A stretch of DNA of 62,381 bases from contig JAKBCR010000008.1 of assembly GCA_021807675.1 (NCBI GenBank), positions 1 through 62,381 on the forward strand, written 5' to 3'. The position numbers were made by a program, and so were the translations under genes. The notes beneath the pieces were generated by a model. That model did no database searches, had not been told where the DNA came from, and worked only from the letters and a program-made list of their open reading frames with translations. This DNA comes from Pseudomonadota bacterium (lineage in GTDB: Bacteria; Pseudomonadota; Gammaproteobacteria; Steroidobacterales; Steroidobacteraceae). Positions 1 through 62,381 of the stretch are shown in pieces (position 1 is the stretch's first letter; each line of letters starts with the position of its first letter).

Positions 1-30
1 GGTCCTTCCCTGCAACACATGCCTCGCATC

Positions 31-117
31 CTGGCCGGCCCAGCGCGCCTCGAGCAAAAAGCGCGGTTTTTTGCTCGAGGCTCCGCCACCTGCGGCGGCG
101 GGCACTTCCCTAGACCC
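31..117 (+). repeat. Family A stem-loop repeat, copy A1
   Basis: Partial copy of a repeat found six times in the window. Its central hairpin is a perfect 14-bp inverted repeat (47-60 with 68-81, a 7-nt loop between) with an A5 tract facing a T tract. A GC-rich hairpin follows at about 82-100 and then the conserved tail GGCACTTCCC. The left arm of the first hairpin seen in other copies is missing or degraded. It lies just upstream of hemH and resembles a bidirectional terminator in shape. Confidence 0.75.
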
Positions 118-146
118 ATACTTTCTCGGTAGGCTCTCCGACCGGC

Positions 147-1208
147 ATGCGCTACGTCAGCTCACCCGATTTCCACCGCGATTCCGCCGAGCGAATCGGC
201 ATTCTGCTCGTGAACTCCGGGACCCCGGAGCTGCCGGAGCCGCGGGCCGTACGGCGGTTCCTCGTCCGGATGCTGTCGGACCCCCGGGTGGTAGAGCTCC
301 CCCGGGTGATGTGGCTGCCGATCCTCTACGGACTCATCCTCCCGTTCCGGCCGGTGCGCGTCGCACGCAAGTACCGCAGGATCTGGTCGCCGTCCGGCTC
401 CCCCCTGCTCAGCCTCTCGGAACGGCTGCGCGCCGGACTGATGGGGACGCTGGCCCAGCGGATGCTGGCACCGTTCTCGGTGGAGCTCGGCATGCTCTAC
501 GGCGAGCCCGCGGTGCCGCAGGCGCTGGCTCGCCTGCGTGAATCCGGAGCCCAGCGCATCCTCGTGGTGCCGCTCTTCCCACAGTATTGCGGCGCCACGA
601 CCGGGGCGGTCTATGACCGGGTGAACGCGGAGCTCAGACGCTGGCGGTGGCTGCCGGAGCTGCGTTTCATCTCGGAGTACCACGATCAGCCTGAATACAT
701 CGACGCCCTGCGCGCGAGCGTGCTCGAGCAATGGCAGGAGCAGGGCCGCACACGGCACCTGTTGATCTCCTTCCACGGCATCCCCGAGCGCAACTTCCAT
801 CACGGCGACCCGTACTTCTGCAAATGTCAGAAGACCGCGCGGCTGCTCGCCGAAGAGCTGATGCTGCGCGATGGGGAATGGAGCGTCAGCTTCCAATCGC
901 GCTTCGGGCCGGCGGGATGGCTGAAACCCTACACCAGCGAGGTCCTTGCGCAGCTGCCCGGGCGGGGAGTGCGGGACGTGACGGTGATCTGTCCCGGGTT
1001 CGCGGTGGATTGCCTCGAGACGCTGGAGGAAATCGCCATCGAGAACCGCGAGGTTTTCCTGCGCGCCGGCGGGCAGCGCTTCGAATATGTGCCCGCCCTC
1101 AACGCGCGCTCCGAGCACGCGCGGTTCCTGGCCAATCAGATCGCGCGGCACTGCCAGGGATGGACTCAGGTGGAGTTGGGGCTGCGTCCCACCGGCGTGC
1201 TGGGCTGA
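147..1208 (+). CDS. hemH: Ferrochelatase
   Basis: Ferrochelatase inserts Fe2+ into protoporphyrin IX, the last step of protoheme synthesis, at the inner face of the cytoplasmic membrane. The 353-residue product is of normal length. It begins the fold with GILLVNSGTPE near residue 18 and carries the catalytic histidine in SFHGIPER (His about 210). The conserved acidic helix CLETLEEIAIE lies near residue 285, and DPYFCKCQKT also matches the bacterial family. The ATG at 147 comes shortly before the first conserved strand; no strong Shine-Dalgarno is visible. It is followed after 40 bp by a VOC-family gene on the same strand, so the two may be cotranscribed. Identification is secure. Confidence 0.95.
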   Translation: MRYVSSPDFHRDSAERIGILLVNSGTPELPEPRAVRRFLVRMLSDPRVVELPRVMWLPILYGLILPFRPVRVARKYRRIWSPSGSPLLSLSERLRAGLMGTLAQRMLAPFSVELGMLYGEPAVPQALARLRESGAQRILVVPLFPQYCGATTGAVYDRVNAELRRWRWLPELRFISEYHDQPEYIDALRASVLEQWQEQGRTRHLLISFHGIPERNFHHGDPYFCKCQKTARLLAEELMLRDGEWSVSFQSRFGPAGWLKPYTSEVLAQLPGRGVRDVTVICPGFAVDCLETLEEIAIENREVFLRAGGQRFEYVPALNARSEHARFLANQIARHCQGWTQVELGLRPTGVLG

Positions 1209-1248
1209 CCGGCCGATCGAGGCCGGTGGCTCCCTGCGCGACCGACCG

Positions 1249-2025
1249 ATGACCATCGATTTCGCGAACCCGGGGTACCCGATGAGTGGCTCGCGAGCCA
1301 TTCTCGGCCAGTTCCTGGAGATCGGGATCCAGGCGCCGGACATCCGCGCGTCGGTGCAATTCTACGAGCTGTTGGGATTCACGCAGGCTCACACCGGTGA
1401 TGTCTGGTCGCATGCCTATGGTGTCCTCACCGACGGCCGGGTTTGTCTCGGCTTGCACCAGACGCGGCTCGACTCTCCGGCTCTGACGTTCGTTCGCCCC
1501 GGGATCGCCGGCTACCTGGCCGCGCTCGAGCGTTTGGGAGTCGAGCTCTCGACGGTCCATGTCGGCGGTGAGATATTCAACGAGGTTGCCTTTCGCGATC
1601 CGGGCGGCCAGCCGGTACGACTGCTCGAGGCGCGAACTTATTCTCCCGCGGACCGCTCCGCGCTCGAGACGTCCCGGTGCGGGGAATTCGGATGGCTGAG
1701 CCTCCCCGCGGTGGACCTCGAGCGGGTCCGCGGCTTCTGGGAAACGCTCGGGCTCCTCTGCGCCGGGGAGCAAGAGCAACCCTTTCCGCACGTGCCGCTC
1801 CAGGGCGAGGGTCTCGCGCTCGCCCTGCACCGGCCGAGATTCTTCGGGGAGCCGCTCATCGTTTTCCGCGACGCGGCAATGGCGGCACGGATCGCCCGGC
1901 TGCGCGAGCAGGGTATCGGCCCCCTGGAGCCGCCACCGCGGGGACTCGACGCCAAGGCCAATGCAGTGCTGACCGCGCCGGAGGGCACCGTGCTGCTGCT
2001 GCTTCAGGATACACGCGCAGCATGA
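1249..2025 (+). CDS. Two-domain VOC (glyoxalase/bleomycin-resistance fold) protein
   Basis: The 258-residue protein contains two vicinal-oxygen-chelate modules, roughly residues 15-125 and 140-255. The first has the typical opening with ASVQFYELLGF and closes with FRDPGGQPVRLLE. The second starts at GWLSLPAVDLERVRGFWE and ends in TAPEGTVLLLLQ. Family members bind a metal and act as dioxygenases, isomerases or resistance proteins, but nothing in the sequence or context fixes a substrate. The metal-ligand pattern looks incomplete, so a non-enzymatic role is possible. The open frame extends upstream into hemH. ATG 1249 is the first start clear of it, and ATG 1282 is an equally good alternative. 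Confidence 0.75.
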   Translation: MTIDFANPGYPMSGSRAILGQFLEIGIQAPDIRASVQFYELLGFTQAHTGDVWSHAYGVLTDGRVCLGLHQTRLDSPALTFVRPGIAGYLAALERLGVELSTVHVGGEIFNEVAFRDPGGQPVRLLEARTYSPADRSALETSRCGEFGWLSLPAVDLERVRGFWETLGLLCAGEQEQPFPHVPLQGEGLALALHRPRFFGEPLIVFRDAAMAARIARLREQGIGPLEPPPRGLDAKANAVLTAPEGTVLLLLQDTRAA

Positions 2026-2113
2026 GCGCCGGGCGAGCCGGGCTGATGCCATGGCCGCTCGCCCGCGGCACACTCTCTGTTGCAACCTTCACCCGCACGC
2101 CTAAGCTCTGGGA

Positions 2114-3238
2114 ATGCCGATCCGAAACACACGCGAGCGCTGGGGCTCGCTCTCACAATTCCTTCACTGGCTGATCGTCGCACTGATCGCCGTCCAGGCC
2201 GCGCTCGGCCTCACCGGGATGCTGCTGCCCCCAGACATGGAGAAGCTCGCGGTATTGGCACGACACAAGTCGATCGGCATTACCATACTCGGGCTCGCGA
2301 CGGTACGGCTCCTCTGGCGCTGGCTCAATCCGACTCCGCCGCTGCCGTCCAACCTGGAGCCCTACGAGCGGTTGCTCGCCCGCGTCACGCATGCGGCGCT
2401 GTACGTGCTGCTCTTCGCCATGCCGCTCACCGGCTGGATGATGTCGTCGGCGCGCGGTTTCCCGGTGAGCTGGTTCAATCTCTTGCAGCTGCCCGATCTC
2501 GTGCCGAAGAGCCGCATGCTCTACGGCACAATGGTCACGGCTCACGCGGCGCTCGCGATCGCGCTGGCGGTCACATTGGCGCTGCATGTCGCCGGCGCGC
2601 TCAGGCATCATTTCGTTCTGAAGGACGATACGTTGCGGCGAATGCTGCCCTTCCGCCGGATCGTGCCCGTCCTGCTCGCCGCGGCGATGCTCGCGGCTGC
2701 AACCGCACACGCAGCGAGCGGTGGGCCACGAGCATCGGGACCGACCTATACGCTGCTCGCGGCACAGAGCTCGCTGACCTACGTATTCACTCAGGCCGGG
2801 GCCGACGATCAGGGGCGCTTCAAGTCCTTCAGCGTCACCTTCGATCCGGCCGCGGGCCGGCTCGACGTCGTGATCGACATGCGCTCCTTCGATACCGGGG
2901 ATCCGCAGCGCAACGGCATCCTGGGGGGCAAGGATTTCTTCGACATCGCACACTATCCGCGATCGCGCTTCATCGCGAGCCGCATCGAGAAAACGGCCAA
3001 GGGGTACGAGGCGATGGGGTCTCTCACGCTGCGCGGGGTGACGCGCAACATCGCGATTCCCTTCACGTGGCGCACGGTCATCGCGCGGGGCCGCTCGATC
3101 GGCTATCTCTCCGGCCAGACGACCCTGCGGCGGTTTGACTTCGGCGTCGGTCAGGGACAGTGGCGCTCCACGGAGTGGTTAGGCAACACCGTCACCGTGC
3201 GCTACTCGTTGGTTCTGGCGCCGTCCGAAAGCAAGTGA
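2114..3238 (+). CDS. Cytochrome b561 domain fused to a YceI domain
   Basis: The N-terminal half (residues 1 to about 170) is a four-helix bacterial cytochrome b561. Its helices sit near 15-35, 50-67, 93-113 and 140-165, with candidate heme histidines in QFLHWL, ARHKS and ALHVAGALRHH. After a fifth hydrophobic stretch at 178-200, which looks like a retained signal peptide or anchor, comes a complete YceI-like lipocalin domain (about 205-370) with YTLLAAQSSLTYVF and SLTLRGVTRNIAIPF. YceI proteins bind polyprenoid or quinone-like lipids in the periplasm, and the two families are often encoded side by side. Here they form one membrane-anchored polypeptide, plausibly moving electrons between a quinone and a bound isoprenoid. 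Substrate and partner are unknown. Confidence 0.88.
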   Translation: MPIRNTRERWGSLSQFLHWLIVALIAVQAALGLTGMLLPPDMEKLAVLARHKSIGITILGLATVRLLWRWLNPTPPLPSNLEPYERLLARVTHAALYVLLFAMPLTGWMMSSARGFPVSWFNLLQLPDLVPKSRMLYGTMVTAHAALAIALAVTLALHVAGALRHHFVLKDDTLRRMLPFRRIVPVLLAAAMLAAATAHAASGGPRASGPTYTLLAAQSSLTYVFTQAGADDQGRFKSFSVTFDPAAGRLDVVIDMRSFDTGDPQRNGILGGKDFFDIAHYPRSRFIASRIEKTAKGYEAMGSLTLRGVTRNIAIPFTWRTVIARGRSIGYLSGQTTLRRFDFGVGQGQWRSTEWLGNTVTVRYSLVLAPSESK

Positions 3239-3262
3239 GTGAGCGGCCCCGGGGCCGTTCCC
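3229..3262 (+). repeat. Family B palindromic repeat, copy B1
   Basis: The element begins GCAAGTGAGTGAGCGGCCCC and includes a GCGGCCCCGGGGCCG palindrome. It overlaps the TGA stop of the cytochrome b561-YceI gene. Similar sequences occur at 13926-13972 (inverted), 27890-27972 and 36993-37037. The remaining 107 bp up to the next gene shows no further feature. Confidence 0.55.
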
Positions 3263-3369
3263 CTCTGAGACCCGCCGACCCGGTAGCCGGTGCCCCGGCA
3301 AACGGCCGCGGGACCGGAAAGGGTGACTCGGCTGACCGCGAAGAGCGCCGCAGGCGGCTTTTCGCCATA

Positions 3370-3729
3370 CTAAGAAGGCCTGGCGTGGAGCTTCGAGGTG
3401 CAGAGGTCGTAGATCGACGCCATCAGTACCTGAACGGAATGGGTCATTGCGATCTCGATGCCCTTCAGCGCCGCCGCCTTGATCGCGCCGGTCAGCAAGT
3501 CGAGCTGCTCGGCGGAGAGATTCTCCGGCAGCTTCGTGGTGATCTGCACGGTTGGGACTTCCTCGACGATCTGACGCAGTATCTGGTAGACACAGTCCGC
3601 CTTGGCACGCATCAGAGCCTCGTCGTCGCCGAACAGCGAGCCTATGGCGACCAGGCCGTCGACCGTCTTGGCCCGGGTCTGCTCCCACTCGCGCTCCGTG
3701 CCGAAAGCCACGTGTATGACCTGACCCAT
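3370..3729 (-). CDS. Small conserved-looking protein of unknown function
   Basis: This 119-residue protein was not recognised. The frame is open further upstream, but ATG 3729 is chosen because a Shine-Dalgarno-like GAGAGAG lies just before it and upstream starts would run into the antidote gene. The product starts MGQVIHVAFGTEREWEQ and is mostly helical by composition. It has no signal peptide, membrane segment or cysteine cluster. It follows the HigA-type antidote gene by 11 bp on the same strand, so the two probably share a transcript. It could be a partner of that regulator, but it does not resemble RelE/HigB toxins. Function should be left open. Confidence 0.6.
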   Translation of the reverse strand: MGQVIHVAFGTEREWEQTRAKTVDGLVAIGSLFGDDEALMRAKADCVYQILRQIVEEVPTVQITTKLPENLSAEQLDLLTGAIKAAALKGIEIAMTHSVQVLMASIYDLCTSKLHARPS

Positions 3730-3740
3730 CACTATCTCTC

Positions 3741-4070
3741 TCAATCTCTTCCGGCACGTGAGCCGACGCAAGTTCCGTGCCGTATCGCAGATTGCAGGAC
3801 GAGCCGCATTCCCATGGCCTTCAGCAAGGCGGTCGCGGTCCGTAGCTCCGGATTTCCGCGCCGACATAACGTGCGATAGAGTGAATCGGCGCTGAGCTCC
3901 ACTTTCTCGGCCAGTTTCGTGCCGCCAGAGGCGCGGGCGATCCGGCCCAGCGCGGCCGCCAACTCCTCCGGGGCGGCATCTTCCAGCATTGCGTTGAGGT
4001 AAGCCACGGCGAACTCGTGGCGCGCCTGCGCGGACATCGGTCTCGGCGGTCGGGTCTTCTTGCGGGTCAT
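3741..4070 (-). CDS. HigA-type addiction-module antidote / HTH protein, apparently without toxin
   Basis: The 109-residue product ends in the helix-turn-helix typical of the probable addiction-module antidote family. Its core motif is TKLAEKVELSADSLYRTL, followed by RRGNPELRTATALLKAMG. In the family this domain binds operator DNA and the antidote is normally encoded just downstream of a RelE/HigB-like toxin. Here the upstream 168 bp (4071-4238) up to the SPOR gene holds no toxin frame, and the downstream gene encodes an unrelated 119-residue protein. The start is ATG 4070 (MTRKKTRPP); a longer open frame reaches 4145. Either this is an orphan transcriptional regulator or the neighbour is an unfamiliar partner. 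Confidence 0.75.
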   Translation of the reverse strand: MTRKKTRPPRPMSAQARHEFAVAYLNAMLEDAAPEELAAALGRIARASGGTKLAEKVELSADSLYRTLCRRGNPELRTATALLKAMGMRLVLQSAIRHGTCVGSRAGRD

Positions 4071-4238
4071 CGGCGATACCTCTCGGGAGCGACGGGCGCC
4101 AGCGTAGCCCCGCGCTTTGCCTTGGGGCCAGCGGCCATTTGGCACGCGTTCATCCAGATTTGCAGGGGGCGAGGCATCACGGGCCCTCGGTCCTGACGGA
4201 GCGGCTCTCAGGGCGACGCCGACGACCGAGCCGAGCGG

Positions 4239-4877
4239 CTATCTGTATTCGCGGATGACCAGGGGATGGATGTTGGCGGTTCGGAGCTGCTCACGGACCC
4301 TGGCCAGATCGGCATCGCCCAGCGGCCCAATCCGCACGCGGTTCCAGACCGTAGCGCCCTCCGCGACGCGGTCGACCACAGCGGAGATCCCCTCGCGCGC
4401 GAGGCGCGCCCGCACCTGGTCGGCTTCGGCGCTGCTGCGATAGGCGCCAACTTGCAGGACATACGAGGCGGCGGCAGGAGCGTGCGACGGCGGACTCACC
4501 GCGGCCATCGGCTCGTGTTGCGAATGGCCATCCTCATGAGGGACCGGGACGTTGAAGCGCGGCAGCATCTTGTAGAAGTCATACTGCAGCGGTTGCGAGG
4601 CGGCGTGCGCGGCTCGTGGCGATGCGTCGGAGCCCGGGCTGGCCGTGGCACCGGAGCTGTTGGAAGAAGCCTTTGCGGGCGCACGCGACTGTGTGCCGTG
4701 CGAGTCGGTGCTTCCGTGGGAGCGAGAATGCGCGGCGGCGCGGTGGCGCGCGTGCGCCCCCGCGATCAGGAACGCGGCGCTCGCGAGCACTGCGCCGACG
4801 ATCACGCCGAGGCCGAACTCCTTCAGCTTCGAGACGCTCGAGCTGCGGGACGTCCGTTTGTAGTCGCGGGTGGTCAT
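4239..4877 (-). CDS. SPOR-domain membrane protein (FtsN-like)
   Basis: The protein has a short cytoplasmic N-terminus (MTTRDYKRTS), one transmembrane helix near residues 20-40 and a long Ser/Ala/Gly-rich periplasmic linker. A SPOR domain ends the protein (about the last 75 residues, starting YVLQVGAYRSSAEADQVRARL). SPOR domains bind glycan strands lacking stem peptides at the septum. This layout and the position directly after argS are those of FtsN-like cell-division proteins in many proteobacteria. The start is ATG 4877, just clear of the argS stop at 4898; ATG 4886 is an alternative. Sequence outside SPOR is too low in complexity to prove orthology with FtsN. Confidence 0.85.
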   Translation of the reverse strand: MTTRDYKRTSRSSSVSKLKEFGLGVIVGAVLASAAFLIAGAHARHRAAAHSRSHGSTDSHGTQSRAPAKASSNSSGATASPGSDASPRAAHAASQPLQYDFYKMLPRFNVPVPHEDGHSQHEPMAAVSPPSHAPAAASYVLQVGAYRSSAEADQVRARLAREGISAVVDRVAEGATVWNRVRIGPLGDADLARVREQLRTANIHPLVIREYR

Positions 4878-4897
4878 CCTGGGCATTCCGCCGCGCC

Positions 4898-6655
4898 TCA
4901 CATGCTCTCCGGCGCGCAAACACCGAGGAGAGTGAGGCCGTTGCGGATCACCTGCTGGAGGCCGAGCACCAGCGCGAGGCGCGCATTGCGCATCCTGGAG
5001 TCACCCACGATGAACGGCTCGGCGTTGTAGTAGGTATGAAAGGCGTTGGCCAGATCACGCAGGTAGTGAGCGATGGCGTGCGGGGCTCGGTTGAGAGCCG
5101 CCAGCTCGAGCACTTCCGGATAACGCACCAGAGCGCCCAGGACCGCCTGCTCGTGCGAGCCGGTCAGCAGCGACACGCAGCCGAGCCCTTCGGCAGGGTC
5201 GAAAGACATGCCGCGGGCGGCGAGCTGCTTCATGACGCTCGCGACTCGCGCGTGCGCGTACTGAATGTAGTAGACCGGGTTCTCGTTGGTGCGCGACTTG
5301 GCGAGCTCGAGATCGAAATCGAGCGGCTGATCGTGGCTGCGCATCAGATAGAAGAGCCGACAGGCATCATTGCCGACCTCCTCGCGCAGCTGGCGAAGCG
5401 TCACGAACTGCGCCTCGCGCTTGCCCATTGGCACCTTCTCGCCGCCTCGGAACAGGCTCACGAACTGGATCAGGTTCACCTCGAGGCAGTCGCCGGACTC
5501 TCCCATGGCCGTCAGCCCCGCCCGCACACGCGCCACGTAGCCGTGGTGATCGGCGCCGAGAACGTCGATCAGGAGTTGGAACCCGCGCTCCCGCTTCTCC
5601 AGGTGGTATGCGATGTCGGAGGCGAAGTAGGTCTTCTGCCCGTTCTCGCGCACCACCACACGATCCTTCTCGTCGCCGAAATCGGTTGCGCGAAACCAGG
5701 TCGCCCCGTCCTTGGAGTAGAGACGCGATTCGCGCTGCAGACGCGCGAGCGCGCGATCGATCGCGCCGCTTTTCTCCAGCGCGTGCTCGGAGTACCAGCG
5801 GTCGAAGGTCACCCCGAACTGGCCGAGGTCGTCACGGATGTCAGCCAGCATCCGCTCGAGCGAGAGCTCGAGCACACGGTTGAAAGCCTCCGCGCCGATC
5901 AGTTCGCGAGCACGCCCGATCAGCGCGTCGATGTAGACCTCTTTGTCGCCTGCCGGCGCGTCCGGCGGCAGTCCGGCGAGGACGGTTGCCCCTGGACGCC
6001 GCAGCGCCTCTCCCGCAGTCGAGACAAGCTTCTGCGCCAGAGTCCGCACGTAATCGCCGCGGTATCCGTTCTCGGGAAAGGGCAGCTTCTCGCCGCAGGC
6101 CTCCAGATACCGCACCCACGCACTCACGGCGAGGATGTCGACCTGTCTTCCCGCGTCATTGATGTAGTACTCGCGGGACACGTCGAACCCGACGGCCGCC
6201 AGAATGTTCGCCAGCGTGGCGCCGTACGCCGCCTGACGTCCGTGTCCGACGTGCAAGGGGCCTGTCGGGTTGGCGGATACGAACTCGAGCAGCACCCGCT
6301 CCCCTTTGCCGAGCCGGCTCTGACCGTAGCGATCGCGACGCTCGTGGATCATGGCCAGCTCGCGAGCATAGGCGGCGGGCGTCAGAAAGAAATTGATGAA
6401 GCCGGCGCCGGCGATATCGGCACGCGCCACGAGCGGGCTGGGCGGCAAAGCGGCGATGATCTTCTGCGCGAGGTCCCGCGGCTTGCAGCCGGCCGGCTTC
6501 GCGAGGCGCATCGCGGCGTTGGTCGCGAAGTCGCCGTGCTGCGGATCCCGCGTGCGCTCGATCGTTATCGTCCCGGGCGGGGGCGGCTCGGGCAGCACGC
6601 TGCCGACGAGCGAAGTGACTGCGCTCGCGAGGAGCTGCTCGATTTCCTGCTTCAA
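4898..6655 (-). CDS. argS: Arginyl-tRNA synthetase
   Basis: A class I aminoacyl-tRNA synthetase that charges tRNA-Arg in the cytoplasm. The product is about 585 residues, normal for the family. It has the N-terminal additional domain (PQHGDFATNAAMRLAKPAG) and the HIGH-box equivalent in NPTGPLHVGHGRQAAYG. The KMSK-equivalent region is EKVPMGKREAQFVTL, and the DALR anticodon-binding domain ends at TLLGVCAPESM. The best start is TTG 6655 (LKQEIEQLL), since no ATG lies near the conserved N-terminus. Further open frame upstream runs toward priA and is not conserved. The SPOR gene follows at once and is probably cotranscribed. Confidence 0.95.
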   Translation of the reverse strand: MKQEIEQLLASAVTSLVGSVLPEPPPPGTITIERTRDPQHGDFATNAAMRLAKPAGCKPRDLAQKIIAALPPSPLVARADIAGAGFINFFLTPAAYARELAMIHERRDRYGQSRLGKGERVLLEFVSANPTGPLHVGHGRQAAYGATLANILAAVGFDVSREYYINDAGRQVDILAVSAWVRYLEACGEKLPFPENGYRGDYVRTLAQKLVSTAGEALRRPGATVLAGLPPDAPAGDKEVYIDALIGRARELIGAEAFNRVLELSLERMLADIRDDLGQFGVTFDRWYSEHALEKSGAIDRALARLQRESRLYSKDGATWFRATDFGDEKDRVVVRENGQKTYFASDIAYHLEKRERGFQLLIDVLGADHHGYVARVRAGLTAMGESGDCLEVNLIQFVSLFRGGEKVPMGKREAQFVTLRQLREEVGNDACRLFYLMRSHDQPLDFDLELAKSRTNENPVYYIQYAHARVASVMKQLAARGMSFDPAEGLGCVSLLTGSHEQAVLGALVRYPEVLELAALNRAPHAIAHYLRDLANAFHTYYNAEPFIVGDSRMRNARLALVLGLQQVIRNGLTLLGVCAPESM

Positions 6656-6689
6656 GGGGTCGCAAATCCGCGGATGAGACGAATACTGA

Positions 6690-6720
6690 ATTTTACCCGT
6701 CGGAGACCGCTTCGATCCAA
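6690..6720 (-). promoter_or_regulatory. Candidate sigma-70 promoter for argS
   Basis: On the minus strand a TTGGAT hexamer (6715-6720) is followed after 19 bp by TAAAAT (6690-6695). This would place a transcript start about 25-30 nt ahead of the TTG start of argS. It lies in the 136-bp gap between priA and argS. The spacing is slightly long, so the call is tentative. Confidence 0.35.
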
Positions 6721-6791
6721 TGAATACGAAGGGCCGCTCGAAGGCGGATGACGAGGCGGGAGTGGGCCGGAGGGAAGCGGCCGCAGAGTGC

Positions 6792-9065
6792 TCAAAATGT
6801 CTCGATGGGATCGACGTCGAGCGCCCAGCGTACTCGGCGCCCGCTCGGCAGCGCCTCCAGGGCGGGCAACCACAGGCCGAGGAATCGATGGAGCGAGGCG
6901 CGCTCGGCGCTTTCGACCAGCAGCTGCGCATGATGCCTCCCGGCGCGCTTCGCCATCGCGGCGGGAGCCGGGCCGAGAAGCCGCACACGCTGCGCCCATG
7001 CGCCCTGTGCGCGCCCACCCCGCAGGTCATCGGCCACCCTGCGCGCCTCCGCCAGGAACTCCAGCGCGGCCTCTGCGGTTTTCGCCGACCCGCGCAAGGC
7101 GGCCAGCCGGCTGAAGGGCGGCCACGAGGTCTGGCTGCGCTCTGTCAGCGCCGCTCGCGCAAAGCCGTCATAACCTTCCGCCAGAAGACTGCGCAGCAGA
7201 GGATGGTCCGGGAATTCCGTCTGGATGAGCACCTCGCCGGCTCTCTCGCCGCGGCCTGCGCGGCCGGCGACCTGCACGATGGTCTGCGCGAGGCGCTCGG
7301 GCGCACGGAAGTCGGAGCTGAAGAACCCCTGGTCCGCATTCAGCACGACGACCAATGTTACGTTGGGAAAGTCATGCCCTTTTGTGACCATCTGAGTGCC
7401 GACGAGGATGCGCGCCTCGCCTGTGGCCATCCGTCGCATGGCGTCCTCCATGTCGCCGCGGCGCCTGACGACGTCGCGATCCAGCCGGATGCAGGGGATG
7501 CCCGGGAACAGCGTCGCCAGCGCTTCCTCGATCCGCTCCGTCCCCTGGCCGACAGCCTTGACCGCGAACCCGCACTGCGGGCAGCGCTCGGGCAGCGCCG
7601 TATCGGCCCCGCAGTGGTGGCAGCGCAGCCGGCGGGCCGCCAGATGCACGGTGAGTCTGGCATCGCAGTCGCGGCACGGCGCGATCCAGCCGCAGGCCGT
7701 GCACAGCAGTGTCGGCGCGTAGCCGCGCCGATTGAGGAAGACGAGCACTTGGCCGCCGGCCTCGAGGTGCCGCTCTATCGCTCGGACCGCCGGCGTGGAG
7801 ATGCCGGCGTGGATCGCGCTCGATCGCAGATCGATCAGCGAGAGCCGGGGCGGCACCGCCCGGGCAGCTCTGCGAGTCAGCAGCAGACGAGTGTACCGGC
7901 CCGTGGCGACGTTCTGCAGGGTCTCGAGCCCCGGCGTCGCGGATCCCAACACCACCGGAACGCCGGCTCGCTGCGCGCGCACGACCGCCAGGTCGCGTGC
8001 GGAGTAGCGGAAGCCGCCCTCGTGTTGCTTGAACGACGTGTCGTGCTCTTCATCGACGATGATGACACCGAGATTCCGCGCGGGAGCGAAAACCGCTGAC
8101 CGGGTACCGAGAACGATCCGCGCACGTCCGCTGAAGGCTTCTCGCCAGGCGAGCAGCCTCTCGTTGTCGGTGAGCGCCGAGTGCAGCACAGCCATCGGCA
8201 CCGCGAATCGCTGGCGAAACCGGCCGACCAGCTGGGGCGTCAGCCCTATCTCCGGCACCAGCACCAGGGCACTGCGGCCAAGCCGCAGGGCGCGCTCGAC
8301 GACACGCAGGTAGACCTCAGTCTTGCCGCTGCCCGTGACGCCGTGCAGGACGAAGCCCCCGAACGCATCCAACGACTCGCAGACCCTCTCGATCGCTACT
8401 CGCTGCTCGTCGTTCGGCTCCGGACCCTGGCTTGGGCCGGCGGAGTCCGGCGCCGGTGCAGGCGCCGCTGCCGGCCTCACCTCGATGACGTTGACCCACC
8501 CTCGGGCGACGAGCGCACGCGCCGCATCCCTCCAAGGCTGGAATCTCGCGTCGAGATCGGCCACGGAAAGGCCCGGATCCGAAGGATTCGGATCGGCTGC
8601 CCCGGGATCCCTCGCGGCAAGCGCCGCCAGGAGCTGCCCCTGGCGCGGGGCCCTCCGGGGCTCCCCTCTCGCGTACGCCTCACGGCCCTGCGGCGTGACG
8701 ACCCAGCGCGCCTCGGCCGCATCGACCGCGGCACCCAGCCGCAGCGCCTTCGGCAAGGCGGTCGCGAGCACCTCCCCGATGGGATGGTGATAGTAGTCCG
8801 CCGCCCAGGCGAGCAGGGTCAGTGTGGCGGGGTCGAAGATCGGTTGCAGATCGAGCCGCTGCAGCACCGGCTTCAGCCGCTCCTCGGGCAGCTCCGAGCC
8901 GGCCGCAAGCTCGATGGCGACGCCGATCAGGCGTTGCCGCCCGAACGGGACGCGCACCCGCATGCCGGGCTCGATCGCACAACCGCCAGCCGGATCGGCG
9001 CGGTAGTCGAACAGGCGCTTGAGCGGCGTGGGCAGCGCCACACGAACCACGGGGACGGTACTCAT
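6792..9065 (-). CDS. priA: Primosomal protein N' (replication restart helicase PriA)
   Basis: PriA recognises stalled forks and D-loops and reloads the replicative helicase. The 757-residue product has the N-terminal 3'-end-binding domain. Walker A is HGVTGSGKTEVYL, the DEEH box is VIIVDEEHDTSFKQHEGG, and there is a cysteine-rich zinc region between the helicase halves (CTACGWIAPCRDC, CHHCGADT, CPQCG). Motif VI lies near VQVAGRAGRGERAGEV. All eight zinc-ligand cysteines appear present. ATG 9065 is supported by the conserved start VVRVALPTPLKRLFDY. It is divergent from the sigma-factor cassette across a 77-bp gap. Confidence 0.95.
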   Translation of the reverse strand: MSTVPVVRVALPTPLKRLFDYRADPAGGCAIEPGMRVRVPFGRQRLIGVAIELAAGSELPEERLKPVLQRLDLQPIFDPATLTLLAWAADYYHHPIGEVLATALPKALRLGAAVDAAEARWVVTPQGREAYARGEPRRAPRQGQLLAALAARDPGAADPNPSDPGLSVADLDARFQPWRDAARALVARGWVNVIEVRPAAAPAPAPDSAGPSQGPEPNDEQRVAIERVCESLDAFGGFVLHGVTGSGKTEVYLRVVERALRLGRSALVLVPEIGLTPQLVGRFRQRFAVPMAVLHSALTDNERLLAWREAFSGRARIVLGTRSAVFAPARNLGVIIVDEEHDTSFKQHEGGFRYSARDLAVVRAQRAGVPVVLGSATPGLETLQNVATGRYTRLLLTRRAARAVPPRLSLIDLRSSAIHAGISTPAVRAIERHLEAGGQVLVFLNRRGYAPTLLCTACGWIAPCRDCDARLTVHLAARRLRCHHCGADTALPERCPQCGFAVKAVGQGTERIEEALATLFPGIPCIRLDRDVVRRRGDMEDAMRRMATGEARILVGTQMVTKGHDFPNVTLVVVLNADQGFFSSDFRAPERLAQTIVQVAGRAGRGERAGEVLIQTEFPDHPLLRSLLAEGYDGFARAALTERSQTSWPPFSRLAALRGSAKTAEAALEFLAEARRVADDLRGGRAQGAWAQRVRLLGPAPAAMAKRAGRHHAQLLVESAERASLHRFLGLWLPALEALPSGRRVRWALDVDPIETF

Positions 9066-9142
9066 GAATTAAGGTAAATCAGAGGCTTGCGCGTGCGTTA
9101 GCCTTCGTCAACCGTGCGCCTCGCCGCCGCGTTGTACGCGTC

Positions 9143-9769
9143 ATGCCAGAGTTTGCTACGCTCGCGCCGCCTTATAGCATGCCGGCTGCCTCTGACGGCG
9201 ACGTGGATCGGTCGGATTCCTCCAGCAATGCCCGCTGCGCAGCGCTCAGCCAGTTCCTGGCGGGCGTCGAGGTTCGCGCATTCAAGATCGCCCAGGCCGC
9301 GTTGCGGCACGAGGACGATGCGCTGGATGCCGTGCAGGATGCCATGCTCCAGCTGGCGCGGGCCTACGCGCAGCGTCCCGCCGAGGAATGGAAGCCGCTC
9401 TTTTACCGCATCCTGGAGAACCGCATCCGGGACATGCAGCGCAGGCGGACGGTGCGCAACCGCGTGATGTCCTGGCTGCCCTTCCGGTCCGATCCTGAGG
9501 AGGACGGCCCGGACCCCATCGCGGAGGCCGCCAGCGAAGAGCCGCCGCCGATGCGTCTGCTGGAAATCGATGAGGCGATGGCGGCGCTGCAGAAGGCGCT
9601 GGGAGCCTTACCCAGGCGGCAGCAGCAGGCGTTTCTGCTGCGAACGCTGGAAGGGCTCGACGTGGCACAAACCGCCGCCGCCATGGGCTGCTCGCAGGGC
9701 AGCGTCAAGACGCATTATTTTCGCGCGCTGCAGACGCTGCGCGCGCAGCTTGGGGAGCTCGACACATGA
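9143..9769 (+). CDS. RNA polymerase sigma-70 family (ECF-type) sigma factor
   Basis: The 208-residue protein has sigma region 2 (FKIAQAALRHEDDALDAVQD, with EEWKPLFYRILENRIRDMQR) and region 4 (LPRRQQQAFLLRTLEGLDVA, then MGCSQGSVKTHYFRAL). Such factors direct RNA polymerase to a small regulon. An acidic linker of about 40 residues separates the regions. The start is uncertain between ATG 9143 and ATG 9179. Its stop overlaps the start of the next gene by 4 bp (ATGA), so the two are translationally coupled. The cassette sigma, DUF3619-like, small protein, DUF3106 is compact and probably one operon; the regulon is unknown. Confidence 0.9.
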   Translation: MPEFATLAPPYSMPAASDGDVDRSDSSSNARCAALSQFLAGVEVRAFKIAQAALRHEDDALDAVQDAMLQLARAYAQRPAEEWKPLFYRILENRIRDMQRRRTVRNRVMSWLPFRSDPEEDGPDPIAEAASEEPPPMRLLEIDEAMAALQKALGALPRRQQQAFLLRTLEGLDVAQTAAAMGCSQGSVKTHYFRALQTLRAQLGELDT

Positions 9770-10251
9770 GCCGGGACGTGAACGGCACCGCCAATTTCGA
9801 GAGCCGGGTGCACGCACTGTTGGAAGAGAGCGTGCAGCGGGTCGGCGGCCGAGCACGCTCGCGGCTGAATCAGGCCCGGCACGTGGCGCTCGCCGAGGCG
9901 GCGCGGCCCCGCAGGTGGCAGCTGCCACTGCGCCTCTCGGCGCGGCGCCTGATGTGGATGCCGGCGGCGGGTGCAGTGGCCGCCGCGGTGTTGGTTGCAT
10001 TCATGCTCTGGCCGCGCGCGCCTCAGGGCTATCCTGCGGTCGAGGCGAGCCACCCCAGCGCGGCGGATCTCGAGCTCCTCGCCGATCGCGATGGGATGGA
10101 CCTCATGGCGGACGGTGACGGGCAGTTCTACGAGTGGGCGGTGGCGCAGACCGACAAGGGCGGCCAGCCGGCCGAGCCCGGCGCATCGGCTCAGGGCAAG
10201 AGCCAGGGCGTCCCCAGCGGCGGTGCAGATACCGGCGGGAACAGCGGCTGA
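9766..10251 (+). CDS. DUF3619-like inner-membrane protein, possible anti-sigma partner
   Basis: A 161-residue protein with a basic cytoplasmic N-terminal half (FESRVHALLEESVQRVGGRA, then RSRLNQARHVALAEA). A single transmembrane helix follows near residues 63-83, then an acidic periplasmic region and a Gly/Gln/Ser-rich tail. This arrangement fits the DUF3619 family. Its start overlaps the sigma-factor stop by ATGA, the arrangement usual for a sigma factor and its membrane regulator. An anti-sigma role is inferred from topology and context only; no zinc-binding anti-sigma motif (HxxxCxxC) is present. Confidence 0.65.
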   Translation: MSRDVNGTANFESRVHALLEESVQRVGGRARSRLNQARHVALAEAARPRRWQLPLRLSARRLMWMPAAGAVAAAVLVAFMLWPRAPQGYPAVEASHPSAADLELLADRDGMDLMADGDGQFYEWAVAQTDKGGQPAEPGASAQGKSQGVPSGGADTGGNSG

Positions 10252-10252
10252 G

Positions 10253-10558
10253 ATGCGTATCGCGCGCCGCATCGGGATCGCGGTCGTGACGGCCGCGCTC
10301 ACCGCGGGCTCGAGTGTCGGTTGTGCCGGCGATCCGCCGAAGCAGAGCGCAGAGGCGCCAGTGGACGAGGGATTGTTGGAATTCCTGGGCACTGTCGATC
10401 CGTCGAGCGATTCGACGCGGCTTGATGACGGCAGCTGGCTGAAGTATCTGGCGCAAACCAGCATCGGCAAGGTGGCCCGGAAGTCGCACACACCGCAGAC
10501 GCCGGCCCGGCCGCAACCGGCAAGCTCGCTGGCTGGCGCCGGGAAGCCGGGCGGGTAA
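10253..10558 (+). CDS. Small exported protein, possibly a lipoprotein
   Basis: This 101-residue protein starts MRIARRIGIAVVTAAL and has a signal-peptide-like hydrophobic segment ending near GSSVGCAG. The cysteine could be lipidated, although the residue at -3 is serine rather than leucine, so the lipobox is weak. The mature part has a short motif region (LLEFLGTVDPSSD, then WLKYLAQ) and a Pro/Ala-rich C-terminus. It starts 1 bp after the preceding stop and lies 11 bp before the DUF3106 gene. Genes like this recur in sigma/DUF3619/DUF3106 cassettes. The function is unknown. Confidence 0.65.
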   Translation: MRIARRIGIAVVTAALTAGSSVGCAGDPPKQSAEAPVDEGLLEFLGTVDPSSDSTRLDDGSWLKYLAQTSIGKVARKSHTPQTPARPQPASSLAGAGKPGG

Positions 10559-10569
10559 GGGGTGAGACG

Positions 10570-11196
10570 ATGATCAACGAGCGCAAGGCGCTGATCCTCG
10601 CGCTGCTGCTGGCGGCGGCGCCGGCGTGTGCCCTGGCGCAGCAGCCGCCGCCCGCTCCGGGCCCCCAGGCGCAGATCATCGCTCCCTCGCCGGTTCTCTG
10701 GTCGAGCCTGTCCCCGCAGCAGCGGCGACTCCTCGGGCCGCTGGCTGACCGGTGGCGATCGCTCCCGGCGGCACGCCAGCAGGCGCTCGCGCGCGGCAGT
10801 CAGCGCTGGCTCAAGATGAGCCCCGAGCAGCGCACGATGGCGCGCAAGCGCTTCCGGCAGTGGCGGCGCCTCACCCCGGCGCAGCGGCAGACGATCCGCC
10901 GCCGTTGGCAGAAGTTCAGGGCGCTGCCGCCACAGCAGCGGCAGGCCATCCGCCGCAGCTTCCGCGAGTTCCAGCGGTTGCCGCCCTGGCGGCGCCGCAT
11001 GCTACGGCGGCAATGGCAGAAGGCCACGCCGGCACAGCGAAAGCTGATGTTCCAGCGAGCGCAGCAGATGTGGCACCGGCGTCAAATGATACGGATGCAG
11101 CGCCGCCGTCAGATGATGCAGATGCAACGCCAGCGTCAGACGATGCAGATGCGGCGCTTCAGGATGATGAGGCCCCCGCGTGGACCGAGGCGCTAG
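10570..11196 (+). CDS. DUF3106 exported protein, Arg/Gln/Met-rich
   Basis: The 208-residue precursor has a clear signal peptide (cleavage near ALAQQ at residues 23-26). The mature protein is built of repeating units of about 20 residues of the type W..L.P.QR (for example WSSLSPQQRR, WLKMSPEQRT, WRRLTPAQRQ, FRALPPQQRQ), the hallmark of DUF3106. The last 45 residues are almost only Met, Gln and Arg. The protein is extremely basic. It ends the sigma-factor cassette, which suggests envelope-stress output, but this is inference. Its TAG stop shares a CTAG with the stop of the convergent cyclophilin gene. Confidence 0.85.
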   Translation: MINERKALILALLLAAAPACALAQQPPPAPGPQAQIIAPSPVLWSSLSPQQRRLLGPLADRWRSLPAARQQALARGSQRWLKMSPEQRTMARKRFRQWRRLTPAQRQTIRRRWQKFRALPPQQRQAIRRSFREFQRLPPWRRRMLRRQWQKATPAQRKLMFQRAQQMWHRRQMIRMQRRRQMMQMQRQRQTMQMRRFRMMRPPRGPRR

Positions 11197-12128
11197 GATC
11201 CGCGCCGCACCGGAATCGGCACGCTGCAGACGCCCACTCGGCCGGCGGGCACCTTGAACCAGGGTCCACGCCGGTTGCGCAGCGCTTGCACGTACCGGGT
11301 GAAGGTGGGCGTGTCGGTGCGCAGCATTTCGAGCGACGTGCGCTTCGCGGGCGGCAGGTCCGCGGCCACCCGCACCGACTCGATGCGCACCCGGTGGCGA
11401 GGACTGCGGTACACACCCAAGGGACCGCGGCCGCGCGGCAGCGACGAGAGAAGTGGCATGCCCTGGACCACTCGTCCCACGAGGGTGGTGTTGCGATCCA
11501 ACTGCCTCTGCGGGCCGCCGATGACCGCGTAAAGAGTCGTGCCGCCGCCGCTATCGACGTTGTCTCCGCGCGCCGTGCCCACCATGCCATAGCAGTTGAC
11601 GAGCCATGCCCGGCCGAACACGGGATCGCGCGCCGCCGGGAAGCCATCCGAGAATCCGACCTGCGGGGCATAGGTGTCGGGATCGGGCAGCGGGGTGAAT
11701 GCCAGGTGGCGGGAGGGCCGCTCGAACTCCGCGGCCACCTTGCGCCTTGCCGTGCCCACCGACTTGCGCCCGGTGGGGTCGCCCCATTCCACCACGCCAT
11801 TGTCCTGCACGCGGAAGATGGGCAGCCCGTTGAAGAAGCCCTGCCGGACGAGCTTCTTGATGTTGGCGATATAGTGCGGCGCGAATTGCGGCGCCAGCGC
11901 GATCACCACCCGGCCCCGCGGCAGAGTCATGTACAGGGTGTCGTGGGGGTCGAGCACGCGCCAGGCGGACGCGGGCGCGCTCGCAAGGACGCTGGCGGGC
12001 GTCCAGGCGGGGTGGGCGTCCAGGGCCCGCACCGGGTGCGACGCCGTTGGGGCGGATACATTCTTGCCGAGCGAAGGCAGGGCGCCCAGCGCCGCCAGGG
12101 CCAAACCGACTCGCAGCACATTCCTCAC
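11193..12128 (-). CDS. Exported cyclophilin-type peptidyl-prolyl cis-trans isomerase
   Basis: The 311-residue precursor has a signal peptide (residues 1 to about 20) and a cyclophilin-like domain. Conserved pieces are MTLPRGRVVIALAPQFAPHY, KKLVRQGFFNGLPIFRVQDN, GMVGTARGDNVDSGGGTTLY and LVGRVVQGMPLL. Cyclophilins speed up Xaa-Pro isomerisation; the signal peptide places this one in the periplasm. It is longer than a minimal cyclophilin because of an N-terminal extension and an extra C-terminal segment of about 70 residues. It is convergent with the DUF3106 gene, with a 4-bp overlap, and lies 14 bp downstream of pntB on the same strand. Confidence 0.88.
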   Translation of the reverse strand: MRNVLRVGLALAALGALPSLGKNVSAPTASHPVRALDAHPAWTPASVLASAPASAWRVLDPHDTLYMTLPRGRVVIALAPQFAPHYIANIKKLVRQGFFNGLPIFRVQDNGVVEWGDPTGRKSVGTARRKVAAEFERPSRHLAFTPLPDPDTYAPQVGFSDGFPAARDPVFGRAWLVNCYGMVGTARGDNVDSGGGTTLYAVIGGPQRQLDRNTTLVGRVVQGMPLLSSLPRGRGPLGVYRSPRHRVRIESVRVAADLPPAKRTSLEMLRTDTPTFTRYVQALRNRRGPWFKVPAGRVGVCSVPIPVRRGS

Positions 12129-12142
12129 GTCCTACCTCCGTC

Positions 12143-13546
12143 TCAGCCGACCGCCTTCACCGCCTGGATCAGCTCTGCGCCGGCCTTCTGCGCATCGCCG
12201 TAGAGCATCCGGGTATTGTCGAGATAGAAGAGCGCATTCTCGATGCCCGAGAACCCGGCGCCCGTGCCCCGCTTGATGACTATGACGTTCTTCGCCCGGT
12301 CGGCGTTCAGGATCGGCATGCCGTAAATCGGGCTCGACTTGTCCGTGCGCGCCACGGGATTGACGACGTCGTTCGCGCCGATGATCAGCGCGACGTCCGC
12401 GGTCTCGAACTCGGCATTGATCTCGTCGAGATCGGCAATCAGGTCGTAAGGTACGCCGGCTTCGGCGAGCAGCACGTTCATGTGCCCCGGCATGCGGCCG
12501 GCGACCGGATGAATCGCGAATTTCACCGTCACGCCCCGATCGATGAGAAGCTGACAAAGCTCCCAGATCTTGTGCTGGGCTTGGGCGACCGCCATGCCGT
12601 AGCCAGGCACCACGATCGCTTTCTGCGCGAAGGCGAGCATCACGCCGACGTCCGAGGCTTCGATCGGCTTCAGGCTCCCGGTCACGGTGCCGGAGGGCGC
12701 CTCCCCCGTGTCCCCGAAACCGGAGAAGAGCACGTTGGCGAGCGAGCGGTTCATGGCCTTCGCCATCAGCTGAGTGAGCAGCGTGCCCGCCGAGCCGACG
12801 ACCGTGCCCGCGACGATCATCGCCGCGTTGTGCATCACGAAGCCGTCGAGGCCGACCGCGAGGCCGGTAAGAGCATTGTAGAGCGAGATCACGACCGGCA
12901 TGTCGGCGCCGCCAATCGGCAGCGTCATGCTGATGCCGAGGATCAGGGCGAGAACGAAGAGCCCCGTCACGACCCGCGGGGAGTCGTTGAAATGGCCGGC
13001 GAGGAGAGCCGCGCACACCAGGGCCGCAACCAGCAGCAGGATGTTGAGCGCCTGTTGCCCGCGAAAACGGAAGCTGCGCTTGATGAGCCCCTGGAGCTTG
13101 CCGAAGGCGATTGCGCTGCCGCTGAAGGACACCGCCCCGATCAGGCCACCGGTCACCGCGAGCGTCGCTGCTCCGTAGCCCTCGGCCCCGCCTCGATAGA
13201 GCTCCACCGCGGCAATGGCCGCGGCGGCGCCGCCGCCCATGCCGTTGTAAAGGGCGATCATCTGCGGCATGTTGGTCATGGCGACGCGCTTGCCGCTCCA
13301 CCAGGCAAAGACCGCGCCGAGGACGATGGCGGCGCCGATGAGCGGGTAGTTGCTCATCCCCGGGTAGGCGAAGGTGACGAGCGTGGCGACGAGCATCCCG
13401 GCACCGGCCCAGAGAATGCCGCTGCGCGCCGTGACCGGCGAGCTCATGCGCTTCAGTCCCACGATGAAGAGCACCGCGGTGACGAAGTAGCTCGCCTGGA
13501 TGGCGGCGTCCCTCCCCAGGATCGTCGACAGCGCTGCGCCTGACAT
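12143..13546 (-). CDS. pntB: NAD(P) transhydrogenase subunit beta
   Basis: Part of the proton-translocating transhydrogenase that moves hydride from NADH to NADP+ using the proton gradient. The 467-residue subunit has about nine transmembrane helices in its first 280 residues. The NADP(H)-binding domain III follows, with VPGYGMAVAQAQHKIWEL, GAGFSGIENALF and the conserved IGANDVVNP and KRGTGAGFSGI motifs. The ATG at 13546 follows directly on the TAG stop of pntAB with no gap, so translation is coupled. Length and motifs are typical. Confidence 0.96.
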   Translation of the reverse strand: MSGAALSTILGRDAAIQASYFVTAVLFIVGLKRMSSPVTARSGILWAGAGMLVATLVTFAYPGMSNYPLIGAAIVLGAVFAWWSGKRVAMTNMPQMIALYNGMGGGAAAAIAAVELYRGGAEGYGAATLAVTGGLIGAVSFSGSAIAFGKLQGLIKRSFRFRGQQALNILLLVAALVCAALLAGHFNDSPRVVTGLFVLALILGISMTLPIGGADMPVVISLYNALTGLAVGLDGFVMHNAAMIVAGTVVGSAGTLLTQLMAKAMNRSLANVLFSGFGDTGEAPSGTVTGSLKPIEASDVGVMLAFAQKAIVVPGYGMAVAQAQHKIWELCQLLIDRGVTVKFAIHPVAGRMPGHMNVLLAEAGVPYDLIADLDEINAEFETADVALIIGANDVVNPVARTDKSSPIYGMPILNADRAKNVIVIKRGTGAGFSGIENALFYLDNTRMLYGDAQKAGAELIQAVKAVG

Positions 13547-13882
13547 CTAGTGCGCTCCGGGGCGCGGGCCGCGCGCTCTGCTCGATTTGAACATCTCCAG
13601 CATGCGCTCGGTGACCACGTAGCCACCCATGGCGTTGATGGCCGCGAGCAGCACACCGATGAAGCCGATCGTCTTCTCCAGGGGGGTGTGGGCGTTGCCG
13701 AGCGCCACCATGGCGCCGACCAGCACGATGCCGTGCACGAAGTTGGAGCCCGACATGAGTGGGGTGTGCAGGATCACCGGCACGCGGGAGATGACCTCGT
13801 AGCCGGTGAAGGCCGCGAGCATGAAAATGTAGAGCGCTACGATTCCGGTCATGAGGGGGTCAACCTTGGTAAATTGGCTCAA
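13547..13882 (-). CDS. pntAB: NAD(P) transhydrogenase subunit alpha, membrane part
   Basis: A 111-residue subunit with three hydrophobic segments, corresponding to the C-terminal membrane portion of a single-chain PntA (domain II). Conserved stretches are TGYEVISRVPVILHTPLMSG, NFVHGIVLVG and GGYVVTERMLEMF. It assembles with PntAA and PntB. The open frame begins at TTG 13882, which lies within a hairpin (13878-13902); ATG 13852 (MTGIVALYIF), preceded by AAGG, is a reasonable alternative start. The split alpha subunit gives the three-gene form of the enzyme common in alpha- and some gammaproteobacteria. Confidence 0.93.
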   Translation of the reverse strand: MSQFTKVDPLMTGIVALYIFMLAAFTGYEVISRVPVILHTPLMSGSNFVHGIVLVGAMVALGNAHTPLEKTIGFIGVLLAAINAMGGYVVTERMLEMFKSSRARGPRPGAH

Positions 13883-13902
13883 AGTCGCCTGCGGCGCTTT
13901 GA
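13878..13902 (-). other. Hairpin at the pntAB start
   Basis: A stem with arms CTCAAAG and CTTTGAG, continued by CGC/GCG pairing, overlaps the TTG start candidate of pntAB. Together with family B copy B2 it fills the 90-bp gap between pntAA and pntAB. It could set relative subunit levels through RNA processing or translation initiation. Confidence 0.4.
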
Positions 13903-13925
13903 GCGGCCAGCCTGGTTACTGATCT

Positions 13926-13972
13926 CGATCTCGCGGCCCAGGAAACGGCCCTGGGCCGCTATTCACTTGCGT
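13926..13972 (-). repeat. Family B palindromic repeat, copy B2 (inverted)
   Basis: Read on the minus strand it starts CGCAAGTGAATAGCGGCCCA and continues with the palindromic GGCCGTTTCCTGGGCCGCG, matching copy B4 at 36993. It starts directly after the pntAA stop codon (13973-13975) and so lies inside the pnt operon. The GCGGCCCAGG/CCTGGGCCGC arms would form a stable stem in the transcript. Confidence 0.65.
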
Positions 13973-15097
13973 TCAACCTTCTATCGCTCGGCGGGTGGGC
14001 TCGTGTTTGATCTCGCCCGCATGCGTGAGGCAGGCCTGGGCGAAGACCTCGTCGCTCCAGTCGATGGCGAGCTCGCCCTTCTGGATCGCAGGCTTCAGGA
14101 AGTTGAGGAGGTTCCGCGCATACATCTCGCTCGCGTTGTAGGCGAGCTCGGCGGCGAGCCCGACCGCGCCGATCACCTGGACACCCTGGTGCGTCACCAC
14201 TTCGCCGGCGCGGGTGAGCTCGCAGTTGCCACCCTGCTCCGCCGCGATGTCGACGATCACCGATCCCGGGCGCATGCGCTCGACGGCGCCGCGCTGAACG
14301 ATCTTCGGCGCCGGCCGTCCCGGAACCGCCGCCGTCGTCACCACCGCGTCCGCGGCGGCGATTCGGGAGTCGAGCACCTCCTGCTGCTTGCGCTTTTCTT
14401 CTTCGGTGAGCTCACGCGCATAGCCGCCCGCGCCTTCGGCGCTCACGCCGGTCTCTACGAACTTCGCGCCCAGCGACTTCACCTGCTCACGCGTGGCGCC
14501 CCGGACGTCGTACGCCTCCACGACCGCTCCGAGTCGTTTAGCCGTCGCTATCGCCTGCAGGCCCGCGACACCGGCGCCAATGACGAGCACCTGCGCGGGA
14601 CGGATCGTCCCGGCCGCCGTGGTGAGCATGGGAAAGAACTTCTTCAGGTGATTGGCGGCGATCAGGACGGCCTTGTACCCCCCGATGGCGGCCTGCGAGG
14701 ACAGGGCGTCCATCGACTGCGCGCGCGAGATGCGCGGCACCAGCTCCATCGCAAAGCTCGTGACCCGCCGGTCCTTGAGCGCCTTGACTTCATCGTGCCG
14801 CGCGTACGGCTGCAGGAAGCCGACGAGCACGGCGCCGGGCTTCAGAGCCTGGATCCGCTCGAGGGCGAGCGGCTGGACCGTCAGCAGCACCTGCGATTGC
14901 TCGAGCACGGCGGCAGCCGAGTCGGCCCATTCCACGCCCCGGTAGGCCGAATCGGGGAACTGAGCGCTCACGCCGGCACCGCGCTCGATGAGCACGCGCG
15001 CGCCGGCCTGGACCAGTTTCTCGGCCACCTCGGGAACCAAACTGACACGAGCCTCTCGAGGCGCGCTCTCGCGAAGCGCGCCGATCGTTACCGGCAT
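13973..15097 (-). CDS. pntAA: NAD(P) transhydrogenase subunit alpha, soluble part
   Basis: The NAD(H)-binding subunit (domain I) of the proton-translocating transhydrogenase, 374 residues. It has the alanine-dehydrogenase/PntA fold, with IGALRESAPREARVSLVPE at the start and the dinucleotide-binding VLVIGAGVAGLQAIATAKRL in the middle. GAVVEAYDVRGATREQVKS and VVTTAAVPGRPAPKIV follow. ATG 15097 precedes the first conserved strand. It is the first gene of the pnt operon and is divergent from the HNH gene across 75 bp, which must hold both promoters. Confidence 0.96.
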   Translation of the reverse strand: MPVTIGALRESAPREARVSLVPEVAEKLVQAGARVLIERGAGVSAQFPDSAYRGVEWADSAAAVLEQSQVLLTVQPLALERIQALKPGAVLVGFLQPYARHDEVKALKDRRVTSFAMELVPRISRAQSMDALSSQAAIGGYKAVLIAANHLKKFFPMLTTAAGTIRPAQVLVIGAGVAGLQAIATAKRLGAVVEAYDVRGATREQVKSLGAKFVETGVSAEGAGGYARELTEEEKRKQQEVLDSRIAAADAVVTTAAVPGRPAPKIVQRGAVERMRPGSVIVDIAAEQGGNCELTRAGEVVTHQGVQVIGAVGLAAELAYNASEMYARNLLNFLKPAIQKGELAIDWSDEVFAQACLTHAGEIKHEPTRRAIEG

Positions 15098-15172
15098 CTA
15101 AGGGCCTCTTTCGGGGGTTCCCGGCGTGGGATGTTGAATATTCGCATAAAATTGCCGTATCTTACACCCGCC

Positions 15173-15847
15173 ATGCTGGGCATAGACCTGGAACGGGCCG
15201 ACCGCGGTCTCGCGGAGGACCTGCGGATCGTCCCCACCGGGACGGCGCGCGGGCTCTCCCAACTCGTCCTGCGGACGGACGTGGCCGGCATGCCGCTCGA
15301 GTGGATCGACTACAAGGAAGCGGCCCGGCTGTACCACCAGGAGCAGGTGGCCTATACCTGCGGCTCGCCGCTGTACGAGCTCTACGGGGGCGTGAACGCG
15401 CTTACCGGCCGGCGCACGGTGCTGGAGATCAATTCCATCGTCGCCACGGTCGGGCATACGGGCAATCCCGGCAATACGCGCCACGACTATGTGCCGCCGC
15501 TGAACAACCAGACGCTGTTCCGCAGGGACGCCTACCTCTGCATGTACTGCGGCCTGCGCCTGGCATCGCGCGAGCTATCGCGCGATCACATCAGGCCGTT
15601 CAGCCAAGGCGGCCTCGACGTCTGGACCAACGTGGTAACCGCATGCCGGCGCTGCAACAACCAGAAGGCCTCGCGCACACCGGAGCAGGCGAAGATGCAG
15701 CTCCTCGCGGTGCCGTTCACGCCGACCTACGCGGAATACATCTTCCTCAAGGGCCGGCGCGTGCTCGCGGACCAGATGCAGTACCTGTTGGCGCACTTCC
15801 CGCGCTCGAGCCCGCTGCACGACCGCATCCAGCGCTGGCTTTGCTGA
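15173..15847 (+). CDS. HNH-family endonuclease-like protein
   Basis: The 224-residue product has an N-terminal region of unknown function and a C-terminal HNH domain. The domain runs LCMYCGLRLASRELSRDHIR, PFSQGGLDVWTNVVTACRRC and NNQKASRTPEQ, with both CxxC pairs and the central histidine intact. HNH domains bind a divalent metal and nick or cut nucleic acids. Standalone proteins of this size are widespread in gammaproteobacteria and their role is largely undefined. The enclosing open frame is much longer, but everything before about 15130 is antisense to pntAA. ATG 15173 (MLGIDLERAD) is preferred; ATG 15131 is possible. A TTGAAT/TATCTT pair with 18-bp spacing at 15134-15163 would give a nearly leaderless mRNA. 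Confidence 0.85.
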   Translation: MLGIDLERADRGLAEDLRIVPTGTARGLSQLVLRTDVAGMPLEWIDYKEAARLYHQEQVAYTCGSPLYELYGGVNALTGRRTVLEINSIVATVGHTGNPGNTRHDYVPPLNNQTLFRRDAYLCMYCGLRLASRELSRDHIRPFSQGGLDVWTNVVTACRRCNNQKASRTPEQAKMQLLAVPFTPTYAEYIFLKGRRVLADQMQYLLAHFPRSSPLHDRIQRWLC

Positions 15848-15853
15848 TGTGAA

Positions 15854-15968
15854 GCACTGGATCCGGGCATTGCGCTGCGCAAGCCCGGGGTGTCCATCCG
15901 TGGACACCCGCTCGGCGGAGCCGAAGCGATGCTTCGCTGAAAGGCACCGCCTCGCCCCTGTGCCTGGG
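15854..15968 (+). repeat. Divergent family A stem-loop cluster, copy A6
   Basis: It starts like the other family A copies (GCACTGGATCCGGGCATTGC) and ends with the same CTGTGCCTG-type tail, but the middle differs. Its hairpins are CCGGGCATTGCG-CTG-CGCAAGCCCGG, then GGTGTCCA-TCCG-TGGACACC, then CGAAGC-GAT-GCTTCG. All are near-perfect. It fills most of the 166-bp gap ahead of the exonuclease gene. Confidence 0.65.
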
Positions 15969-16013
15969 GCGCAGGGTTCGGGGCCGCTATCATGCTTTCG
16001 GGGTGGGGACGTC

Positions 16014-16922
16014 TTGATTTTCCTCGTCGACGCATCGGTCTACGTCTTCCGGGCGTATCACTCGCAGCTGCCGGGCATGGTGGACGGCGAGGGCAATCCC
16101 GTGCACGCGGTCTTCGGCTTTGCGCGCTTTCTGGGTGATCTGATGGAGCGGATCCGTCCACGCCATGTCGGGGTCGCCTTCGATAAGCGGCTGACGACGT
16201 CCTACCGCAACAGGATCTACCCGGCGTACAAGGCCAACCGTGAGCCGACGCCCGCCGGCCTCGCACGACAGTTCGAATACTGCCGCGAGCTCTGTCGCCA
16301 TCTCGGACTGGCAGCGTTCGTCGACCCGGACTTCGAAGCCGACGACATCATCGGCACGCTCTCCTGCCTGATGCGCGCCGAAGGCATCCGCTCGGCCCTC
16401 ATCACCCGCGACAAGGATCTCGCGCAGCTCGTGCGCGACGGCGACCTGCTGTGGGACTTCGGTGCCCGCACCCAGCTCGGCTACCGGGACGTCGAGCGCC
16501 ACTTCGGCGTGGCGCCGGAGCGCTTCGCGGACTTCCTCGCCCTCACCGGCGACACCTCCGATAACATTCCCGGCGTCCCGGGCATCGGGCCCAAGATCGC
16601 CGCTACGCTGATGCGCAAGTTCGCCTCGCTGGATGAGCTCTACGCCGATATCGGCCGCGTCACCGCCCTGGGACTGCGCGGCGGCAGCGCCCTGCGCGAG
16701 CGCCTCGCCGCCCATCGCGAGTCGGTGTTCCTGGCGCGGCGGCTCACGCGGATCGTCTGCGACCTGCCGCTCGGCGTGTCGGCCGCGGACCTGCGGCCGC
16801 GAACCCCGGATCTTGCGGCTCTGGGGGCGCTTTACGATCGGCTCGGCTTCGGGCCTCTCCTGCGCCGCCAGGGAGAGCGGCTCGCCCAAATGCGGGATGC
16901 CGACGCCGCGCTGGCGAGCTGA
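16014..16922 (+). CDS. 5'-3' exonuclease (PolI N-domain / Xni type)
   Basis: A 302-residue homologue of the 5'-nuclease domain of DNA polymerase I, without a polymerase part. The metal-binding acidic residues are visible in FLVDASVYVFRAYHS, VGVAFDKR and DPDFEADDIIGTLS, with TRDKDLAQL further on. The helix-hairpin-helix follows as LTGDTSDNIPGVPGIGPKIA. Such enzymes process flaps and RNA primers. The frame is open back to 15849 through repeat A6, but that part is not conserved. TTG 16014 fits the family N-terminus (MIFLVDAS) and has GGGGTGGGG just upstream. Confidence 0.9.
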   Translation: MIFLVDASVYVFRAYHSQLPGMVDGEGNPVHAVFGFARFLGDLMERIRPRHVGVAFDKRLTTSYRNRIYPAYKANREPTPAGLARQFEYCRELCRHLGLAAFVDPDFEADDIIGTLSCLMRAEGIRSALITRDKDLAQLVRDGDLLWDFGARTQLGYRDVERHFGVAPERFADFLALTGDTSDNIPGVPGIGPKIAATLMRKFASLDELYADIGRVTALGLRGGSALRERLAAHRESVFLARRLTRIVCDLPLGVSAADLRPRTPDLAALGALYDRLGFGPLLRRQGERLAQMRDADAALAS

Positions 16923-16943
16923 GCATCGGACTGAGGAGGCAAT

Positions 16944-17840
16944 TTGGAAGAGAGCGGCGGATTCGAGACCATTGCGCGCGAGATCGGGGCGCAACTCGGG
17001 GACGAGTGCGCGCCGGAACCGGAGAGCGCCGTCTCGGGCGGCAGCATTCACCGCTGCTACCGCTGGCGGTGCGGCGGTACGCCACTTTTCGTGAAGGTAG
17101 CGGACGAGAGTGCCGGGGCGGGACTGCAGGCCGAAGCCACCGGCCTCCTCGAGCTGGCGCGCGCGCACGCGGTTCGCATCCCCGGCGTGCTGGCGCGCGG
17201 CACTGCGGGACGCAACGCGTTTCTCGCCCTGGAATGGATCGAGTCCCGGCCGGCGGGGCGTGCGGCGGAGCGCAGGCTCGGCGAGCAGCTTGCGGCGCAG
17301 CACCTCGTGACGGCGGCGCGGTTCGGTTTCCCCGACGGCAATTTCATCGGGCGCACACCACAACCGAACGGCTGGCTGGCCGACTGGGCGGAATTCTTCC
17401 GTGAGCGGCGCCTGCGCCCTCAGCTCGCGCTCGCGGTGCAGAACGGCTTCGCGGAGCTCCTCGAGAAGCCCGGCGCACGGCTCCTGCAGGCGGTAGACGG
17501 GCTGCTCGCGGGTCACCGGCCGCGGGCCTCGCTCCTGCACGGCGATCTCTGGGCCGGCAACTGGCTCGCGGACGAGCAAGACCGGCCGGTCATATTCGAC
17601 CCGGCGGTGCACTACGGCGATCGCGAGGCCGACCTCGCCATGACCCGACTCTTCGGCGGCTTCGGCCGTGCCTTCTACGACGCCTATCAGGGCGAGGAGC
17701 CGCTGCCCACCGGGCACGCCGTGCGCGCCGAGCTCTACAATCTTTATCACGTGTTGAATCATGCCAACCTGTTTGGCGGCGGCTACGCCCGCCAGGCGCG
17801 CGCGAGCATCGACCGGCTGCTGGCCGAGGTCAGAGGTTAG
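16944..17840 (+). CDS. Fructosamine kinase family protein
   Basis: The 298-residue protein belongs to the FN3K/ketosamine-3-kinase family, which phosphorylates sugar adducts on lysines so that they detach from proteins. Kinase-like motifs are VSGGSIHRCYRW (nucleotide loop), TPLFVKV (lysine), LLHGDLWAGNWL (catalytic loop) and VIFDPAVHYGDREADLAM (metal-binding Asp). Start TTG 16944 is preceded by a strong AGGAGG at 16934-16939, which decides the start. It lies 21 bp after the exonuclease gene and 81 bp before acs on the same strand. Substrate is inferred from family only. Confidence 0.9.
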   Translation: MEESGGFETIAREIGAQLGDECAPEPESAVSGGSIHRCYRWRCGGTPLFVKVADESAGAGLQAEATGLLELARAHAVRIPGVLARGTAGRNAFLALEWIESRPAGRAAERRLGEQLAAQHLVTAARFGFPDGNFIGRTPQPNGWLADWAEFFRERRLRPQLALAVQNGFAELLEKPGARLLQAVDGLLAGHRPRASLLHGDLWAGNWLADEQDRPVIFDPAVHYGDREADLAMTRLFGGFGRAFYDAYQGEEPLPTGHAVRAELYNLYHVLNHANLFGGGYARQARASIDRLLAEVRG

Positions 17841-17921
17841 CGGTTAGGGAAGGCTCCCGGGACTGCGCGATTCGGATATGCTCATCCCCTACCGTTGGCG
17901 CGTCTGCGAGGGGACTCACCC

Positions 17922-20240
17922 ATGGCGAGCAAGAGCATCATGTCCGTCCTTCAGGAGGAGCGGACGTTCGCCCCTACAGCGGAATTCGCCGCCCGGGCTC
18001 GCGTCAAGCCCGCGGATCTGCAACGCATGCGCCGGCAGGCGACCCAGGACCCCAGCGGCTTCTGGGCTCAGCTCGCGCGCCAGGAGATCGCCTGGCACAC
18101 GCCCTTCACCGTGACCCTCGACGAGTCCGCCGCCCCGAACTATCGCTGGTTCACCGATGGACGCCTCAACGTCTCATTCAACTGCCTGGACGTGCACCTC
18201 ACCGAGCGTGCAGAGAAGACCGCGATCGTCTTCGAAGGCGAGCCGGGCGACACCCGCAGGCTCTCGTACCGCGAGCTGCATGCGCAGGTCTGCCGGTTCG
18301 CGAATGCCCTGAGGGCACAGGGTGTCGGGAAGGGCGACCGGGTGGCCCTCTATCTGCCGCTCGTGCCGGAGGCCATCGTCGCGATGCACGCCTGCAACCG
18401 GATCGGCGCCGTTCACTCGGTGGTCTTCGGCGGCTTCTCGGCGCCCGCCCTGAAGGATCGCATCGAGGACACCGGCGCCAAGGTACTGATCACCGCCGAC
18501 GGCGGCTGGCGCGGCGGACATCCGATCGAGCTCAAGGCGGCGGCGGACAAGGCGCTGGCGGAGGGCTGCGGAACGATCGAGCGTGTCTTCGTCCTCAGGC
18601 GCACAGGCCGTTCCGTGGCGATGCAGCCGGGACGCGATCTTTGGTGGCACGAGGCGCTGGACGGGCAACCGCCGCAGTGCGAGCCGGAGTGGGTCGAGGC
18701 GGAGCACCCGCTCTACCTGCTTTATACGTCCGGGTCGACGGGCAAGCCCAAGGGCATCCAACATTCCAGTGGCGGCTATCTGCTCGGCGCGAAGGTCACC
18801 ACCCAGTGGGTATTCGATCTGCGCGACGACGATGTCTTCTGGTGCACCGCGGATGTCGGCTGGGTGACCGGCCACAGCTACGTGGCCTACGGGCCGCTCG
18901 CCGCGGGCGCGACCGTGGTGTTGTATGAGGGTGCTCCGACGACTCCCGATGCGGGACGCTTCTGGAAGATCTGTCAGGACCACGGCGTCAGCGTCTTCTA
19001 CACGGCGCCCACCGCGATCCGCGCCCTGATGAAGCTCGGCGACGAGATCCCGGCCCGCTACGATCTCTCGCGCCTGCGCCTGCTCGGCAGCGTCGGGGAG
19101 CCGATCAATCCCGAGGCCTGGATGTGGTATAGCCGTGTGATCGGACGCGGCCGCTGTCCTGTCGTCGACACGTGGTGGCAGACGGAGACCGGCATGATCC
19201 TCATCTCGCCGCTCCCAGGAGTCACATCGACCAAGCCCGGCTCGTGCACGCTGCCGCTGCCCGGCATAGAGGCGGATATCGTCGATGAGCGCGGGGAGTC
19301 GGTGAAGCGGCCCGATGCCGGCGGCTATCTCGTCATCAAGAAGCCCTGGCCAGCCATGTTGCGCACCATCTGGGGCAACAACGCGCGCTATCTCGCCGCC
19401 TACTGGGAAAAATTCGACAAACGCTTCTACGTGGCGGGAGACAGCGCTCATCGCGACAAGGACGGCTACTTCTGGATCATGGGCCGCGTCGACGATGTGC
19501 TGAACGTTGCAGGCCACAGACTCGGCACCATGGAGATCGAGTCCGCACTGGTCTCCAACCCGCGGGTCGCGGAGGCCGCGGTGGTCGGCAAGCCGCACGA
19601 GGTCAAGGGGGAGTCGGTCTTCGCCTACGTCGTCTGCCGCGGACAGCGCCCGACGGGCGATACGAGCGCGGTCGTCAATGAGCTACGCGCCTGGGTGGGC
19701 GAGCACCTCGGCGCCATCGCCAAGCCCGATGAGATCCGCTTCGCCGACAATCTGCCGAAGACCCGCTCGGGCAAGATCATGCGTCGGCTCCTGCGGGCGA
19801 TCGCACGTGGCGAGGAGATCGCCCAGGATGTCTCGACGCTCGAGAACCCGGCGATTCTCGATCAGCTGCGTGGCGCCGATGGCGGCGACGCCACGGAGGG
19901 AATCCCGGCCTCCCGGCTGCCGGATCAGCCGGAGCCTGGCGCGAGCGGACCCGCGGCGCGGCGAAGAGCCCGACCGGCCGCGGGAAAGCCGGTGCGGCGT
20001 CGCGCCAAGAGGAATGCACCAAACGCATCGCGCAAACGCACGGCGGCGAAACCCCCTGCCGGAAAGCCCAGCGCCAAGGCGAAGGCACGGCGGCCCATGA
20101 AAGGAAGGCCAGGCGCGGCCGCCCGAGCCCCAAAGCGCGGAGGCTCGCCCTCGAAGCCAGCAGCGCGTCGTGCTCCGATCAGGCGCGCCAGAGTGAAACC
20201 GGCTTCTCGCGCGGGACGAAAGGGACGCGCGAAGCGCTGA
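17922..20240 (+). CDS. acs: Acetyl-CoA synthetase with a C-terminal histone-H1-like basic tail
   Basis: This AMP-forming acyl-CoA synthetase has [11 protein letters not shown] (P-loop), [10 protein letters not shown] with the tryptophan that limits the acyl pocket to acetate, and [20 protein letters not shown]. The acetylatable C-terminal lysine is in [14 protein letters not shown]. Residues 1 to about 650 match the normal length of Acs. A further tail of about 120 residues follows. Its last 95 residues contain roughly 37 Lys/Arg, many Ala/Pro/Gly and no acidic residue, resembling bacterial histone-H1-like proteins. ATG 17922 has GAGGGG just upstream. Acetate activation is well supported; propionate use is possible. 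The tail may bind nucleic acid and is unusual for the family. Confidence 0.93.
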
Positions 20241-20301
20241 GGGTTGATCTGCCGCGTGATGCCGCTCGCTCGCGCCCGGTCAGACGCGTGGCGGGCGTCG
20301 C

Positions 20302-20318
20302 CTTGCGCCCGGCGCAAG
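20302..20318. terminator. Possible hairpin between convergent acs and ntrX
   Basis: A perfect 7-bp stem (CTTGCGC-CCG-GCGCAAG) lies in the 100-bp gap between the convergent acs and ntrX genes. No run of T follows on either strand, so intrinsic termination is uncertain. Confidence 0.3.
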
Positions 20319-20340
20319 CTCTCGAGCTCGTCCGACGGTA

Positions 20341-21705
20341 CTATTCTTCGCCGATCGAGCGAAAATCGAGACCGAGCGAGCGCAGCTTGCGGTAGAGGTG
20401 AGTGCGCTCCATTCCGACGCGCTTGGCGAGCTGGCCCACCTTGCCGTTGCACAGCAACAGTTGCTGCTGCAGGTAAGCTCGCTCGAACTGCTCGCGGGCC
20501 TCTCGCAGCGGCAGCGCCAGCAGGTCCTGCTTGACCAGCGGCTCGCCGGGAGGGGCCTGCACGGCCAGCTCCCGCTCGATCTCCTCCAGGCTGATCTCCT
20601 CGCCCCCGCCTTGGATCAGCAAGCGATGCACCAGATTCTTGAGTTCCCGCACGTTGTCGGGCCAGGGATAGTTGCGCAGCCGGTTCTGGGCCGCGACGCT
20701 GAAACGTCGAAACGGCAGGCCCTCCGAGTCGACGATCCGGTCCACCTGTTGGCGCAGCAGCTCCGGGACGTCCTCGGCGTAGTCGCGCAGCGGCGGAACC
20801 CTGACGATGAGCGTGTTGAGATGCGCAAGCAGGTCCCGGCGCAGCCCCTCCACCCCGGCGCGGCTCTCCACCCCCGGCTGCGCCGAGGAGACGATGCGCG
20901 AGCGAAGCTCGACCGGCTCCGTGCCGCCAAATGGCGTGAAGCGCCCCGACTCGAGCGCGCCGACCAGGATGCGCTGTGCGCCCGCGGGCAGATCCTCGAT
21001 TTCCTGAATGAAGAGCATCCCGTCCGCCGCCTTCTCGATGAGTCCCGGGTGGCGGCTCGCTCCCTCCATCCGGCCGAAGAGCCGGCTCTCCGCGTCCGAC
21101 TCCCGCAGGCTGCTCGCGACCAGGGTGACGAACGGCGAGGCGGCATGCAGCCCGCGCTCGTGCAGGTATCTGGCGAACGCCTCGCGGCCCGAGCCCGGCT
21201 CGCCGATGAGGAGCACGGGGGAGGAGTGGGCCGCGATCTGCTGCAACTCCGTGCGCAGCTGTTGCATCAGCCTGCTCTTGCCCGCCGGCATCATGAGCGC
21301 CGGCACGAGCAGCTTACCGGACTGGCGGCGACGCCGGCCGGCATCGAGCGCCCTCTCGACCGTTCGCAGCAGCTTCGCGAGCGAGAGCGGCTTTTCCACG
21401 AAATCGAAAGCGCCGAGGCGCGTCGCCTCGACGGCTGTCTCCACTGTTCCATGGCCTGACATCATGACGACGGGACAGCCATCCAACACCGAAGCGGACC
21501 ACTCCCGCAGCAGGGTGATCCCGTCGACATCGGGCATCCAGATATCGAGCAGAACCAGGTCCGGAGTCTGGCGGGCTCGGGAGGCTCGCGCCTGAGCGGC
21601 GTTGGCCGCGACGTCGACCTCGTAGCCTTCCTCCGACAGGATCTCCTTCAGCAGGCCGCGGATGTCCGCCTCGTCATCGACCACCAGAATGTGTGGAGCG
21701 CTCAT
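20341..21705 (-). CDS. ntrX: NtrX-type response regulator with degenerate AAA+ domain
   Basis: The 454-residue regulator has a receiver domain with phosphoacceptor Asp54 (LVLLDIWMPDVDG), an AAA+ domain and a Fis-type HTH (GQLAKRVGMERTHLYRKLRS). The AAA+ core is degenerate. The P-loop reads GEPGSGREAF, with Arg at about 174 in place of Lys. Walker B reads GMLFIQEIEDLP, with Gln in place of Asp. The GAFTGA loop that contacts sigma-54 is replaced by MEGASRHPGL. It is therefore unlikely to hydrolyse ATP or open sigma-54 promoters and may act as an ordinary DNA-binding regulator. It overlaps ntrY by 4 bp and is its evident partner. Confidence 0.93.
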   Translation of the reverse strand: MSAPHILVVDDEADIRGLLKEILSEEGYEVDVAANAAQARASRARQTPDLVLLDIWMPDVDGITLLREWSASVLDGCPVVMMSGHGTVETAVEATRLGAFDFVEKPLSLAKLLRTVERALDAGRRRRQSGKLLVPALMMPAGKSRLMQQLRTELQQIAAHSSPVLLIGEPGSGREAFARYLHERGLHAASPFVTLVASSLRESDAESRLFGRMEGASRHPGLIEKAADGMLFIQEIEDLPAGAQRILVGALESGRFTPFGGTEPVELRSRIVSSAQPGVESRAGVEGLRRDLLAHLNTLIVRVPPLRDYAEDVPELLRQQVDRIVDSEGLPFRRFSVAAQNRLRNYPWPDNVRELKNLVHRLLIQGGGEEISLEEIERELAVQAPPGEPLVKQDLLALPLREAREQFERAYLQQQLLLCNGKVGQLAKRVGMERTHLYRKLRSLGLDFRSIGEE

Positions 21706-23987
21706 GCCCTCTCTCTCCGCAATGGGTCTCTTCGGTCACGCGCGCCGGCCGCCGTCCGCGTGCTGTCGACGACGGGCAACAGCACCCTCACGCGGGCGCC
21801 GCCTTCCGGGCGATTGTCGGCATCGATCCGGCCACCGTGCTCCTCGACGATCTTCTTGACGATCGCGAGGCCAAGCCCCGTGCCCTTGGGCTTGCTCGTG
21901 ACGTACGGGTCGAAGACGCGGCCGAGGAGCTCGCGCTGGAATCCCGGTCCATTGTCACATACCGCTACCGCCGCGTACTGGCCATCCTCGCCCGCTTCGA
22001 GCCGGGTCGCGATCTCGAGGCGCGGGTGCGGCGTGCCCTCGAGAGCCTCGAGCGCGTTGGTGACCAGATTGTTGAGGATCTGGCGCACTCGGCCACGGTC
22101 CGCCTCGATGCCTCCGAGCCGCTCGTCCAGGCTGAGGTGAATGGCCGCGCGCGGGTCCTGTGATCTGTAGAGGTCCGCCACTTCCGTGACGAGCTGATTC
22201 AGGCTGAAGGCGGTGATGCGCATCTCCGGGGCGCGCGCATACTCGCTGAAGGCGTTCACCATCTGCTGCATGCTCTTGACCTGCTGCACGATGGTATGGG
22301 TTGCCCGCTCCAGAATCTCCGCATCCCGCGGCCCCATGCTGGCGAGCAGCCGCCGGCGCAGCCGCTCGGCCGAGAGTTGGATCGGGGTGAGGGGATTCTT
22401 GATTTCGTGCGCCAGGCGGCGCGCAACCTCGCCCCAGGCGGCGTCCCGCTGGGCCTGCAGCAGCGTCGTAATGTCATCGAAAACGATGACATATCCCATA
22501 TCGCCGCCCTCGCCCGGCAAGGGCGTGCATGCGCACATCAGTGTGCGCCTCGCGAGCAAGCCCGGTGTCGGGCCCCCTTCGAGATCGAGCTGCTCACGCC
22601 ACTCCTCGCGGCCGCGCGCGAAGCGCACGGCGAGCGCCGCGACGAACTGCCCCAGGCGCTCGTTGCCCGCCGACAGCTCAGGCAGGGAGCGCCCGGTCGC
22701 CACGGAGAGATCGCTGCCGAGGATGGCGCCGGCCGCCGCGTTGGCCATGCGCACGGTGAGCGTCCGATCGACCGCAAGCACGCCCGTGGAGAGCCGGGCG
22801 AGGATCACGCCCAAGCGCTCGCGCTCGCGCTCGACGGTCTGCTGGCTGCGGGTCGCTTCCTCGTGAGCGCGCCGCAGGCGCTTGGTCATATCGTTGAAGG
22901 AATGCACCAGGAAACCCATCTCATCGCGCGAAGGCAGCGGCAGGCGCGTGTCGAAATCTCCCTTGCCGACCGCTCGGGTGCCCGCGATGAGATCCTGGAC
23001 GGGGCGCGAAAGCCGCTGCGCGGAGAAGATGGCGCCATAGAGCGCCGCCAACATGGCGAGCAGCAGCACCAGCGACAAGGTCAGGCTGAAACTGTACTTC
23101 AGCGGCTCGCGCAACGTGGCGAGATTGCCGTACTGCGAATAGGCGCGCTGCACGGCGTTGGAGAGGCCCGCGAGCTGTGCGGGAACCGGATAGACCGCCA
23201 TGATGTAGCGATTGTCGGCGCTTGCAGGGGAGCCGCTGAGCGGCGCGCCGATGCGGATGATGTACTGGCCGTCCGATCGGGGCTCGAGGCTGACGTAGGG
23301 ACGGTGCTGGCTGACGCGCCGGACAAGGCTCGACGGCGGCGCGAGCGGAACGCTGGCGAGCGGGTCTTGCAGGCTGGCCGCGAGAATGCGCTCTTGATCG
23401 CCGAAGAGGACGATCTCCGAGGCGGCGGTCGCGCGCCGCTCCTCATCGAGGCGCGTCTGGATCTGCGCGAGCGAGTGAGTGCTGAGCGAGCCGGCGAACA
23501 GCTCCGTGCGCCGCGAGCATTCCTCCACGCGCAGCTCGAGCGCCGAGCGGGAGAGGACCAGCGCGTCCTTCAAGCCCTGGCGCACTTCCACCCGAAACCA
23601 GCTGTCGATCCCGCGGTTGAGGAACTCCAGCGACGAAAGGTAGACGATGAGAAGCGGCGCGACCACCAGCGCACCGAAGATGATCACGGTGCGTGCCGTC
23701 AGGCGGGAGCCCGGCACGTGGTTGCGGTAATCGCGCACCAGCTGCCAGAGCTTGCGCACGAGCAGCACGGTCAGAGTGAGTACTCCGGCGATGTTGAGCA
23801 GCAGGATCCAGGGCTGCAGCCGGCCGAACTCGGACGAATTCTGCACGCTCTTGGCGAGGAGGAGCAGGAGCGCGCCGAGACCGACGACGCCCCACAGCGC
23901 AAGCGACCACGCCCCGCGGCGGCGTGCCCGCAGCCGCTGCACCGCATCGCGATCGTCGCTTACACCGGCAGGGACCATGAGTACCAC
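21702..23987 (-). CDS. ntrY: NtrY-type membrane sensor histidine kinase
   Basis: The 761-residue kinase has N-terminal transmembrane helices (about 28-50, 60-78, 95-118), a periplasmic sensor region and a further helix near 300-325. HAMP, PAS, phosphoacceptor and ATPase domains follow. The H-box is RRLAHEIKNPLTPIQLSAER, the N-box QILNNLVTNALEAL, and the G-boxes VCDNGPGFQ and KGTGLGLAIVKKIVEEHGG. NtrY/NtrX pairs respond to nitrogen, redox or envelope signals in different species. The start is ATG 23987 or 23978, overlapping the end of the DUF4390 gene. The gene belongs to a tightly packed operon running from def to ntrX. Confidence 0.94.
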   Translation of the reverse strand: MVLMVPAGVSDDRDAVQRLRARRRGAWSLALWGVVGLGALLLLLAKSVQNSSEFGRLQPWILLLNIAGVLTLTVLLVRKLWQLVRDYRNHVPGSRLTARTVIIFGALVVAPLLIVYLSSLEFLNRGIDSWFRVEVRQGLKDALVLSRSALELRVEECSRRTELFAGSLSTHSLAQIQTRLDEERRATAASEIVLFGDQERILAASLQDPLASVPLAPPSSLVRRVSQHRPYVSLEPRSDGQYIIRIGAPLSGSPASADNRYIMAVYPVPAQLAGLSNAVQRAYSQYGNLATLREPLKYSFSLTLSLVLLLAMLAALYGAIFSAQRLSRPVQDLIAGTRAVGKGDFDTRLPLPSRDEMGFLVHSFNDMTKRLRRAHEEATRSQQTVERERERLGVILARLSTGVLAVDRTLTVRMANAAAGAILGSDLSVATGRSLPELSAGNERLGQFVAALAVRFARGREEWREQLDLEGGPTPGLLARRTLMCACTPLPGEGGDMGYVIVFDDITTLLQAQRDAAWGEVARRLAHEIKNPLTPIQLSAERLRRRLLASMGPRDAEILERATHTIVQQVKSMQQMVNAFSEYARAPEMRITAFSLNQLVTEVADLYRSQDPRAAIHLSLDERLGGIEADRGRVRQILNNLVTNALEALEGTPHPRLEIATRLEAGEDGQYAAVAVCDNGPGFQRELLGRVFDPYVTSKPKGTGLGLAIVKKIVEEHGGRIDADNRPEGGARVRVLLPVVDSTRTAAGARDRRDPLRRERA

Positions 23988-24586
23988 TTGCTCACGCGTT
24001 GCCAGTCATCGGTCCAGAAGAGCAGCGCGCGCAGCGAGGCGGGGAGGTTGCCGCGTCGCACGCCCGCGCGCACGCTGATGATATAGCGGCCCCCATCGAG
24101 CTGCGGCTCGACCAGAATGGGCCAGCCGTTCACCTTACCCAGGTAGGCCAACGCCTCCTTCAGCGTGTCGAAGCTCTTCCGATCGCCGCTGCGCACCTCG
24201 CGGACCACGAAATGATCGGTGACCACGTGATAGGCAAGCTTCCGCTGAAACGTCAGGTCGACGACGTTCTCGTTGAACCAGTAATGCCGCACGCGATCGA
24301 CTCTCACTTCGACATCGAACGTCAGGGTGACTCCATCCTGCAGCGCTTCCCTGATCGCGGGATTGAGCGGGTACTGGACGTGAGCGTAGAGCTGGATGAC
24401 GCCGTGGTCCAAGTTGACATAGGCGGAGCTGACCTTGAGCACACCATCCAGGGCGTCGGCAGAGGCCAGCCCTCCCCACAGCGCCAGGATCAGAGCGCCG
24501 GCCAGAGCCATCAGGCTCGGCCAGCCACCCGCGCGTGAGCGGCGCGTGAGCGCGCCCTGCTGTGATGCTGAGGACCGTCGTGGCAT
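23960..24586 (-). CDS. DUF4390 exported protein
   Basis: The 208-residue protein has an N-terminal signal or anchor segment near residues 23-42 and a beta-rich domain containing VYPLNPAIREAL-like and LTFDVEVRVDRVRHYW motifs. The conserved end is LPASLRALLFWTDDW. DUF4390 proteins sit between rsmB and the ntrYX pair in many beta- and gammaproteobacteria, as here, and have no known function. The position next to ntrY suggests a periplasmic accessory of the sensor, which is inference. ATG 24586 (MPRRSSASQQ) is chosen because upstream starts would lie inside rsmB. Confidence 0.88.
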   Translation of the reverse strand: MPRRSSASQQGALTRRSRAGGWPSLMALAGALILALWGGLASADALDGVLKVSSAYVNLDHGVIQLYAHVQYPLNPAIREALQDGVTLTFDVEVRVDRVRHYWFNENVVDLTFQRKLAYHVVTDHFVVREVRSGDRKSFDTLKEALAYLGKVNGWPILVEPQLDGGRYIISVRAGVRRGNLPASLRALLFWTDDWQRVSKWYSWSLPV

Positions 24587-24632
24587 GAACGCAACGGCAG
24601 ATGCTTGAGTGTTACCGACCTTGACGCGCTGC

Positions 24633-25985
24633 TCAGGATCCGCGCGTTGTCTTTTCGACACAAGCATAATAGAACCCATCCGTTCCCGCTGCCCCTCCGC
24701 AAAGCAGCTGGGTGCCCAGCTTGCGCGCGATGCCACCGGGGGCGAGATCCTCGCCGCACGGCATCGGCGCCGGCGCGGCCTGCGGCTCCTCGCCCAAAAA
24801 TCGGCGGACCACGCCCTCGTTCTCGTCCGGCAGGACTGAGCAGGTCGAGTACACCAGCCGGCCGCCCGGCGCCAGCATTCCGAAGGCCGCCCTGAGGATC
24901 TCGAGCTGAGTGCGCGCGAAGGCGGCGACGTCCGTGGGCCGGCGCAGGAGCTTGATATCCGGGTGGCGGCGAATCACGCCAGTACCGGAGCACGGCGCAT
25001 CCACCAGAATCCGGTCAAAGGGCCTGCCGTCCCAGAAGGATGAGGGGTCGCGCACGTCCGCCGCGACGAGCCGCGCCGAGAGGCCCAGGCGCTGTAGATT
25101 CTCCTCGACGCGGCCGAGACGATTGCGATCGATGTCGACGGCCGTCAGATCGAGCGGCCCGGAAGCGCTCTCGAGCAGATGGCTCGCTTTGGTGCCGGGA
25201 GCGGCACAGGCATCGAGCACCCGCATGCCTGGCGTGGCCCCGAGCAGCCTTGGAGCGAGCTGCGCGCCGGCGTCCTGCACGGACACCCATCCCTCCTTGA
25301 ACCCGGGCAGGGCGCCGACCCCGGCCGGCCGATCGAGCACGACCGCGGCCGAGCCGGCTTCGGCAGCCGTCCAATCCAGCACACTGCCGCCCAGGCCCGC
25401 CGCCGCCAAGTCACCGAGGTACTCGGCGGGCGATCGGCGCCGAGTGCTCAGGCGCAGCACCATGGGAGGGTGGGCATTGTTGGCCCACACAATCCGGTCG
25501 ATATGTCCCGGCCAGGCATCGGCCAGCGCCTCGTAGAGCCAGTCAGGATGCGCCGCGCCGACGGCCGATCCGGCGTCCATTGGCGCAAGGAGCGTCCGCG
25601 CCTCTCTCACGAAGCGGCGCAGAACGGCGTTGACCAGCCCCGAGGCGCGCGGCTGGCCCAGCACGCGGGTCGCTTCTACGGCCAGATTGACGACGAGCGC
25701 CGGTGCGTCACGTGAATACTCGATCTGATAGCCGGCAGTCACGAGCAGTGCATGGATGTCGCGCGCCAGCGCTTCCGGCCGGTTGAGCAGGGCATCCATG
25801 GCTGGGCGCAGCCGCAGGTACCAGCGCATCGTTCCGAGCGCCACGGCGCGAACGGCGGATCGCCGGGGACTCGCATCCGCGGCGGCCAGCGCCTCATCAG
25901 CGGATCGGCCCTGGACCACTGCGGCGACTGCGCGGGCAGCCTCGGCCAGGGTCCGTGCGCCAGGATTCTCCGGGCTGCCGCTCAA
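24633..25985 (-). CDS. rsmB: 16S rRNA (cytosine(967)-C5)-methyltransferase
   Basis: RsmB methylates C967 of 16S rRNA with S-adenosylmethionine. The 450-residue protein has the NusB-like N-terminal domain. The catalytic domain has VLDACAAPGTKASHLLE (SAM site), ILVDAPCSGTGVIRRHPDIK with one conserved Cys, and LVYSTCSVLPDENEGVV with the second. Start TTG 25985 overlaps the fmt stop as TTGA, which fits translational coupling within the operon def-fmt-rsmB. Length is normal. Confidence 0.95.
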   Translation of the reverse strand: MSGSPENPGARTLAEAARAVAAVVQGRSADEALAAADASPRRSAVRAVALGTMRWYLRLRPAMDALLNRPEALARDIHALLVTAGYQIEYSRDAPALVVNLAVEATRVLGQPRASGLVNAVLRRFVREARTLLAPMDAGSAVGAAHPDWLYEALADAWPGHIDRIVWANNAHPPMVLRLSTRRRSPAEYLGDLAAAGLGGSVLDWTAAEAGSAAVVLDRPAGVGALPGFKEGWVSVQDAGAQLAPRLLGATPGMRVLDACAAPGTKASHLLESASGPLDLTAVDIDRNRLGRVEENLQRLGLSARLVAADVRDPSSFWDGRPFDRILVDAPCSGTGVIRRHPDIKLLRRPTDVAAFARTQLEILRAAFGMLAPGGRLVYSTCSVLPDENEGVVRRFLGEEPQAAPAPMPCGEDLAPGGIARKLGTQLLCGGAAGTDGFYYACVEKTTRGS

Positions 25986-26977
25986 GTCATGTCACCCAGA
26001 GTCATTGAGCGCTCGAGTGCCCGGGGTCCGCGGGTGAAAAGTGAGGCCGGCAGGCGCTGTCCCCCGGGCCGCTGCAAGGTCAGCAGGTCCAGGCATCCAT
26101 CGCCACATTGCACGCGGATAAATCCCTTCTCCGGACTTCCGTCCGTCGCGACGATGCAGCCGGGCTGACCGCCAGCCATCAACCCCTCGCCTGACGCCAC
26201 TCTCGAGGCGTGGACAAGCAATCGCTCAGGCTCACCGGTCCGTGGGTCGTATCGGAGGGTCTGCGCCACCGGCCAGGGCTGCAGCGCTCTGACCTGCCGG
26301 TCGATCTCGGCCGCGGACCGGCGCCAGTCGATGGGTGCCTCCCGCTTCTCGAGCTTGCGCGCGTAGGTGACACCCTCGGCAGGCTGAGGATGGGGATGCA
26401 GACTGCCGCTGGCGAGCCCCTGCAGCGCCTGAAGCAGCAGCGACGCACCCAGGTCCGCGAGCGTGGCGCGCAGGCTGGCCCCGGTGTCGTGCGGATCGAT
26501 TGGTACCGCCTGCTGCAGCAGAATGGGTCCGGTGTCGAGCCCCTCGTCCATGGCCATGATCGTCACGCCGGTCGCCGTATCGCCCGCGAGCAGAGCACGC
26601 TCGACGGGCGCCGCCCCCCGCCAGCGCGGCAGCAGCGAGGCATGGACGTTCACACAGCCGAGCCGCGGGATCTCGAGAACGGCCCGCGGCAAAATCAGGC
26701 CGTACGCCACGACGACCAGCACATCCGGACACCAGGCGGCAAGCTGCGCCCGATCCTCGGGGGATTTGAGCGTCGCCGGCTGCGACACCGGCACCGCGCC
26801 ATCGACTGCGGCCTTCACGGGCGACGGACTCAGGTGCTGACCGCGGCCGCGAGGGCGATCCGGCTGCGTCAGCACGCCCACGAGCCGATGCGGCGAGCGC
26901 AGCAGCGAGAGGAGCGTGGGCACAGCGAACTGCGGCGTGCCCGCGAACGCGACCCGCATTGATGTCATATCGCTCAT
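25982..26977 (-). CDS. fmt: Methionyl-tRNA formyltransferase
   Basis: Fmt formylates initiator Met-tRNA using 10-formyl-tetrahydrofolate. Conserved elements are MRVAFAGTPQFAVPTLLSLL at the N-terminus, SLLPRWRGAAPVERALLAGD with the folate-binding SLLP motif, MDEGLDTGPIL, and a C-terminal tRNA-binding domain. The length of 331 residues (or 325 if started at ATG 26959) is typical. ATG 26959 places the start exactly at the family N-terminus; ATG 26977 adds six residues. It sits 185 bp downstream of def. Confidence 0.96.
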   Translation of the reverse strand: MSDMTSMRVAFAGTPQFAVPTLLSLLRSPHRLVGVLTQPDRPRGRGQHLSPSPVKAAVDGAVPVSQPATLKSPEDRAQLAAWCPDVLVVVAYGLILPRAVLEIPRLGCVNVHASLLPRWRGAAPVERALLAGDTATGVTIMAMDEGLDTGPILLQQAVPIDPHDTGASLRATLADLGASLLLQALQGLASGSLHPHPQPAEGVTYARKLEKREAPIDWRRSAAEIDRQVRALQPWPVAQTLRYDPRTGEPERLLVHASRVASGEGLMAGGQPGCIVATDGSPEKGFIRVQCGDGCLDLLTLQRPGGQRLPASLFTRGPRALERSMTLGDMT

Positions 26978-27162
26978 TTGCTCAAGCTCGGCTTGCGGCG
27001 CGCTGCTCGACCCTTCCCAGTGCCGAGCACGAATCGCTTCAGGCGATATCGTCAGCAGGACTCTGCGCAGGTTTGCGCAGGCCGCGTTGAGACCGGCAGA
27101 CGCCCCGAGCGGGGTGCCCGGGAAGCGGAGCGGCCCGGCGCGCCAAGCCTGCCAAGACCCAC

Positions 27163-27705
27163 TCAGAGGGCACTTCGGCGCTCCCGGGGCGAGGAGGATC
27201 GGGCTGCTCGCTCCTTGCGCTCCTTCTCGAGCTTCTTGCGAACACGCTCGCGCTTGAGGCTGGAGAGATAGTCCACGAACAGCTTGCCGTCGATGTGATC
27301 CATCTCGTGCTGGACGCAGACGGCAAGAAGGTCCTCGCAGTCGCGCTCGAAGACATTGCCGTCCCGGTCCTGGGCGCGCACACGGATCCTGGCGGCGCGC
27401 TTGACCTCATCGTAATAGCCGGGCACCGAGAGACAGCCCTCTTCCGTGGCGATCTCCCCGTCGCGGGAGAGGATCTCCGGGTTGACGATGATGAAGGGCT
27501 CCGTGTTGTCGGCCGAGACGTCGATGACGATCAGCCGCCGATGAACGTCCACCTGCGTTGCGGCGAGGCCGATCCCGGGCGCGGCGTACATCGTCTCCAG
27601 CATGTCGTCGATGACTCGCTGCAGGTCCGCATCGAACCGGGTAACCGGGTGCGCGCGCGTGCGTAGCCGGGGATCGGGGAATTCGAGAATGGTTCTAAGC
27701 GCCAT
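27163..27705 (-). CDS. def: Peptide deformylase
   Basis: Def removes the N-formyl group from new proteins. The 180-residue product carries all three metal-enzyme motifs: [19 protein letters not shown] and [15 protein letters not shown] 27705 ([15 protein letters not shown]) matches the family start. The upstream open frame to 27921 is not conserved and crosses the repeat region. The last 25 residues are highly charged ([20 protein letters not shown]). It is the first gene of the def-fmt-rsmB-DUF4390-ntrY-ntrX block. Confidence 0.96.
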
Positions 27706-27820
27706 GAGGATTCGATTGCGGCGGGAAGCAGAGGGTTCAAGGGGATGGGGCAGCCGGCCTGACCCGTGACCGAGCGCACAACTTGACATTAAGCCACCCT
27801 GCGCCCGATACCGGCGTGCG

Positions 27821-27826
27821 ATTATA
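27821..27826 (-). promoter_or_regulatory. Candidate -10 element for the def operon
   Basis: A perfect TATAAT on the minus strand, about 115 bp ahead of the def start, lies in the 410-bp divergent gap between def and the LysM gene. No convincing -35 hexamer stands 16-18 bp upstream; TTGACT occurs only 8 bp away. The rest of the gap holds repeats B3 and C1. Confidence 0.3.
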
Positions 27827-27889
27827 GCCCGCCGAGTCAAGCTGCTCGCAGCCGCCCGGTCGCCGGACGGCTTCCGGAGGCGGAAAGCA

Positions 27890-27972
27890 AGCAAGTGAGT
27901 AAGCGGCCGTTCCTGGGGCACCGGCCCCTGGCGATGGCGGGTTCAGGGGGCCGTTCCCTGAGCCGCGAGGTC
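27890..27972 (+). repeat. Family B repeat, copy B3
   Basis: It begins AAGCAAGCAAGTGAGTAAGC and contains two overlapping GC-rich inverted segments (GGCCGTTCCTGGGGCACCGG, and CCCCTGG with its partner CAGGGGG). It ends GAGCCGCGAGGTCAA, as in B2 and B4. It is separated by 29 bp from family C copy C1, the same B-then-C order seen at 36993-37160. Confidence 0.55.
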
Positions 27973-28001
27973 AACAGAGTCCTAGGCCCGCGCTCGCCCA
28001 C

Positions 28002-28105
28002 AAAATCGTCTGGACGATTTTGGACGGCGCAAGCCGGCCCCGAGGGGGCGAGGCCCAGGATGGGCTGAGCAACGCGGCGTAGCCGACTTTGGGCTGATAC
28101 ACCAA
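28002..28105 (+). repeat. Family C stem-loop repeat, copy C1
   Basis: It starts with the perfect hairpin AAAATCGT-CTGG-ACGATTTT (28002-28021), continues GGACGGCGCAAGCCGGCCCC with a second GC stem, and ends near CTGATACACCAA. Copy C3 at 37069 has AAAATTGC-CTGGA-GCAATTTT at the same place, a compensated stem change. The repeat forms most of the region just upstream of the LysM gene's ribosome binding site. Confidence 0.65.
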
Positions 28106-28115
28106 GGGGTGGAGG

Positions 28116-29363
28116 ATGGTCTCGAATCTAGCTTTCCCGACTCGCCTGGCCGCGGGTCTTGCCCTGTCGGCCACGCTGGCCGGCTGCTCGGTGCTGCATG
28201 GCTCCCGGCATGCCGTGCCCGGCACGCCCCAGGAAACCGCTCCGCCTGCGGCCCAGGCGCAGCCAGCCCCGTACAACAACCTGACGGCCACCCAGGCCGC
28301 CGTCGCGGCTACCAGAGGCGAGCCTCAGGGATCGCGGTCCGCGCCGGCTCCGCAAATCAATCCCGGCGCGCCGCTCACCTACACCGTCAAGCCCGGCGAT
28401 ACCCTCTGGGGCATCGCCTCGATGTACCTGCGCAATCCCTGGGACTGGCCGGAGGTGTGGTACATCAATCCCGGCATCCGCAATCCCCACCTCATCTACC
28501 CGGGAGACAAGCTGGCCTTGGCCTACGGCAGCGACGGCCGGCCACAGGTCCGGCTGGCGGAGGCGAGCGTATTGCGGCTCGAGCCACAGCTGCGCAGCAC
28601 GCCGCTCACCTCGGCGATCCCGATGATCCCGTACTCCGCGATCTCCGCGTTTCTCGGCCGGCCGACGGTGCTCACCCGGGGCGAGATCCGCGACGCGCCG
28701 TACATCGTCGCGTTCAAGAATCAGCACGTGATCGCCGGCTCCGGCCACATCGCGTACGTCGTGGGTCTCGGACCCGACCCGGATTCGCGCTACAGCGTCG
28801 TCCATATCACCGGGCGGCTGCGCGATCCGGACAACGGAGACGTGCTCGGCTACCTCGGCCTCTACACGGCCACCGCTCTGATCAAACAGCCGGTCACCCG
28901 CCCCGCCGTACGGGCGGAGCTCATCGACACGGCGCGGGAGACACTGCGGGGAGACAAGCTGATCTCCACGGACATCCGGATCCCCCTCAATCTGAAACCC
29001 CGCACCCCCGCCACGCAGGTCCATGGGAGGATCGCCTGGATCGTCGGGGACACGGGGATCAGCGATCTCGCCGGACAATACGACATCGTGGTGATCAATC
29101 GCGGGTCGGACGCCGGACTCGAGCCGGGGAACGTGTTGGAAGTCGATCAGACCGGCAAGGTCGTGCACGACACTTTCGGGCCGCATGCGGGAATATTCCG
29201 GTACTTCGGCGCCATGGGCAAATCGTTGTCCCCGCGGGTCAGACTGCCGAACGAGCGCGCGGGCACGCTGCTCGTCTTCAAGACCTATCCGAAGCTCAGC
29301 TTCGGGCTGATCGTGGGTGCCTCCAATACCATTTCGATCGGAGACGTGGTCCACAACCCTTGA
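28116..29363 (+). CDS. LysM-domain lipoprotein
   Basis: The 415-residue precursor has a lipoprotein signal with lipobox LAGC (Cys about 24) and a Pro/Ala/Gln-rich spacer. One LysM domain follows, from YTVKPGDTLWGIASMYL to NPHLIYPGDKL (about residues 88-137). The rest contains a conserved domain of unknown function with RGEIRDAPYIVAF and LLVFKTYPKLSFGLIVGAS. LysM binds peptidoglycan, so the protein likely links the outer or inner membrane to the wall. Genes of this type sit next to dprA/def in many gammaproteobacteria. GGAGG directly before ATG 28116 is unusually close; GGGGTGGAGG extends further upstream. Confidence 0.9.
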   Translation: MVSNLAFPTRLAAGLALSATLAGCSVLHGSRHAVPGTPQETAPPAAQAQPAPYNNLTATQAAVAATRGEPQGSRSAPAPQINPGAPLTYTVKPGDTLWGIASMYLRNPWDWPEVWYINPGIRNPHLIYPGDKLALAYGSDGRPQVRLAEASVLRLEPQLRSTPLTSAIPMIPYSAISAFLGRPTVLTRGEIRDAPYIVAFKNQHVIAGSGHIAYVVGLGPDPDSRYSVVHITGRLRDPDNGDVLGYLGLYTATALIKQPVTRPAVRAELIDTARETLRGDKLISTDIRIPLNLKPRTPATQVHGRIAWIVGDTGISDLAGQYDIVVINRGSDAGLEPGNVLEVDQTGKVVHDTFGPHAGIFRYFGAMGKSLSPRVRLPNERAGTLLVFKTYPKLSFGLIVGASNTISIGDVVHNP

Positions 29364-29368
29364 TTGAT

Positions 29369-29474
29369 GGCGCTGGACCCGGGCATCGTGCCCGGATCCA
29401 GCGAGCAGCAGGCAAAAGACGAGACTTTTGCCCGCTGCTCGCCGCCTGCGGCGGCGGGCACGTCCCTGCGCCTG
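29369..29474 (+). repeat. Family A stem-loop repeat, copy A2
   Basis: A full copy with three hairpins. The first is GCGCTGGACCCGGGCA paired with TGCCCGGATCCAGCG, the second GGCAAAAG-ACGAGA-CTTTTGCC with flanking GCAG/CTGC, and the third CGCCGC-CTGC-GGCGGCG. The tail is GGGCACGTCCCTGCGCCTG. It lies between the convergent LysM gene and topA and could end transcription from both sides. The remaining about 100 bp to topA shows nothing else. Confidence 0.85.
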
Positions 29475-29575
29475 CGTGACGCCATGTCTACGTCTACGTG
29501 ACGTGGCCCGAGGTCCGCGCGCATACGGGTTGCGCGGGGCGGCGGACGCGGCCGGAGCTGCCGGCTGCAGAGGCC

Positions 29576-32230
29576 TTATTTCACGCCGCGCGCGCGGGCG
29601 GCGGTCGGCTTGCGCGCCGACTTGCCTGGAACAGCCTTGCTTTTCGCTCGCTTCTTCGCCACGCCTGCGGCGCGGTGCTTATCGGTGCCGGCGCTCGAGC
29701 CGTTGCTGCGCTGCGCGGAAACCTTCGCCCGGCGCGGCGCCACGGCCTGTGCGGATTCCGGCCTTCGAGCCATGGGCGGCACGCGCGCCCGTGAAGGCGC
29801 TGCTGGCCGGGCGGGCGCGCGCGAAGCGCCGGCAGCGCGGCCTGCATTCACCGCTGATGCGCCCGGCGCGGCCGCAACTGAAGCCCTCTTGCCGCGCCCG
29901 CGCCGTCCCCATTTGCCACGCTCCGGCGCCTGCGCCAGCAGTGCGCGACATTCCTCCAGCGTCAGCGATTTCGGGTCCCGATTCTTCGGTACCTTGGCGT
30001 TCTTCTTCCCGTCGGTGATGTAAGGGCCATAGCGGCCATTCAACACCTGGATATTGTCCACACCGAAGTCGGCGATGATTCGATTGGCGTCGGCCTCCTG
30101 CTTCAGCCGGATGACCTCGAGCGCCCGCTCCAGCGTCACCGTGTACGGGTCGTCTTCTTTCAGGGATACATACTTGCTGCCGTACTTCACGTACGGTCCG
30201 AAGCGCCCGATATTGGCGACGACGCTGTCACCTTCGGCGGTCTGACCGAGGGTGCGTGGCAGCTTGAAGAGCTCCATCGCGTCAGCCAGGGTGATGGCGT
30301 CCATCTTCTGCCCCGGCCGCAAGCCCGCGAAGCGCGGTTTCTCGACGTCGTCCTTGGTGCCGATCTGCACGAAGGGTCCGTAGCGGCCCATCCGCACGGT
30401 GACCGGCTTGCCGGTCGCCGGGTCCTTGCCGAGCTCTCGCGCCTGCGCAACTTCCTCACGCGAGACGCTCTTCTCGATCTGCTCCACCTGGCGGATGAAG
30501 GGCTTCCAGAACTTGTCGAGCGGGCGGGTCCATTCTTCCTCGCCGCGAGAGATTGCGTCGAGCTCGTCTTCCATCGCCGCGGTGAAGCCGTACTCCACGT
30601 AGCGATGGAAGTGATGTGTCAGGAATCGATTGACGATCTTGCCGATGTCGGTCGGCACGAAGCGGCGATTGTCCATCTCCACGTACTCCCGGTCCTGGAG
30701 TGTCGAGATGATGGTCGCGTAGGTCGACGGGCGCCCGATCCCATGCTCCTCCAGAGCCTTCACCAAGGAGGCCTCGCTGTAGCGGGGAGGCGGCTCCGTG
30801 AAGTGCTGATCCGCATGCAATGTCACCAAGTCGACGAAGTCGCCCTCCTGCAACGGCGGCAGCACGTGATCATCTTCGTCAGACTTAACGTCATCCGCGC
30901 CTTCCTGATACACCGCGATGAATCCGGGCTTCACCAGCGTCGAGCCATTCGCGCGCAGTACGTTACGTTCCGGACCATCGGGTCCCGCAAGCATGTCGAT
31001 CGCGACTGTGTCGAAGATCGCCTGTGCCATCTGCGAGGCGACGGCGCGCTTCCAGATCAGCGCGTACAGCTTATAGAGGTCGCCGTCGACCTTGCCTTCC
31101 ACATCCCCCGGTGTAACGGCAGCAGAGGTCGGCCGGATCGCTTCGTGCGCCTCCTGCGCGTTCTTCGACTTCGTCTTGTAGATGCGTGGCTCCTCGGCCA
31201 CTTCGTCGTTGCCGTAAAGACGCGCGGCAACCTCGCGAATCTCGCGCACCGCCTCGGCCGCCAGCGAGACGGAGTCGGTACGCATGTAGGTGATGAGCCC
31301 GACATTACCCTCACCGAGATCGACGCCCTCGTAAAGTTGCTGCGCCAGACGCATCGTCCGCCGCGCGTTGTAGCCGAGCTTGCGCGCCGCTTCCTGTTGC
31401 AGGGTCGAGGTGGTGAACGGTGGAGCAGGCGTACGCCGCCGTTGCTTGCGGTCCACGGCGATGACGCACAATTGGCCGGGACTTCGGCCGCCGGTGGCGG
31501 CACGCGCCGCCTCCTGAATGGCGCGCTCGACCTCACGCGCCTGCGCCTCGCTGGTGAAGGAGAACTGCTCCACCTTCTTGCCGGCGTGCTCGGTGAGCTT
31601 CAACGGGAACGGCGGCGATTGGTGCGTGCCCTCGCCTTCGAGCGTCCAGTACTCCCGGGCGACGAAAGCCGCGATCTCCTCTTCGCGCTCGCAGATCATG
31701 CGCAGCGCCGGACTCTGCACCCGGCCCGCCGAGAGGCCGCGCCGCACCTTCTTCCAAAGAAGCGGCGAGAGATTGAAGCCGACCAGGTAGTCGAGCGCCC
31801 GGCGCGCCTGCTGCGCGTTGACGAGCTCGAGCGACAGATGGCGGGGCTGAGCCACCGCCTCGCGGATCGCGTTGCGGGTGATCTCGTAGAAGACCACGCG
31901 ATGGACCACCTTGCCGTCGAGATCGCCGCGGGCCTTGAGGATTTCCTGCAGGTGCCAGGCGATCGCCTCGCCCTCTCGGTCAGGGTCCGTCGCGAGATAG
32001 AGCGCCTTCGACTTCGCGAGGCTCCGGGAGATGCTGTCGACGTGGCGCTCGCTCTTCTCGAGCACCTGGTACTTCATGGCGTATCCCCGGTCGGGATCCA
32101 CTGCGCCCTCCTTCGGCACCAGGTCACGCACGTGGCCGTAGGAGGCCAGCACCTCGAAGTCCTTGCCGAGATATTTCTTGATGGTCTTCGCCTTGGCGGG
32201 CGACTCGACCACGACCAGATTGTCAGCCAT
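29576..32230 (-). CDS. topA: DNA topoisomerase I with basic C-terminal tail
   Basis: This type IA topoisomerase relaxes negative supercoils. The 884-residue protein has the TOPRIM domain (VVVESPAKAKTIKKYL, then DPDREGEAIAWHL) and the active-site tyrosine in GLITYMRTDSVSL. The C-terminal repeats each contain a GRYGPFVQIG or GRFGPYVKYG motif. No CxxC zinc motifs are present, so it is the zinc-free form with TOPRIM-C repeats. The last about 110 residues are Lys/Arg/Ala-rich and disordered, as in several GC-rich bacteria. ATG 32230 starts the family N-terminus. It lies downstream of smg. Confidence 0.97.
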   Translation of the reverse strand: MADNLVVVESPAKAKTIKKYLGKDFEVLASYGHVRDLVPKEGAVDPDRGYAMKYQVLEKSERHVDSISRSLAKSKALYLATDPDREGEAIAWHLQEILKARGDLDGKVVHRVVFYEITRNAIREAVAQPRHLSLELVNAQQARRALDYLVGFNLSPLLWKKVRRGLSAGRVQSPALRMICEREEEIAAFVAREYWTLEGEGTHQSPPFPLKLTEHAGKKVEQFSFTSEAQAREVERAIQEAARAATGGRSPGQLCVIAVDRKQRRRTPAPPFTTSTLQQEAARKLGYNARRTMRLAQQLYEGVDLGEGNVGLITYMRTDSVSLAAEAVREIREVAARLYGNDEVAEEPRIYKTKSKNAQEAHEAIRPTSAAVTPGDVEGKVDGDLYKLYALIWKRAVASQMAQAIFDTVAIDMLAGPDGPERNVLRANGSTLVKPGFIAVYQEGADDVKSDEDDHVLPPLQEGDFVDLVTLHADQHFTEPPPRYSEASLVKALEEHGIGRPSTYATIISTLQDREYVEMDNRRFVPTDIGKIVNRFLTHHFHRYVEYGFTAAMEDELDAISRGEEEWTRPLDKFWKPFIRQVEQIEKSVSREEVAQARELGKDPATGKPVTVRMGRYGPFVQIGTKDDVEKPRFAGLRPGQKMDAITLADAMELFKLPRTLGQTAEGDSVVANIGRFGPYVKYGSKYVSLKEDDPYTVTLERALEVIRLKQEADANRIIADFGVDNIQVLNGRYGPYITDGKKNAKVPKNRDPKSLTLEECRALLAQAPERGKWGRRGRGKRASVAAAPGASAVNAGRAAGASRAPARPAAPSRARVPPMARRPESAQAVAPRRAKVSAQRSNGSSAGTDKHRAAGVAKKRAKSKAVPGKSARKPTAARARGVK

Positions 32231-32253
32231 GTTTCAGCGGTCCCTCAGCTCGA

Positions 32254-32742
32254 TCAGTGCCGGACGGAGCCGCCGGTCGCCGACATGACGCTCTCGAAGC
32301 GGGCGAACGCCAGCTCCTGTCCCGGCTGCGCGGACAGGACGAGCAGCACGACCCACTTCAGTTGCTCCACTTCGACCTCATCCACGTCCAGAGCCAGGGC
32401 GCGCTCGATGACCAGCTCACGCTGTTGCGATGTAAGGACGCGCTGACGGTCGAGCAGCATCAGGAAGGCCCGGCAGTCGGCCGACAGCCGCGAAAGCTCG
32501 CCGTCGGCGTAAATGCGCAGTGTCCCTCGATCGGTCTCCTCGCCCGCCGGATCGGGTGATGCCCGCTGATCGGCGACGAGAGCGGACAACCACTCCATCG
32601 CTTGCACCACCTCACTCACCGAGAAGCCTCGCTTCTGCAGGTCTTCCAGCATGTGGCGCCGTTCCGGGACGTCCGCCGGATCGGCCAGCATGTAGTGGTC
32701 GTAGACGTAGATCAGTACTTTCAGAACGCTGCCGGTGGTCAT
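32254..32742 (-). CDS. smg: Smg family protein (DUF494)
   Basis: A 162-residue soluble protein of the Smg/DUF494 family, recognised by VLKVLIYVYDHYM, the acidic N-terminal helices, and the C-terminal EQLKWVVLLVLSAQPGQE. Its function is unknown. Smg is found next to dprA and topA across gammaproteobacteria, as here. Its ATG at 32742 overlaps the dprA stop by 4 bp (ATGA). The 23-bp gap to topA implies a single transcript dprA-smg-topA. Confidence 0.93.
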   Translation of the reverse strand: MTTGSVLKVLIYVYDHYMLADPADVPERRHMLEDLQKRGFSVSEVVQAMEWLSALVADQRASPDPAGEETDRGTLRIYADGELSRLSADCRAFLMLLDRQRVLTSQQRELVIERALALDVDEVEVEQLKWVVLLVLSAQPGQELAFARFESVMSATGGSVRH

Positions 32743-33845
32743 TTGGATAATCGGCCGTACAGGCCGCCGGGATACGGCGCGATGCGCCCCTCAAGCTCGA
32801 GAATCAGCAACATCGAGGCGACCGACTCGCCGGACAAGCCGGAGCGAGCCACGAGCGTATCGATGGTCGCGGGTTCGAAACCGAGCGCATCTAACAGCAT
32901 TTCATACTCCTTGTCCAATGGGGCCGCCGTCCCGGGGCAATCCGGCTCACCCCCGCCTGACGGCATAAGCAATTGAATTTGCTTAACAAATCCCAGCTGC
33001 GCCAGCACGTCGCCCGGCTCCTCGACGAGGTGTGCTCCCTGGCGGATCAGCGCGTGGCACCCTCGGGAGAGCGGACTGCGGATCGACCCGGGGACCGCGA
33101 ATACCTCGCGCCCCTCATCCAGCGCCTCCCGCGCGGTGATCAGCGAGCCGCTACCGTGAGCGGCCTCGACGACCAGAGTCCCGAGCGTAAGCCCGCTGAT
33201 GACGCGGTTTCGGCGGGGAAAGTTCCATCGCTGCGGCCCGGTCCCCGGTGGGAACTCGGAGATGACTGCTCCGGCAGCCCGGATTCGTGCCGCCAGACCG
33301 GCGTTCTGGGGCGGGTACACGCGGTCGAGTCCTGTGCCGAGCACGGCGAGCGTGCGCCCCCCGACGGCCAGCGCTCCTTCATGGCTCGCGGCATCGATCC
33401 CGACCGCCAGACCGCTCGTGATCGCCAGCCCGGCTTGAGCCAAGGCTCCGGCCAGCTCTCGGGCGATCGTCCGCCCGAGCGGCGACGCCCTGCGCGCTCC
33501 CACCACTGCAAGTTGCGGGGCTTTGAGGATCGCCAGTTCGCCCATGATGTAGAACGCCGGGGGTGAGCTGCGTGTGACCGCAAGCTGCGGCGGGTAATCG
33601 TCCTGACCCCACAGGATCAGCCGGGCGCCGCTGGTGCGTAACCACTCGACGTCCGCCGCGAGCGCTGCCTCATCTGGCCTTTGCAGAAACTCTCGCGCCG
33701 CGAGGGGCAGCGGCACCCGCGCGATGACTTCCGGCTCGCACAGGCGCTCCAGATCTCCTGCAGCCTGGGCCGCCAGAGCCCGCACGTGTTCCCCGGTCAA
33801 TCCGGGACTGCGCACCAGTCTCGCGCCGACGGTCTCGAGGCTCAT
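32739..33845 (-). CDS. dprA: DNA-processing protein DprA
   Basis: DprA loads RecA on incoming single-stranded DNA during transformation and protects it. The 368-residue protein has an N-terminal SAM-like helical region and the Rossmann-like core LAVVGARRASPLGRTIAREL, LGTGLDRVYPPQN, FPRRNRVISGL and GSLITAREALDEGREVFAVPG. A C-terminal winged-helix domain follows (FEPATIDTLVARSGLSGESV). The start is ATG 33845. No other competence genes lie in the window. It is 76 bp away from the half-size ABC-F gene upstream. Confidence 0.95.
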   Translation of the reverse strand: MSLETVGARLVRSPGLTGEHVRALAAQAAGDLERLCEPEVIARVPLPLAAREFLQRPDEAALAADVEWLRTSGARLILWGQDDYPPQLAVTRSSPPAFYIMGELAILKAPQLAVVGARRASPLGRTIARELAGALAQAGLAITSGLAVGIDAASHEGALAVGGRTLAVLGTGLDRVYPPQNAGLAARIRAAGAVISEFPPGTGPQRWNFPRRNRVISGLTLGTLVVEAAHGSGSLITAREALDEGREVFAVPGSIRSPLSRGCHALIRQGAHLVEEPGDVLAQLGFVKQIQLLMPSGGGEPDCPGTAAPLDKEYEMLLDALGFEPATIDTLVARSGLSGESVASMLLILELEGRIAPYPGGLYGRLSK

Positions 33846-33920
33846 GGCGTGAGCATAGAGCGGCCCGCTCGGATCGGCCTCCCCGAGAATCGACCGTGAT
33901 CTTGCAGAAATGCGGGTCTG

Positions 33921-34790
33921 CTATCCGGCCGCTTCCAGGGCTGAGGCGATCTCGAGCCATCGCTCCTCGAGACTCGAGATCTCGCGCGACAGCTCACCGT
34001 GGCGGGCGCTCAGAGACCGCTGGTCCGGGGCGTCCCTGCCAGCGTAGGTGTCGGGATCGGCAAGGCGCGACTCTATGTCCGAGCGCTCGGCAACCAGGAG
34101 GAACCGGTCGCATGCGCCGCGCAACAGGGCCCGATCGTGAGAGACGAGCAACAGCGTGCCGGCGTAGCTCTTCAGCCAGCTCTCGAGCCACAGCACCGCG
34201 TCCAGATCGAGGTGATTGGTCGGCTCATCGAGCAGCAGCACGTCCGAGCGGCGCATCAGCGCGCGGGCCAGGTTGGCACGCATCTGCAAACCGCCGGAGA
34301 ACTGGCGTACCGGTTGCTCCAGGTCATCGGGCGCGAAGCCCAGCCCCGCAGCCAGCTGCGCGGCGCGGCTCCTCGCCGCGTAACCACCGAGCCGATCGTA
34401 CTCCGCATGCAGCGTCGCCAGACGCGTGCCGTCGGACGGCAGAGGCGCGGGGCTGCGAGGAGCATCACTTGCGGTGACTTCGTGCTGCGCCTCATCGATC
34501 TGCCCCTCGAGCGTTGCGAGCTCGAGGTCACCCCCGCGGATGTAATCGACAAGAGTCGCGCCCGTCTCCGGCAGCTCCTGCGCGACCGCCGCGGTCGCGA
34601 GACCCGGCGATGCGCGGTATTCGCCGGCATCCGGTGCAAGGTCACCGCGAATGAGGGCCAAGAGTGTGGATTTCCCGCAGCCGTTACGGCCTACGATGCC
34701 GACTTTTTCGCCGCGGAAGATGCTGCAATTCGCAGCGTCAACGAGAACCTGCGGCCCGCGGCGCAGGCGGACGTCGGAAAGAGTCAGCAT
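33921..34790 (-). CDS. Half-size ABC-F ATPase, apparently an internal-deletion hybrid
   Basis: ABC-F proteins normally have two ATPase domains in about 530-640 residues and act on ribosomes. This one has 289. It starts like the first domain: Walker A GRNGCGKST at 34-42, signature FSGGLQMRANLARALM near 164-179, Walker B VLLLDEPTNHLDLDAVLWLE. After SHDR (217-220) it continues as ALLRGACDRFLLVAE, which resembles the end of a second domain. It then passes into SRLADPDTYAG and a coiled segment ending LEERWLEIASALE, typical of the extreme C-terminus of YheS-like proteins. Recombination between the two homologous domains would give this. The single ATPase site looks intact. It may be a remnant or a working short form. 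Confidence 0.8.
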   Translation of the reverse strand: MLTLSDVRLRRGPQVLVDAANCSIFRGEKVGIVGRNGCGKSTLLALIRGDLAPDAGEYRASPGLATAAVAQELPETGATLVDYIRGGDLELATLEGQIDEAQHEVTASDAPRSPAPLPSDGTRLATLHAEYDRLGGYAARSRAAQLAAGLGFAPDDLEQPVRQFSGGLQMRANLARALMRRSDVLLLDEPTNHLDLDAVLWLESWLKSYAGTLLLVSHDRALLRGACDRFLLVAERSDIESRLADPDTYAGRDAPDQRSLSARHGELSREISSLEERWLEIASALEAAG

Positions 34791-34808
34791 CGGGGATCAG
34801 GCGCGCGA

Positions 34809-36953
34809 TTACTCGAGCCGTCCTGGGCCTCGCCCCTTCGGGGCCACCGAGCGCGGGAGCGCTCGGTGTTGTAAATCGCTCCCGGCGATTTGCTCGACGC
34901 CGACACCGCCCGCATCCTGCGCGTGGCGCGCGAAGACGGCTCCCGAGGCTGCCTGGCGCTGCAGCAACGCGAGCAGCTCCTCGGACTTCAGCGGCTCACC
35001 GAAGAGTCTCCCCTGCGCGTAGTGACAGCCGGCGCGGCGCAGGAACTCGAGCTGGCTGACCGACTCCACGCCCTCGGCGATGACCTCGATCTCGAGGTTG
35101 CGGCCCATCTCGATGATGGTACGAACCAGGGTGGCGTTGCCGGCGTTCTCGCCGACGTCGCGCACGAAGGACTGATCGATCTTGAGCGTGTCGATAGGGA
35201 ACTGCTGCAGGGCGGAAAGCGAGGAGTAGCCCGTGCCGAAGTCATCGATGGACAGATGCAGACCCATCGCGTAGAGCTCGTCGAGCAGGCGCAGGGTGCG
35301 CTTGGTGTCCGCCATCAGCGTGGTCTCGGTGATCTCGAGCTCGAAGGCGGTCGGCGAGACGCCGTGGCGGCGGAACACGGAGCGACAGCGCAGGATGAAG
35401 CTGGCCTGGCGCAGCTGCTTCAGGGAGAGATTGAGCGAAATGCGACCGGGGTCACCGATCTCGGTCTGCATCTGCCGGTAATCCATGCAGACACGATTCA
35501 ACACCCACTCGCCGATGTCGAGGATGAGATTGGTCTCCTCCGCCAGCGGGATGAACCGGGAGGGCGGGATGTCGCCGTGTCCCGGCAGTCGCCAGCGCAG
35601 CAACGCCTCGGCGCCGATGATGCGGCCGCTCGCGATGTCCACCTTGGGCTGGTAGCGGATCACGAGCTCATCGCGCTCGAGGGCGCGACGCAGCTTGCTC
35701 TTGAGGATCAGCCGCTCGACGGCCGCGGCGTTCATCTCCGGAGAATAGAAGGCGAACGTATTGCCGCCGTTCTGCTTCGAGTAGTACATCGCCGCGTCGG
35801 CGTTACGGATGAGGTCGATCACGTTCTCCGCGTCGCGCGGGCAGAATGCGATACCGATGCTGGCCGTCAGAAATACTTCGTGCTGGTTCAACTGGAAGGC
35901 GCGGCTCACCTCCGTGAGCACGGCGCGCGCGAGGTGCGCGATGGGGCCGCGGTTGTCGGCCTCCGCGGGGAGGCCGTCGAGCACCAGGGCGAACTCGTCA
36001 CCGGCGAGGCGTCCGAGCAGCGCGCCTTTCGGCAGTGCGCCCGTGAGACGCTCGGCCAGTACCTCGAGCACGCGGTCCCCGGCGCCATGCCCGAAGGTGT
36101 CATTGACCTCCTTGAAGCGATCCATGTCGAGGTAAAGGAGCGCCACCGCCTGCCCGCTGCGCAGCCCTCTCGCGATGGTCTGCTGCAGCACGTGCTGGAA
36201 CTGCATGCGGTTGGGAACCTTGGTGAGCGCATCGTAGCGGGCGAGGTAACGGATGCGCCGCTCCGCTCGCTTGCGGTCGGTGATATTGCGCGCGACGAAG
36301 ATGTTGCCCTGAAACTGCGGATCGGCGCTCTCGATCCTCGACCCGGTGAGCGACACGGGGATGGTCTGCGCCCCGCGGGTGCGCACCACGGTCTCCCGGG
36401 TTTCCTGGGCGGCTTGCATCAGGTCGAAGCCTTCGCGCTCGCGCTCATCCAGGATCGCGACGATGCTGCGTCCGAGGAGCTCCTCCTCACTGTACGCGAG
36501 CAGCTTGCAGGCGGCGGAATTGGCCACCTTCACGACCCCGTCCGGAGAGGTGACGAACACGGCGTCCGTCATGCTGTTGAGGACGCTGTGAAGGTAATTT
36601 TTATGAATGGTCGATTGGCGCAGCCTCGAGCGCATGCGCTCGAGGGCCTGCTCCAGCTCGCCGATGATGTCGCTGCGGCGGACCTCGATCTGCCGGGTAT
36701 AGTCGCCCTGGCCGACGCGCTCGGCGCTGCGAATGAGCGCCGCCGTGGAGGACTGAATGCCGCGGGCCGCCCGCCAGGCGATCACCGCCGCGACGAGACT
36801 GCCGAAGACGGCCAGCGCGCTGACCCCCTGGACGGTAAGCGGATCGGGCGGGAGCCGCCAGATGAGAAATCCGATCACGGCGGCAGTCGCGAGCAGCACG
36901 ATCGCAAACGCGGCACTCGCGTACTTCAGCTTGAGATTGGCGGACTTCACCAA
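34809..36953 (-). CDS. Membrane PAS-GGDEF-EAL cyclic-di-GMP protein
   Basis: The 714-residue protein has two N-terminal transmembrane helices (about 10-32 and 42-60), a HAMP-like segment, a PAS domain (about 120-230), a GGDEF domain (235-400) and an EAL domain (405-665). The cyclase signature reads RLAGDEFAL, that is AGDEF. The EAL domain keeps EALLRW, SLNLSLKQL, ELEITET, DDFGTGYSSL and LKIDQSFV, so phosphodiesterase activity on c-di-GMP is likely; cyclase activity is uncertain. The final about 28 residues are encoded by repeat C2 and are not part of the EAL fold. ATG 36953 is the start. The HD-domain gene lies upstream on the same strand. Confidence 0.92.
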   Translation of the reverse strand: MVKSANLKLKYASAAFAIVLLATAAVIGFLIWRLPPDPLTVQGVSALAVFGSLVAAVIAWRAARGIQSSTAALIRSAERVGQGDYTRQIEVRRSDIIGELEQALERMRSRLRQSTIHKNYLHSVLNSMTDAVFVTSPDGVVKVANSAACKLLAYSEEELLGRSIVAILDEREREGFDLMQAAQETRETVVRTRGAQTIPVSLTGSRIESADPQFQGNIFVARNITDRKRAERRIRYLARYDALTKVPNRMQFQHVLQQTIARGLRSGQAVALLYLDMDRFKEVNDTFGHGAGDRVLEVLAERLTGALPKGALLGRLAGDEFALVLDGLPAEADNRGPIAHLARAVLTEVSRAFQLNQHEVFLTASIGIAFCPRDAENVIDLIRNADAAMYYSKQNGGNTFAFYSPEMNAAAVERLILKSKLRRALERDELVIRYQPKVDIASGRIIGAEALLRWRLPGHGDIPPSRFIPLAEETNLILDIGEWVLNRVCMDYRQMQTEIGDPGRISLNLSLKQLRQASFILRCRSVFRRHGVSPTAFELEITETTLMADTKRTLRLLDELYAMGLHLSIDDFGTGYSSLSALQQFPIDTLKIDQSFVRDVGENAGNATLVRTIIEMGRNLEIEVIAEGVESVSQLEFLRRAGCHYAQGRLFGEPLKSEELLALLQRQAASGAVFARHAQDAGGVGVEQIAGSDLQHRALPRSVAPKGRGPGRLE
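34812..34896 (-). repeat. Family C stem-loop repeat, copy C2 (inverted, coding)
   Basis: On the minus strand it starts CGAGCAAATCGCCGGGAGCG, whose AAATCGC-CGGGA-GCGATTT stem is identical to that in C3. It continues with a CCGAGCGC/GCGCTCGG stem and a GCCCC-GAA-GGGGC stem. It lies wholly inside the 3' end of the GGDEF-EAL gene and supplies its last codons and neighbourhood of the stop. Confidence 0.65.
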
Positions 36954-36992
36954 GGGCTAATCGCTCAGTTGGCCCCATATTACGACAGATCG

Positions 36993-37037
36993 AGAGCAAA
37001 TGAGCGAGCGGCCCAGGGCCGTCCCTGGGCCGCGGGG
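36993..37037 (+). repeat. Family B palindromic repeat, copy B4
   Basis: It reads GAGCAAATGAGCGAGCGGCC followed by CAGGGCCGTCCCTGGGCCGCG, so GGCCCAGGG and CCCTGGGCC form a strong stem. It stands 40 bp ahead of the start of the GGDEF-EAL gene, within its leader if transcription starts upstream. Copy C3 follows after 31 bp. Confidence 0.65.
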
Positions 37038-37068
37038 GGTCAATCGAGCAAGAAGGTTGGCCGCGCAC

Positions 37069-37160
37069 AAAATTGCCTGGAGCAATTTTGGACGGCGAAG
37101 CCGGCCCGGAGGGCTCGGCTCAGGATGAGCCGAGCAAATCGCCGGGAGCGATTTGCACCA
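37069..37160 (+). repeat. Family C stem-loop repeat, copy C3
   Basis: Three hairpins in order: AAAATTGC-CTGGA-GCAATTTT (37069-37089), GCTCGGCTCA-GGA-TGAGCCGAGC, and AAATCGC-CGGGA-GCGATTT, ending GCACCA. It fills the space between the HD-domain gene stop (37166) and the GGDEF-EAL gene. With B4 it accounts for most of the 212-bp gap. Confidence 0.7.
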
Positions 37161-37165
37161 ATGAG

Positions 37166-38191
37166 CTAATACCCCGACCAGACTTTCTTTATGTAACCTA
37201 CCATGAGGCCCCGCATGGTGGACATGGGGTCGGCGGCGGCGGCGAAGATGGGCGGCTTGCGCCGCAGCAGCCGCCAGTTCTCGCTCCGCAGCACCTGCCG
37301 CAGATAATCGACATTGCGGTCGATCGCCTCCACGTAGGGGTTTCGGCCCTGATAGAGGTTCTCGAGATGGCGATAGGCGGCGCGGAACTCCCGCTCCAGC
37401 CGCTTCTCGCGCACCTCCGCCACGAAATCCGGCGTCTGGCGCAGCAGGTCCAGACCCGAGGCGTACTTGACCTGCCGGCCGCCATTGGCGGCAATCGGCA
37501 GCGCGACCCCGCCGAGGACGAATTCGGCGTAAAGCCGGTCGCGACACTTCTCGAGATAACAGCGATCCGCCATCTGCGCGATCATGTCGGCGGTGCCGAG
37601 GAGATGCCCCACGGCGATGTCGCGCGGATCGGGAACACGCGCCTCGATCTCGGCGAACGGCAGCTCGTAGCCGGTGAAATGGATGATCTCGCGCGCGATC
37701 GGCACCCAGGCGGCGAGGCCGACCTCGGGCAGGAACTCCTCGAGGAAGCGCGCGCCGCGCGAGACATGGATCCGGGTGAACTCCGCGCCATTGCGCGAGT
37801 CCTGGTCGTCGGCACGGCGCAGATACCCGACATCATGGAAGAGGCCCGTGATGAGGCCGGCGACGGCTCGCTCCCCGCCGAGGCGCTCGACCTGCGAAGC
37901 CTGACGCTCGTACCCGACCAGCAGGCGCGCCAGCGCCAGGGTGATGTCGAGCGTGTGCTGACGGTCGTGGTAGACGGTGTCCACGCCGTAAAAGCCCGGT
38001 ACTTCGCCCGCGAACAACCGCTCGAAGTGCGCGAACGATCGTCGCAAGGGCTCCAGGGGCGCATCGGGCCAAGTGGGCCTGTAAAGTGCCTCGACCGCGC
38101 GCAGCACCGCCTCCGGGGAGCTCACCTGAACGGAATTGGTAACATCGAAGTCACTGCGCCGGGCGCTGCTGATTCTGGTGATTTGTAGCAC
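37166..38191 (-). CDS. HD-domain phosphohydrolase-like protein
   Basis: The 341-residue protein contains an HD domain. The metal-binding histidines and aspartates are visible in YHDRQHTLDITLALARLL, LITGLFHDVGYLRR and REIIHFTGYELPF, with HLLGTADMIAQMADRCYLEK further on. HD domains hydrolyse phosphomonoesters or cyclic nucleotides. The C-terminal 110 residues are specific to this subfamily and unknown. GTG 38191 (VLQITRISS) is chosen; the frame stays open upstream but is not conserved. It lies upstream of the GGDEF-EAL gene on the same strand, separated by repeats B4 and C3. A role in nucleotide signalling is possible but not shown. Confidence 0.82.
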   Translation of the reverse strand: MLQITRISSARRSDFDVTNSVQVSSPEAVLRAVEALYRPTWPDAPLEPLRRSFAHFERLFAGEVPGFYGVDTVYHDRQHTLDITLALARLLVGYERQASQVERLGGERAVAGLITGLFHDVGYLRRADDQDSRNGAEFTRIHVSRGARFLEEFLPEVGLAAWVPIAREIIHFTGYELPFAEIEARVPDPRDIAVGHLLGTADMIAQMADRCYLEKCRDRLYAEFVLGGVALPIAANGGRQVKYASGLDLLRQTPDFVAEVREKRLEREFRAAYRHLENLYQGRNPYVEAIDRNVDYLRQVLRSENWRLLRRKPPIFAAAADPMSTMRGLMVGYIKKVWSGY

Positions 38192-38310
38192 GGCCTTATG
38201 CCGCTCCGCCGGGAGCGAGATTCCGGCCAGTCTATGAGCCGTTCCCCCCTGCCACTGCGAAACGTCGCACAGTTTTCCCGCTTTCCGGCAGGCAGCGCAT
38301 CGAGAAGTGC

Positions 38311-40350
38311 CTAAGCGGCCGTCTCTCCCGGGGCGACTATGCCGTGCTGCAGCAGGAGCGGCCGGATCTGCGGGCGTCGCCCCCGGAACTCGACGAAGGC
38401 TTCCAGGGCGTCCCGGCTGCCTCCCCGCGAGAGGATGGAATCGAGAAATCGTTGCGCCGTAGTCCGGTCGAAGACGCCCCGCTCCTCGAAGGCCGAGAAG
38501 GCGTCCGCGGCGAGGACCTCGGCCCACTTGTAGCTGTAATACCCGGCCGCGTAGCCGCCGGCGAAGATATGTCCAAAGCTATTGGCGAAGCGGTTCCATT
38601 CCGGTGCCGGCACGACCCCCACCTGCCGCCGCACTTGCTGCAGCACCTCACGCACGCGCCCGCCGCGCTCCGGTGAGTACTCGGCATGCAGCCGGAAATC
38701 GAACAGCGCCAACTCCAGCTGCCGCACCATCTGCAGCCCCGCGTGGAAGCTGCGCGTCGCGCGCAGCCGATCCTGCATCAGCGCCGGCAGCGGCGCCCCG
38801 GTTCGGTAGTGGCTCGAGATGCGGCTGAGCACATCGGGGTGCCACGCATAGTTCTCCATGAACTGGCTCGGCAACTCGACGGCATCCCAGGCGACACCGT
38901 TGATACCTGCGATGCTCGGATAGTCGACGCGCGTCAGCAGATGATGAAGGCCGTGCCCGAACTCGTGAAAGAGTGTCAGCACGTCATCGTGCGTGAGCTG
39001 GGCCGGACGGCCATCGCCGGGAGGCAAGACATTGCACACGAGATAGGCGACCGGCAGCGCCGAGCCCGAGTGCAGATGCTTGCGGCCGATGCACTCGTCC
39101 ATCCAGGCGCCGCTGCGCTTGCTCGGCCGCGCGTAAGCGTCGAGATAGAAGCTGCCGACCGGCCGGCCGGCGGCGCTCTCGATCTCGTAGAAGCGGATGT
39201 CAGGGTGCCACACCGGGGCGCCGCTTCGCTCACGGATGCGCACGTCGAAGAGCCTCTCGGCGACCTCGAACAGACCCGCGAGCACCCGCGGCAGCGGGAA
39301 GTAGGGGCGCAGCTCCTCCTGCGAGACGGCGTAGCGCTCGCGCTGCAGCCGCTCCGCATAAAACCCCACGTCCCAGGCTTCGAGCTTAGCTCCGGCGAAA
39401 GCCTCGAGCTCCTCGAACTCCTTCACGGCCGCAGGCCGCCCCGATCGCGCCAACTCCTCGAGAAACTGCATGACTTCCGCGACGCTGTGCGCCATGCGGG
39501 TGGCCAGCGCGTACTGCGCGTAATTGCCGAAGCCGAGAATCCGCGCCGCCTCGTAACGCTTGCGCAGGATCCGCTCCATGGCGTCCGCGTTGTCCCACTT
39601 TCCGGCATTGGGGCCCTGATCTGAGGCGCGCGTGGTCCATGCCTCGTAAAAGGCGCGGCGCAAGACCTCGGACTCCGCGTCGGTCACCACTGCGACGTAG
39701 GTCGGTTGGTCGAGCGTCAGGATCCAGCCTTCGAGCCTCTGGTCGTGGGCGCGCCGGCGCGCCTGATCGATGAGCATCTCGTTGAGGCCGCGAAGCAGCG
39801 CCCGGTCCGTGACCCGGTAGCTCCAGCCATTGGTCGCATCGAGCACGTTCTCCTCGAACTTCGCCTGCAGTCCGGTGAGCTCCAGCATCACGTCCTTGAA
39901 GCGCTGCTTGTCGGCGGCGGCGAGTCCGACGCCGGCGAGCCGGAAGTCGCGCAGTGCGTGCTCTATCACGCGGCGTTGCGCCGGATCGAGCCCGGCGCCT
40001 TCCCGCTCCTCGATCGCGCGGTAAGCCCGGAAGAGCGGCTCACTCTGGGCAAGATCGGTGTGGTAGGCGGAAAGAAGCGGCAGGCAGGTGTTGTATGCGG
40101 CGCGCAGCGCCTCGGAGTTGAGTACGGCGTTCAGGTGGCTCACGGGCGACCAGGTGCGCGACACCCTGTGCTGCAGCTCTTCCAGCGGCTCCACGACGGT
40201 GGCGAAGGTCGGGGCATCCCGGGCGGCGATCTCGTCTATTCGCTCCCGGGCACGGGACAGCGCCGCACGAACCGCCGGCTCGACGTGCTCCGGCCGGATG
40301 CGCGGAAAGGCCGGGAGCGGCTCCTCGGCGAGCAGGGGATTGTCCATCAT
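38311..40350 (-). CDS. prlC: Oligopeptidase A (M3 family zinc peptidase)
   Basis: This cytoplasmic zinc metallopeptidase degrades short peptides, including cleaved signal peptides. The 679-residue protein has the M3 fold. The active site HEFGHGLHHLLTRVDYP holds the HExxH motif, and the downstream glutamate is in NGVAWDAVELPSQFMENYAW. IRFYEIESAAGRPVGSFYLD and AGYYSYKWAEVLAADAFSAF are also typical. The start is ATG 40350 or 40347. It is divergent from glutathione reductase. Confidence 0.96.
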   Translation of the reverse strand: MMDNPLLAEEPLPAFPRIRPEHVEPAVRAALSRARERIDEIAARDAPTFATVVEPLEELQHRVSRTWSPVSHLNAVLNSEALRAAYNTCLPLLSAYHTDLAQSEPLFRAYRAIEEREGAGLDPAQRRVIEHALRDFRLAGVGLAAADKQRFKDVMLELTGLQAKFEENVLDATNGWSYRVTDRALLRGLNEMLIDQARRRAHDQRLEGWILTLDQPTYVAVVTDAESEVLRRAFYEAWTTRASDQGPNAGKWDNADAMERILRKRYEAARILGFGNYAQYALATRMAHSVAEVMQFLEELARSGRPAAVKEFEELEAFAGAKLEAWDVGFYAERLQRERYAVSQEELRPYFPLPRVLAGLFEVAERLFDVRIRERSGAPVWHPDIRFYEIESAAGRPVGSFYLDAYARPSKRSGAWMDECIGRKHLHSGSALPVAYLVCNVLPPGDGRPAQLTHDDVLTLFHEFGHGLHHLLTRVDYPSIAGINGVAWDAVELPSQFMENYAWHPDVLSRISSHYRTGAPLPALMQDRLRATRSFHAGLQMVRQLELALFDFRLHAEYSPERGGRVREVLQQVRRQVGVVPAPEWNRFANSFGHIFAGGYAAGYYSYKWAEVLAADAFSAFEERGVFDRTTAQRFLDSILSRGGSRDALEAFVEFRGRRPQIRPLLLQHGIVAPGETAA

Positions 40351-40613
40351 TCACCTCGATTCTGTTGGCGCGGAGCGCCGCGGCGGCCGGAAGACTATGC
40401 GGAGCAATTTTGAATGCCGGACGTTGTCCGGGCGAGCCCGTAAAGCGCTGGGGCGCGTAGAGCCGCGGCGCATCGACGCGCCGAATCACTACCGGCGAGA
40501 CGCGCACACAGTCACCGGAGCGACCGCCGGGTTGACTTCGCCGGCAAGAACGCGGCTTTTACCGGCCTGATCGGTCCCTTTCGGTCCAACCATTCTGCCA
40601 GCTAAAATGCCGC
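40351..40613. other. Divergent intergenic region prlC-gor
   Basis: A 263-bp gap that must hold both promoters. A perfect hairpin CCGGAC-GTT-GTCCGG lies at 40417-40431, preceded by GGAGCAATTTTG, which matches 12 bases of the first family C stem, so a decayed C copy is possible. TTGACT (40532-40537) and TTTTAC (40557-40562), 19 bp apart, form a weak promoter candidate toward gor. Confidence 0.4.
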
Positions 40614-41963
40614 ATGGGTGAATTTGATCTCATAGTGATCGGAGGCGGCAGCGGCGGGCTTGCCGCGGCACAACGCGCGGCAGAGTACGGCGCCAGGGTG
40701 GCGCTGGTGGAGTCGCACCGTCTGGGTGGCACCTGCGTGAACGTCGGGTGCGTACCGAAGAAGGTCATGTGGAACGCGGCCGATCTTGCCGAGGGGCTGC
40801 GGGACGCGCCCGACTACGGCTTCGCAGTTTCGGCGGGGATGCACGACTGGGCACTTCTCAAGGAGAAGCGCGACGCTTACGTCATGCGCCTGAACGGGAT
40901 CTACGAGGGCAATCTCGCCAAGCGTGGCGTCACGCTCGTCCGCGGCCGTGCGCACTTCCTGGACGGGCGGACGGTCGCGGCAGCGGGCTCCTCGCTCTGC
41001 GCGCCCCATATCATCATCGCCACCGGTGGCCGTCCGTTGCTGCCGCCCATCCTGGGTGCGCAGCTCGGCATCACCTCCGACGGCTTCTTCGATCTACCGC
41101 GCAGGCCTGAGCGGGTCGCGATCGTCGGCAGCGGCTATATCGCCGTGGAGCTGACCGGCATTTTCGCCGCGCTCGGCTCGAACGTGACGCTCGTCCTGCG
41201 GGGCGAGACGGCACTGAAGCATTTCGACTCCATGATCGGAGAGTCGATGCTGAAGATCCTTCGCGATGAGGGCGTGAGCATCGTTACACAGGCGTGGCCC
41301 TCGGCGCTCGACTGCGACGCACGGGGATCTCTCGCGCTCTCACTTCGCGACGGGCGACGGCTGGAGCCGTTCGACTGCGTGCTCTGGGCCATCGGGCGCG
41401 CGCCCGCGGTGGAGGAGCTGGGACTCGAGCGGCCGGAAGTGGAGCTCGATGCCTATGGCTTCATCGTCACCGACAAGTATCAGAACACGAGCGTCCCCGG
41501 CGTGTACGCCATTGGCGACGTCACCGGCAGGGCGCCGCTGACGCCTGTGGCGATCGCGGCCGGCCGCCGCCTGAGCGATCGTCTCTTCGGCGGCAAGGGC
41601 GACCGGCACCTCGACTATCACAACATCCCCACGGTCGTGTTCGGGCACCCCCCGATCGGCACCGTGGGCCTCACCGAGCAAGCCGCACGCGACGACTATG
41701 GCGATGAGGCTGTCACCGTCTTCAAGTCGAGCTTCATCCCGATGTACCACGCGCTCACCACGGCCAAGCCGCGCTGCGACATGAAGCTGGTGACCGTCGG
41801 TCCGAAGCGGCACGTCGTCGGCGTGCACGTCGTCGGCCCCGGCGCGGACGAGATGATGCAGGGCTTCGCGGTCGCCGTGAGGATGAGGGCCACCAAGGAG
41901 GACTTCGACGATACGGTGGCGATCCATCCCACCAGCGCCGAAGAGCTGGTCACGATGCGGTAA
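40614..41963 (+). CDS. gor: Glutathione-disulfide reductase
   Basis: A flavoprotein that reduces oxidised glutathione with NADPH. The 449-residue protein has the FAD-binding [20 protein letters not shown] and the redox-active disulfide in [16 protein letters not shown]. The NADPH-binding domain follows ([20 protein letters not shown]), then the FAD motif [19 protein letters not shown]. The C-terminal [12 protein letters not shown] provides the catalytic histidine-glutamate pair from the partner subunit. ATG 40614 begins the FAD fold directly. Its end overlaps the convergent aroE gene by 14 bp. Confidence 0.96.
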
Positions 41964-42780
41964 GGGCCGCGAGCACCGGCCCGGTGAGTGGCCTCGCCCC
42001 GCGCCAAAGACGGAAGGACTCCGCGGCCTGCTCGACGAGCATGCCCCAGCCCGGCACTGCCGCGCGGCAGCCGACCTCCACGCTCCAGCGGACGAAGGGG
42101 GTGTCGCCACCCTTTCCGTATGCCATGTCGTAGCAGAACGTATCGGATCCAACCACGGACACCGGCAGGTCGGGGATCTCTCCCGTGAGGCTCGCGGAAG
42201 TGGCATTGATGATGAGATCGAATGCCCCGCCCGCCAGATAGCGAAAGCCCACGCCCTGCACGTTGCCCAGTGGCGCGAATGCCGCCGCCAACGCCTTCGC
42301 CCGATCCGCGGTACGGTTGGCGATCACCACCAGCTCCGGCGTAAGGCCGAGGAGCGGAGCGAGCACGCCACGCGCGGCTCCGCCCGCCCCGACGATCAGG
42401 ACGCGGCGGCGGGTCACGACCACCCGTTGATTGACGCAAAGGTCCTGCGTGAGCCCGACCCCATCCGTGTTGTCGCCGAGCAGGGTCCCGTCCTTGCGCA
42501 TCGCCAGAGTGTTGACGGCGCCGGCGTGTTGGGCACGCTTGGTCAGCTCGTCGGCCCGGGCGACGGCGGCGATCTTGTACGGAAGCGTGACGTTCAGTCC
42601 CCGGCCGCCCTGGGCGAAGAACGCGCTGATACGCTCCTCGAAATCCTCCGGCGCGAAGTCGAACAGGCGATAGCTCATGGCCTGGCCCGTCTGGCGCGCG
42701 AACATGGCGTGGATGAAGGGTGAGAGGCTGTGGGCAACGGGGTGACCCACGACCCCGTACTGATCGAGGGAGCCATTCAT
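41950..42780 (-). CDS. aroE: Shikimate dehydrogenase
   Basis: AroE reduces 3-dehydroshikimate to shikimate with NADPH in aromatic amino-acid synthesis. The 276-residue protein has the substrate motif [20 protein letters not shown], the catalytic lysine in [18 protein letters not shown], and the nucleotide-binding [28 protein letters not shown] carries the NADP-preferring arginine. [17 protein letters not shown] and [18 protein letters not shown] close the fold. The start is ATG 42780. It is convergent with gor, with overlapping 3' ends. Confidence 0.96.
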
Positions 42781-42849
42781 GCCCGAATTCTGCTCCCCGG
42801 CCGCGCCGGCGTCACGGCTTGGGTCCTCAGCGGGGCGCGCGAATGGCCA

Positions 42850-43827
42850 TCACACGCCGCGGGCGACGGCCCCGGCCTTCAACTGCCGCACGCTGGCGCC
42901 ACCGCCACGCCCCAGGTCCAGGCAGCCGTGAAGCTGCGGCAGCCAGACCTGCATGCGCTCTGCCAGCTGGTAGGGTGGATTGAGGATGAGCATCCCCGAG
43001 CCGTTGAGCGCCACCCGGGAATCACGCGGGTAGAGCGACAGCTCCGCTGCGAGAAGCTCGCAGTCGAGCTCGCCGGCGAGCGCGGAATGCCACGCCACCG
43101 TGTCGCGCTCGTCCTTGATGGGATACCAGATCGCCACCACGCCGCTGTGGAAGCGTCGGAGCGCCTCCGCAGCGGCGCGCCGGGTCCGCTCGAAGTCCTG
43201 GCGGCTTTCCTCGTACGGCGGATCGATGAAGGTCAGTCCGCGCCGCTCGTGCGGCGGCAGCCAGGCGCGCAGGAGCGCGAAGCCATCGCCGGTCTCGACG
43301 GTGATATGAAGCGCTGGATCCGGGCTTCTGCGCGATCCGCGCGCGTCTCGGTCAAAAAGCGTGGTTTTTGCCCGAGACCCGGCCACCTGCGGCGGCCGGG
43401 CACATCCCTGTACCTGACCAGACAGCGCCCGCTCGAGCGCGCGCGCCTCGGCGGGCTGCCGCTCAATGAGTACCGCGCGGTCCCCCGGGCGCAGCTCGCT
43501 CGCGGCAAGGAGCGGGGAGCCGGGATAGAGTCGCGGCTCCCCGCGCTCGCGGCGCAACAGCTCGACGCGCTCGACATAGTGTCGCAGCTCCTGTGCCCGC
43601 AAGCGCCAGCCGTCACCGTCGGCGCTCGCTTGCGCCTCGAGGCGCGCGATGCCGGCTGCGGCTTCGCCAGGCGCTCCGGGCAAATCGTAGGCACCGCGGC
43701 CGGCATGCGTCTCGAGATAGAGAAAGCCCTTGTCCTTGCGCTTGAGCGCTGCCAGCAAAGCGAGCAACGTAACGTGCTTGTGCACGTCGGCGAAGTTGCC
43801 GGCGTGGCGAGAGTGCCGGTACTTCAC
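42850..43827 (-). CDS. rlmJ: 23S rRNA (adenine(2030)-N6)-methyltransferase carrying an in-frame repeat insertion
   Basis: RlmJ methylates A2030 of 23S rRNA. The protein starts MKYRHSRHAGNFADVHKHV, as in the family, and has FLYLETHAGRGAYDL (SAM site) and LTFIDPPYEESRQDFER with the catalytic DPPY. The length is 325 residues against about 280-290 for the family. The excess is residues 138-172 (VQGCARPPQV to SPDPA), encoded exactly by family A repeat copy A3 at 43311-43416. The insertion keeps the frame and precedes the strand leading to TVETGDGF. The rest of the sequence looks intact, so the enzyme may tolerate the insert as a surface loop. The next gene ends upstream at 43837. Confidence 0.94.
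   Translation of the reverse strand: MKYRHSRHAGNFADVHKHVTLLALLAALKRKDKGFLYLETHAGRGAYDLPGAPGEAAAGIARLEAQASADGDGWRLRAQELRHYVERVELLRRERGEPRLYPGSPLLAASELRPGDRAVLIERQPAEARALERALSGQVQGCARPPQVAGSRAKTTLFDRDARGSRRSPDPALHITVETGDGFALLRAWLPPHERRGLTFIDPPYEESRQDFERTRRAAAEALRRFHSGVVAIWYPIKDERDTVAWHSALAGELDCELLAAELSLYPRDSRVALNGSGMLILNPPYQLAERMQVWLPQLHGCLDLGRGGGASVRQLKAGAVARGV
43311..43416 (+). repeat. Family A stem-loop repeat, copy A3, inside rlmJ
   Basis: It starts GCGCTGGATCCGGGC and ends GGGCACATCCCTGTACCTG, as do the intergenic copies. The middle hairpin GTCTCGG-TCAAAAA-GCGTGG-TTTTTG-CCCGAGAC and the third hairpin CCCGGCC/GGCCGGG differ in sequence from other copies but pair fully. The first hairpin is altered (GGATC/GATCC). 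Net length in rlmJ is 35 codons with no stop on the coding strand. Confidence 0.9.
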
Positions 43828-43836
43828 GGCGCCGTC

Positions 43837-44511
43837 CTAGTGGCTTCGCGGACCCGGCGCGTCCGAGCGGGTCGCGTGCACCGCGGCAAACGCCTGCTGC
43901 GACATCGACGTGAGCGCGAGATCGGTAGCCTGCTGGAACGCCGCTACCACCTCTCCCAGCCTGTTCGCGGCGGCCGCGGCCCGTCCAGCCGCCACGAAGG
44001 TTGCGATGAGCCTGCGTCCGCCCTCGCTGCCCAACGTGCAATCGAGCGTCACGTGCACCGTGGGAGGCGCACCGGTGCCGGCCGAGTAGTCGGCATCGAA
44101 GTGCCTGATGGAGATTTGCAGGAGGTAGTGAGAGGGGAAGGGACTTTCCGCATCCTCCACCGAGCTCCAGTCACCCGAGGCGCGCAGTGTCTGTGTGGCC
44201 AGCGACTCGATCAGCGCCGGCGCATCGGCGGCCCATGCGCTGCCCGCGTAGACGTTCATCCGGTCGTCGGTCTGCAGCAGGACGATCTGCGAGGTGCCGA
44301 GGCCGGGCCCGGCCAGGGGCTGCGCTACGCGCAGCGATGCCGCCAGGGCCGGAGGGGGATTGGCGGCACCATCCGCCGATACGGCACCGGCCCGCAGAGT
44401 GTAGACCTGGACGGGTGGGGCGTCGCTGTGCAGCAGACTGGAGCAGCCGGCCATGCCGAGGCCGAGCAGGACTGGCGCGAAGCGCCGCAGGTGTCTCCAG
44501 ATAGGGCTCAA
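43837..44511 (-). CDS. ABC-type transport auxiliary lipoprotein of the MCE system
   Basis: A 224-residue precursor with lipobox MAGC (Cys about 23). The domain of ABC-transport auxiliary lipoproteins follows: VQVYTLRAG, LAASLRVAQPLAGPGLGTSQ, RMNVYAGSAWAADAPALIES and LLQISIRHFDADY. Related PqiC/MlaB-operon lipoproteins sit on the inner leaflet of the outer membrane and pair with MCE proteins. Its ATG overlaps the stop of the MCE gene by 4 bp. It is the last gene of a four-gene operon permease-ATPase-MCE-lipoprotein. Confidence 0.88.
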   Translation of the reverse strand: MSPIWRHLRRFAPVLLGLGMAGCSSLLHSDAPPVQVYTLRAGAVSADGAANPPPALAASLRVAQPLAGPGLGTSQIVLLQTDDRMNVYAGSAWAADAPALIESLATQTLRASGDWSSVEDAESPFPSHYLLQISIRHFDADYSAGTGAPPTVHVTLDCTLGSEGGRRLIATFVAAGRAAAAANRLGEVVAAFQQATDLALTSMSQQAFAAVHATRSDAPGPRSH

Positions 44512-45437
44512 CGGGGAATCTCCACGCCCGCCCGGGCCGGCTGGTAAAGGATCTGCGATGGATTGCGGCGCAGGCTGGCGGAGAGCTGGCGGATGCTCTT
44601 GGCAGCGGCCCTGCCCTCTCGCACGAAGCTCTCGAGCTGCGGCAGGCTGGCGCGCGTGAACGAGCGGACGTCGGCGCGGTTCTCCGCGATCATCTTCTCG
44701 AGCTGACCGGTCGCCTGCGACAGGTTGTCGGCCACCGTGCGCAGCCGCCGCACGGTCGAGACGACCTGTGGCCCGGCGGTATCCATTACGTTGCGGGTGC
44801 TTCGCGCCGTGGCGGCCAGCTCCGCGGTCGCTGTGCGAAGCTGGACCAGCAATGCATTGACGTTTTGCACCGTCTCCGGCAGCGAGCCGCTCGCCTGCGA
44901 GAGATTGTCGAGGCTGCGCGAGATGTCATCGATGTTGTGGTTGCTGAGCAGGCGGTTCAACCGCTCGATCACGCCCCCGGCGGCGGCGGAGAGGCGGGGA
45001 AGCTGCGCCATGAAGACGTCGAACTGTGAGGGTGCCGAGCGGATCACCGGGTATTCCAGGCTCGGCACCGACGGCCGCGCCGGCCGTACGGACTGCTGCA
45101 GGTCGATGTAAAGCAGGCCCGTCACGCCCTGCAGGTTGAGCTCCGCGACCGTGCGGGGCGAGATCGGAGCCGTCGACTGGATGTCCGCGATCACTTCCAC
45201 GCGTCCCGCATCGCGCGGATCGATGCGCATCTCGACGACCCGTCCGACCCGCACTCCGAGATAGCGGACGGCCGCGCCCTCCTCCAGGCCGCTGACGCTA
45301 CCGTTGAAATAGATCTCGTAGCGCTGATACGTCACATGCACGCGAGTGCCGGAATACCAGTACACGAAGAGCGCGGCGACAAGCGCCACGACCAGTACGA
45401 ATGCTCCGACCGCTGCGTAATTTGCCTCACGCTCCAT
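44508..45437 (-). CDS. MCE (MlaD-like) substrate-binding protein
   Basis: The 309-residue protein has one N-terminal transmembrane helix (about 9-29) and an MCE domain with YEIYFNGSVSGLEEGAAVRY, LGVRVGRVVEM and LNLQGVTGLLYIDLQ. A long helical C-terminal region follows. MCE proteins form hexamers in the periplasm that carry lipids between membranes. The protein is longer than MlaD (about 180 residues), and the helical tail could form a channel as in PqiB/YebT. It overlaps the ATPase gene by 11 bp. Confidence 0.92.
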   Translation of the reverse strand: MEREANYAAVGAFVLVVALVAALFVYWYSGTRVHVTYQRYEIYFNGSVSGLEEGAAVRYLGVRVGRVVEMRIDPRDAGRVEVIADIQSTAPISPRTVAELNLQGVTGLLYIDLQQSVRPARPSVPSLEYPVIRSAPSQFDVFMAQLPRLSAAAGGVIERLNRLLSNHNIDDISRSLDNLSQASGSLPETVQNVNALLVQLRTATAELAATARSTRNVMDTAGPQVVSTVRRLRTVADNLSQATGQLEKMIAENRADVRSFTRASLPQLESFVREGRAAAKSIRQLSASLRRNPSQILYQPARAGVEIPR

Positions 45438-46200
45438 GGGCCGCCACCTTGAGGTGAATGCTGGCGCGCTCCCCGTGAAAGTATGCCTGGATCCAGGGGT
45501 GAGGGTGATCGACGATGCGCTCCAGGGTGTCCGTCTCCATCCGCCGGTCCACGATCACGCCGACCCGGTTGCAGGTGCGAAAGATGGAGTCGAGGTCGTG
45601 CGTGATCATCACCACAGTCAACCGCAATTGCTTCTGCAGGTACAGCATCAACTCGTCGAACGCCGCCGCGCCGATCGGGTCGAGCCCGGAGGTCGGCTCA
45701 TCCAGGAACAGCAGCCTCGGGTCGAGCGCCAGCGCCCGCGCCAGGGCGGCCCGCTTGACCATGCCCCCGGAGAGCTCCGCAGGATATTTGCGCGCGGCGT
45801 CGGCGGGAAGGCCCACGAGACGGATCTTGAGCATCGCGAGCTCGTCGCGGGCCGAGGCCGGCAGCGCCCGCAGATGCTCGATCATGGGCAGCTGCACGTT
45901 CTGCAGCACACTGAGCGAGGAATACAACGCTCCCTGCTGGAAGGTCACGCCGTAACGGGCTTTCACCGCGCGCAGCGCTGCGCCCGAGAGCTGCGTGATG
46001 TCGTGCCCCTCGATGCGGATCGTGCCCGCCTGCGGCCGCTGCAGGCCGAGGATGCTCCTCAGCAGGACCGACTTGCCGGTGCCGGAGCCGCCGACGATGC
46101 CGAACACCTCGTCCGCACGGACTTCCATGTCGAGACCGTCGTGGACGAGCTGCGGGCCGAAGCGGTTGACCAGGCCGCGCACCTCCAGGACCGGGTACAT
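45427..46200 (-). CDS. MlaF-like ABC transporter ATP-binding protein
   Basis: A 257-residue ATPase with Walker A GIVGGSGTGKSVLLRSILGL, signature YPAELSGGMVKRAALARALA and Walker B LLFLDEPTSGLDPIGAAAFD, followed by VVMITHDLDSIFRTCNRVGV. The family energises MCE lipid transport. ATG 46200 overlaps the permease stop as TGATG. The longer frame to 46467 is inside the permease gene and is not used. Confidence 0.93.
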   Translation of the reverse strand: MYPVLEVRGLVNRFGPQLVHDGLDMEVRADEVFGIVGGSGTGKSVLLRSILGLQRPQAGTIRIEGHDITQLSGAALRAVKARYGVTFQQGALYSSLSVLQNVQLPMIEHLRALPASARDELAMLKIRLVGLPADAARKYPAELSGGMVKRAALARALALDPRLLFLDEPTSGLDPIGAAAFDELMLYLQKQLRLTVVMITHDLDSIFRTCNRVGVIVDRRMETDTLERIVDHPHPWIQAYFHGERASIHLKVAAHGA

Positions 46201-47354
46201 CAAACGCCCATCTCCATGAAAAGCACGGCGAAGAGGGCATCGGCAAGGATCACGAGGAAAATGGCCTGAACGACGGCGACCGTCGTGAGCCGGCCGAGCT
46301 CCCGGGAAGATCCGCGCACCTGCATGCCACGGTGGGCTCCCGCCATTGCGATGAGCACGGCGAATACGGGAGCCTTGATGATCCCGACCCAGAAAGTGGT
46401 GCGGGAGATGGCCTGACTGACCCGATGGGCATACTGATCGAGTGGCATGTGCAGCAACGAGACGCACAGCACAGCCCCGCCGACGAGACCGACGAGGTCG
46501 GCGACCACGGTGAGGAGCGGGAGGGAGATGACCAGCCCGAGCACACGCGGCAGGACCAACGCTTCGAACGGATCAACGCCGGTCGCCCGCAGCGCGTCAA
46601 CCTCTTCGTTGAGCTTCATGGAGCCGATCTCGGCCGCGAAGGCGCTGCCGGAGCGCCCGGCGACGACGATGGCCGTGAGCAGCACGCCCAGCTCGCGCAG
46701 GACGCCGATGGTGACGAGGTCGGCCACGAAGATCTCCGCGCCGAAGCTGCGGAGCTGTTGTGCGCTCATGTAGGCGACGATGATGCTGATGAGAAACGCG
46801 ATCAGCGCCACGATCGGGATGGCGGTGATCCCGGTGTCGTACACATGCCGCGCAACCGAGATCGGGCGCAGGCTTCTCGGATGCCTGAGGGCATGGAGCG
46901 CCGTGCCGCTCAGCCTGCCGAGAAACGCGAGCGCGCCAACCATGTCGCGCCACAGCGCCACTGCGCGGTGACCGATGAATGCGAGTGTCGCAACCTCCGC
47001 CTGGACAGGCAGTCCGACGATTTCCGCGGGAGCTTCCCCGACGGGCCGGGACGCGGCGCCCGCCACCTCGCTCGGCCGCAGGGTCTCCTCCACGAGACGC
47101 AGCTGATCCGGCGGCGTGCCGGCGAAAGCGACCTGCACGCCGGCATGCCGAGCCTGCAGCACGAACTCCCGCAAGCGCCAGGCGCCTGTCAGATCGAGCC
47201 CGGCGAGCCGGTCGGTGGCGATCTCGAGCCGTCTCGAGCCGGAAAGATCCACCGCTGCGAGCGCGGCATCGATCTTCCCATAAGCGAGCGCCCGCCACTC
47301 GCCTGTCAGATTCAGCGCGAGCCCCCGCTCCGTCCTGTGCATTTCCATCACCAT
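46200..47354 (-). CDS. STAS-MlaE fused permease of the MCE system
   Basis: The 384-residue protein has an N-terminal STAS-like domain (about 1-100, with LALNLTGEWRALAYGKIDAA) and a C-terminal MlaE permease. The permease shows FLISIIVAYMSAQQLRSFGA, LTAIVVAGRSGSAFAAEIGS, MKLNEEVDALRATGVDPFEA and LVLPRVLGLVISLPLL. STAS normally resides in the separate MlaB subunit; here it is fused to the permease, a known alternative. ATG 47354 is the first of three clustered ATGs. It heads the operon and is divergent from mdh across 213 bp. Confidence 0.92.
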   Translation of the reverse strand: MVMEMHRTERGLALNLTGEWRALAYGKIDAALAAVDLSGSRRLEIATDRLAGLDLTGAWRLREFVLQARHAGVQVAFAGTPPDQLRLVEETLRPSEVAGAASRPVGEAPAEIVGLPVQAEVATLAFIGHRAVALWRDMVGALAFLGRLSGTALHALRHPRSLRPISVARHVYDTGITAIPIVALIAFLISIIVAYMSAQQLRSFGAEIFVADLVTIGVLRELGVLLTAIVVAGRSGSAFAAEIGSMKLNEEVDALRATGVDPFEALVLPRVLGLVISLPLLTVVADLVGLVGGAVLCVSLLHMPLDQYAHRVSQAISRTTFWVGIIKAPVFAVLIAMAGAHRGMQVRGSSRELGRLTTVAVVQAIFLVILADALFAVLFMEMGV

Positions 47355-47567
47355 GGTGGCGGATGATAAGCGGGTGGTGCTGCGCCTGCACGAAAGCAAA
47401 AGACTCAAGCGGCCCGAGGTCGCCGTGAGCCTGAGATCCGCCAACGCGGGAGGAGGCGTCCCGGGAAACGGCCGCGGGATCGATCCGGTGAATGGGCCGC
47501 GCAGGTGCCACCAGGTGGGCAAGCAGGTAGAATTACAGGTCTTTCGCCTCGGGAGCCTGAACACACC

Positions 47568-48545
47568 ATGAAGCCCGCCTTGAATGTCGCGATCACCGGC
47601 GCCGCCGGCCAGATCGGCTATGCCCTCGCCTTCCGCGTCGCCTCCGGCCAGCTCCTCGGGCCGGACCAGCCGGTCAATCTGCACCTGCTCGAGGTCACCC
47701 CGGCCCTGCAGGCGCTGAACGGCGTCGTCATGGAGCTGGCCGACTGCGCCTTCCCGTGGCTCAACAAGGTGGTGGCCTCTGACCAGGCCAAGGTCGCCTT
47801 CCGCGATTGCCACGTCGCGCTTCTGGTCGGCGCGAAGCCGCGCGGACCCGGCATGGAGCGCAAGGATCTGCTGCTCGCCAATGCGCAGATCTTCTCCGCC
47901 CAGGGCAAGGCGCTCAACGAGGCGGCGGATCGCAACGTGAAGGTACTGGTGGTCGGCAACCCCGCCAACACCAACGCGCTCATCGCGCGCTCGAACGCGA
48001 AGGACCTCAACCCGCGCAACTTCACCGCGATGATGCGCCTGGATCACAATCGCGCCCTGTCCCAGCTTGCGGAGAAGACCGGCACTCACGTGACCGACAT
48101 CCGCCGCATGACCGTGTGGGGCAACCACTCCGCCACACAGTACCCGGACATCACTCATACCTTGGTCAAGGGCAAGCCCGCACGCGCGCTCGTCGATGCC
48201 GCGTGGGTGGAGCAGACCTTCATCCCGCTCGTGCAGCAGCGCGGCGCCGCCATCATCAAGGCGCGCGGCGCCTCCTCGGCGGCATCGGCCGCTTCGGCCG
48301 CCATAGATCACGTCCATACCTGGATCCACGGCACCACCGAGGGCGACTGGGTGAGCATGGCGATCCCCTCCGACGGCAGCTATGGCATCCCGGAAGGGGT
48401 GATCTACTCGTACCCGGTGACCACCAAGAACGGCGAGTACCAGATCGTCCAGGGGCTCTCGATCGACGAGTTCAGCCGCAAGCGGATGGACGCCACGCTC
48501 GCGGAGCTGAAGGAAGAGCGCGACGGGGTGAGATCCCTCATTTGA
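47568..48545 (+). CDS. mdh: Malate dehydrogenase
   Basis: NAD-dependent interconversion of malate and oxaloacetate in the TCA cycle. The 325-residue enzyme has [60 protein letters not shown] with the substrate-binding arginines, and [20 protein letters not shown]. The catalytic histidine is in [17 protein letters not shown] 47568 fits the family start. A TAGAAT at 47528-47533 may be the -10 of its promoter. Repeat A4 follows directly after the stop. Confidence 0.97.
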
Positions 48546-48546
48546 G

Positions 48547-48650
48547 GCGCTGGATCCGGGCATACCTGCCCGGCCCAGCGCGCGGCGGACAAAAGGCGCG
48601 ACTTTTGCCCGCCACTCGCCGCCTACGGCGGCGGGCTCGCCCTGTGCCTG
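48547..48650 (+). repeat. Family A stem-loop repeat, copy A4
   Basis: The most regular copy. Hairpin 1 is GCGCTGGATCCGGGCA paired with TGCCCGGCCCAGCGC, hairpin 2 GGCGGACAAAAGGCGCG paired with CTTTTGCCCGCC, hairpin 3 CGCCGC-CTAC-GGCGGCG, and the tail CCCTGTGCCTG. It begins 2 bp after the mdh stop and lies in the 175-bp gap before fadE. The other about 70 bp of this gap shows no clear signal. Confidence 0.88.
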
Positions 48651-48720
48651 CGCTTCAGCGGCGGGCCCGTGGCCATGATGTCTGGTGGGATAGGGACGCC
48701 GCTGGAGTAGACTCCCGCAG

Positions 48721-51219
48721 GTGACGGGAGCGTTCATTACACTGGTATTCGTGGCGGCGGTGCTCTTTCTCGCGTACCGCCGCCTCTCCTTGCTCGCCTT
48801 CACTGCGACTTTCACCGCGCTGCTCCTCGCTTATACCGTTTTGGGCGCCTCGGGGACGCCGGCGGGAACGTGGAAGGGATTCCTGTGGCTGCTGCTCGCG
48901 GGGCTATGGATCCTCAATTTCCGGCCGCTGCGCAAGGCGATCATCACCCGGCCATTCATGAAGGCCTATCTGAAGCTCCTGCCTACGATGTCCCAGACGG
49001 AGCGCGAGGCGTTGGAGGCCGGTACGGTCTGGTGGGACGGGGAGCTGTTCACCGGTGCGCCAAGGTGGTCGAAGCTGTTGTCGGCCCACCCGCCGCAGCT
49101 GACCGAGGCCGAGCGGGCTTTTCTCGCCGGCCCGTGCGAGGAGCTCTGCCGCATGCTCGATGACTGGAACATCACACACGAGCGCGGGGACATGCCTGCG
49201 CACGTGTGGGATTTCCTCAAATCGCGTGGCTTCTTCGCCATGATCATCCCCAAGCGCTACGGCGGCCTCGAGTTCTCTGCGTACGCTCACTCCTGTGTGC
49301 TCGCCAAGCTCGCAAGCCGCAGCGCAACCTGCGCCTCCACGGTCGCGGTGCCCAATTCGCTGGGGCCTGCGGAGCTCCTCAACCACTACGGCACGGAGGA
49401 GCAAAAGAGCCACTACCTGCCGCGGCTCGCGCGCGGCGAGGAAGTGCCCTGCTTCGCGCTCACCGGTCCGCGGGCAGGATCCGATGCGGCCTCCATCCCG
49501 GATACGGGCATCGTCTGCCGTGGCATCTGGCAGGGCCGGGAGATCGTCGGCATACGGCTCAATTTCACCAAGCGGTACATCACGCTCGCGCCCATCGCGA
49601 CGGTGATCGGCCTCGCCTTCCGGTTGTTCGATCCCGAGAGGCTCCTCGGCGAGCGGGTGGACATCGGCATCACCTGCGCTCTGATTCCGCGGGAGACGCC
49701 CGGTGTAGGAATCGGGCGGCGACATTTCCCACTCAACATCCCGTTCCAGAACGGTCCCATCGAGGGCCACGATGTATTCGTGCCACTCGACGCCATCATC
49801 GGCGGCCCGCGGATGGCGGGTGCGGGCTGGCGCATGCTGGTCGAGCAGCTCTCGGTCGGGCGCTGCATCTCCCTGCCCTCCAACGCGACCGGAGGCGCCA
49901 AGGCGGCCGTGTGGGCAACTGGCGCGTATGCGCGGATACGGCGGCAATTCAACATGCCAGTCGCGCGATTCGAGGGCGTCGAGGCCGTACTCGCCCGGAT
50001 GGTTGGGTTGACGTATACGATGGATGCCGCGCGCTCCGTCACCGCGGGCGCTATCGACGGGGGGGAGAAGCCGTCAGTGCCTTCGGCGATGCTCAAGTAT
50101 CACGTGACGGAGATGAGCCGACAGGTCGCCAACGATGCAATGGATGTGCATGGCGGGAAGGGCATCTGTCTGGGTCCCCACAATTACCTGGCTCGCGGCT
50201 ACGAGTCGGTGCCGATCACGATTACGGTGGAAGGCGCCAATCTCCTCACCCGCAATCTCATCATCTTCGGCCAGGGCGCGGTGCGTTGCCACCCGTTCGT
50301 GCTGCGGGAGATGAGCGCCGCGCGCGATCCGGATCGCTCACGCGGTGTCGACGAGTTCGATCGGGCGCTCTTCGCGCATATCGGATTCACCATCTCCAAC
50401 GCCGTGCGCTCGCTCGTCATGGCGCTCACTCACGCACGCTTCACCCGCGCACCGGTATCCGGCCCGATTGGCCGCTATTACCAGCACATCGTACGGTTCA
50501 GCGCCTCTTTCGCCTTCACCGTGGATGTGGCGATGCTGACGCTCGGCGGATACCTGAAGAAGAAGGAAAGCCTGTCGGCGCGGCTCGGGGATGTGCTGTC
50601 GGCGATGTATCTCGCCTCCATGGTGCTCAAGCATCACGACAACCAGGGGCGGCCGGAGGAGGATTTGCCCATCGTCGAGTGGGCCTGCCGCAACCTCCTC
50701 TATCACGCCCAGGAGCAGCTGCACGGCTTCCTGCGCAACTTCCCGAATCGCCTGCTTGCCGGCCTGATGCGCGCCGTCGTCTTCCCGCGCGGCCGCGCCT
50801 ACTCCGCGCCGTCGGACCGGCTCGGCCGGAAGGTCGCGGAGCTCGTGACCCGCTCCGGCGAATCGCGCGAGCGGCTCTGCGAGAACATCTATTGGACGCT
50901 CGAGCCCGGCAATCCGCTGGGGCTGCTCGAGGACGCTCTGCGCCTCGCTGAGACGCTGGAACCCCTCGAGAAGCGCATCCGGGTGGAAGGCGTCAAGACT
51001 GGACGCGTAACGGCGCTCGACCTGCCGGGACAGATCACGCAGGCGCTCGCGTTGGGGATCATCTCCCAGCCGGAGGCGGAGGCGTTGCGAGACTATGACC
51101 GCAAGGTCATGCAGCTCATCCACGTGGATGACTTCGCTCCGCACGAGCTCGGCGCTCAGGCCCGACCGCAGTCGGCGGAGCCGCAGGGTCCGGTGCGAAC
51201 CACCGCACGGGCGGTATGA
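48721..51219 (+). CDS. fadE: Acyl-CoA dehydrogenase FadE
   Basis: This flavoenzyme catalyses the first oxidation of fatty acid beta-oxidation. The 832-residue product is the long FadE type. It has two N-terminal transmembrane helices (about 5-20, 24-44), the acyl-CoA dehydrogenase core (YGGLEFSAYAHSCVLAKLAS, CFALTGPRAGSDAASIPDTG and HGGKGICLGPHNYLARGYES) and a C-terminal extension unique to FadE. GTG 48721 is the start, preceded by CCCGCAG. The catalytic base region is present in YESVPITITVEGANLLTRNL. It is followed 16 bp later by dinB. Confidence 0.96.
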   Translation: MTGAFITLVFVAAVLFLAYRRLSLLAFTATFTALLLAYTVLGASGTPAGTWKGFLWLLLAGLWILNFRPLRKAIITRPFMKAYLKLLPTMSQTEREALEAGTVWWDGELFTGAPRWSKLLSAHPPQLTEAERAFLAGPCEELCRMLDDWNITHERGDMPAHVWDFLKSRGFFAMIIPKRYGGLEFSAYAHSCVLAKLASRSATCASTVAVPNSLGPAELLNHYGTEEQKSHYLPRLARGEEVPCFALTGPRAGSDAASIPDTGIVCRGIWQGREIVGIRLNFTKRYITLAPIATVIGLAFRLFDPERLLGERVDIGITCALIPRETPGVGIGRRHFPLNIPFQNGPIEGHDVFVPLDAIIGGPRMAGAGWRMLVEQLSVGRCISLPSNATGGAKAAVWATGAYARIRRQFNMPVARFEGVEAVLARMVGLTYTMDAARSVTAGAIDGGEKPSVPSAMLKYHVTEMSRQVANDAMDVHGGKGICLGPHNYLARGYESVPITITVEGANLLTRNLIIFGQGAVRCHPFVLREMSAARDPDRSRGVDEFDRALFAHIGFTISNAVRSLVMALTHARFTRAPVSGPIGRYYQHIVRFSASFAFTVDVAMLTLGGYLKKKESLSARLGDVLSAMYLASMVLKHHDNQGRPEEDLPIVEWACRNLLYHAQEQLHGFLRNFPNRLLAGLMRAVVFPRGRAYSAPSDRLGRKVAELVTRSGESRERLCENIYWTLEPGNPLGLLEDALRLAETLEPLEKRIRVEGVKTGRVTALDLPGQITQALALGIISQPEAEALRDYDRKVMQLIHVDDFAPHELGAQARPQSAEPQGPVRTTARAV

Positions 51220-51235
51220 GCGGTCCTGGTGCGGA

Positions 51236-52414
51236 ATGACCCGCGCCGTCCTGCATGTCGACATGGACGCTTTCTACGCATCCGTGGAGCAGCGTGACAA
51301 CCCGGAGCTCGCCGGCAAGCCGGTCATCGTCGGATGGCCTGGCGGCCGTGGAGTCGTCGCGGCGGCAAGCTATGAGGTCCGCAGATTCGGTGTGCGGTCG
51401 GCGATGCCGATGCACACGGCGCTGCGGCTCTGCCGCGAGGCGATCTGCATCCCGCCGCGCATTCAGCGCTACCGGGAGGTCTCGGGGAGAGTGTTCGGCG
51501 TGTTTCATGAGATCACTCCGCTCGTCCAGGGCCTCTCACTCGATGAGGCGTACCTGGATGTCACGGAGAGCCGGGCACTGCTCGGCGAGCCCGCCGCGAT
51601 AGCCAGGCGGATCAAGGACGAGATCAGAGCACGCACCGGACTGACCGCCTCGGTCGGCGTAGCGACCAACAAGCTGGTGGCCAAGATCGCCTCGGATCTC
51701 GACAAGCCCAATGGACTGACCGTCGTGCCGGAGAATCGCATCCGCGAAGTGCTCGATCCGCTATCGGTGCGTCGGCTGCCCGGGCTCGGGCGAAAGCTTG
51801 GCGAGCGAGTGCAAGCCGCGGGCCTGCGCACGCTAGGCGAGCTGCGGACCGCGACGGATGCCGTCCTGTGGCCGCTCTTCGGACGCGACGCACCGAGGAT
51901 GCGCGAGCGGGCGGCGGGCCTCGACGATCGTCCCGTGCGGCCCGATCAAGAGGAGAAATCGCTGAGCGCCGAGGATACCTTCGCGCAGGACCTTGCCGAT
52001 CCCCGCCGCCTCGACGCGCAGCTCTGCCGGCTGGCGGAGCTGGCCTGTGAGCGGCTGCGGGCGCGAGGGTTGATGGCGGGACGGGTGGGGGTGAAGATCC
52101 GCCGTCACGATTTCGCGACATTCACCCGACAGCGGGCGATCGCGCCACCTGCCTGCGAGGGGCTCACGGTGCGCAATGTCGCCCGGGAGCTGCTTTCACG
52201 CTGGCTCGGCGAGCACGCTGGTGCGAAACTTCGACTCCTGGGGGTGGTCTTGAGCGACTTGAGCCCGGCCTCGCAGCTGGGCCTTTTCGATGGGTACCGG
52301 GAGTCGGGCACGAGCGGCAAGGGCGCCCGCGACCCGCGCCTCGACCTCGCGCTCGATGAGGTGCGCGCGCGGTTCGGCCCGGATGCGCTGCAGCGCGGCA
52401 ACACGATCGAGTAG
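51236..52414 (+). CDS. dinB: DNA polymerase IV
   Basis: A Y-family translesion polymerase. The 392-residue protein has the metal-binding LHVDMDAFYASVEQRDNPEL and LSLDEAYLDVT with the catalytic Asp-Glu pair. TASVGVATNKLVAKIASDLD and the helix-hairpin-helix RRLPGLGRKLGERVQAAGLR follow. SQLGLF near the C-terminus is a beta-clamp binding motif. ATG 51236 is chosen because it starts the family sequence MTRAVLHVDMDAF; the frame upstream lies within fadE. No LexA box was identified in the 16-bp gap. Confidence 0.96.
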   Translation: MTRAVLHVDMDAFYASVEQRDNPELAGKPVIVGWPGGRGVVAAASYEVRRFGVRSAMPMHTALRLCREAICIPPRIQRYREVSGRVFGVFHEITPLVQGLSLDEAYLDVTESRALLGEPAAIARRIKDEIRARTGLTASVGVATNKLVAKIASDLDKPNGLTVVPENRIREVLDPLSVRRLPGLGRKLGERVQAAGLRTLGELRTATDAVLWPLFGRDAPRMRERAAGLDDRPVRPDQEEKSLSAEDTFAQDLADPRRLDAQLCRLAELACERLRARGLMAGRVGVKIRRHDFATFTRQRAIAPPACEGLTVRNVARELLSRWLGEHAGAKLRLLGVVLSDLSPASQLGLFDGYRESGTSGKGARDPRLDLALDEVRARFGPDALQRGNTIE

Positions 52415-52426
52415 CTTTCCTTTTCC

Positions 52427-54112
52427 ATGTATCTCGCGTTCTTCGGCCTGAACGAAAAGCCGTTCTCCATCACCCCGGACCCGCGCTACCTGTATCTCAG
52501 CGAGCGGCATGCGGAGGCGATGGCGCACCTGCTATACGGCGTCAACGAGGCCGGCGGCTTCGTGCAGCTCACCGGCGAGGTCGGCACGGGCAAGACGACG
52601 ATCGTACGGTCGCTCCTCGCGCAGGCGCCGAAGCATGCCGAGATCGCGCTCATCCTCAACCCTAAGATGACCGCGCCGGAGTTCCTGCTGACCATCTGCG
52701 AGGAGCTCGGGATCGGCGTGCCGGACTCCGCGACCCAGAGCCTGAAGGATCTCGTCGACATCCTGAGCCAGTATCTGCTGCGTGCCCACGCGGGCGGCCG
52801 GCGGGTGGTGCTCGTCGTCGATGAGGCACAGAACCTCGCGCCCGAAGTGCTCGAGCAGGTGCGCCTGCTCACCAATCTCGAGACCAATACCCAGAAGCTC
52901 CTGCAGATCATCCTGATCGGCCAGCCGGAGCTGCGCGAGCTCCTCGCGCGCAACGAGCTGCGCCAGCTCGCGCAGCGCATCACCGGGAGGTATCACCTGA
53001 GCCCGCTGCGCGCGGAGGAGACCACGGCCTATGTGCGCCACCGGCTGCGCGTCGCGGGAGCGACCGCCGACATTTTCAACCGGTTCGCGCTGGAGGAGAT
53101 CTACCGGCTGTCGGGCGGCGTGCCGCGGGTGATCAACGTCATCTGCGACCGCTCGCTGCTCGGTGGGTACTCCCTGGACCGCCACCGCATCACGGGCCCG
53201 CTGGTACGCCATGCCGCCTCGGAGGTCTTCGGGAAGCGGTTCACTCCCCCATGGCTGCCGTGGGCCGGGACGGCGGCGGTAGCGGCGGTCCTGGCAGTCG
53301 CCAGCTTCGCACTCTGGCGGCTGCAGCCCTGGGACTGGCGTCATGCGCCCGCGCTCCCTGCAGCGCACGCCGCGCCGGCAGGCTCCGGCTCGTCTTCGCG
53401 AACGGCTGGCGGACCGAGCGAGGCGGCGGGACCCGTGCCGGATGCCGGACCGGAAGCGCAACGCGCGGCGGCCGGCGCGCGGGCGAGCGAGCCGCTCTCC
53501 GCGCTTCTCGCCAGATACTCGAGCGACACGAGCACCGATGCGGCTTTCGACACGTTGTTTCGCCTCTGGGGGATCCGTTACGCGGTGGATGGCACCGACC
53601 CGTGCACGCAAGCGGCTCAACACGGTCTCGCGTGCCTCACCGAGCGCGGCTCGCTCGGGCAGCTGCGCCTCTACAACCGGCCGGCGATCCTGATGTTGAC
53701 CGATACCACGGGAGGGAGCCATGAAGTGGTGTTGACGGGCCTGGAAGGCGAGCACGCCAGCATCGATCTCGGCAACGCGCCGCACGACATCGGTGACGGC
53801 GAGCTGTCGCGCTATTGGATGGGCGACTACGTCATGTTGTGGCGGCCAGAGAGCTCGCCCGTGCAGACCCTCGCCGCCGGCATGCGCGGCGCCGGCGTGC
53901 GTCGGTTGCGGCGCAGCCTGGAGAAGCTCGCCGGCGTGTCCGACCCCGGGCCCAGCGACGTATACGACGCCAGTCTCACCAACCTCGTGCGCCAGTTCCA
54001 GCGCACTCACCAGCTGACGGCGGACGGCATCGCGGGCATCAGAACACAGATCGTGCTGGCCGGCGCGCTGGCCAGCCCCGGCTCTCCCCACCTGAGCGCG
54101 GCGCGCGAGTAA
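52427..54112 (+). CDS. exeA: ExeA/GspA-type AAA ATPase with peptidoglycan-binding domain
   Basis: ExeA and ExeB help to place the type II secretin in the envelope. The 561-residue protein has a cytoplasmic AAA domain (MYLAFFGLNEKPFSITPDPR; Walker A GEVGTGKTTIVRSLL; Walker B VVLVVDEAQNL). A transmembrane helix lies near 275-298, then a Pro/Ala-rich linker and a C39-peptidase-like module (about 360-475). A C-terminal peptidoglycan-binding domain (DASLTNLVRQFQRTHQLTAD) ends it. The C39-like part has Cys and His residues but resembles a degenerate enzyme. It starts 12 bp after dinB, without a clear Shine-Dalgarno. Confidence 0.92.
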   Translation: MYLAFFGLNEKPFSITPDPRYLYLSERHAEAMAHLLYGVNEAGGFVQLTGEVGTGKTTIVRSLLAQAPKHAEIALILNPKMTAPEFLLTICEELGIGVPDSATQSLKDLVDILSQYLLRAHAGGRRVVLVVDEAQNLAPEVLEQVRLLTNLETNTQKLLQIILIGQPELRELLARNELRQLAQRITGRYHLSPLRAEETTAYVRHRLRVAGATADIFNRFALEEIYRLSGGVPRVINVICDRSLLGGYSLDRHRITGPLVRHAASEVFGKRFTPPWLPWAGTAAVAAVLAVASFALWRLQPWDWRHAPALPAAHAAPAGSGSSSRTAGGPSEAAGPVPDAGPEAQRAAAGARASEPLSALLARYSSDTSTDAAFDTLFRLWGIRYAVDGTDPCTQAAQHGLACLTERGSLGQLRLYNRPAILMLTDTTGGSHEVVLTGLEGEHASIDLGNAPHDIGDGELSRYWMGDYVMLWRPESSPVQTLAAGMRGAGVRRLRRSLEKLAGVSDPGPSDVYDASLTNLVRQFQRTHQLTADGIAGIRTQIVLAGALASPGSPHLSAARE

Positions 54113-54117
54113 TCATC

Positions 54118-54882
54118 ATGTCCTTCATCCTGGATGCGTTGAAGAAGTCCGAGAGTGACCGGCAGCGGCAGTCCGGGCCATCGCTTTTCGAAGTGAAAGT
54201 TGCCCCACCCCGGCGGAGGCTGCCGGTCTGGGCGGTGGCAATCGCCGTTCTCCTCGCGATCAATGTCATCGTGATCTCCTGGATGTTGTTTCGGCATGCG
54301 CCGGCGCAGCAGCCTGCAGTCGCCACTCCCCCCGCCGTATCGCCTCCCACTGCGACGCCTGCCAAGACGCTTGGTGCGTCGCATTCCGCCGGCGAGTCCG
54401 CCCCGGCAAACGTCACCGCAGACGCCGCCCCGGCGGGCAATTCCGTACCGGCGCGAGCTGCCGCGCCGGCAGCAAGCTCCGCGACGTCACAGGGCGCAAC
54501 CTCGCAAGCCGGGTCTGACCAGATCCCGGCGGCGCCCCTGTCGAGCCCCGCCGGTCAAAGCGCCGGGCCGCCGTCTGCCGCCACCGGCTCGAGCGATAAC
54601 GCGCCGGCGATCGAGCCGGCCGCCGCCCAGGGCTCGGGGTCCTCGGCAGGCACGGGCGCGTTACCGATCTATCAGCAAATCGTCACCAGCGCCGGTTTGC
54701 CGGCGCTCCATCTGGACCTGCACGTGTACGCCCAGAACCCGAAGGATCGCTTCGTCATGATCAACATGCACCGACTGGGAGAAGGGGATTCCCTGCCGGA
54801 CGGCGTGCGGGTGGAGGCGATTCGGCCGGATGGGGTAGTGCTCTCGTACCGTGGCACTCGGTTCCTGCTGCCGCGGGATTGA
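54118..54882 (+). CDS. exeB: ExeB/GspB-type general secretion protein
   Basis: The 254-residue protein starts MSFILDALKKSESDRQR, the hallmark of GspB, with a transmembrane helix near 41-60. A long Ala/Ser/Pro/Gln-rich periplasmic linker leads to a C-terminal HR-like domain (LPALHLDLHVYAQNPKDRFV, then INMHRLGEGDSLPDGV). It forms the inner-membrane partner of ExeA. It starts 5 bp after the exeA stop, so the two are one operon. The rest of the type II secretion genes are not in the window. Confidence 0.93.
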   Translation: MSFILDALKKSESDRQRQSGPSLFEVKVAPPRRRLPVWAVAIAVLLAINVIVISWMLFRHAPAQQPAVATPPAVSPPTATPAKTLGASHSAGESAPANVTADAAPAGNSVPARAAAPAASSATSQGATSQAGSDQIPAAPLSSPAGQSAGPPSAATGSSDNAPAIEPAAAQGSGSSAGTGALPIYQQIVTSAGLPALHLDLHVYAQNPKDRFVMINMHRLGEGDSLPDGVRVEAIRPDGVVLSYRGTRFLLPRD

Positions 54883-55057
54883 TATCCCGGGAGGCTAACC
54901 GCTTGCTTTGCGGACCCAGATCACAGCTCCTGGCGTCCCGAATGACGGGCGTCACAGAATCGCCGGGCTGCTAGCGACAACTCAGCCCTGGCTGGTCCAT
55001 CGTTTTCCGAGTATTCCCCTGGGCTCCGCTACCGCGGGGGGGAAGCAGCTGCGGGAA

Positions 55058-56539
55058 ATGGTGACAGGGGTGGAAACCAGGCGCACAGGCTCTCCGGCAC
55101 GCATGCTGGTCGTCGATCGCGATGCGAAGTATCGCGAGTGGCTGCGGCTGCACCTGGGTATTCTGTGCCCGGATGCGAGCGTGGGCGCGATCGATCTGGC
55201 CGAATTCGAGCCTTGGAGCGATAGGGTGACGGGAGGCGAGTGCGACGTGCTCCTCGTCGCGGCCAGCTTCGGGGCCGGCCCGGAGGACCCTCAGGCGCAC
55301 GGTCTCGACCTGCTGCGCAAGCTCCGGGCTCGGAACATCGCATCGGCGGTGATCGCCGTGGCCGAGGACGGTAACGAGCTCACCGCGGTGCGCGCGCTGC
55401 AACTCGGGGCCGCGGATTACCTGCCCAAGCGCCTGCTCACCCCGGAGCGGCTGAAGACTGCCGTACGCGTGGCGTTGCGGCGCATCGAGCAAAACGTCGC
55501 CCGCCGCCTGGCGGACCTGGCGCATACGGCTCCCGCCATTGCGCTCGATGCGCGGGGGGGCGATCCGCAAGCAGATCGCCCGGATATCGCGGCCGGTCTG
55601 TCTGAGACCCTCAGCCACGATGGCAGACCCCGCGCTGCGGAGCAGGTCCCGGGGCCAGGGCGGGCCAGTGGCACGGCCCGTTCCGCACGGGAGACATCGG
55701 AGTCCGATGTCACGACTGCACCCGTCATCCCCGGGTACTCCATCGCGAAGAAGATCGGCGAATCGGAAAAGGCAGTCGTCTACCTCGCTGCGAGCGCCGC
55801 CCTCGGGAAAGACGTGGCGTTGAAGGTCAGCAGGACCTCCCGCGAAGACAGCGCCGAGCGCCAGGCGCTCGAGCGCGAATACAAAGCCATTCTCGCCATT
55901 CGTCATCCGGCCGTGGTCAGCATCCACGACTACGGCGTCGAGCACGGACTCGAGTACCTCGCCATGGAATACTTTCCGCGTGGCGATCTCAAGGCTCGTA
56001 TGTACTTCGGGGTAACGGAGTCCGAGACGCTGCGCTACGTGGAGCAGATCGCCACCGCCCTGCGGGTGGTGCACGGCGCCGGCCTGTTGCATCGCGACCT
56101 GAAGCCTCCCAATGTCATGTTGCGCGAGAGCGACGATGTCGCGCTGATCGACTTCGGACTGGCGCGCACGCTCGGCGGGACCGCGCGCAGCACCCGCACC
56201 GGAGTGCTGCGCGGATCCCCCTATTACATGAGCCCCGAGCAGGCGCTCGGGGAGGAACTGGACGCGCGCTCCGACCTCTATAGTCTTGGGGTGATCTATC
56301 ACGAAATGTTGACCGGCAGGAAGCCGTTCACGGGCGGCTCGGCGATGGAAGTTTTACAACAACACGTGAACGCGCCACCCCCGCGCCTGCCGTTGTCGCT
56401 CTCACGTCATGCGCCGCTTCTCTCACGCCTTCTCGCCAAGCGGCGCGAGGAGCGGTTCAACACGGCCGACGAGCTGATCGAGGCCGCGGCGAAGCTGCGC
56501 CACGGAGCCACCCCCCAGATCGAGCCGACGGCGGCCTGA
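55058..56539 (+). CDS. Pseudo-receiver domain fused to a Hanks-type serine/threonine kinase
   Basis: The 493-residue protein has an N-terminal receiver-like domain (about 14-135). The acidic pair in MLVVDRDAKY is present, but the expected phosphoacceptor position reads CDVLLVAASFG without Asp. A disordered linker leads to a kinase domain (about 225-480) with ALKVSRTSRED (lysine), LLHRDLKPPNVML (catalytic loop), DFGLART (metal-binding) and SPYYMSPEQALGEELDARSD. The glycine loop GESEKAVVYLA lacks the second and third glycines. The kinase is probably active; the receiver is likely regulated by binding rather than phosphorylation. ATG 55058 is preferred; the frame is open to 54908. It follows exeB on the same strand. 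Confidence 0.87.
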   Translation: MVTGVETRRTGSPARMLVVDRDAKYREWLRLHLGILCPDASVGAIDLAEFEPWSDRVTGGECDVLLVAASFGAGPEDPQAHGLDLLRKLRARNIASAVIAVAEDGNELTAVRALQLGAADYLPKRLLTPERLKTAVRVALRRIEQNVARRLADLAHTAPAIALDARGGDPQADRPDIAAGLSETLSHDGRPRAAEQVPGPGRASGTARSARETSESDVTTAPVIPGYSIAKKIGESEKAVVYLAASAALGKDVALKVSRTSREDSAERQALEREYKAILAIRHPAVVSIHDYGVEHGLEYLAMEYFPRGDLKARMYFGVTESETLRYVEQIATALRVVHGAGLLHRDLKPPNVMLRESDDVALIDFGLARTLGGTARSTRTGVLRGSPYYMSPEQALGEELDARSDLYSLGVIYHEMLTGRKPFTGGSAMEVLQQHVNAPPPRLPLSLSRHAPLLSRLLAKRREERFNTADELIEAAAKLRHGATPQIEPTAA

Positions 56540-56641
56540 ACACACGCGCCCAGGGCCGTCGGGGCCGCGCTGCGCGCCTTGACAACACACGCCCAGGAAA
56601 GGTGCAATGCGGGCAAGCAGATTGCTGTGGCAACTCCTGCC

Positions 56642-57790
56642 GTGAACGACCGCCCGCACCTCGTCGATACCACTCTTTTCTATTCGCCGACGAGCGGCGG
56701 CGTCAAACGCTATCTGACCGCGAAACACGCCTGGCTCGCGGCTCACAGCCGCTGGCAGCACACCATGGTCGTGCCCGGGGCGCAGGACCGATCGGAGCGC
56801 GGGGGCGTATGCACGCTCGCCGGCTACCCCGTGCCCGGCAGTTTCAACTATCGTCTGCCGCTCGATCCGCGCCGCTGGCTGCGCCTACTCGATGCGCTCG
56901 ACCCGGACCTCATCGAGGCAGGCGATGCATTCCACCCGGCGTGGGCCGCCTGGCGGATCGCGCAGCGCCGGGGTATTCCGCTGGCCGCCTTCTTTCACTC
57001 CAATCTCCCGCAGATCATCAGCCGCCGGGTAGGCGGACGTCTCAGCGAGCGGGCGCTCGGACGATACGTGAGCTGGCTCTACGAGCGCTTCGATGTGGTC
57101 TTTGCGCCGAGCCGCCTGATGCGCGACCTTCTCAACGGGCTCGGTGTGCACCATGCGGTGCACCAGCCGCTTGGAGTCGACGCGGACGTATTCCGGCCGC
57201 AACGGCGGGGCGACGGGCTGCGGCAGCGGCTAGGGCTTGCCGCGGCGGCGCGGGTGCTGGTCTACGCGGGACGTTTCGCCGGCGAGAAGAACCTGCCGGT
57301 GCTGCTCGGGGCGTTCGAGCGGCTCGGCTCGCCGTATCACTTGCTGCTCATCGGCGGCGGTCGCGAAGGTCGGCTGGCCACCAACGTGACGATGCTGCCG
57401 TACCGGAGGGACAGCATCGAGCTGGCGGAGTGGCTCGCGTCGGCGGATGCGCTGGTGCATGCGGGCACGAAGGAGACTTTCGGGTTGGTCATTCTGGAGG
57501 CCATGGCGTGCGGGCGGCCGGTGGTGGCGGCGCGCGCCGGGGCGATTCCGGAGTTCGTGGACGAGGCCGTGGGAATGCTGGCGGAGCCTGGAAGCGCGGC
57601 GAGGATGGCCGAGGCGATCGCGGCGCTCTATGACCGGGATATCGAGGAGCTCGGCGCCGCCGCGAGGGCGCGGGTTCTGCGGAAATTCACCTGGAACCGG
57701 GCATTTCAGGCGCAAATGGCAACCTACAACGCGATGCTGCGCGGGCAGAGAGTCGCCGTGCCGGGCACGGAAGCGGTGGAGCCGAGTTAG
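56642..57790 (+). CDS. GT4-family glycosyltransferase
   Basis: The product of about 382 residues is a GT-B-fold glycosyltransferase of family 4. It has the N-terminal FYSPTSGGVKRYL, VVFAPSRLMRDLL, VLVYAGRFAGEKNLPVLLGA and the retaining-enzyme EX7E motif in TKETFGLVILEAMACGRP. It would transfer an activated sugar to a lipid, protein or glycan; donor and acceptor cannot be read from sequence. The frame is open from TTG 56579; GTG 56627 and GTG 56642 are closer to the conserved start (HLVDTTLFYSP) and none has a good Shine-Dalgarno. A partial family B-like sequence lies at 56548-56569. Confidence 0.88.
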   Translation: MNDRPHLVDTTLFYSPTSGGVKRYLTAKHAWLAAHSRWQHTMVVPGAQDRSERGGVCTLAGYPVPGSFNYRLPLDPRRWLRLLDALDPDLIEAGDAFHPAWAAWRIAQRRGIPLAAFFHSNLPQIISRRVGGRLSERALGRYVSWLYERFDVVFAPSRLMRDLLNGLGVHHAVHQPLGVDADVFRPQRRGDGLRQRLGLAAAARVLVYAGRFAGEKNLPVLLGAFERLGSPYHLLLIGGGREGRLATNVTMLPYRRDSIELAEWLASADALVHAGTKETFGLVILEAMACGRPVVAARAGAIPEFVDEAVGMLAEPGSAARMAEAIAALYDRDIEELGAAARARVLRKFTWNRAFQAQMATYNAMLRGQRVAVPGTEAVEPS

Positions 57791-57830
57791 GGCCGCCCCT
57801 CTGCCGCGAGCGGCTCGAATCCCGGCCTGC

Positions 57831-58238
57831 TCATTTCCCGCGTAAAAACAACAGGAGGCGCTTGCCGGCGCGCTTGCGCGCGAGCGCCATGATCACCACC
57901 CAGAAGAGGCGCTTCTTCAGCGGCGCGGGCCGCGGCGGCACCCCGCGGTAGAACGCACGGCCGATGTCGCGGTGGACATGGACGGATGTTGCCTCGACGA
58001 GCCACTCCCCGGATTGCGATGCGATGCGGTAGCGGCGCTCCTCGAGCGCGCATACGGTAGGGGCCGTCAGGGAATCGGGAAGACCTTGGACTGCGGGAGC
58101 GATGAAGGTCAGGATGAGGACGTCGTCCGCGGAGTGGGCGTCGAAGCCGCGAAGAGTCAGGGAGCCGATGGAGCGGCGGCAGACGACCGGACCGCGAAAG
58201 CCGGCGAGGGGCGATGGCGAGAGGACGGTATCGATCAC
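57831..58238 (-). CDS. Unknown small basic protein
   Basis: A 135-residue protein that was not recognised. It starts MIDTVLSPSPLAGFRGPVVC, contains RRYRIASQSGEWLVEATSVH, which suggests a small beta-rich domain, and ends in a basic hydrophobic stretch (LKKRLFWVVIMALARKRAGK). It stands 13 bp downstream of the methyltransferase gene on the same strand and is convergent with the glycosyltransferase. Base composition is like its neighbours. The reading frame is convincing by length and codon use but function is open. Confidence 0.6.
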   Translation of the reverse strand: MIDTVLSPSPLAGFRGPVVCRRSIGSLTLRGFDAHSADDVLILTFIAPAVQGLPDSLTAPTVCALEERRYRIASQSGEWLVEATSVHVHRDIGRAFYRGVPPRPAPLKKRLFWVVIMALARKRAGKRLLLFLRGK

Positions 58239-58251
58239 GCCACGTCCTGCA

Positions 58252-58833
58252 TCAGAACCGGGACTCGAGCTCCCAGACGGTGAGCGGGGCGCCGCGGCGC
58301 AGCCAGAAGCCGGTGCCGATCTCGCGGAAATTGCGCTGCAGTCGCAGCCGGTACCACTGCGCGGCGCGCAGGTGCACGTTGGAATCGGTTCTCACGGGAT
58401 CGCAATTCCACTCCCAATCGCGGCGGGTAAGGGCGCTGAAATACAGTACTCCGCGGCAGAGCCGCCCGAAGTTGCTCAGCGCCCGCGCCGCGGCTCGGTC
58501 AGGCAGGTACTGGAGCACGTCGTAGCAGATCACCAGATCGAAGGCCGCGGCGCTGCGGTAGTCCTCGATACGGCCGTGCTGCCAGCCGTAGCGGCTGCAA
58601 AGATATGCGCTCGTCTCCAGGCTCACGTACTCGGCTTTCGGCAGGAGGCGCCTCAGCGGTGTGCGCAGCAGGCCGGTGCCGCAGCCGGCATCGAGGACCC
58701 TGCGCACCGGCAGGCCGACGTGCTCGGTGAAAGCGGCGATGAGCCGCGCGCGAGCCAGCATTTCCCGCCGATTGGTCACCGCCGTGCGCGGGTCGTAGTA
58801 GAAGCGGCGGTAGTACTCCCGATCGAATGCCAC
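58252..58833 (-). CDS. SAM-dependent methyltransferase (class I)
   Basis: The 193-residue protein has the SAM-binding motif VRRVLDAGCGTGLLRTPLRR, the acidic loop EYVSLETS, and AAFDLVICYDVLQYLPD (motif IV region). It begins with FDREYYRRFYYDPRTAVTN, a lead-in common to this subfamily. GTG 58833 is taken as start because the family N-terminus begins there; the frame is open to 59109, but that part is repeat A5. The substrate is unknown. The adjacent glycosyltransferase makes a glycan or lipid substrate conceivable. Confidence 0.85.
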   Translation of the reverse strand: MAFDREYYRRFYYDPRTAVTNRREMLARARLIAAFTEHVGLPVRRVLDAGCGTGLLRTPLRRLLPKAEYVSLETSAYLCSRYGWQHGRIEDYRSAAAFDLVICYDVLQYLPDRAAARALSNFGRLCRGVLYFSALTRRDWEWNCDPVRTDSNVHLRAAQWYRLRLQRNFREIGTGFWLRRGAPLTVWELESRF

Positions 58834-58862
58834 TGCGGGCTTCCCGAGCAGTGATCTGTCCG

Positions 58863-58966
58863 GCGCTGGATCCGGGCCTCCTGCCCGGCCCAGCGCACGG
58901 CCTGCAAAAGGCGCGACTTTTGCCAGCCGTTCGCCGCCCGCGGCGGCGGGCACCTCCCTGTGCCTA
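58863..58966 (+). repeat. Family A stem-loop repeat, copy A5
   Basis: A full copy: hairpin 1 GCGCTGGATCCGGGC/GCCCGGCCCAGCGC, hairpin 2 GGCCTGCAAAAGGCGCG/CTTTTGCCAGCC, hairpin 3 CGCCGCCCGCGGCGGCG and tail GGGCACCTCCCTGTGCCT. It lies in the 303-bp divergent gap between the methyltransferase and PEBP genes, 30 bp ahead of the methyltransferase start. The rest of the gap holds a short GCGCGAGGGCGCGAGGGCGC direct repeat at about 58981 and no clear promoter. Confidence 0.87.
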
Positions 58967-59136
58967 GATTGCATTGGCGGCGCGCGAGGGCGCGAGGGCG
59001 CGGCCGGGATCGTCGGAAGAGCCGGTGACCCGGGCGATTCTCGGGGACTCGGGGGTGGACATGACACCCAGTTTGCCGGACCGCGCCGGGCGCTGCACAC
59101 TTCATCCAATCACCCGGCAGTGAGAGGGCTCGTACC

Positions 59137-59760
59137 ATGGGGCGAAGGACGCGGATGGGCAGCGATTGGCGGGTCGCGCTCGTGCTCGTGGGAGCGCTCG
59201 CCGTGGTCTCGCCCCGAGCCTGGGCGGACCGCCCAGGGACGACTCCACTCGGCCGGCGCGAGGTTGCCACCGTGCCAAGGCTTGCGCTGCGCAGCTCGGA
59301 TCTCGCGCCGGGGAACGTGATCTCCCTCAGCCAGGTGTACGACGGATCAGGCTGCCACGGCGGCAACACGTCCCCGGCGCTCTCCTGGAGTCACCCTCCC
59401 GAGGGTACTCGCAGCTTCGTGGTGCTCATGCTCGACACGGATGCGCCCGGAGGGGACTTCTGGCACTGGGCTGTCTTCGATATTCCAGCGCGGGCGCGAT
59501 CGGTCCGGGCCGGTGCGGGCGATCCGGCAAAGGGGCTGCTGCCCGCGGGAGCCATCCAGGTGCGCAATGACTGGGGCTTGCTGGGCTATGGCGGGCCCTG
59601 TCCGCCGCCTGGCCCACCACATCATTACCACTTGATCCTGTATGCGCTGCGCCGGGCCAAGCTCGGGCTCTACCCGAGCGTCAATGCGGCGCAGGTCGCG
59701 GCCAGGGCGCGGGCCGACGCGCTCGCGGAAGCGGAAATCGTTGGAGTTTACGGCCGGTGA
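59137..59760 (+). CDS. Exported PEBP / YbhB-like protein
   Basis: The 207-residue precursor has a signal peptide (cleavage near AWADRPG, about residue 30). A phosphatidylethanolamine-binding-protein domain follows with NTSPALSWSHPPEGTRSFVV, LDTDAPGGDFWHWAVFDIP, LGYGGPCPPPGPPHHYHLIL and YALRR. These are the ligand-pocket motifs of the YbhB/YbcL family. The family binds small anions or lipids and its bacterial role is unsettled. ATG 59137 or 59155 is the start. It is followed by the family D repeats and rimO. Confidence 0.92.
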   Translation: MGRRTRMGSDWRVALVLVGALAVVSPRAWADRPGTTPLGRREVATVPRLALRSSDLAPGNVISLSQVYDGSGCHGGNTSPALSWSHPPEGTRSFVVLMLDTDAPGGDFWHWAVFDIPARARSVRAGAGDPAKGLLPAGAIQVRNDWGLLGYGGPCPPPGPPHHYHLILYALRRAKLGLYPSVNAAQVAARARADALAEAEIVGVYGR

Positions 59761-59832
59761 GCGTCCGGAGCGGTGTGGCTGTTGCGGCGGCGGGGGCCGG
59801 CAGGTAGGCTTCGCGCCCCCATGATCTTCAAT

Positions 59833-60006
59833 TGCCGTGCCAATGGCCATCCTTGGCGGCAGGGCCCCCGGCCCCGCCTTCCGTGGCGGGGCGCTCGCGC
59901 GGATCGAGGACACTTTACGTGCCGTGCCAATGGCCATCCTTGGCGGCAGGGCCCCCGGCCCCGCCTTCCGTGGCGGGGCGCTCGCGCGGATCGAGGACAC
60001 TTTAAG
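59833..60006 (+). repeat. Family D: perfect 87-bp tandem duplication ahead of rimO
   Basis: Two head-to-tail copies (59833-59919 and 59920-60006) differ at a single base near the end. Each contains GCCGTGCCAATGGCCATCCT with a partner TTGGCGGC, then a strong CCCCGCC-TTCCGT-GGCGGGG stem, and ends TCGAGGACACTTTA. The unit is 29 codons long, so a reading frame runs through both copies, but the translation shows no protein-like features. The duplication fills most of the 245-bp gap between the PEBP gene and rimO. Confidence 0.92.
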
Positions 60007-60015
60007 TGTCCTCGA
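59991..60015 (+). promoter_or_regulatory. 12-bp inverted repeat covering the rimO start
   Basis: TCGAGGACACTT (59991-60002) and AAGTGTCCTCGA (60004-60015) form a perfect stem with one base between. The stem contains the likely Shine-Dalgarno GAGG (59993-59996) and the GTG start (60006-60008). The same left arm also occurs at 59904-59915 in the first D copy, so two alternative pairings are possible. If folded, it would block rimO translation. Confidence 0.6.
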
Positions 60016-61397
60016 TAAAGGCACCGCGCTCGCCCAAGCGCCGTGCACAGACCCGCGAGCGCATCCCGAAAATCGGCTTCGTCAGCCTGGGCTGTCCCAA
60101 GGCGCTGGTCGATTCCGAGCGCATCCTGACCACGCTGCGGGCCGAAGGCTATGAGGTCGCGCCGACCTATGAGAAGGCGGACCTCGTGGTCGTCAACACC
60201 TGCGGCTTCATCGATGCGGCCGTCGATGAGTCGCTGCAGACCATCGGCGAGGCCCTGGAGCGCAACGGCAAAGTGATCGTGACCGGCTGCCTTGGCGCGC
60301 GGCCACAGCGGATCCTCGAGAGGCATCCGCGTGTGCTCAAGGTCACGGGGCCGCAGAGCTATGCCGAGGTCATATCGGCAGTCCATGAGCATCTTCCGCC
60401 GCGACACGATCCCTTCCTCGATCTGGTGCCTCCGCAGGGGGTGCGGCTGACGCCGCGGCACTACGCGTATCTGAAGATCTCGGAGGGCTGCAACAACAAG
60501 TGCAGCTTCTGCATCATCCCGGCGCTTCGCGGCGGGCTCGCGAGCCGGCGCATCGACGAGGTATTGCGCGAGGCGGAGCGGCTGTCGGCAGCGGGGGTGC
60601 GGGAGCTCCTGGTCATCTCCCAGGACACGAGCGCCTATGGAGCGGATATCCGCTATGCGCCCGCGGCCTGGCGCGGCGAGGAGTATCGGACGCGATTCAT
60701 CGACCTCGCGCGCGGCCTCGGCACTCTCGGTATCTGGATCCGGCTGCACTATGTCTATCCCTATCCGCACGTCGACGAAGTCATTCCGCTCATGGCGCAG
60801 CGGCGCGTGCTGCCCTACCTCGACATACCGTTCCAACATGGCAGCCCCTCGGTGCTGAAGCGCATGCGGCGGCCCGCCCACTCCGAAGATGTGCTGCGGC
60901 GCATCGCGGCCTGGCGGGAGCGATGCCCGGACCTGACGCTGCGCAGCACATTCATCGTGGGATTCCCCGGGGAGACGGAGAGCGAGTTCGAGGAGTTGCT
61001 CGATTGGCTGGACGAGGCTCAGCTCGACCGTGTCGGCTGCTTCAAGTATTCGCCGGTCGAAGGCGCAGCCGCGAACGCACTCCACGGGCATGTGCCGCCC
61101 GAGGTCCAGGAGGACCGGTACGCCCGGCTCATGGAGCGCGCGGCGGCCATCAGCGCGCAGCGCTTGGCGCGGCGCATCGGGACGCGCATGCGCGTGTTGG
61201 TGGACGCAGTGGGAGAGGGCGGCGCGGTAGCGCGCAGCGAGGCGGACGCGCCCGAGATCGACGGAACGGTGCGGATCGCGGCTGCGGAAGGGCTTCGGCC
61301 GGGCGACTGGGCGGAGGTCGAGATCCTATCCAGCGATATCTACGACTTGCATGCGCGCCTCGATGCCGCCGTGGCGACGTCCCCCACCCCCAGATAG
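60006..61397 (+). CDS. rimO: Ribosomal protein S12 methylthiotransferase
   Basis: A radical-SAM enzyme that adds a methylthio group to Asp88 of ribosomal protein S12. The 463-residue protein has the N-terminal UPF0004 domain ([44 protein letters not shown] with three cluster cysteines) and the radical-SAM CxxxCxxC in [20 protein letters not shown]-terminal TRAM domain ends with [11 protein letters not shown] 60006 is taken as start; no ATG lies before the first conserved strand. The N-terminal 20 residues are basic and partly repeat-derived. Confidence 0.96.
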
Positions 61398-61639
61398 GTC
61401 TTGCGGGCGCTGGGATGCACGATGTCGGGCCGCGCAGCATCGATCGGCGCAAGGGCGGCCGACATCACTCCGGCGCCAATCGCCATGAGTCCGATTCCGA
61501 GCCGCGCGCTGCTCGTCCAGATGGCAAATCCCAGGATCGGCACTGACAGCGCGAGCGCGACTGCCGCGATCAGCAGACTGTAGGTGGGCAGGCGCAGCTC
61601 ATTGCCACGATCCCGTGTCGCGATCGCCGGGGAATCGCC
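61340..61639 (-). other. Open frame with two membrane-like helices, no start codon found
   Basis: This minus-strand frame encodes two convincing hydrophobic helices (YSLLIAAVALALSVPILGF and LGIGLMAIGAGVMSAALAP) and a short tail, between yqgE and rimO. No ATG, GTG or TTG precedes the first helix in frame; only CTG codons do. It overlaps the rimO 3' end by 58 bp. It may use a rare start, be a remnant of a membrane gene, or be an antisense coincidence. Confidence 0.25.
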
Positions 61640-61641
61640 TG

Positions 61642-62289
61642 TCAGGTCCCCCGCTTCGAGCCCTGGGGCGAAGGCCAGGAGCGCAACGGCTTGGGGTCGA
61701 AGATCGATCGGGCGTCGGCGCGTCGGGGCGACCAGGCGCCGCCCTCGATCTCGGCCTGCAGCTGGCCCGGCGCCCAGCCGGCGTGTCCGACGAAGATCCG
61801 CAGACCCTGCATCGGCCTCTTGCGGCGCAGCAGCTCGAGCAACAGCTTGCGGTCGGAGCTCACGTAGACGCCGTCGCACACGCGGACTGCGCTCGCTGGC
61901 GCGGCTTTGGCGCGAAAGAGATACCACACGGTGCCGAATTCGACGGGGCCGCCGTAGTACACCCTGGTATATACATGGGCGAGACGCTTGAGCTTGGGAA
62001 AGAAGCGGGAGACGGAAAGCGGCATCGGCCTGTTGACGATGATGCCAATCGGGGCTGGGCCGAGATTGTTCATCACGACGACGATGGAGCCGCCGAAGTT
62101 CGGGTCGGACACGACGCGCCGGGCGACGAGTAGGATTGCGGTCACGGGCTTTGCAGGGGAATGCCCGGGCGGCGAGTGCCGGGCGTCCGCCGCTGCGGCT
62201 GTCAGCGGGGATGAGGGCAGGAGGAGCACGGCGATGAGCGCCGCTGCCAGATGACACCGTATGCGGAATGCGCCTTTCACTCGCAACAT
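61642..62289 (-). CDS. YqgE/AlgH (DUF179) family protein with a signal peptide
   Basis: The 215-residue protein contains the DUF179 motifs DPNFGGSIVVVMNN, GIIVNRPM, YYGGPVEFGTVW and the signature VGHAGWAPGQLQAEIEGGAW. Normal YqgE starts directly at its first strand and is cytoplasmic. Here a basic start and a hydrophobic stretch (residues 13-30, LAAALIAVLLLPSSP) followed by AAAADA form a classical signal peptide, so export is predicted. The function of the family is unknown. The start is ATG 62289; ATG could not be moved downstream without losing the signal. The last 92 bp of the window, upstream of it, show no clear feature. Confidence 0.9.
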   Translation of the reverse strand: MLRVKGAFRIRCHLAAALIAVLLLPSSPLTAAAADARHSPPGHSPAKPVTAILLVARRVVSDPNFGGSIVVVMNNLGPAPIGIIVNRPMPLSVSRFFPKLKRLAHVYTRVYYGGPVEFGTVWYLFRAKAAPASAVRVCDGVYVSSDRKLLLELLRRKRPMQGLRIFVGHAGWAPGQLQAEIEGGAWSPRRADARSIFDPKPLRSWPSPQGSKRGT

Positions 62290-62381
62290 TCGTCTCCGCG
62301 ACCGGCGTGTGACACCCTTGCGGAATGGATTCTACGCCAAGCTTGGAGCATGCACCCGGACGCGAAGGGCGGACCCGCGCG

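Follow-up and report, generated by a model that had tools for sequence, protein, structure and literature searches.

A three-hairpin repeat lies antisense and in frame within rlmJ of a Steroidobacteraceae-like bacterium and three of its relatives

Results

The rlmJ locus and its insert

The minus strand of the window (the whole stretch of 62,381 nucleotides that was analysed) carries rlmJ at 42850..43827, an open reading frame of 325 codons plus stop with a GTG start. The translated product scored 173 bits against the Pfam RsmJ profile (PF04378; curated cut-off 27) and shares the fold of E. coli RlmJ; by homology, it is the predicted 23S rRNA m6A2030 methyltransferase. On the plus strand, inside this gene, lies a copy of a hairpin repeat in the short form that has no 3' tail. 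It was matched at 43309-43417 (113 bits) by R1, a covariance model built from 26 sequences with the rlmJ copy among them, and the usual 5' end of the family, TATGAAGCG, taken from 87 copies in the same genome, extends it to 43305..43417. A DNA search with the rlmJ copy, independent of R1, returned 61 genome matches including the copy itself, the best other match being 89% identical.

In a codon alignment the insert occupies rlmJ codons 137-172 (43312..43419, minus strand) and is translated as GQVQGCARPPQVAGSRAKTTLFDRDARGSRRSPDPA; SPDPALHITVETGDGF is an example of the peptide across it. The first-pass annotation had placed an in-frame repeat here and had equated residues 138-172 with this copy (its A3), as the alignment bears out. 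Its estimate of about 35 excess residues was too high: the excess is 30 residues over the two nearest insert-free relatives (G032 and G035), and ranges from 24 to 34 across 28 aligned RlmJ sequences of the same genus. If the unit inserted was 43305-43417 (113 nt), some 23 nt of native loop would probably have been lost.

Three hairpins are formed on the plus strand of the copy, at 43311..43344, 43345..43378 and 43379..43399. The second and third fold like those of the family at large and are backed by family covariation; in the first, the 3' arm carries a variant block resembling other copies of the same genome and deviates from the family fold, with partial pairing still predicted. The earlier statement that the stems still pair inside the gene is thus correct for stems 2 and 3, and only partly so for stem 1. 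The fold z-score of the copy is -2.6 on the plus strand and -3.2 on the minus strand.

The remainder of the enzyme is intact, as had been claimed. The DPPY motif, read from the translation at residues 202-205 (43213..43224, minus strand), is complete, and among 48 RlmJ sequences D202, P204 and Y205 are invariant and P203 is found in at least 90%; PMC3814359 gives 164-DPPY-167 as motif IV of E. coli RlmJ. Outside the insert, dN/dS is 0.148-0.175 in pairs of carriers, comparable to non-carriers (0.176 for G032/G035, 0.161 for L118/L119 and 0.116 for two rlmJ copies of G035), and rlmJ of the carriers is under normal purifying selection. Within the insert, pN/pS is indistinguishable from 1 (Fisher p 0.29-0.76; about 30 synonymous sites, hence weak power), and the insert peptide shows no selection of its own. 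The stem pairs in the four rlmJ copies described below are kept no better than chance on the mRNA strand (P 0.28-1.0).

An AlphaFold2 model of the window's RlmJ, calculated from 48 sequences, has a mean pLDDT of 86.6; averaged over ten residues, the values are 92-97 at positions 81-140 and 44-57 at positions 141-170. The model agrees in fold with structures of E. coli RlmJ (TM 0.87-0.90, normalised to target length) and sets the loop between helix 125-142 and strand 174-179. The insert looks, on this model, like a disordered loop in an otherwise normal-looking RlmJ. The position of the loop on the E. coli protein, which the first-pass annotation had proposed to determine, is at approximately residues 128-137, in a stretch that does not align.

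Carriers and empty sites among relatives

In the first set of relatives rlmJ was matched in 38 of 60 genomes, own included, and all 28 of the fetched same-genus RlmJ sequences that were aligned lacked the insert, which supplies the empty site that had been sought by such an alignment; this first alignment left out the partial L053 and eight further matching genomes, seven of them of other families. A wider set consisted of the best 80 of 495 RlmJ loci and the window's own. Four of these 81 sequences carry the insert, with a loop of 48-50 residues vs 14-38 in the others, and among the best 80 loci R1 matched within rlmJ only in L113, L114 and L115. These belong to the metagenome-assembled genomes REEB272, G2_26 and JOPF214, the RlmJ proteins of which are about 80% identical to that of the window. 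The insertion is therefore not confined to the window's genome, since three other species representatives have it. The junctions are identical in the four carrier assemblies except for 6 nt at one edge in JOPF214.

No target duplication is readable at rlmJ in the alignment with relatives, because the length of the loop varies among them. Among the 81 RlmJ sequences, no close homologue has an unrelated insert of equal length at this place. In L128, L172, L174 and L169 the loop is also expanded, to a lesser extent and by unrelated sequence that is internally repetitive in one case, and R1 had no match in these loci. The G035 assembly contains two different rlmJ copies (on C76 and C218), both insert-free and perhaps indicative of a strain mixture.

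The repeat family

At least 134 R1 matches are scattered over the window's genome, that of a soil bacterium, the number being a minimum because scoring covered 150 of 7526 first-look candidates. Matches occurred in 21 of 58 genomes of the same genus and in 4 of 147 genomes drawn from the order (own included in each case), all four of the latter belonging to the window's own genus. The family consists of three hairpins in a row and is more than a chance similarity. This is indicated by double changes in 10 of 27 pairs in an alignment of 26 copies that was not fitted to the structure, and in 15 of 27 pairs in a structure-fitted alignment of 116 copies, a value as high being reached in 0 of 500 shuffles. 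In the latter, 97.6% of the pair cells pair, and single-sided changes such as G-U are rare against 247 double-change cells. Such an excess would fit upkeep of the structure at the level of DNA, or joint replacement of both arms, better than selection on RNA only. In a scan of the whole window no Rfam family rose to its curated or gathering threshold, and the rlmJ locus gave three weak matches below it; the repeat is therefore absent from Rfam under those thresholds.

Other family copies in the window lie, all on the plus strand, at 13..119 (at the contig end; R1 75 bits), 29368..29475, 48545..48651 and 58861..58967. The second of these sites is empty in G032 and holds another subtype in REEB272; at the third, REEB272 holds an orthologue, G2_26 and, by a weak match, G032 hold elements of a different type, and JOPF214 has none; at the fourth, G2_26 also has an element and R1 found no match in REEB272 or G032. 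Orthologous sites in the synteny block vary in element content, and identical copies occur in different surroundings, both in support of the earlier statement that the family moves. The elements at the 29368 site have different stem sequences in the window and in REEB272, which suggests replacement or repeated insertion. Elsewhere in the genome, one full-length copy (L086, at G000:C428:93947) is apparently nested, as judged by eye, in a repeat of another family, which is also present at 28027-28072 and 34809-34854 of the window. At 59826-59999 an 87-nt unit is duplicated in tandem with 97% identity.

Ends of the element and position relative to genes

The consensus of the 87 own copies in which the 5' edge could be read is TATGAAGCGCTGGATCC. 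CTAG stands exactly at -10 to -7 in 14 of them and within -13 to -5 in 18. At the 3' side, some copies stop near GTGCCTG and longer ones have a tail ending at about GGGGAACTAG; the unit measures approximately 110-175 nt, and 109-113 nt in rlmJ of the four species representatives. In 25 tailed copies, collected with a pattern that already fixed CT or GT, the 5' and 3' tetranucleotides are equal in 10, and under the same pattern 10 of the 13 copies without a 5' CTA have a 3' CTA. A freer 3' anchor yielded 43 sites, 30 of which run on with AA or AG; the two ends agree in 11 of these 30, and a 3' CTA is present in 10 of the 17 without a 5' CTA (counted from the list). The evidence leans towards the 3' CTA being an end of the element's own rather than a duplicated target. 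With regard to features of miniature inverted-repeat transposable elements (MITEs), no terminal inverted repeats were seen, the ends being different, and no consistent target duplication was seen among the own copies.

Two properties that the first-pass annotation had read into the rlmJ copy are not distinctive of it. The length of the element is not one that preserves a reading frame, as among 113 own copies the remainders 0, 1 and 2 modulo 3 are distributed 36:28:49. Of 72 copies, 51-68 are open in any one of the six frames; open frames being common on both strands, the stop-free minus strand of the rlmJ copy is not special.

The tetranucleotide CTAG is about tenfold under-represented in the window, 10 being found in positions 1-62381 vs some 97 expected under a first-order model; three of the ten are inside called genes, three at stop codons and four intergenic. 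The rlmJ copy does not follow a CTAG. Among 67 copies tested, a sense coding frame reaches to within about 12-14 nt of the element in 23 (e.g. L014, L028, L068 and L206), a count restricted to frames open to that distance, genes ending further upstream being invisible to the test. All 23 frames stop before the element's GCGCTGG, eight of them by a TAG at the CTAG-consensus position; another 16 copies have an antisense frame and 28 no recognised frame.

Copies inside genes were sought by codon usage trained on 96 long open reading frames, with at least 150 nt needed on both sides. The test drew on 113 own copies (of at least 134 matches), 26 of which were too near a contig end. In only one of the 87 testable copies, that in rlmJ, is one coding frame found on both sides. 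The samples from the three other carriers, made up of 59 higher-scoring copies to which their rlmJ copies do not belong, gave 0/40 in G082, 0/13 in G081 and 0/6 in G083; at a zero threshold, weak in-frame candidates numbered three in G082 and two more in the window's genome.

Mobile-element genes were searched for in the same genomes. The Y1_Tnp profile gave 16 matches in 13 of the 58 same-genus genomes. R1 had no match in the 12 Y1_Tnp loci fetched (35566 bases in all), and G032, which is rich in copies, had no Y1_Tnp match; no linkage of Y1_Tnp to the repeat was seen in these data. The search for an autonomous partner used occurrences of the 3'-end pattern across three genomes. It led to 12 stretches, most of them around 3' ends with no R1 match nearby and some around Y1 genes; in two of the first kind (L253 and L254) no transposase was recognised by eye among the open reading frames. 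The window's genome has a Y1_Tnp gene interrupted by TGA (L262, at G000:C373:9575-9936). In G2_26 (L263, G082:C96), where R1 likewise had no match in the fetched loci, a Y1_Tnp frame adjoins a frame of 447 amino acids, the product of which we take to be TnpB-like.

History of the insert

The phylogeny relied upon is a DNA tree of 8409 shared nt from 34130-43300 (a two-gene FastTree had four taxa), in which the carrier REEB272 and the insert-free G032 are sisters at 100%. A split uniting the carriers is rejected on this flanking sequence (AU p 8.5e-5), and is not rejected on rlmJ alone (785 nt; AU p 0.176). Since the flanking sequence does not unite the carriers, the insert has been gained repeatedly, lost, or passed from one lineage to another; a single insertion would call for two losses or more, or else for such a transfer. 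Protein trees of 6 and 11 taxa did not group the carriers either; support at the relevant nodes of the rooted tree is 28-34.

Synonymous divergence is 0.17 in the insert vs 0.44 in the rest of rlmJ, and none of 20000 random sets of 36 codons was as low. The REEB272 insert is as similar to dispersed copies of other genomes (95% G032, 94% G035, 94% G082) as it is to the rlmJ insert of G2_26 (94%), and more similar to them than to the rlmJ inserts of JOPF214 (91%) and the window (90%). Low divergence and closeness to dispersed copies would also fit later, repeated insertion. Intergenic orthologues may be little diverged as well: the 48545 copy is 91% identical to its REEB272 counterpart, and the pair L278/L327 differs at 5 of 108 sites plus two gap columns within 2.1 kb of surroundings that are 13% diverged. 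Other intergenic orthologues are 73-87% identical, frequently with changes on the two sides of a stem. In a FastTree of 116 elements, the rlmJ copies of REEB272, G2_26 and JOPF214 form a group at support 0.68 with L333, a dispersed copy of JOPF214; that of the window falls elsewhere, in a group of 24.

The window copy has 11 private changes at positions where the other three carriers agree, eight of them within 12 nt (P 2e-5 under uniform placement, in a test chosen after the block was seen). Over a block of 24 nt, 21 positions match L020, another copy of the same genome, vs 14-15 in the rlmJ orthologues; the best of 61 copies sampled from the three other carriers matches at 17. Ten of the 113 own copies, that in rlmJ among them, have the variant stem arm, vs one of 92 copies examined in five other genomes. 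In the window lineage the encoded residues would have changed from GAGPGRS to ARGSRRS. From these comparisons, it is likely that the block represents ectopic conversion from other repeats of this genome, by which codons were rewritten; the conversion is likely rather than proven because a few substitutions and two compensating indels could also give the block.

Discussion

The explanation that we favour, at a probability of roughly 75%, is a single antisense, in-frame insertion of a mobile repeat into a length-variable loop of rlmJ before the species separated, later tolerated by the enzyme. Counting against it are the carriers not being a clade, the low divergence of the insert, the place of the window copy apart from the other three in the element tree, the rlmJ site not following a CTAG, and the lack of linkage between the family and the Y1_Tnp loci fetched. 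A different history, in which the loop is a hot spot and copies of an active subfamily inserted separately in several lineages, would account for the carriers not being a clade, for the low divergence of the inserts and for their resemblance to dispersed copies of other genomes, and a site that holds different element subtypes in two genomes does exist at 29368. Against it, the four rlmJ copies share orientation and subfamily as well as the same exit base after CCTGA, a point at which eight of the nine similar dispersed copies shown run on with GT (GTC in six) and L278 does not; they also share a GGTC mismatch, though this is found in the dispersed L325 and L333 too. The rlmJ site, moreover, is not a CTAG, and low divergence is likewise seen in the intergenic orthologues L278/L327. 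We regard separate insertions as quite unlikely. Spread of insert-bearing rlmJ alleles between lineages by homologous recombination is unlikely as well: the phylogenetic discordance, and the failure of rlmJ alone to reject carrier monophyly, speak for it, but no clear drop in synonymous divergence is seen in the windows of 36 codons closest to the insert, and the native bases beside the insert vary among the carriers.

One might argue, from the presence of the insert in four species and its low synonymous divergence, that it has acquired a role, either in the enzyme or as a hairpin of the mRNA, for which selection maintains it. A pN/pS indistinguishable from 1 (with little power), stem pairs that are not kept beyond chance and a peptide predicted to be disordered argue otherwise, and make this very unlikely. 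A metagenome assembly of 430 contigs, in which 26 of the 113 own copies have a contig end no more than 150 nt away, might raise the suspicion of misassembly, or of a GC-rich loop that resembles the repeat by chance. The probability is negligible: the insert is found in four separate assemblies with matching junctions and is therefore no assembly error, a possibility thereby refuted, and neither the 61 genome DNA matches nor the covariation of the family would be expected by chance.

In the favoured scenario of a single old insertion, a non-autonomous hairpin repeat of one uncultured Steroidobacteraceae-like genus would have entered the rlmJ loop antisense and in frame ahead of the divergence of several closely related species. 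The process would have cost some of the native loop, so that the frame would depend on the sum of gain and loss. RlmJ would tolerate the loop, and selection would therefore keep the frame while the peptide drifts. Copies in genes would be exceptional because the element often inserts by CTAG, which is rare in genes, and because of selection. The rlmJ copy may have remained part of the repeat population and received sequence by ectopic conversion; that it keeps exchanging sequence with intergenic copies, with presence of the insert turning over among close species, is less likely than not. The ends of the element may point to mobilisation of the HUH type: set against IS200/IS605-type elements, which have no terminal inverted repeats, subterminal hairpins and a fixed short 5' target, they are asymmetric, with CTAG near 18 of 87 copies. 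Our best guess for the mechanism, a tentative one, is mobilisation in trans by a putative HUH/Y1-type transposase.

In-frame palindromic inserts are already known from the Rickettsia palindromic elements (RPEs) and from intragenic REPs. RPEs are palindromes of 105-146 bp that lie in frame in conserved protein genes; they were reported in 19 reading frames, and Gmk carrying an RPE insert stays active (PMC2229807). The present repeat resembles them, so described, in being a palindromic unit within that size range and in frame in a conserved gene, rlmJ, in four species representatives. Unlike RPEs with their 19 frames, it is in frame in one of 87 testable copies (and in none of 59 sampled in three relatives); it also belongs to another lineage, the Steroidobacteraceae-like repeat having three hairpins in a row. 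REPs, which carry GTAG/CGTC, are mostly intergenic and near gene 3' ends, their termini supply TAG stops, and occasional intragenic copies include some in RNA-modification genes (PMC3733652). To judge by that account, the rlmJ-type repeat is similar in lying mostly outside genes, with TAG stops at its edge and a rare copy in an RNA-modification gene; unlike REPs, single palindromes of 20-40 bp with a GTAG/CGTC tag, it measures about 110-175 nt, has three covarying hairpins and often follows CTAG. Unlike in REP/RAYT systems, no Y1 gene was found beside a repeat copy in the 12 fetched Y1_Tnp loci. The MITEs Correia/NEMIS, ERIC, RUP and YPAL (RU-2) are described in PMC2229807 as small, structured, non-autonomous and mostly intergenic, some being translated as fusions. 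The rlmJ-type repeat fits this description, with one copy that would be translated, and differs from bacterial MITEs in having neither terminal inverted repeats nor consistent target duplication. Among the best 8-15 records listed per literature search, judged by title and opening of the abstract, none described a comparable insertion in RlmJ or a repeat family of this type in Steroidobacteraceae.

What could be new here is the reading as conversion. If true, RlmJ codons are being rewritten from non-coding templates, and a segment of a conserved protein would be subject to concerted evolution. The locus shows clearly that, in bacteria other than Rickettsia too, a palindromic mobile repeat can be taken up into a conserved enzyme; insert-free sites are available for comparison, as are carriers from four species, and selection can be measured. 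It provides a system for asking whether such inserts are merely tolerated, and whether ectopic conversion can rewrite coding sequence.
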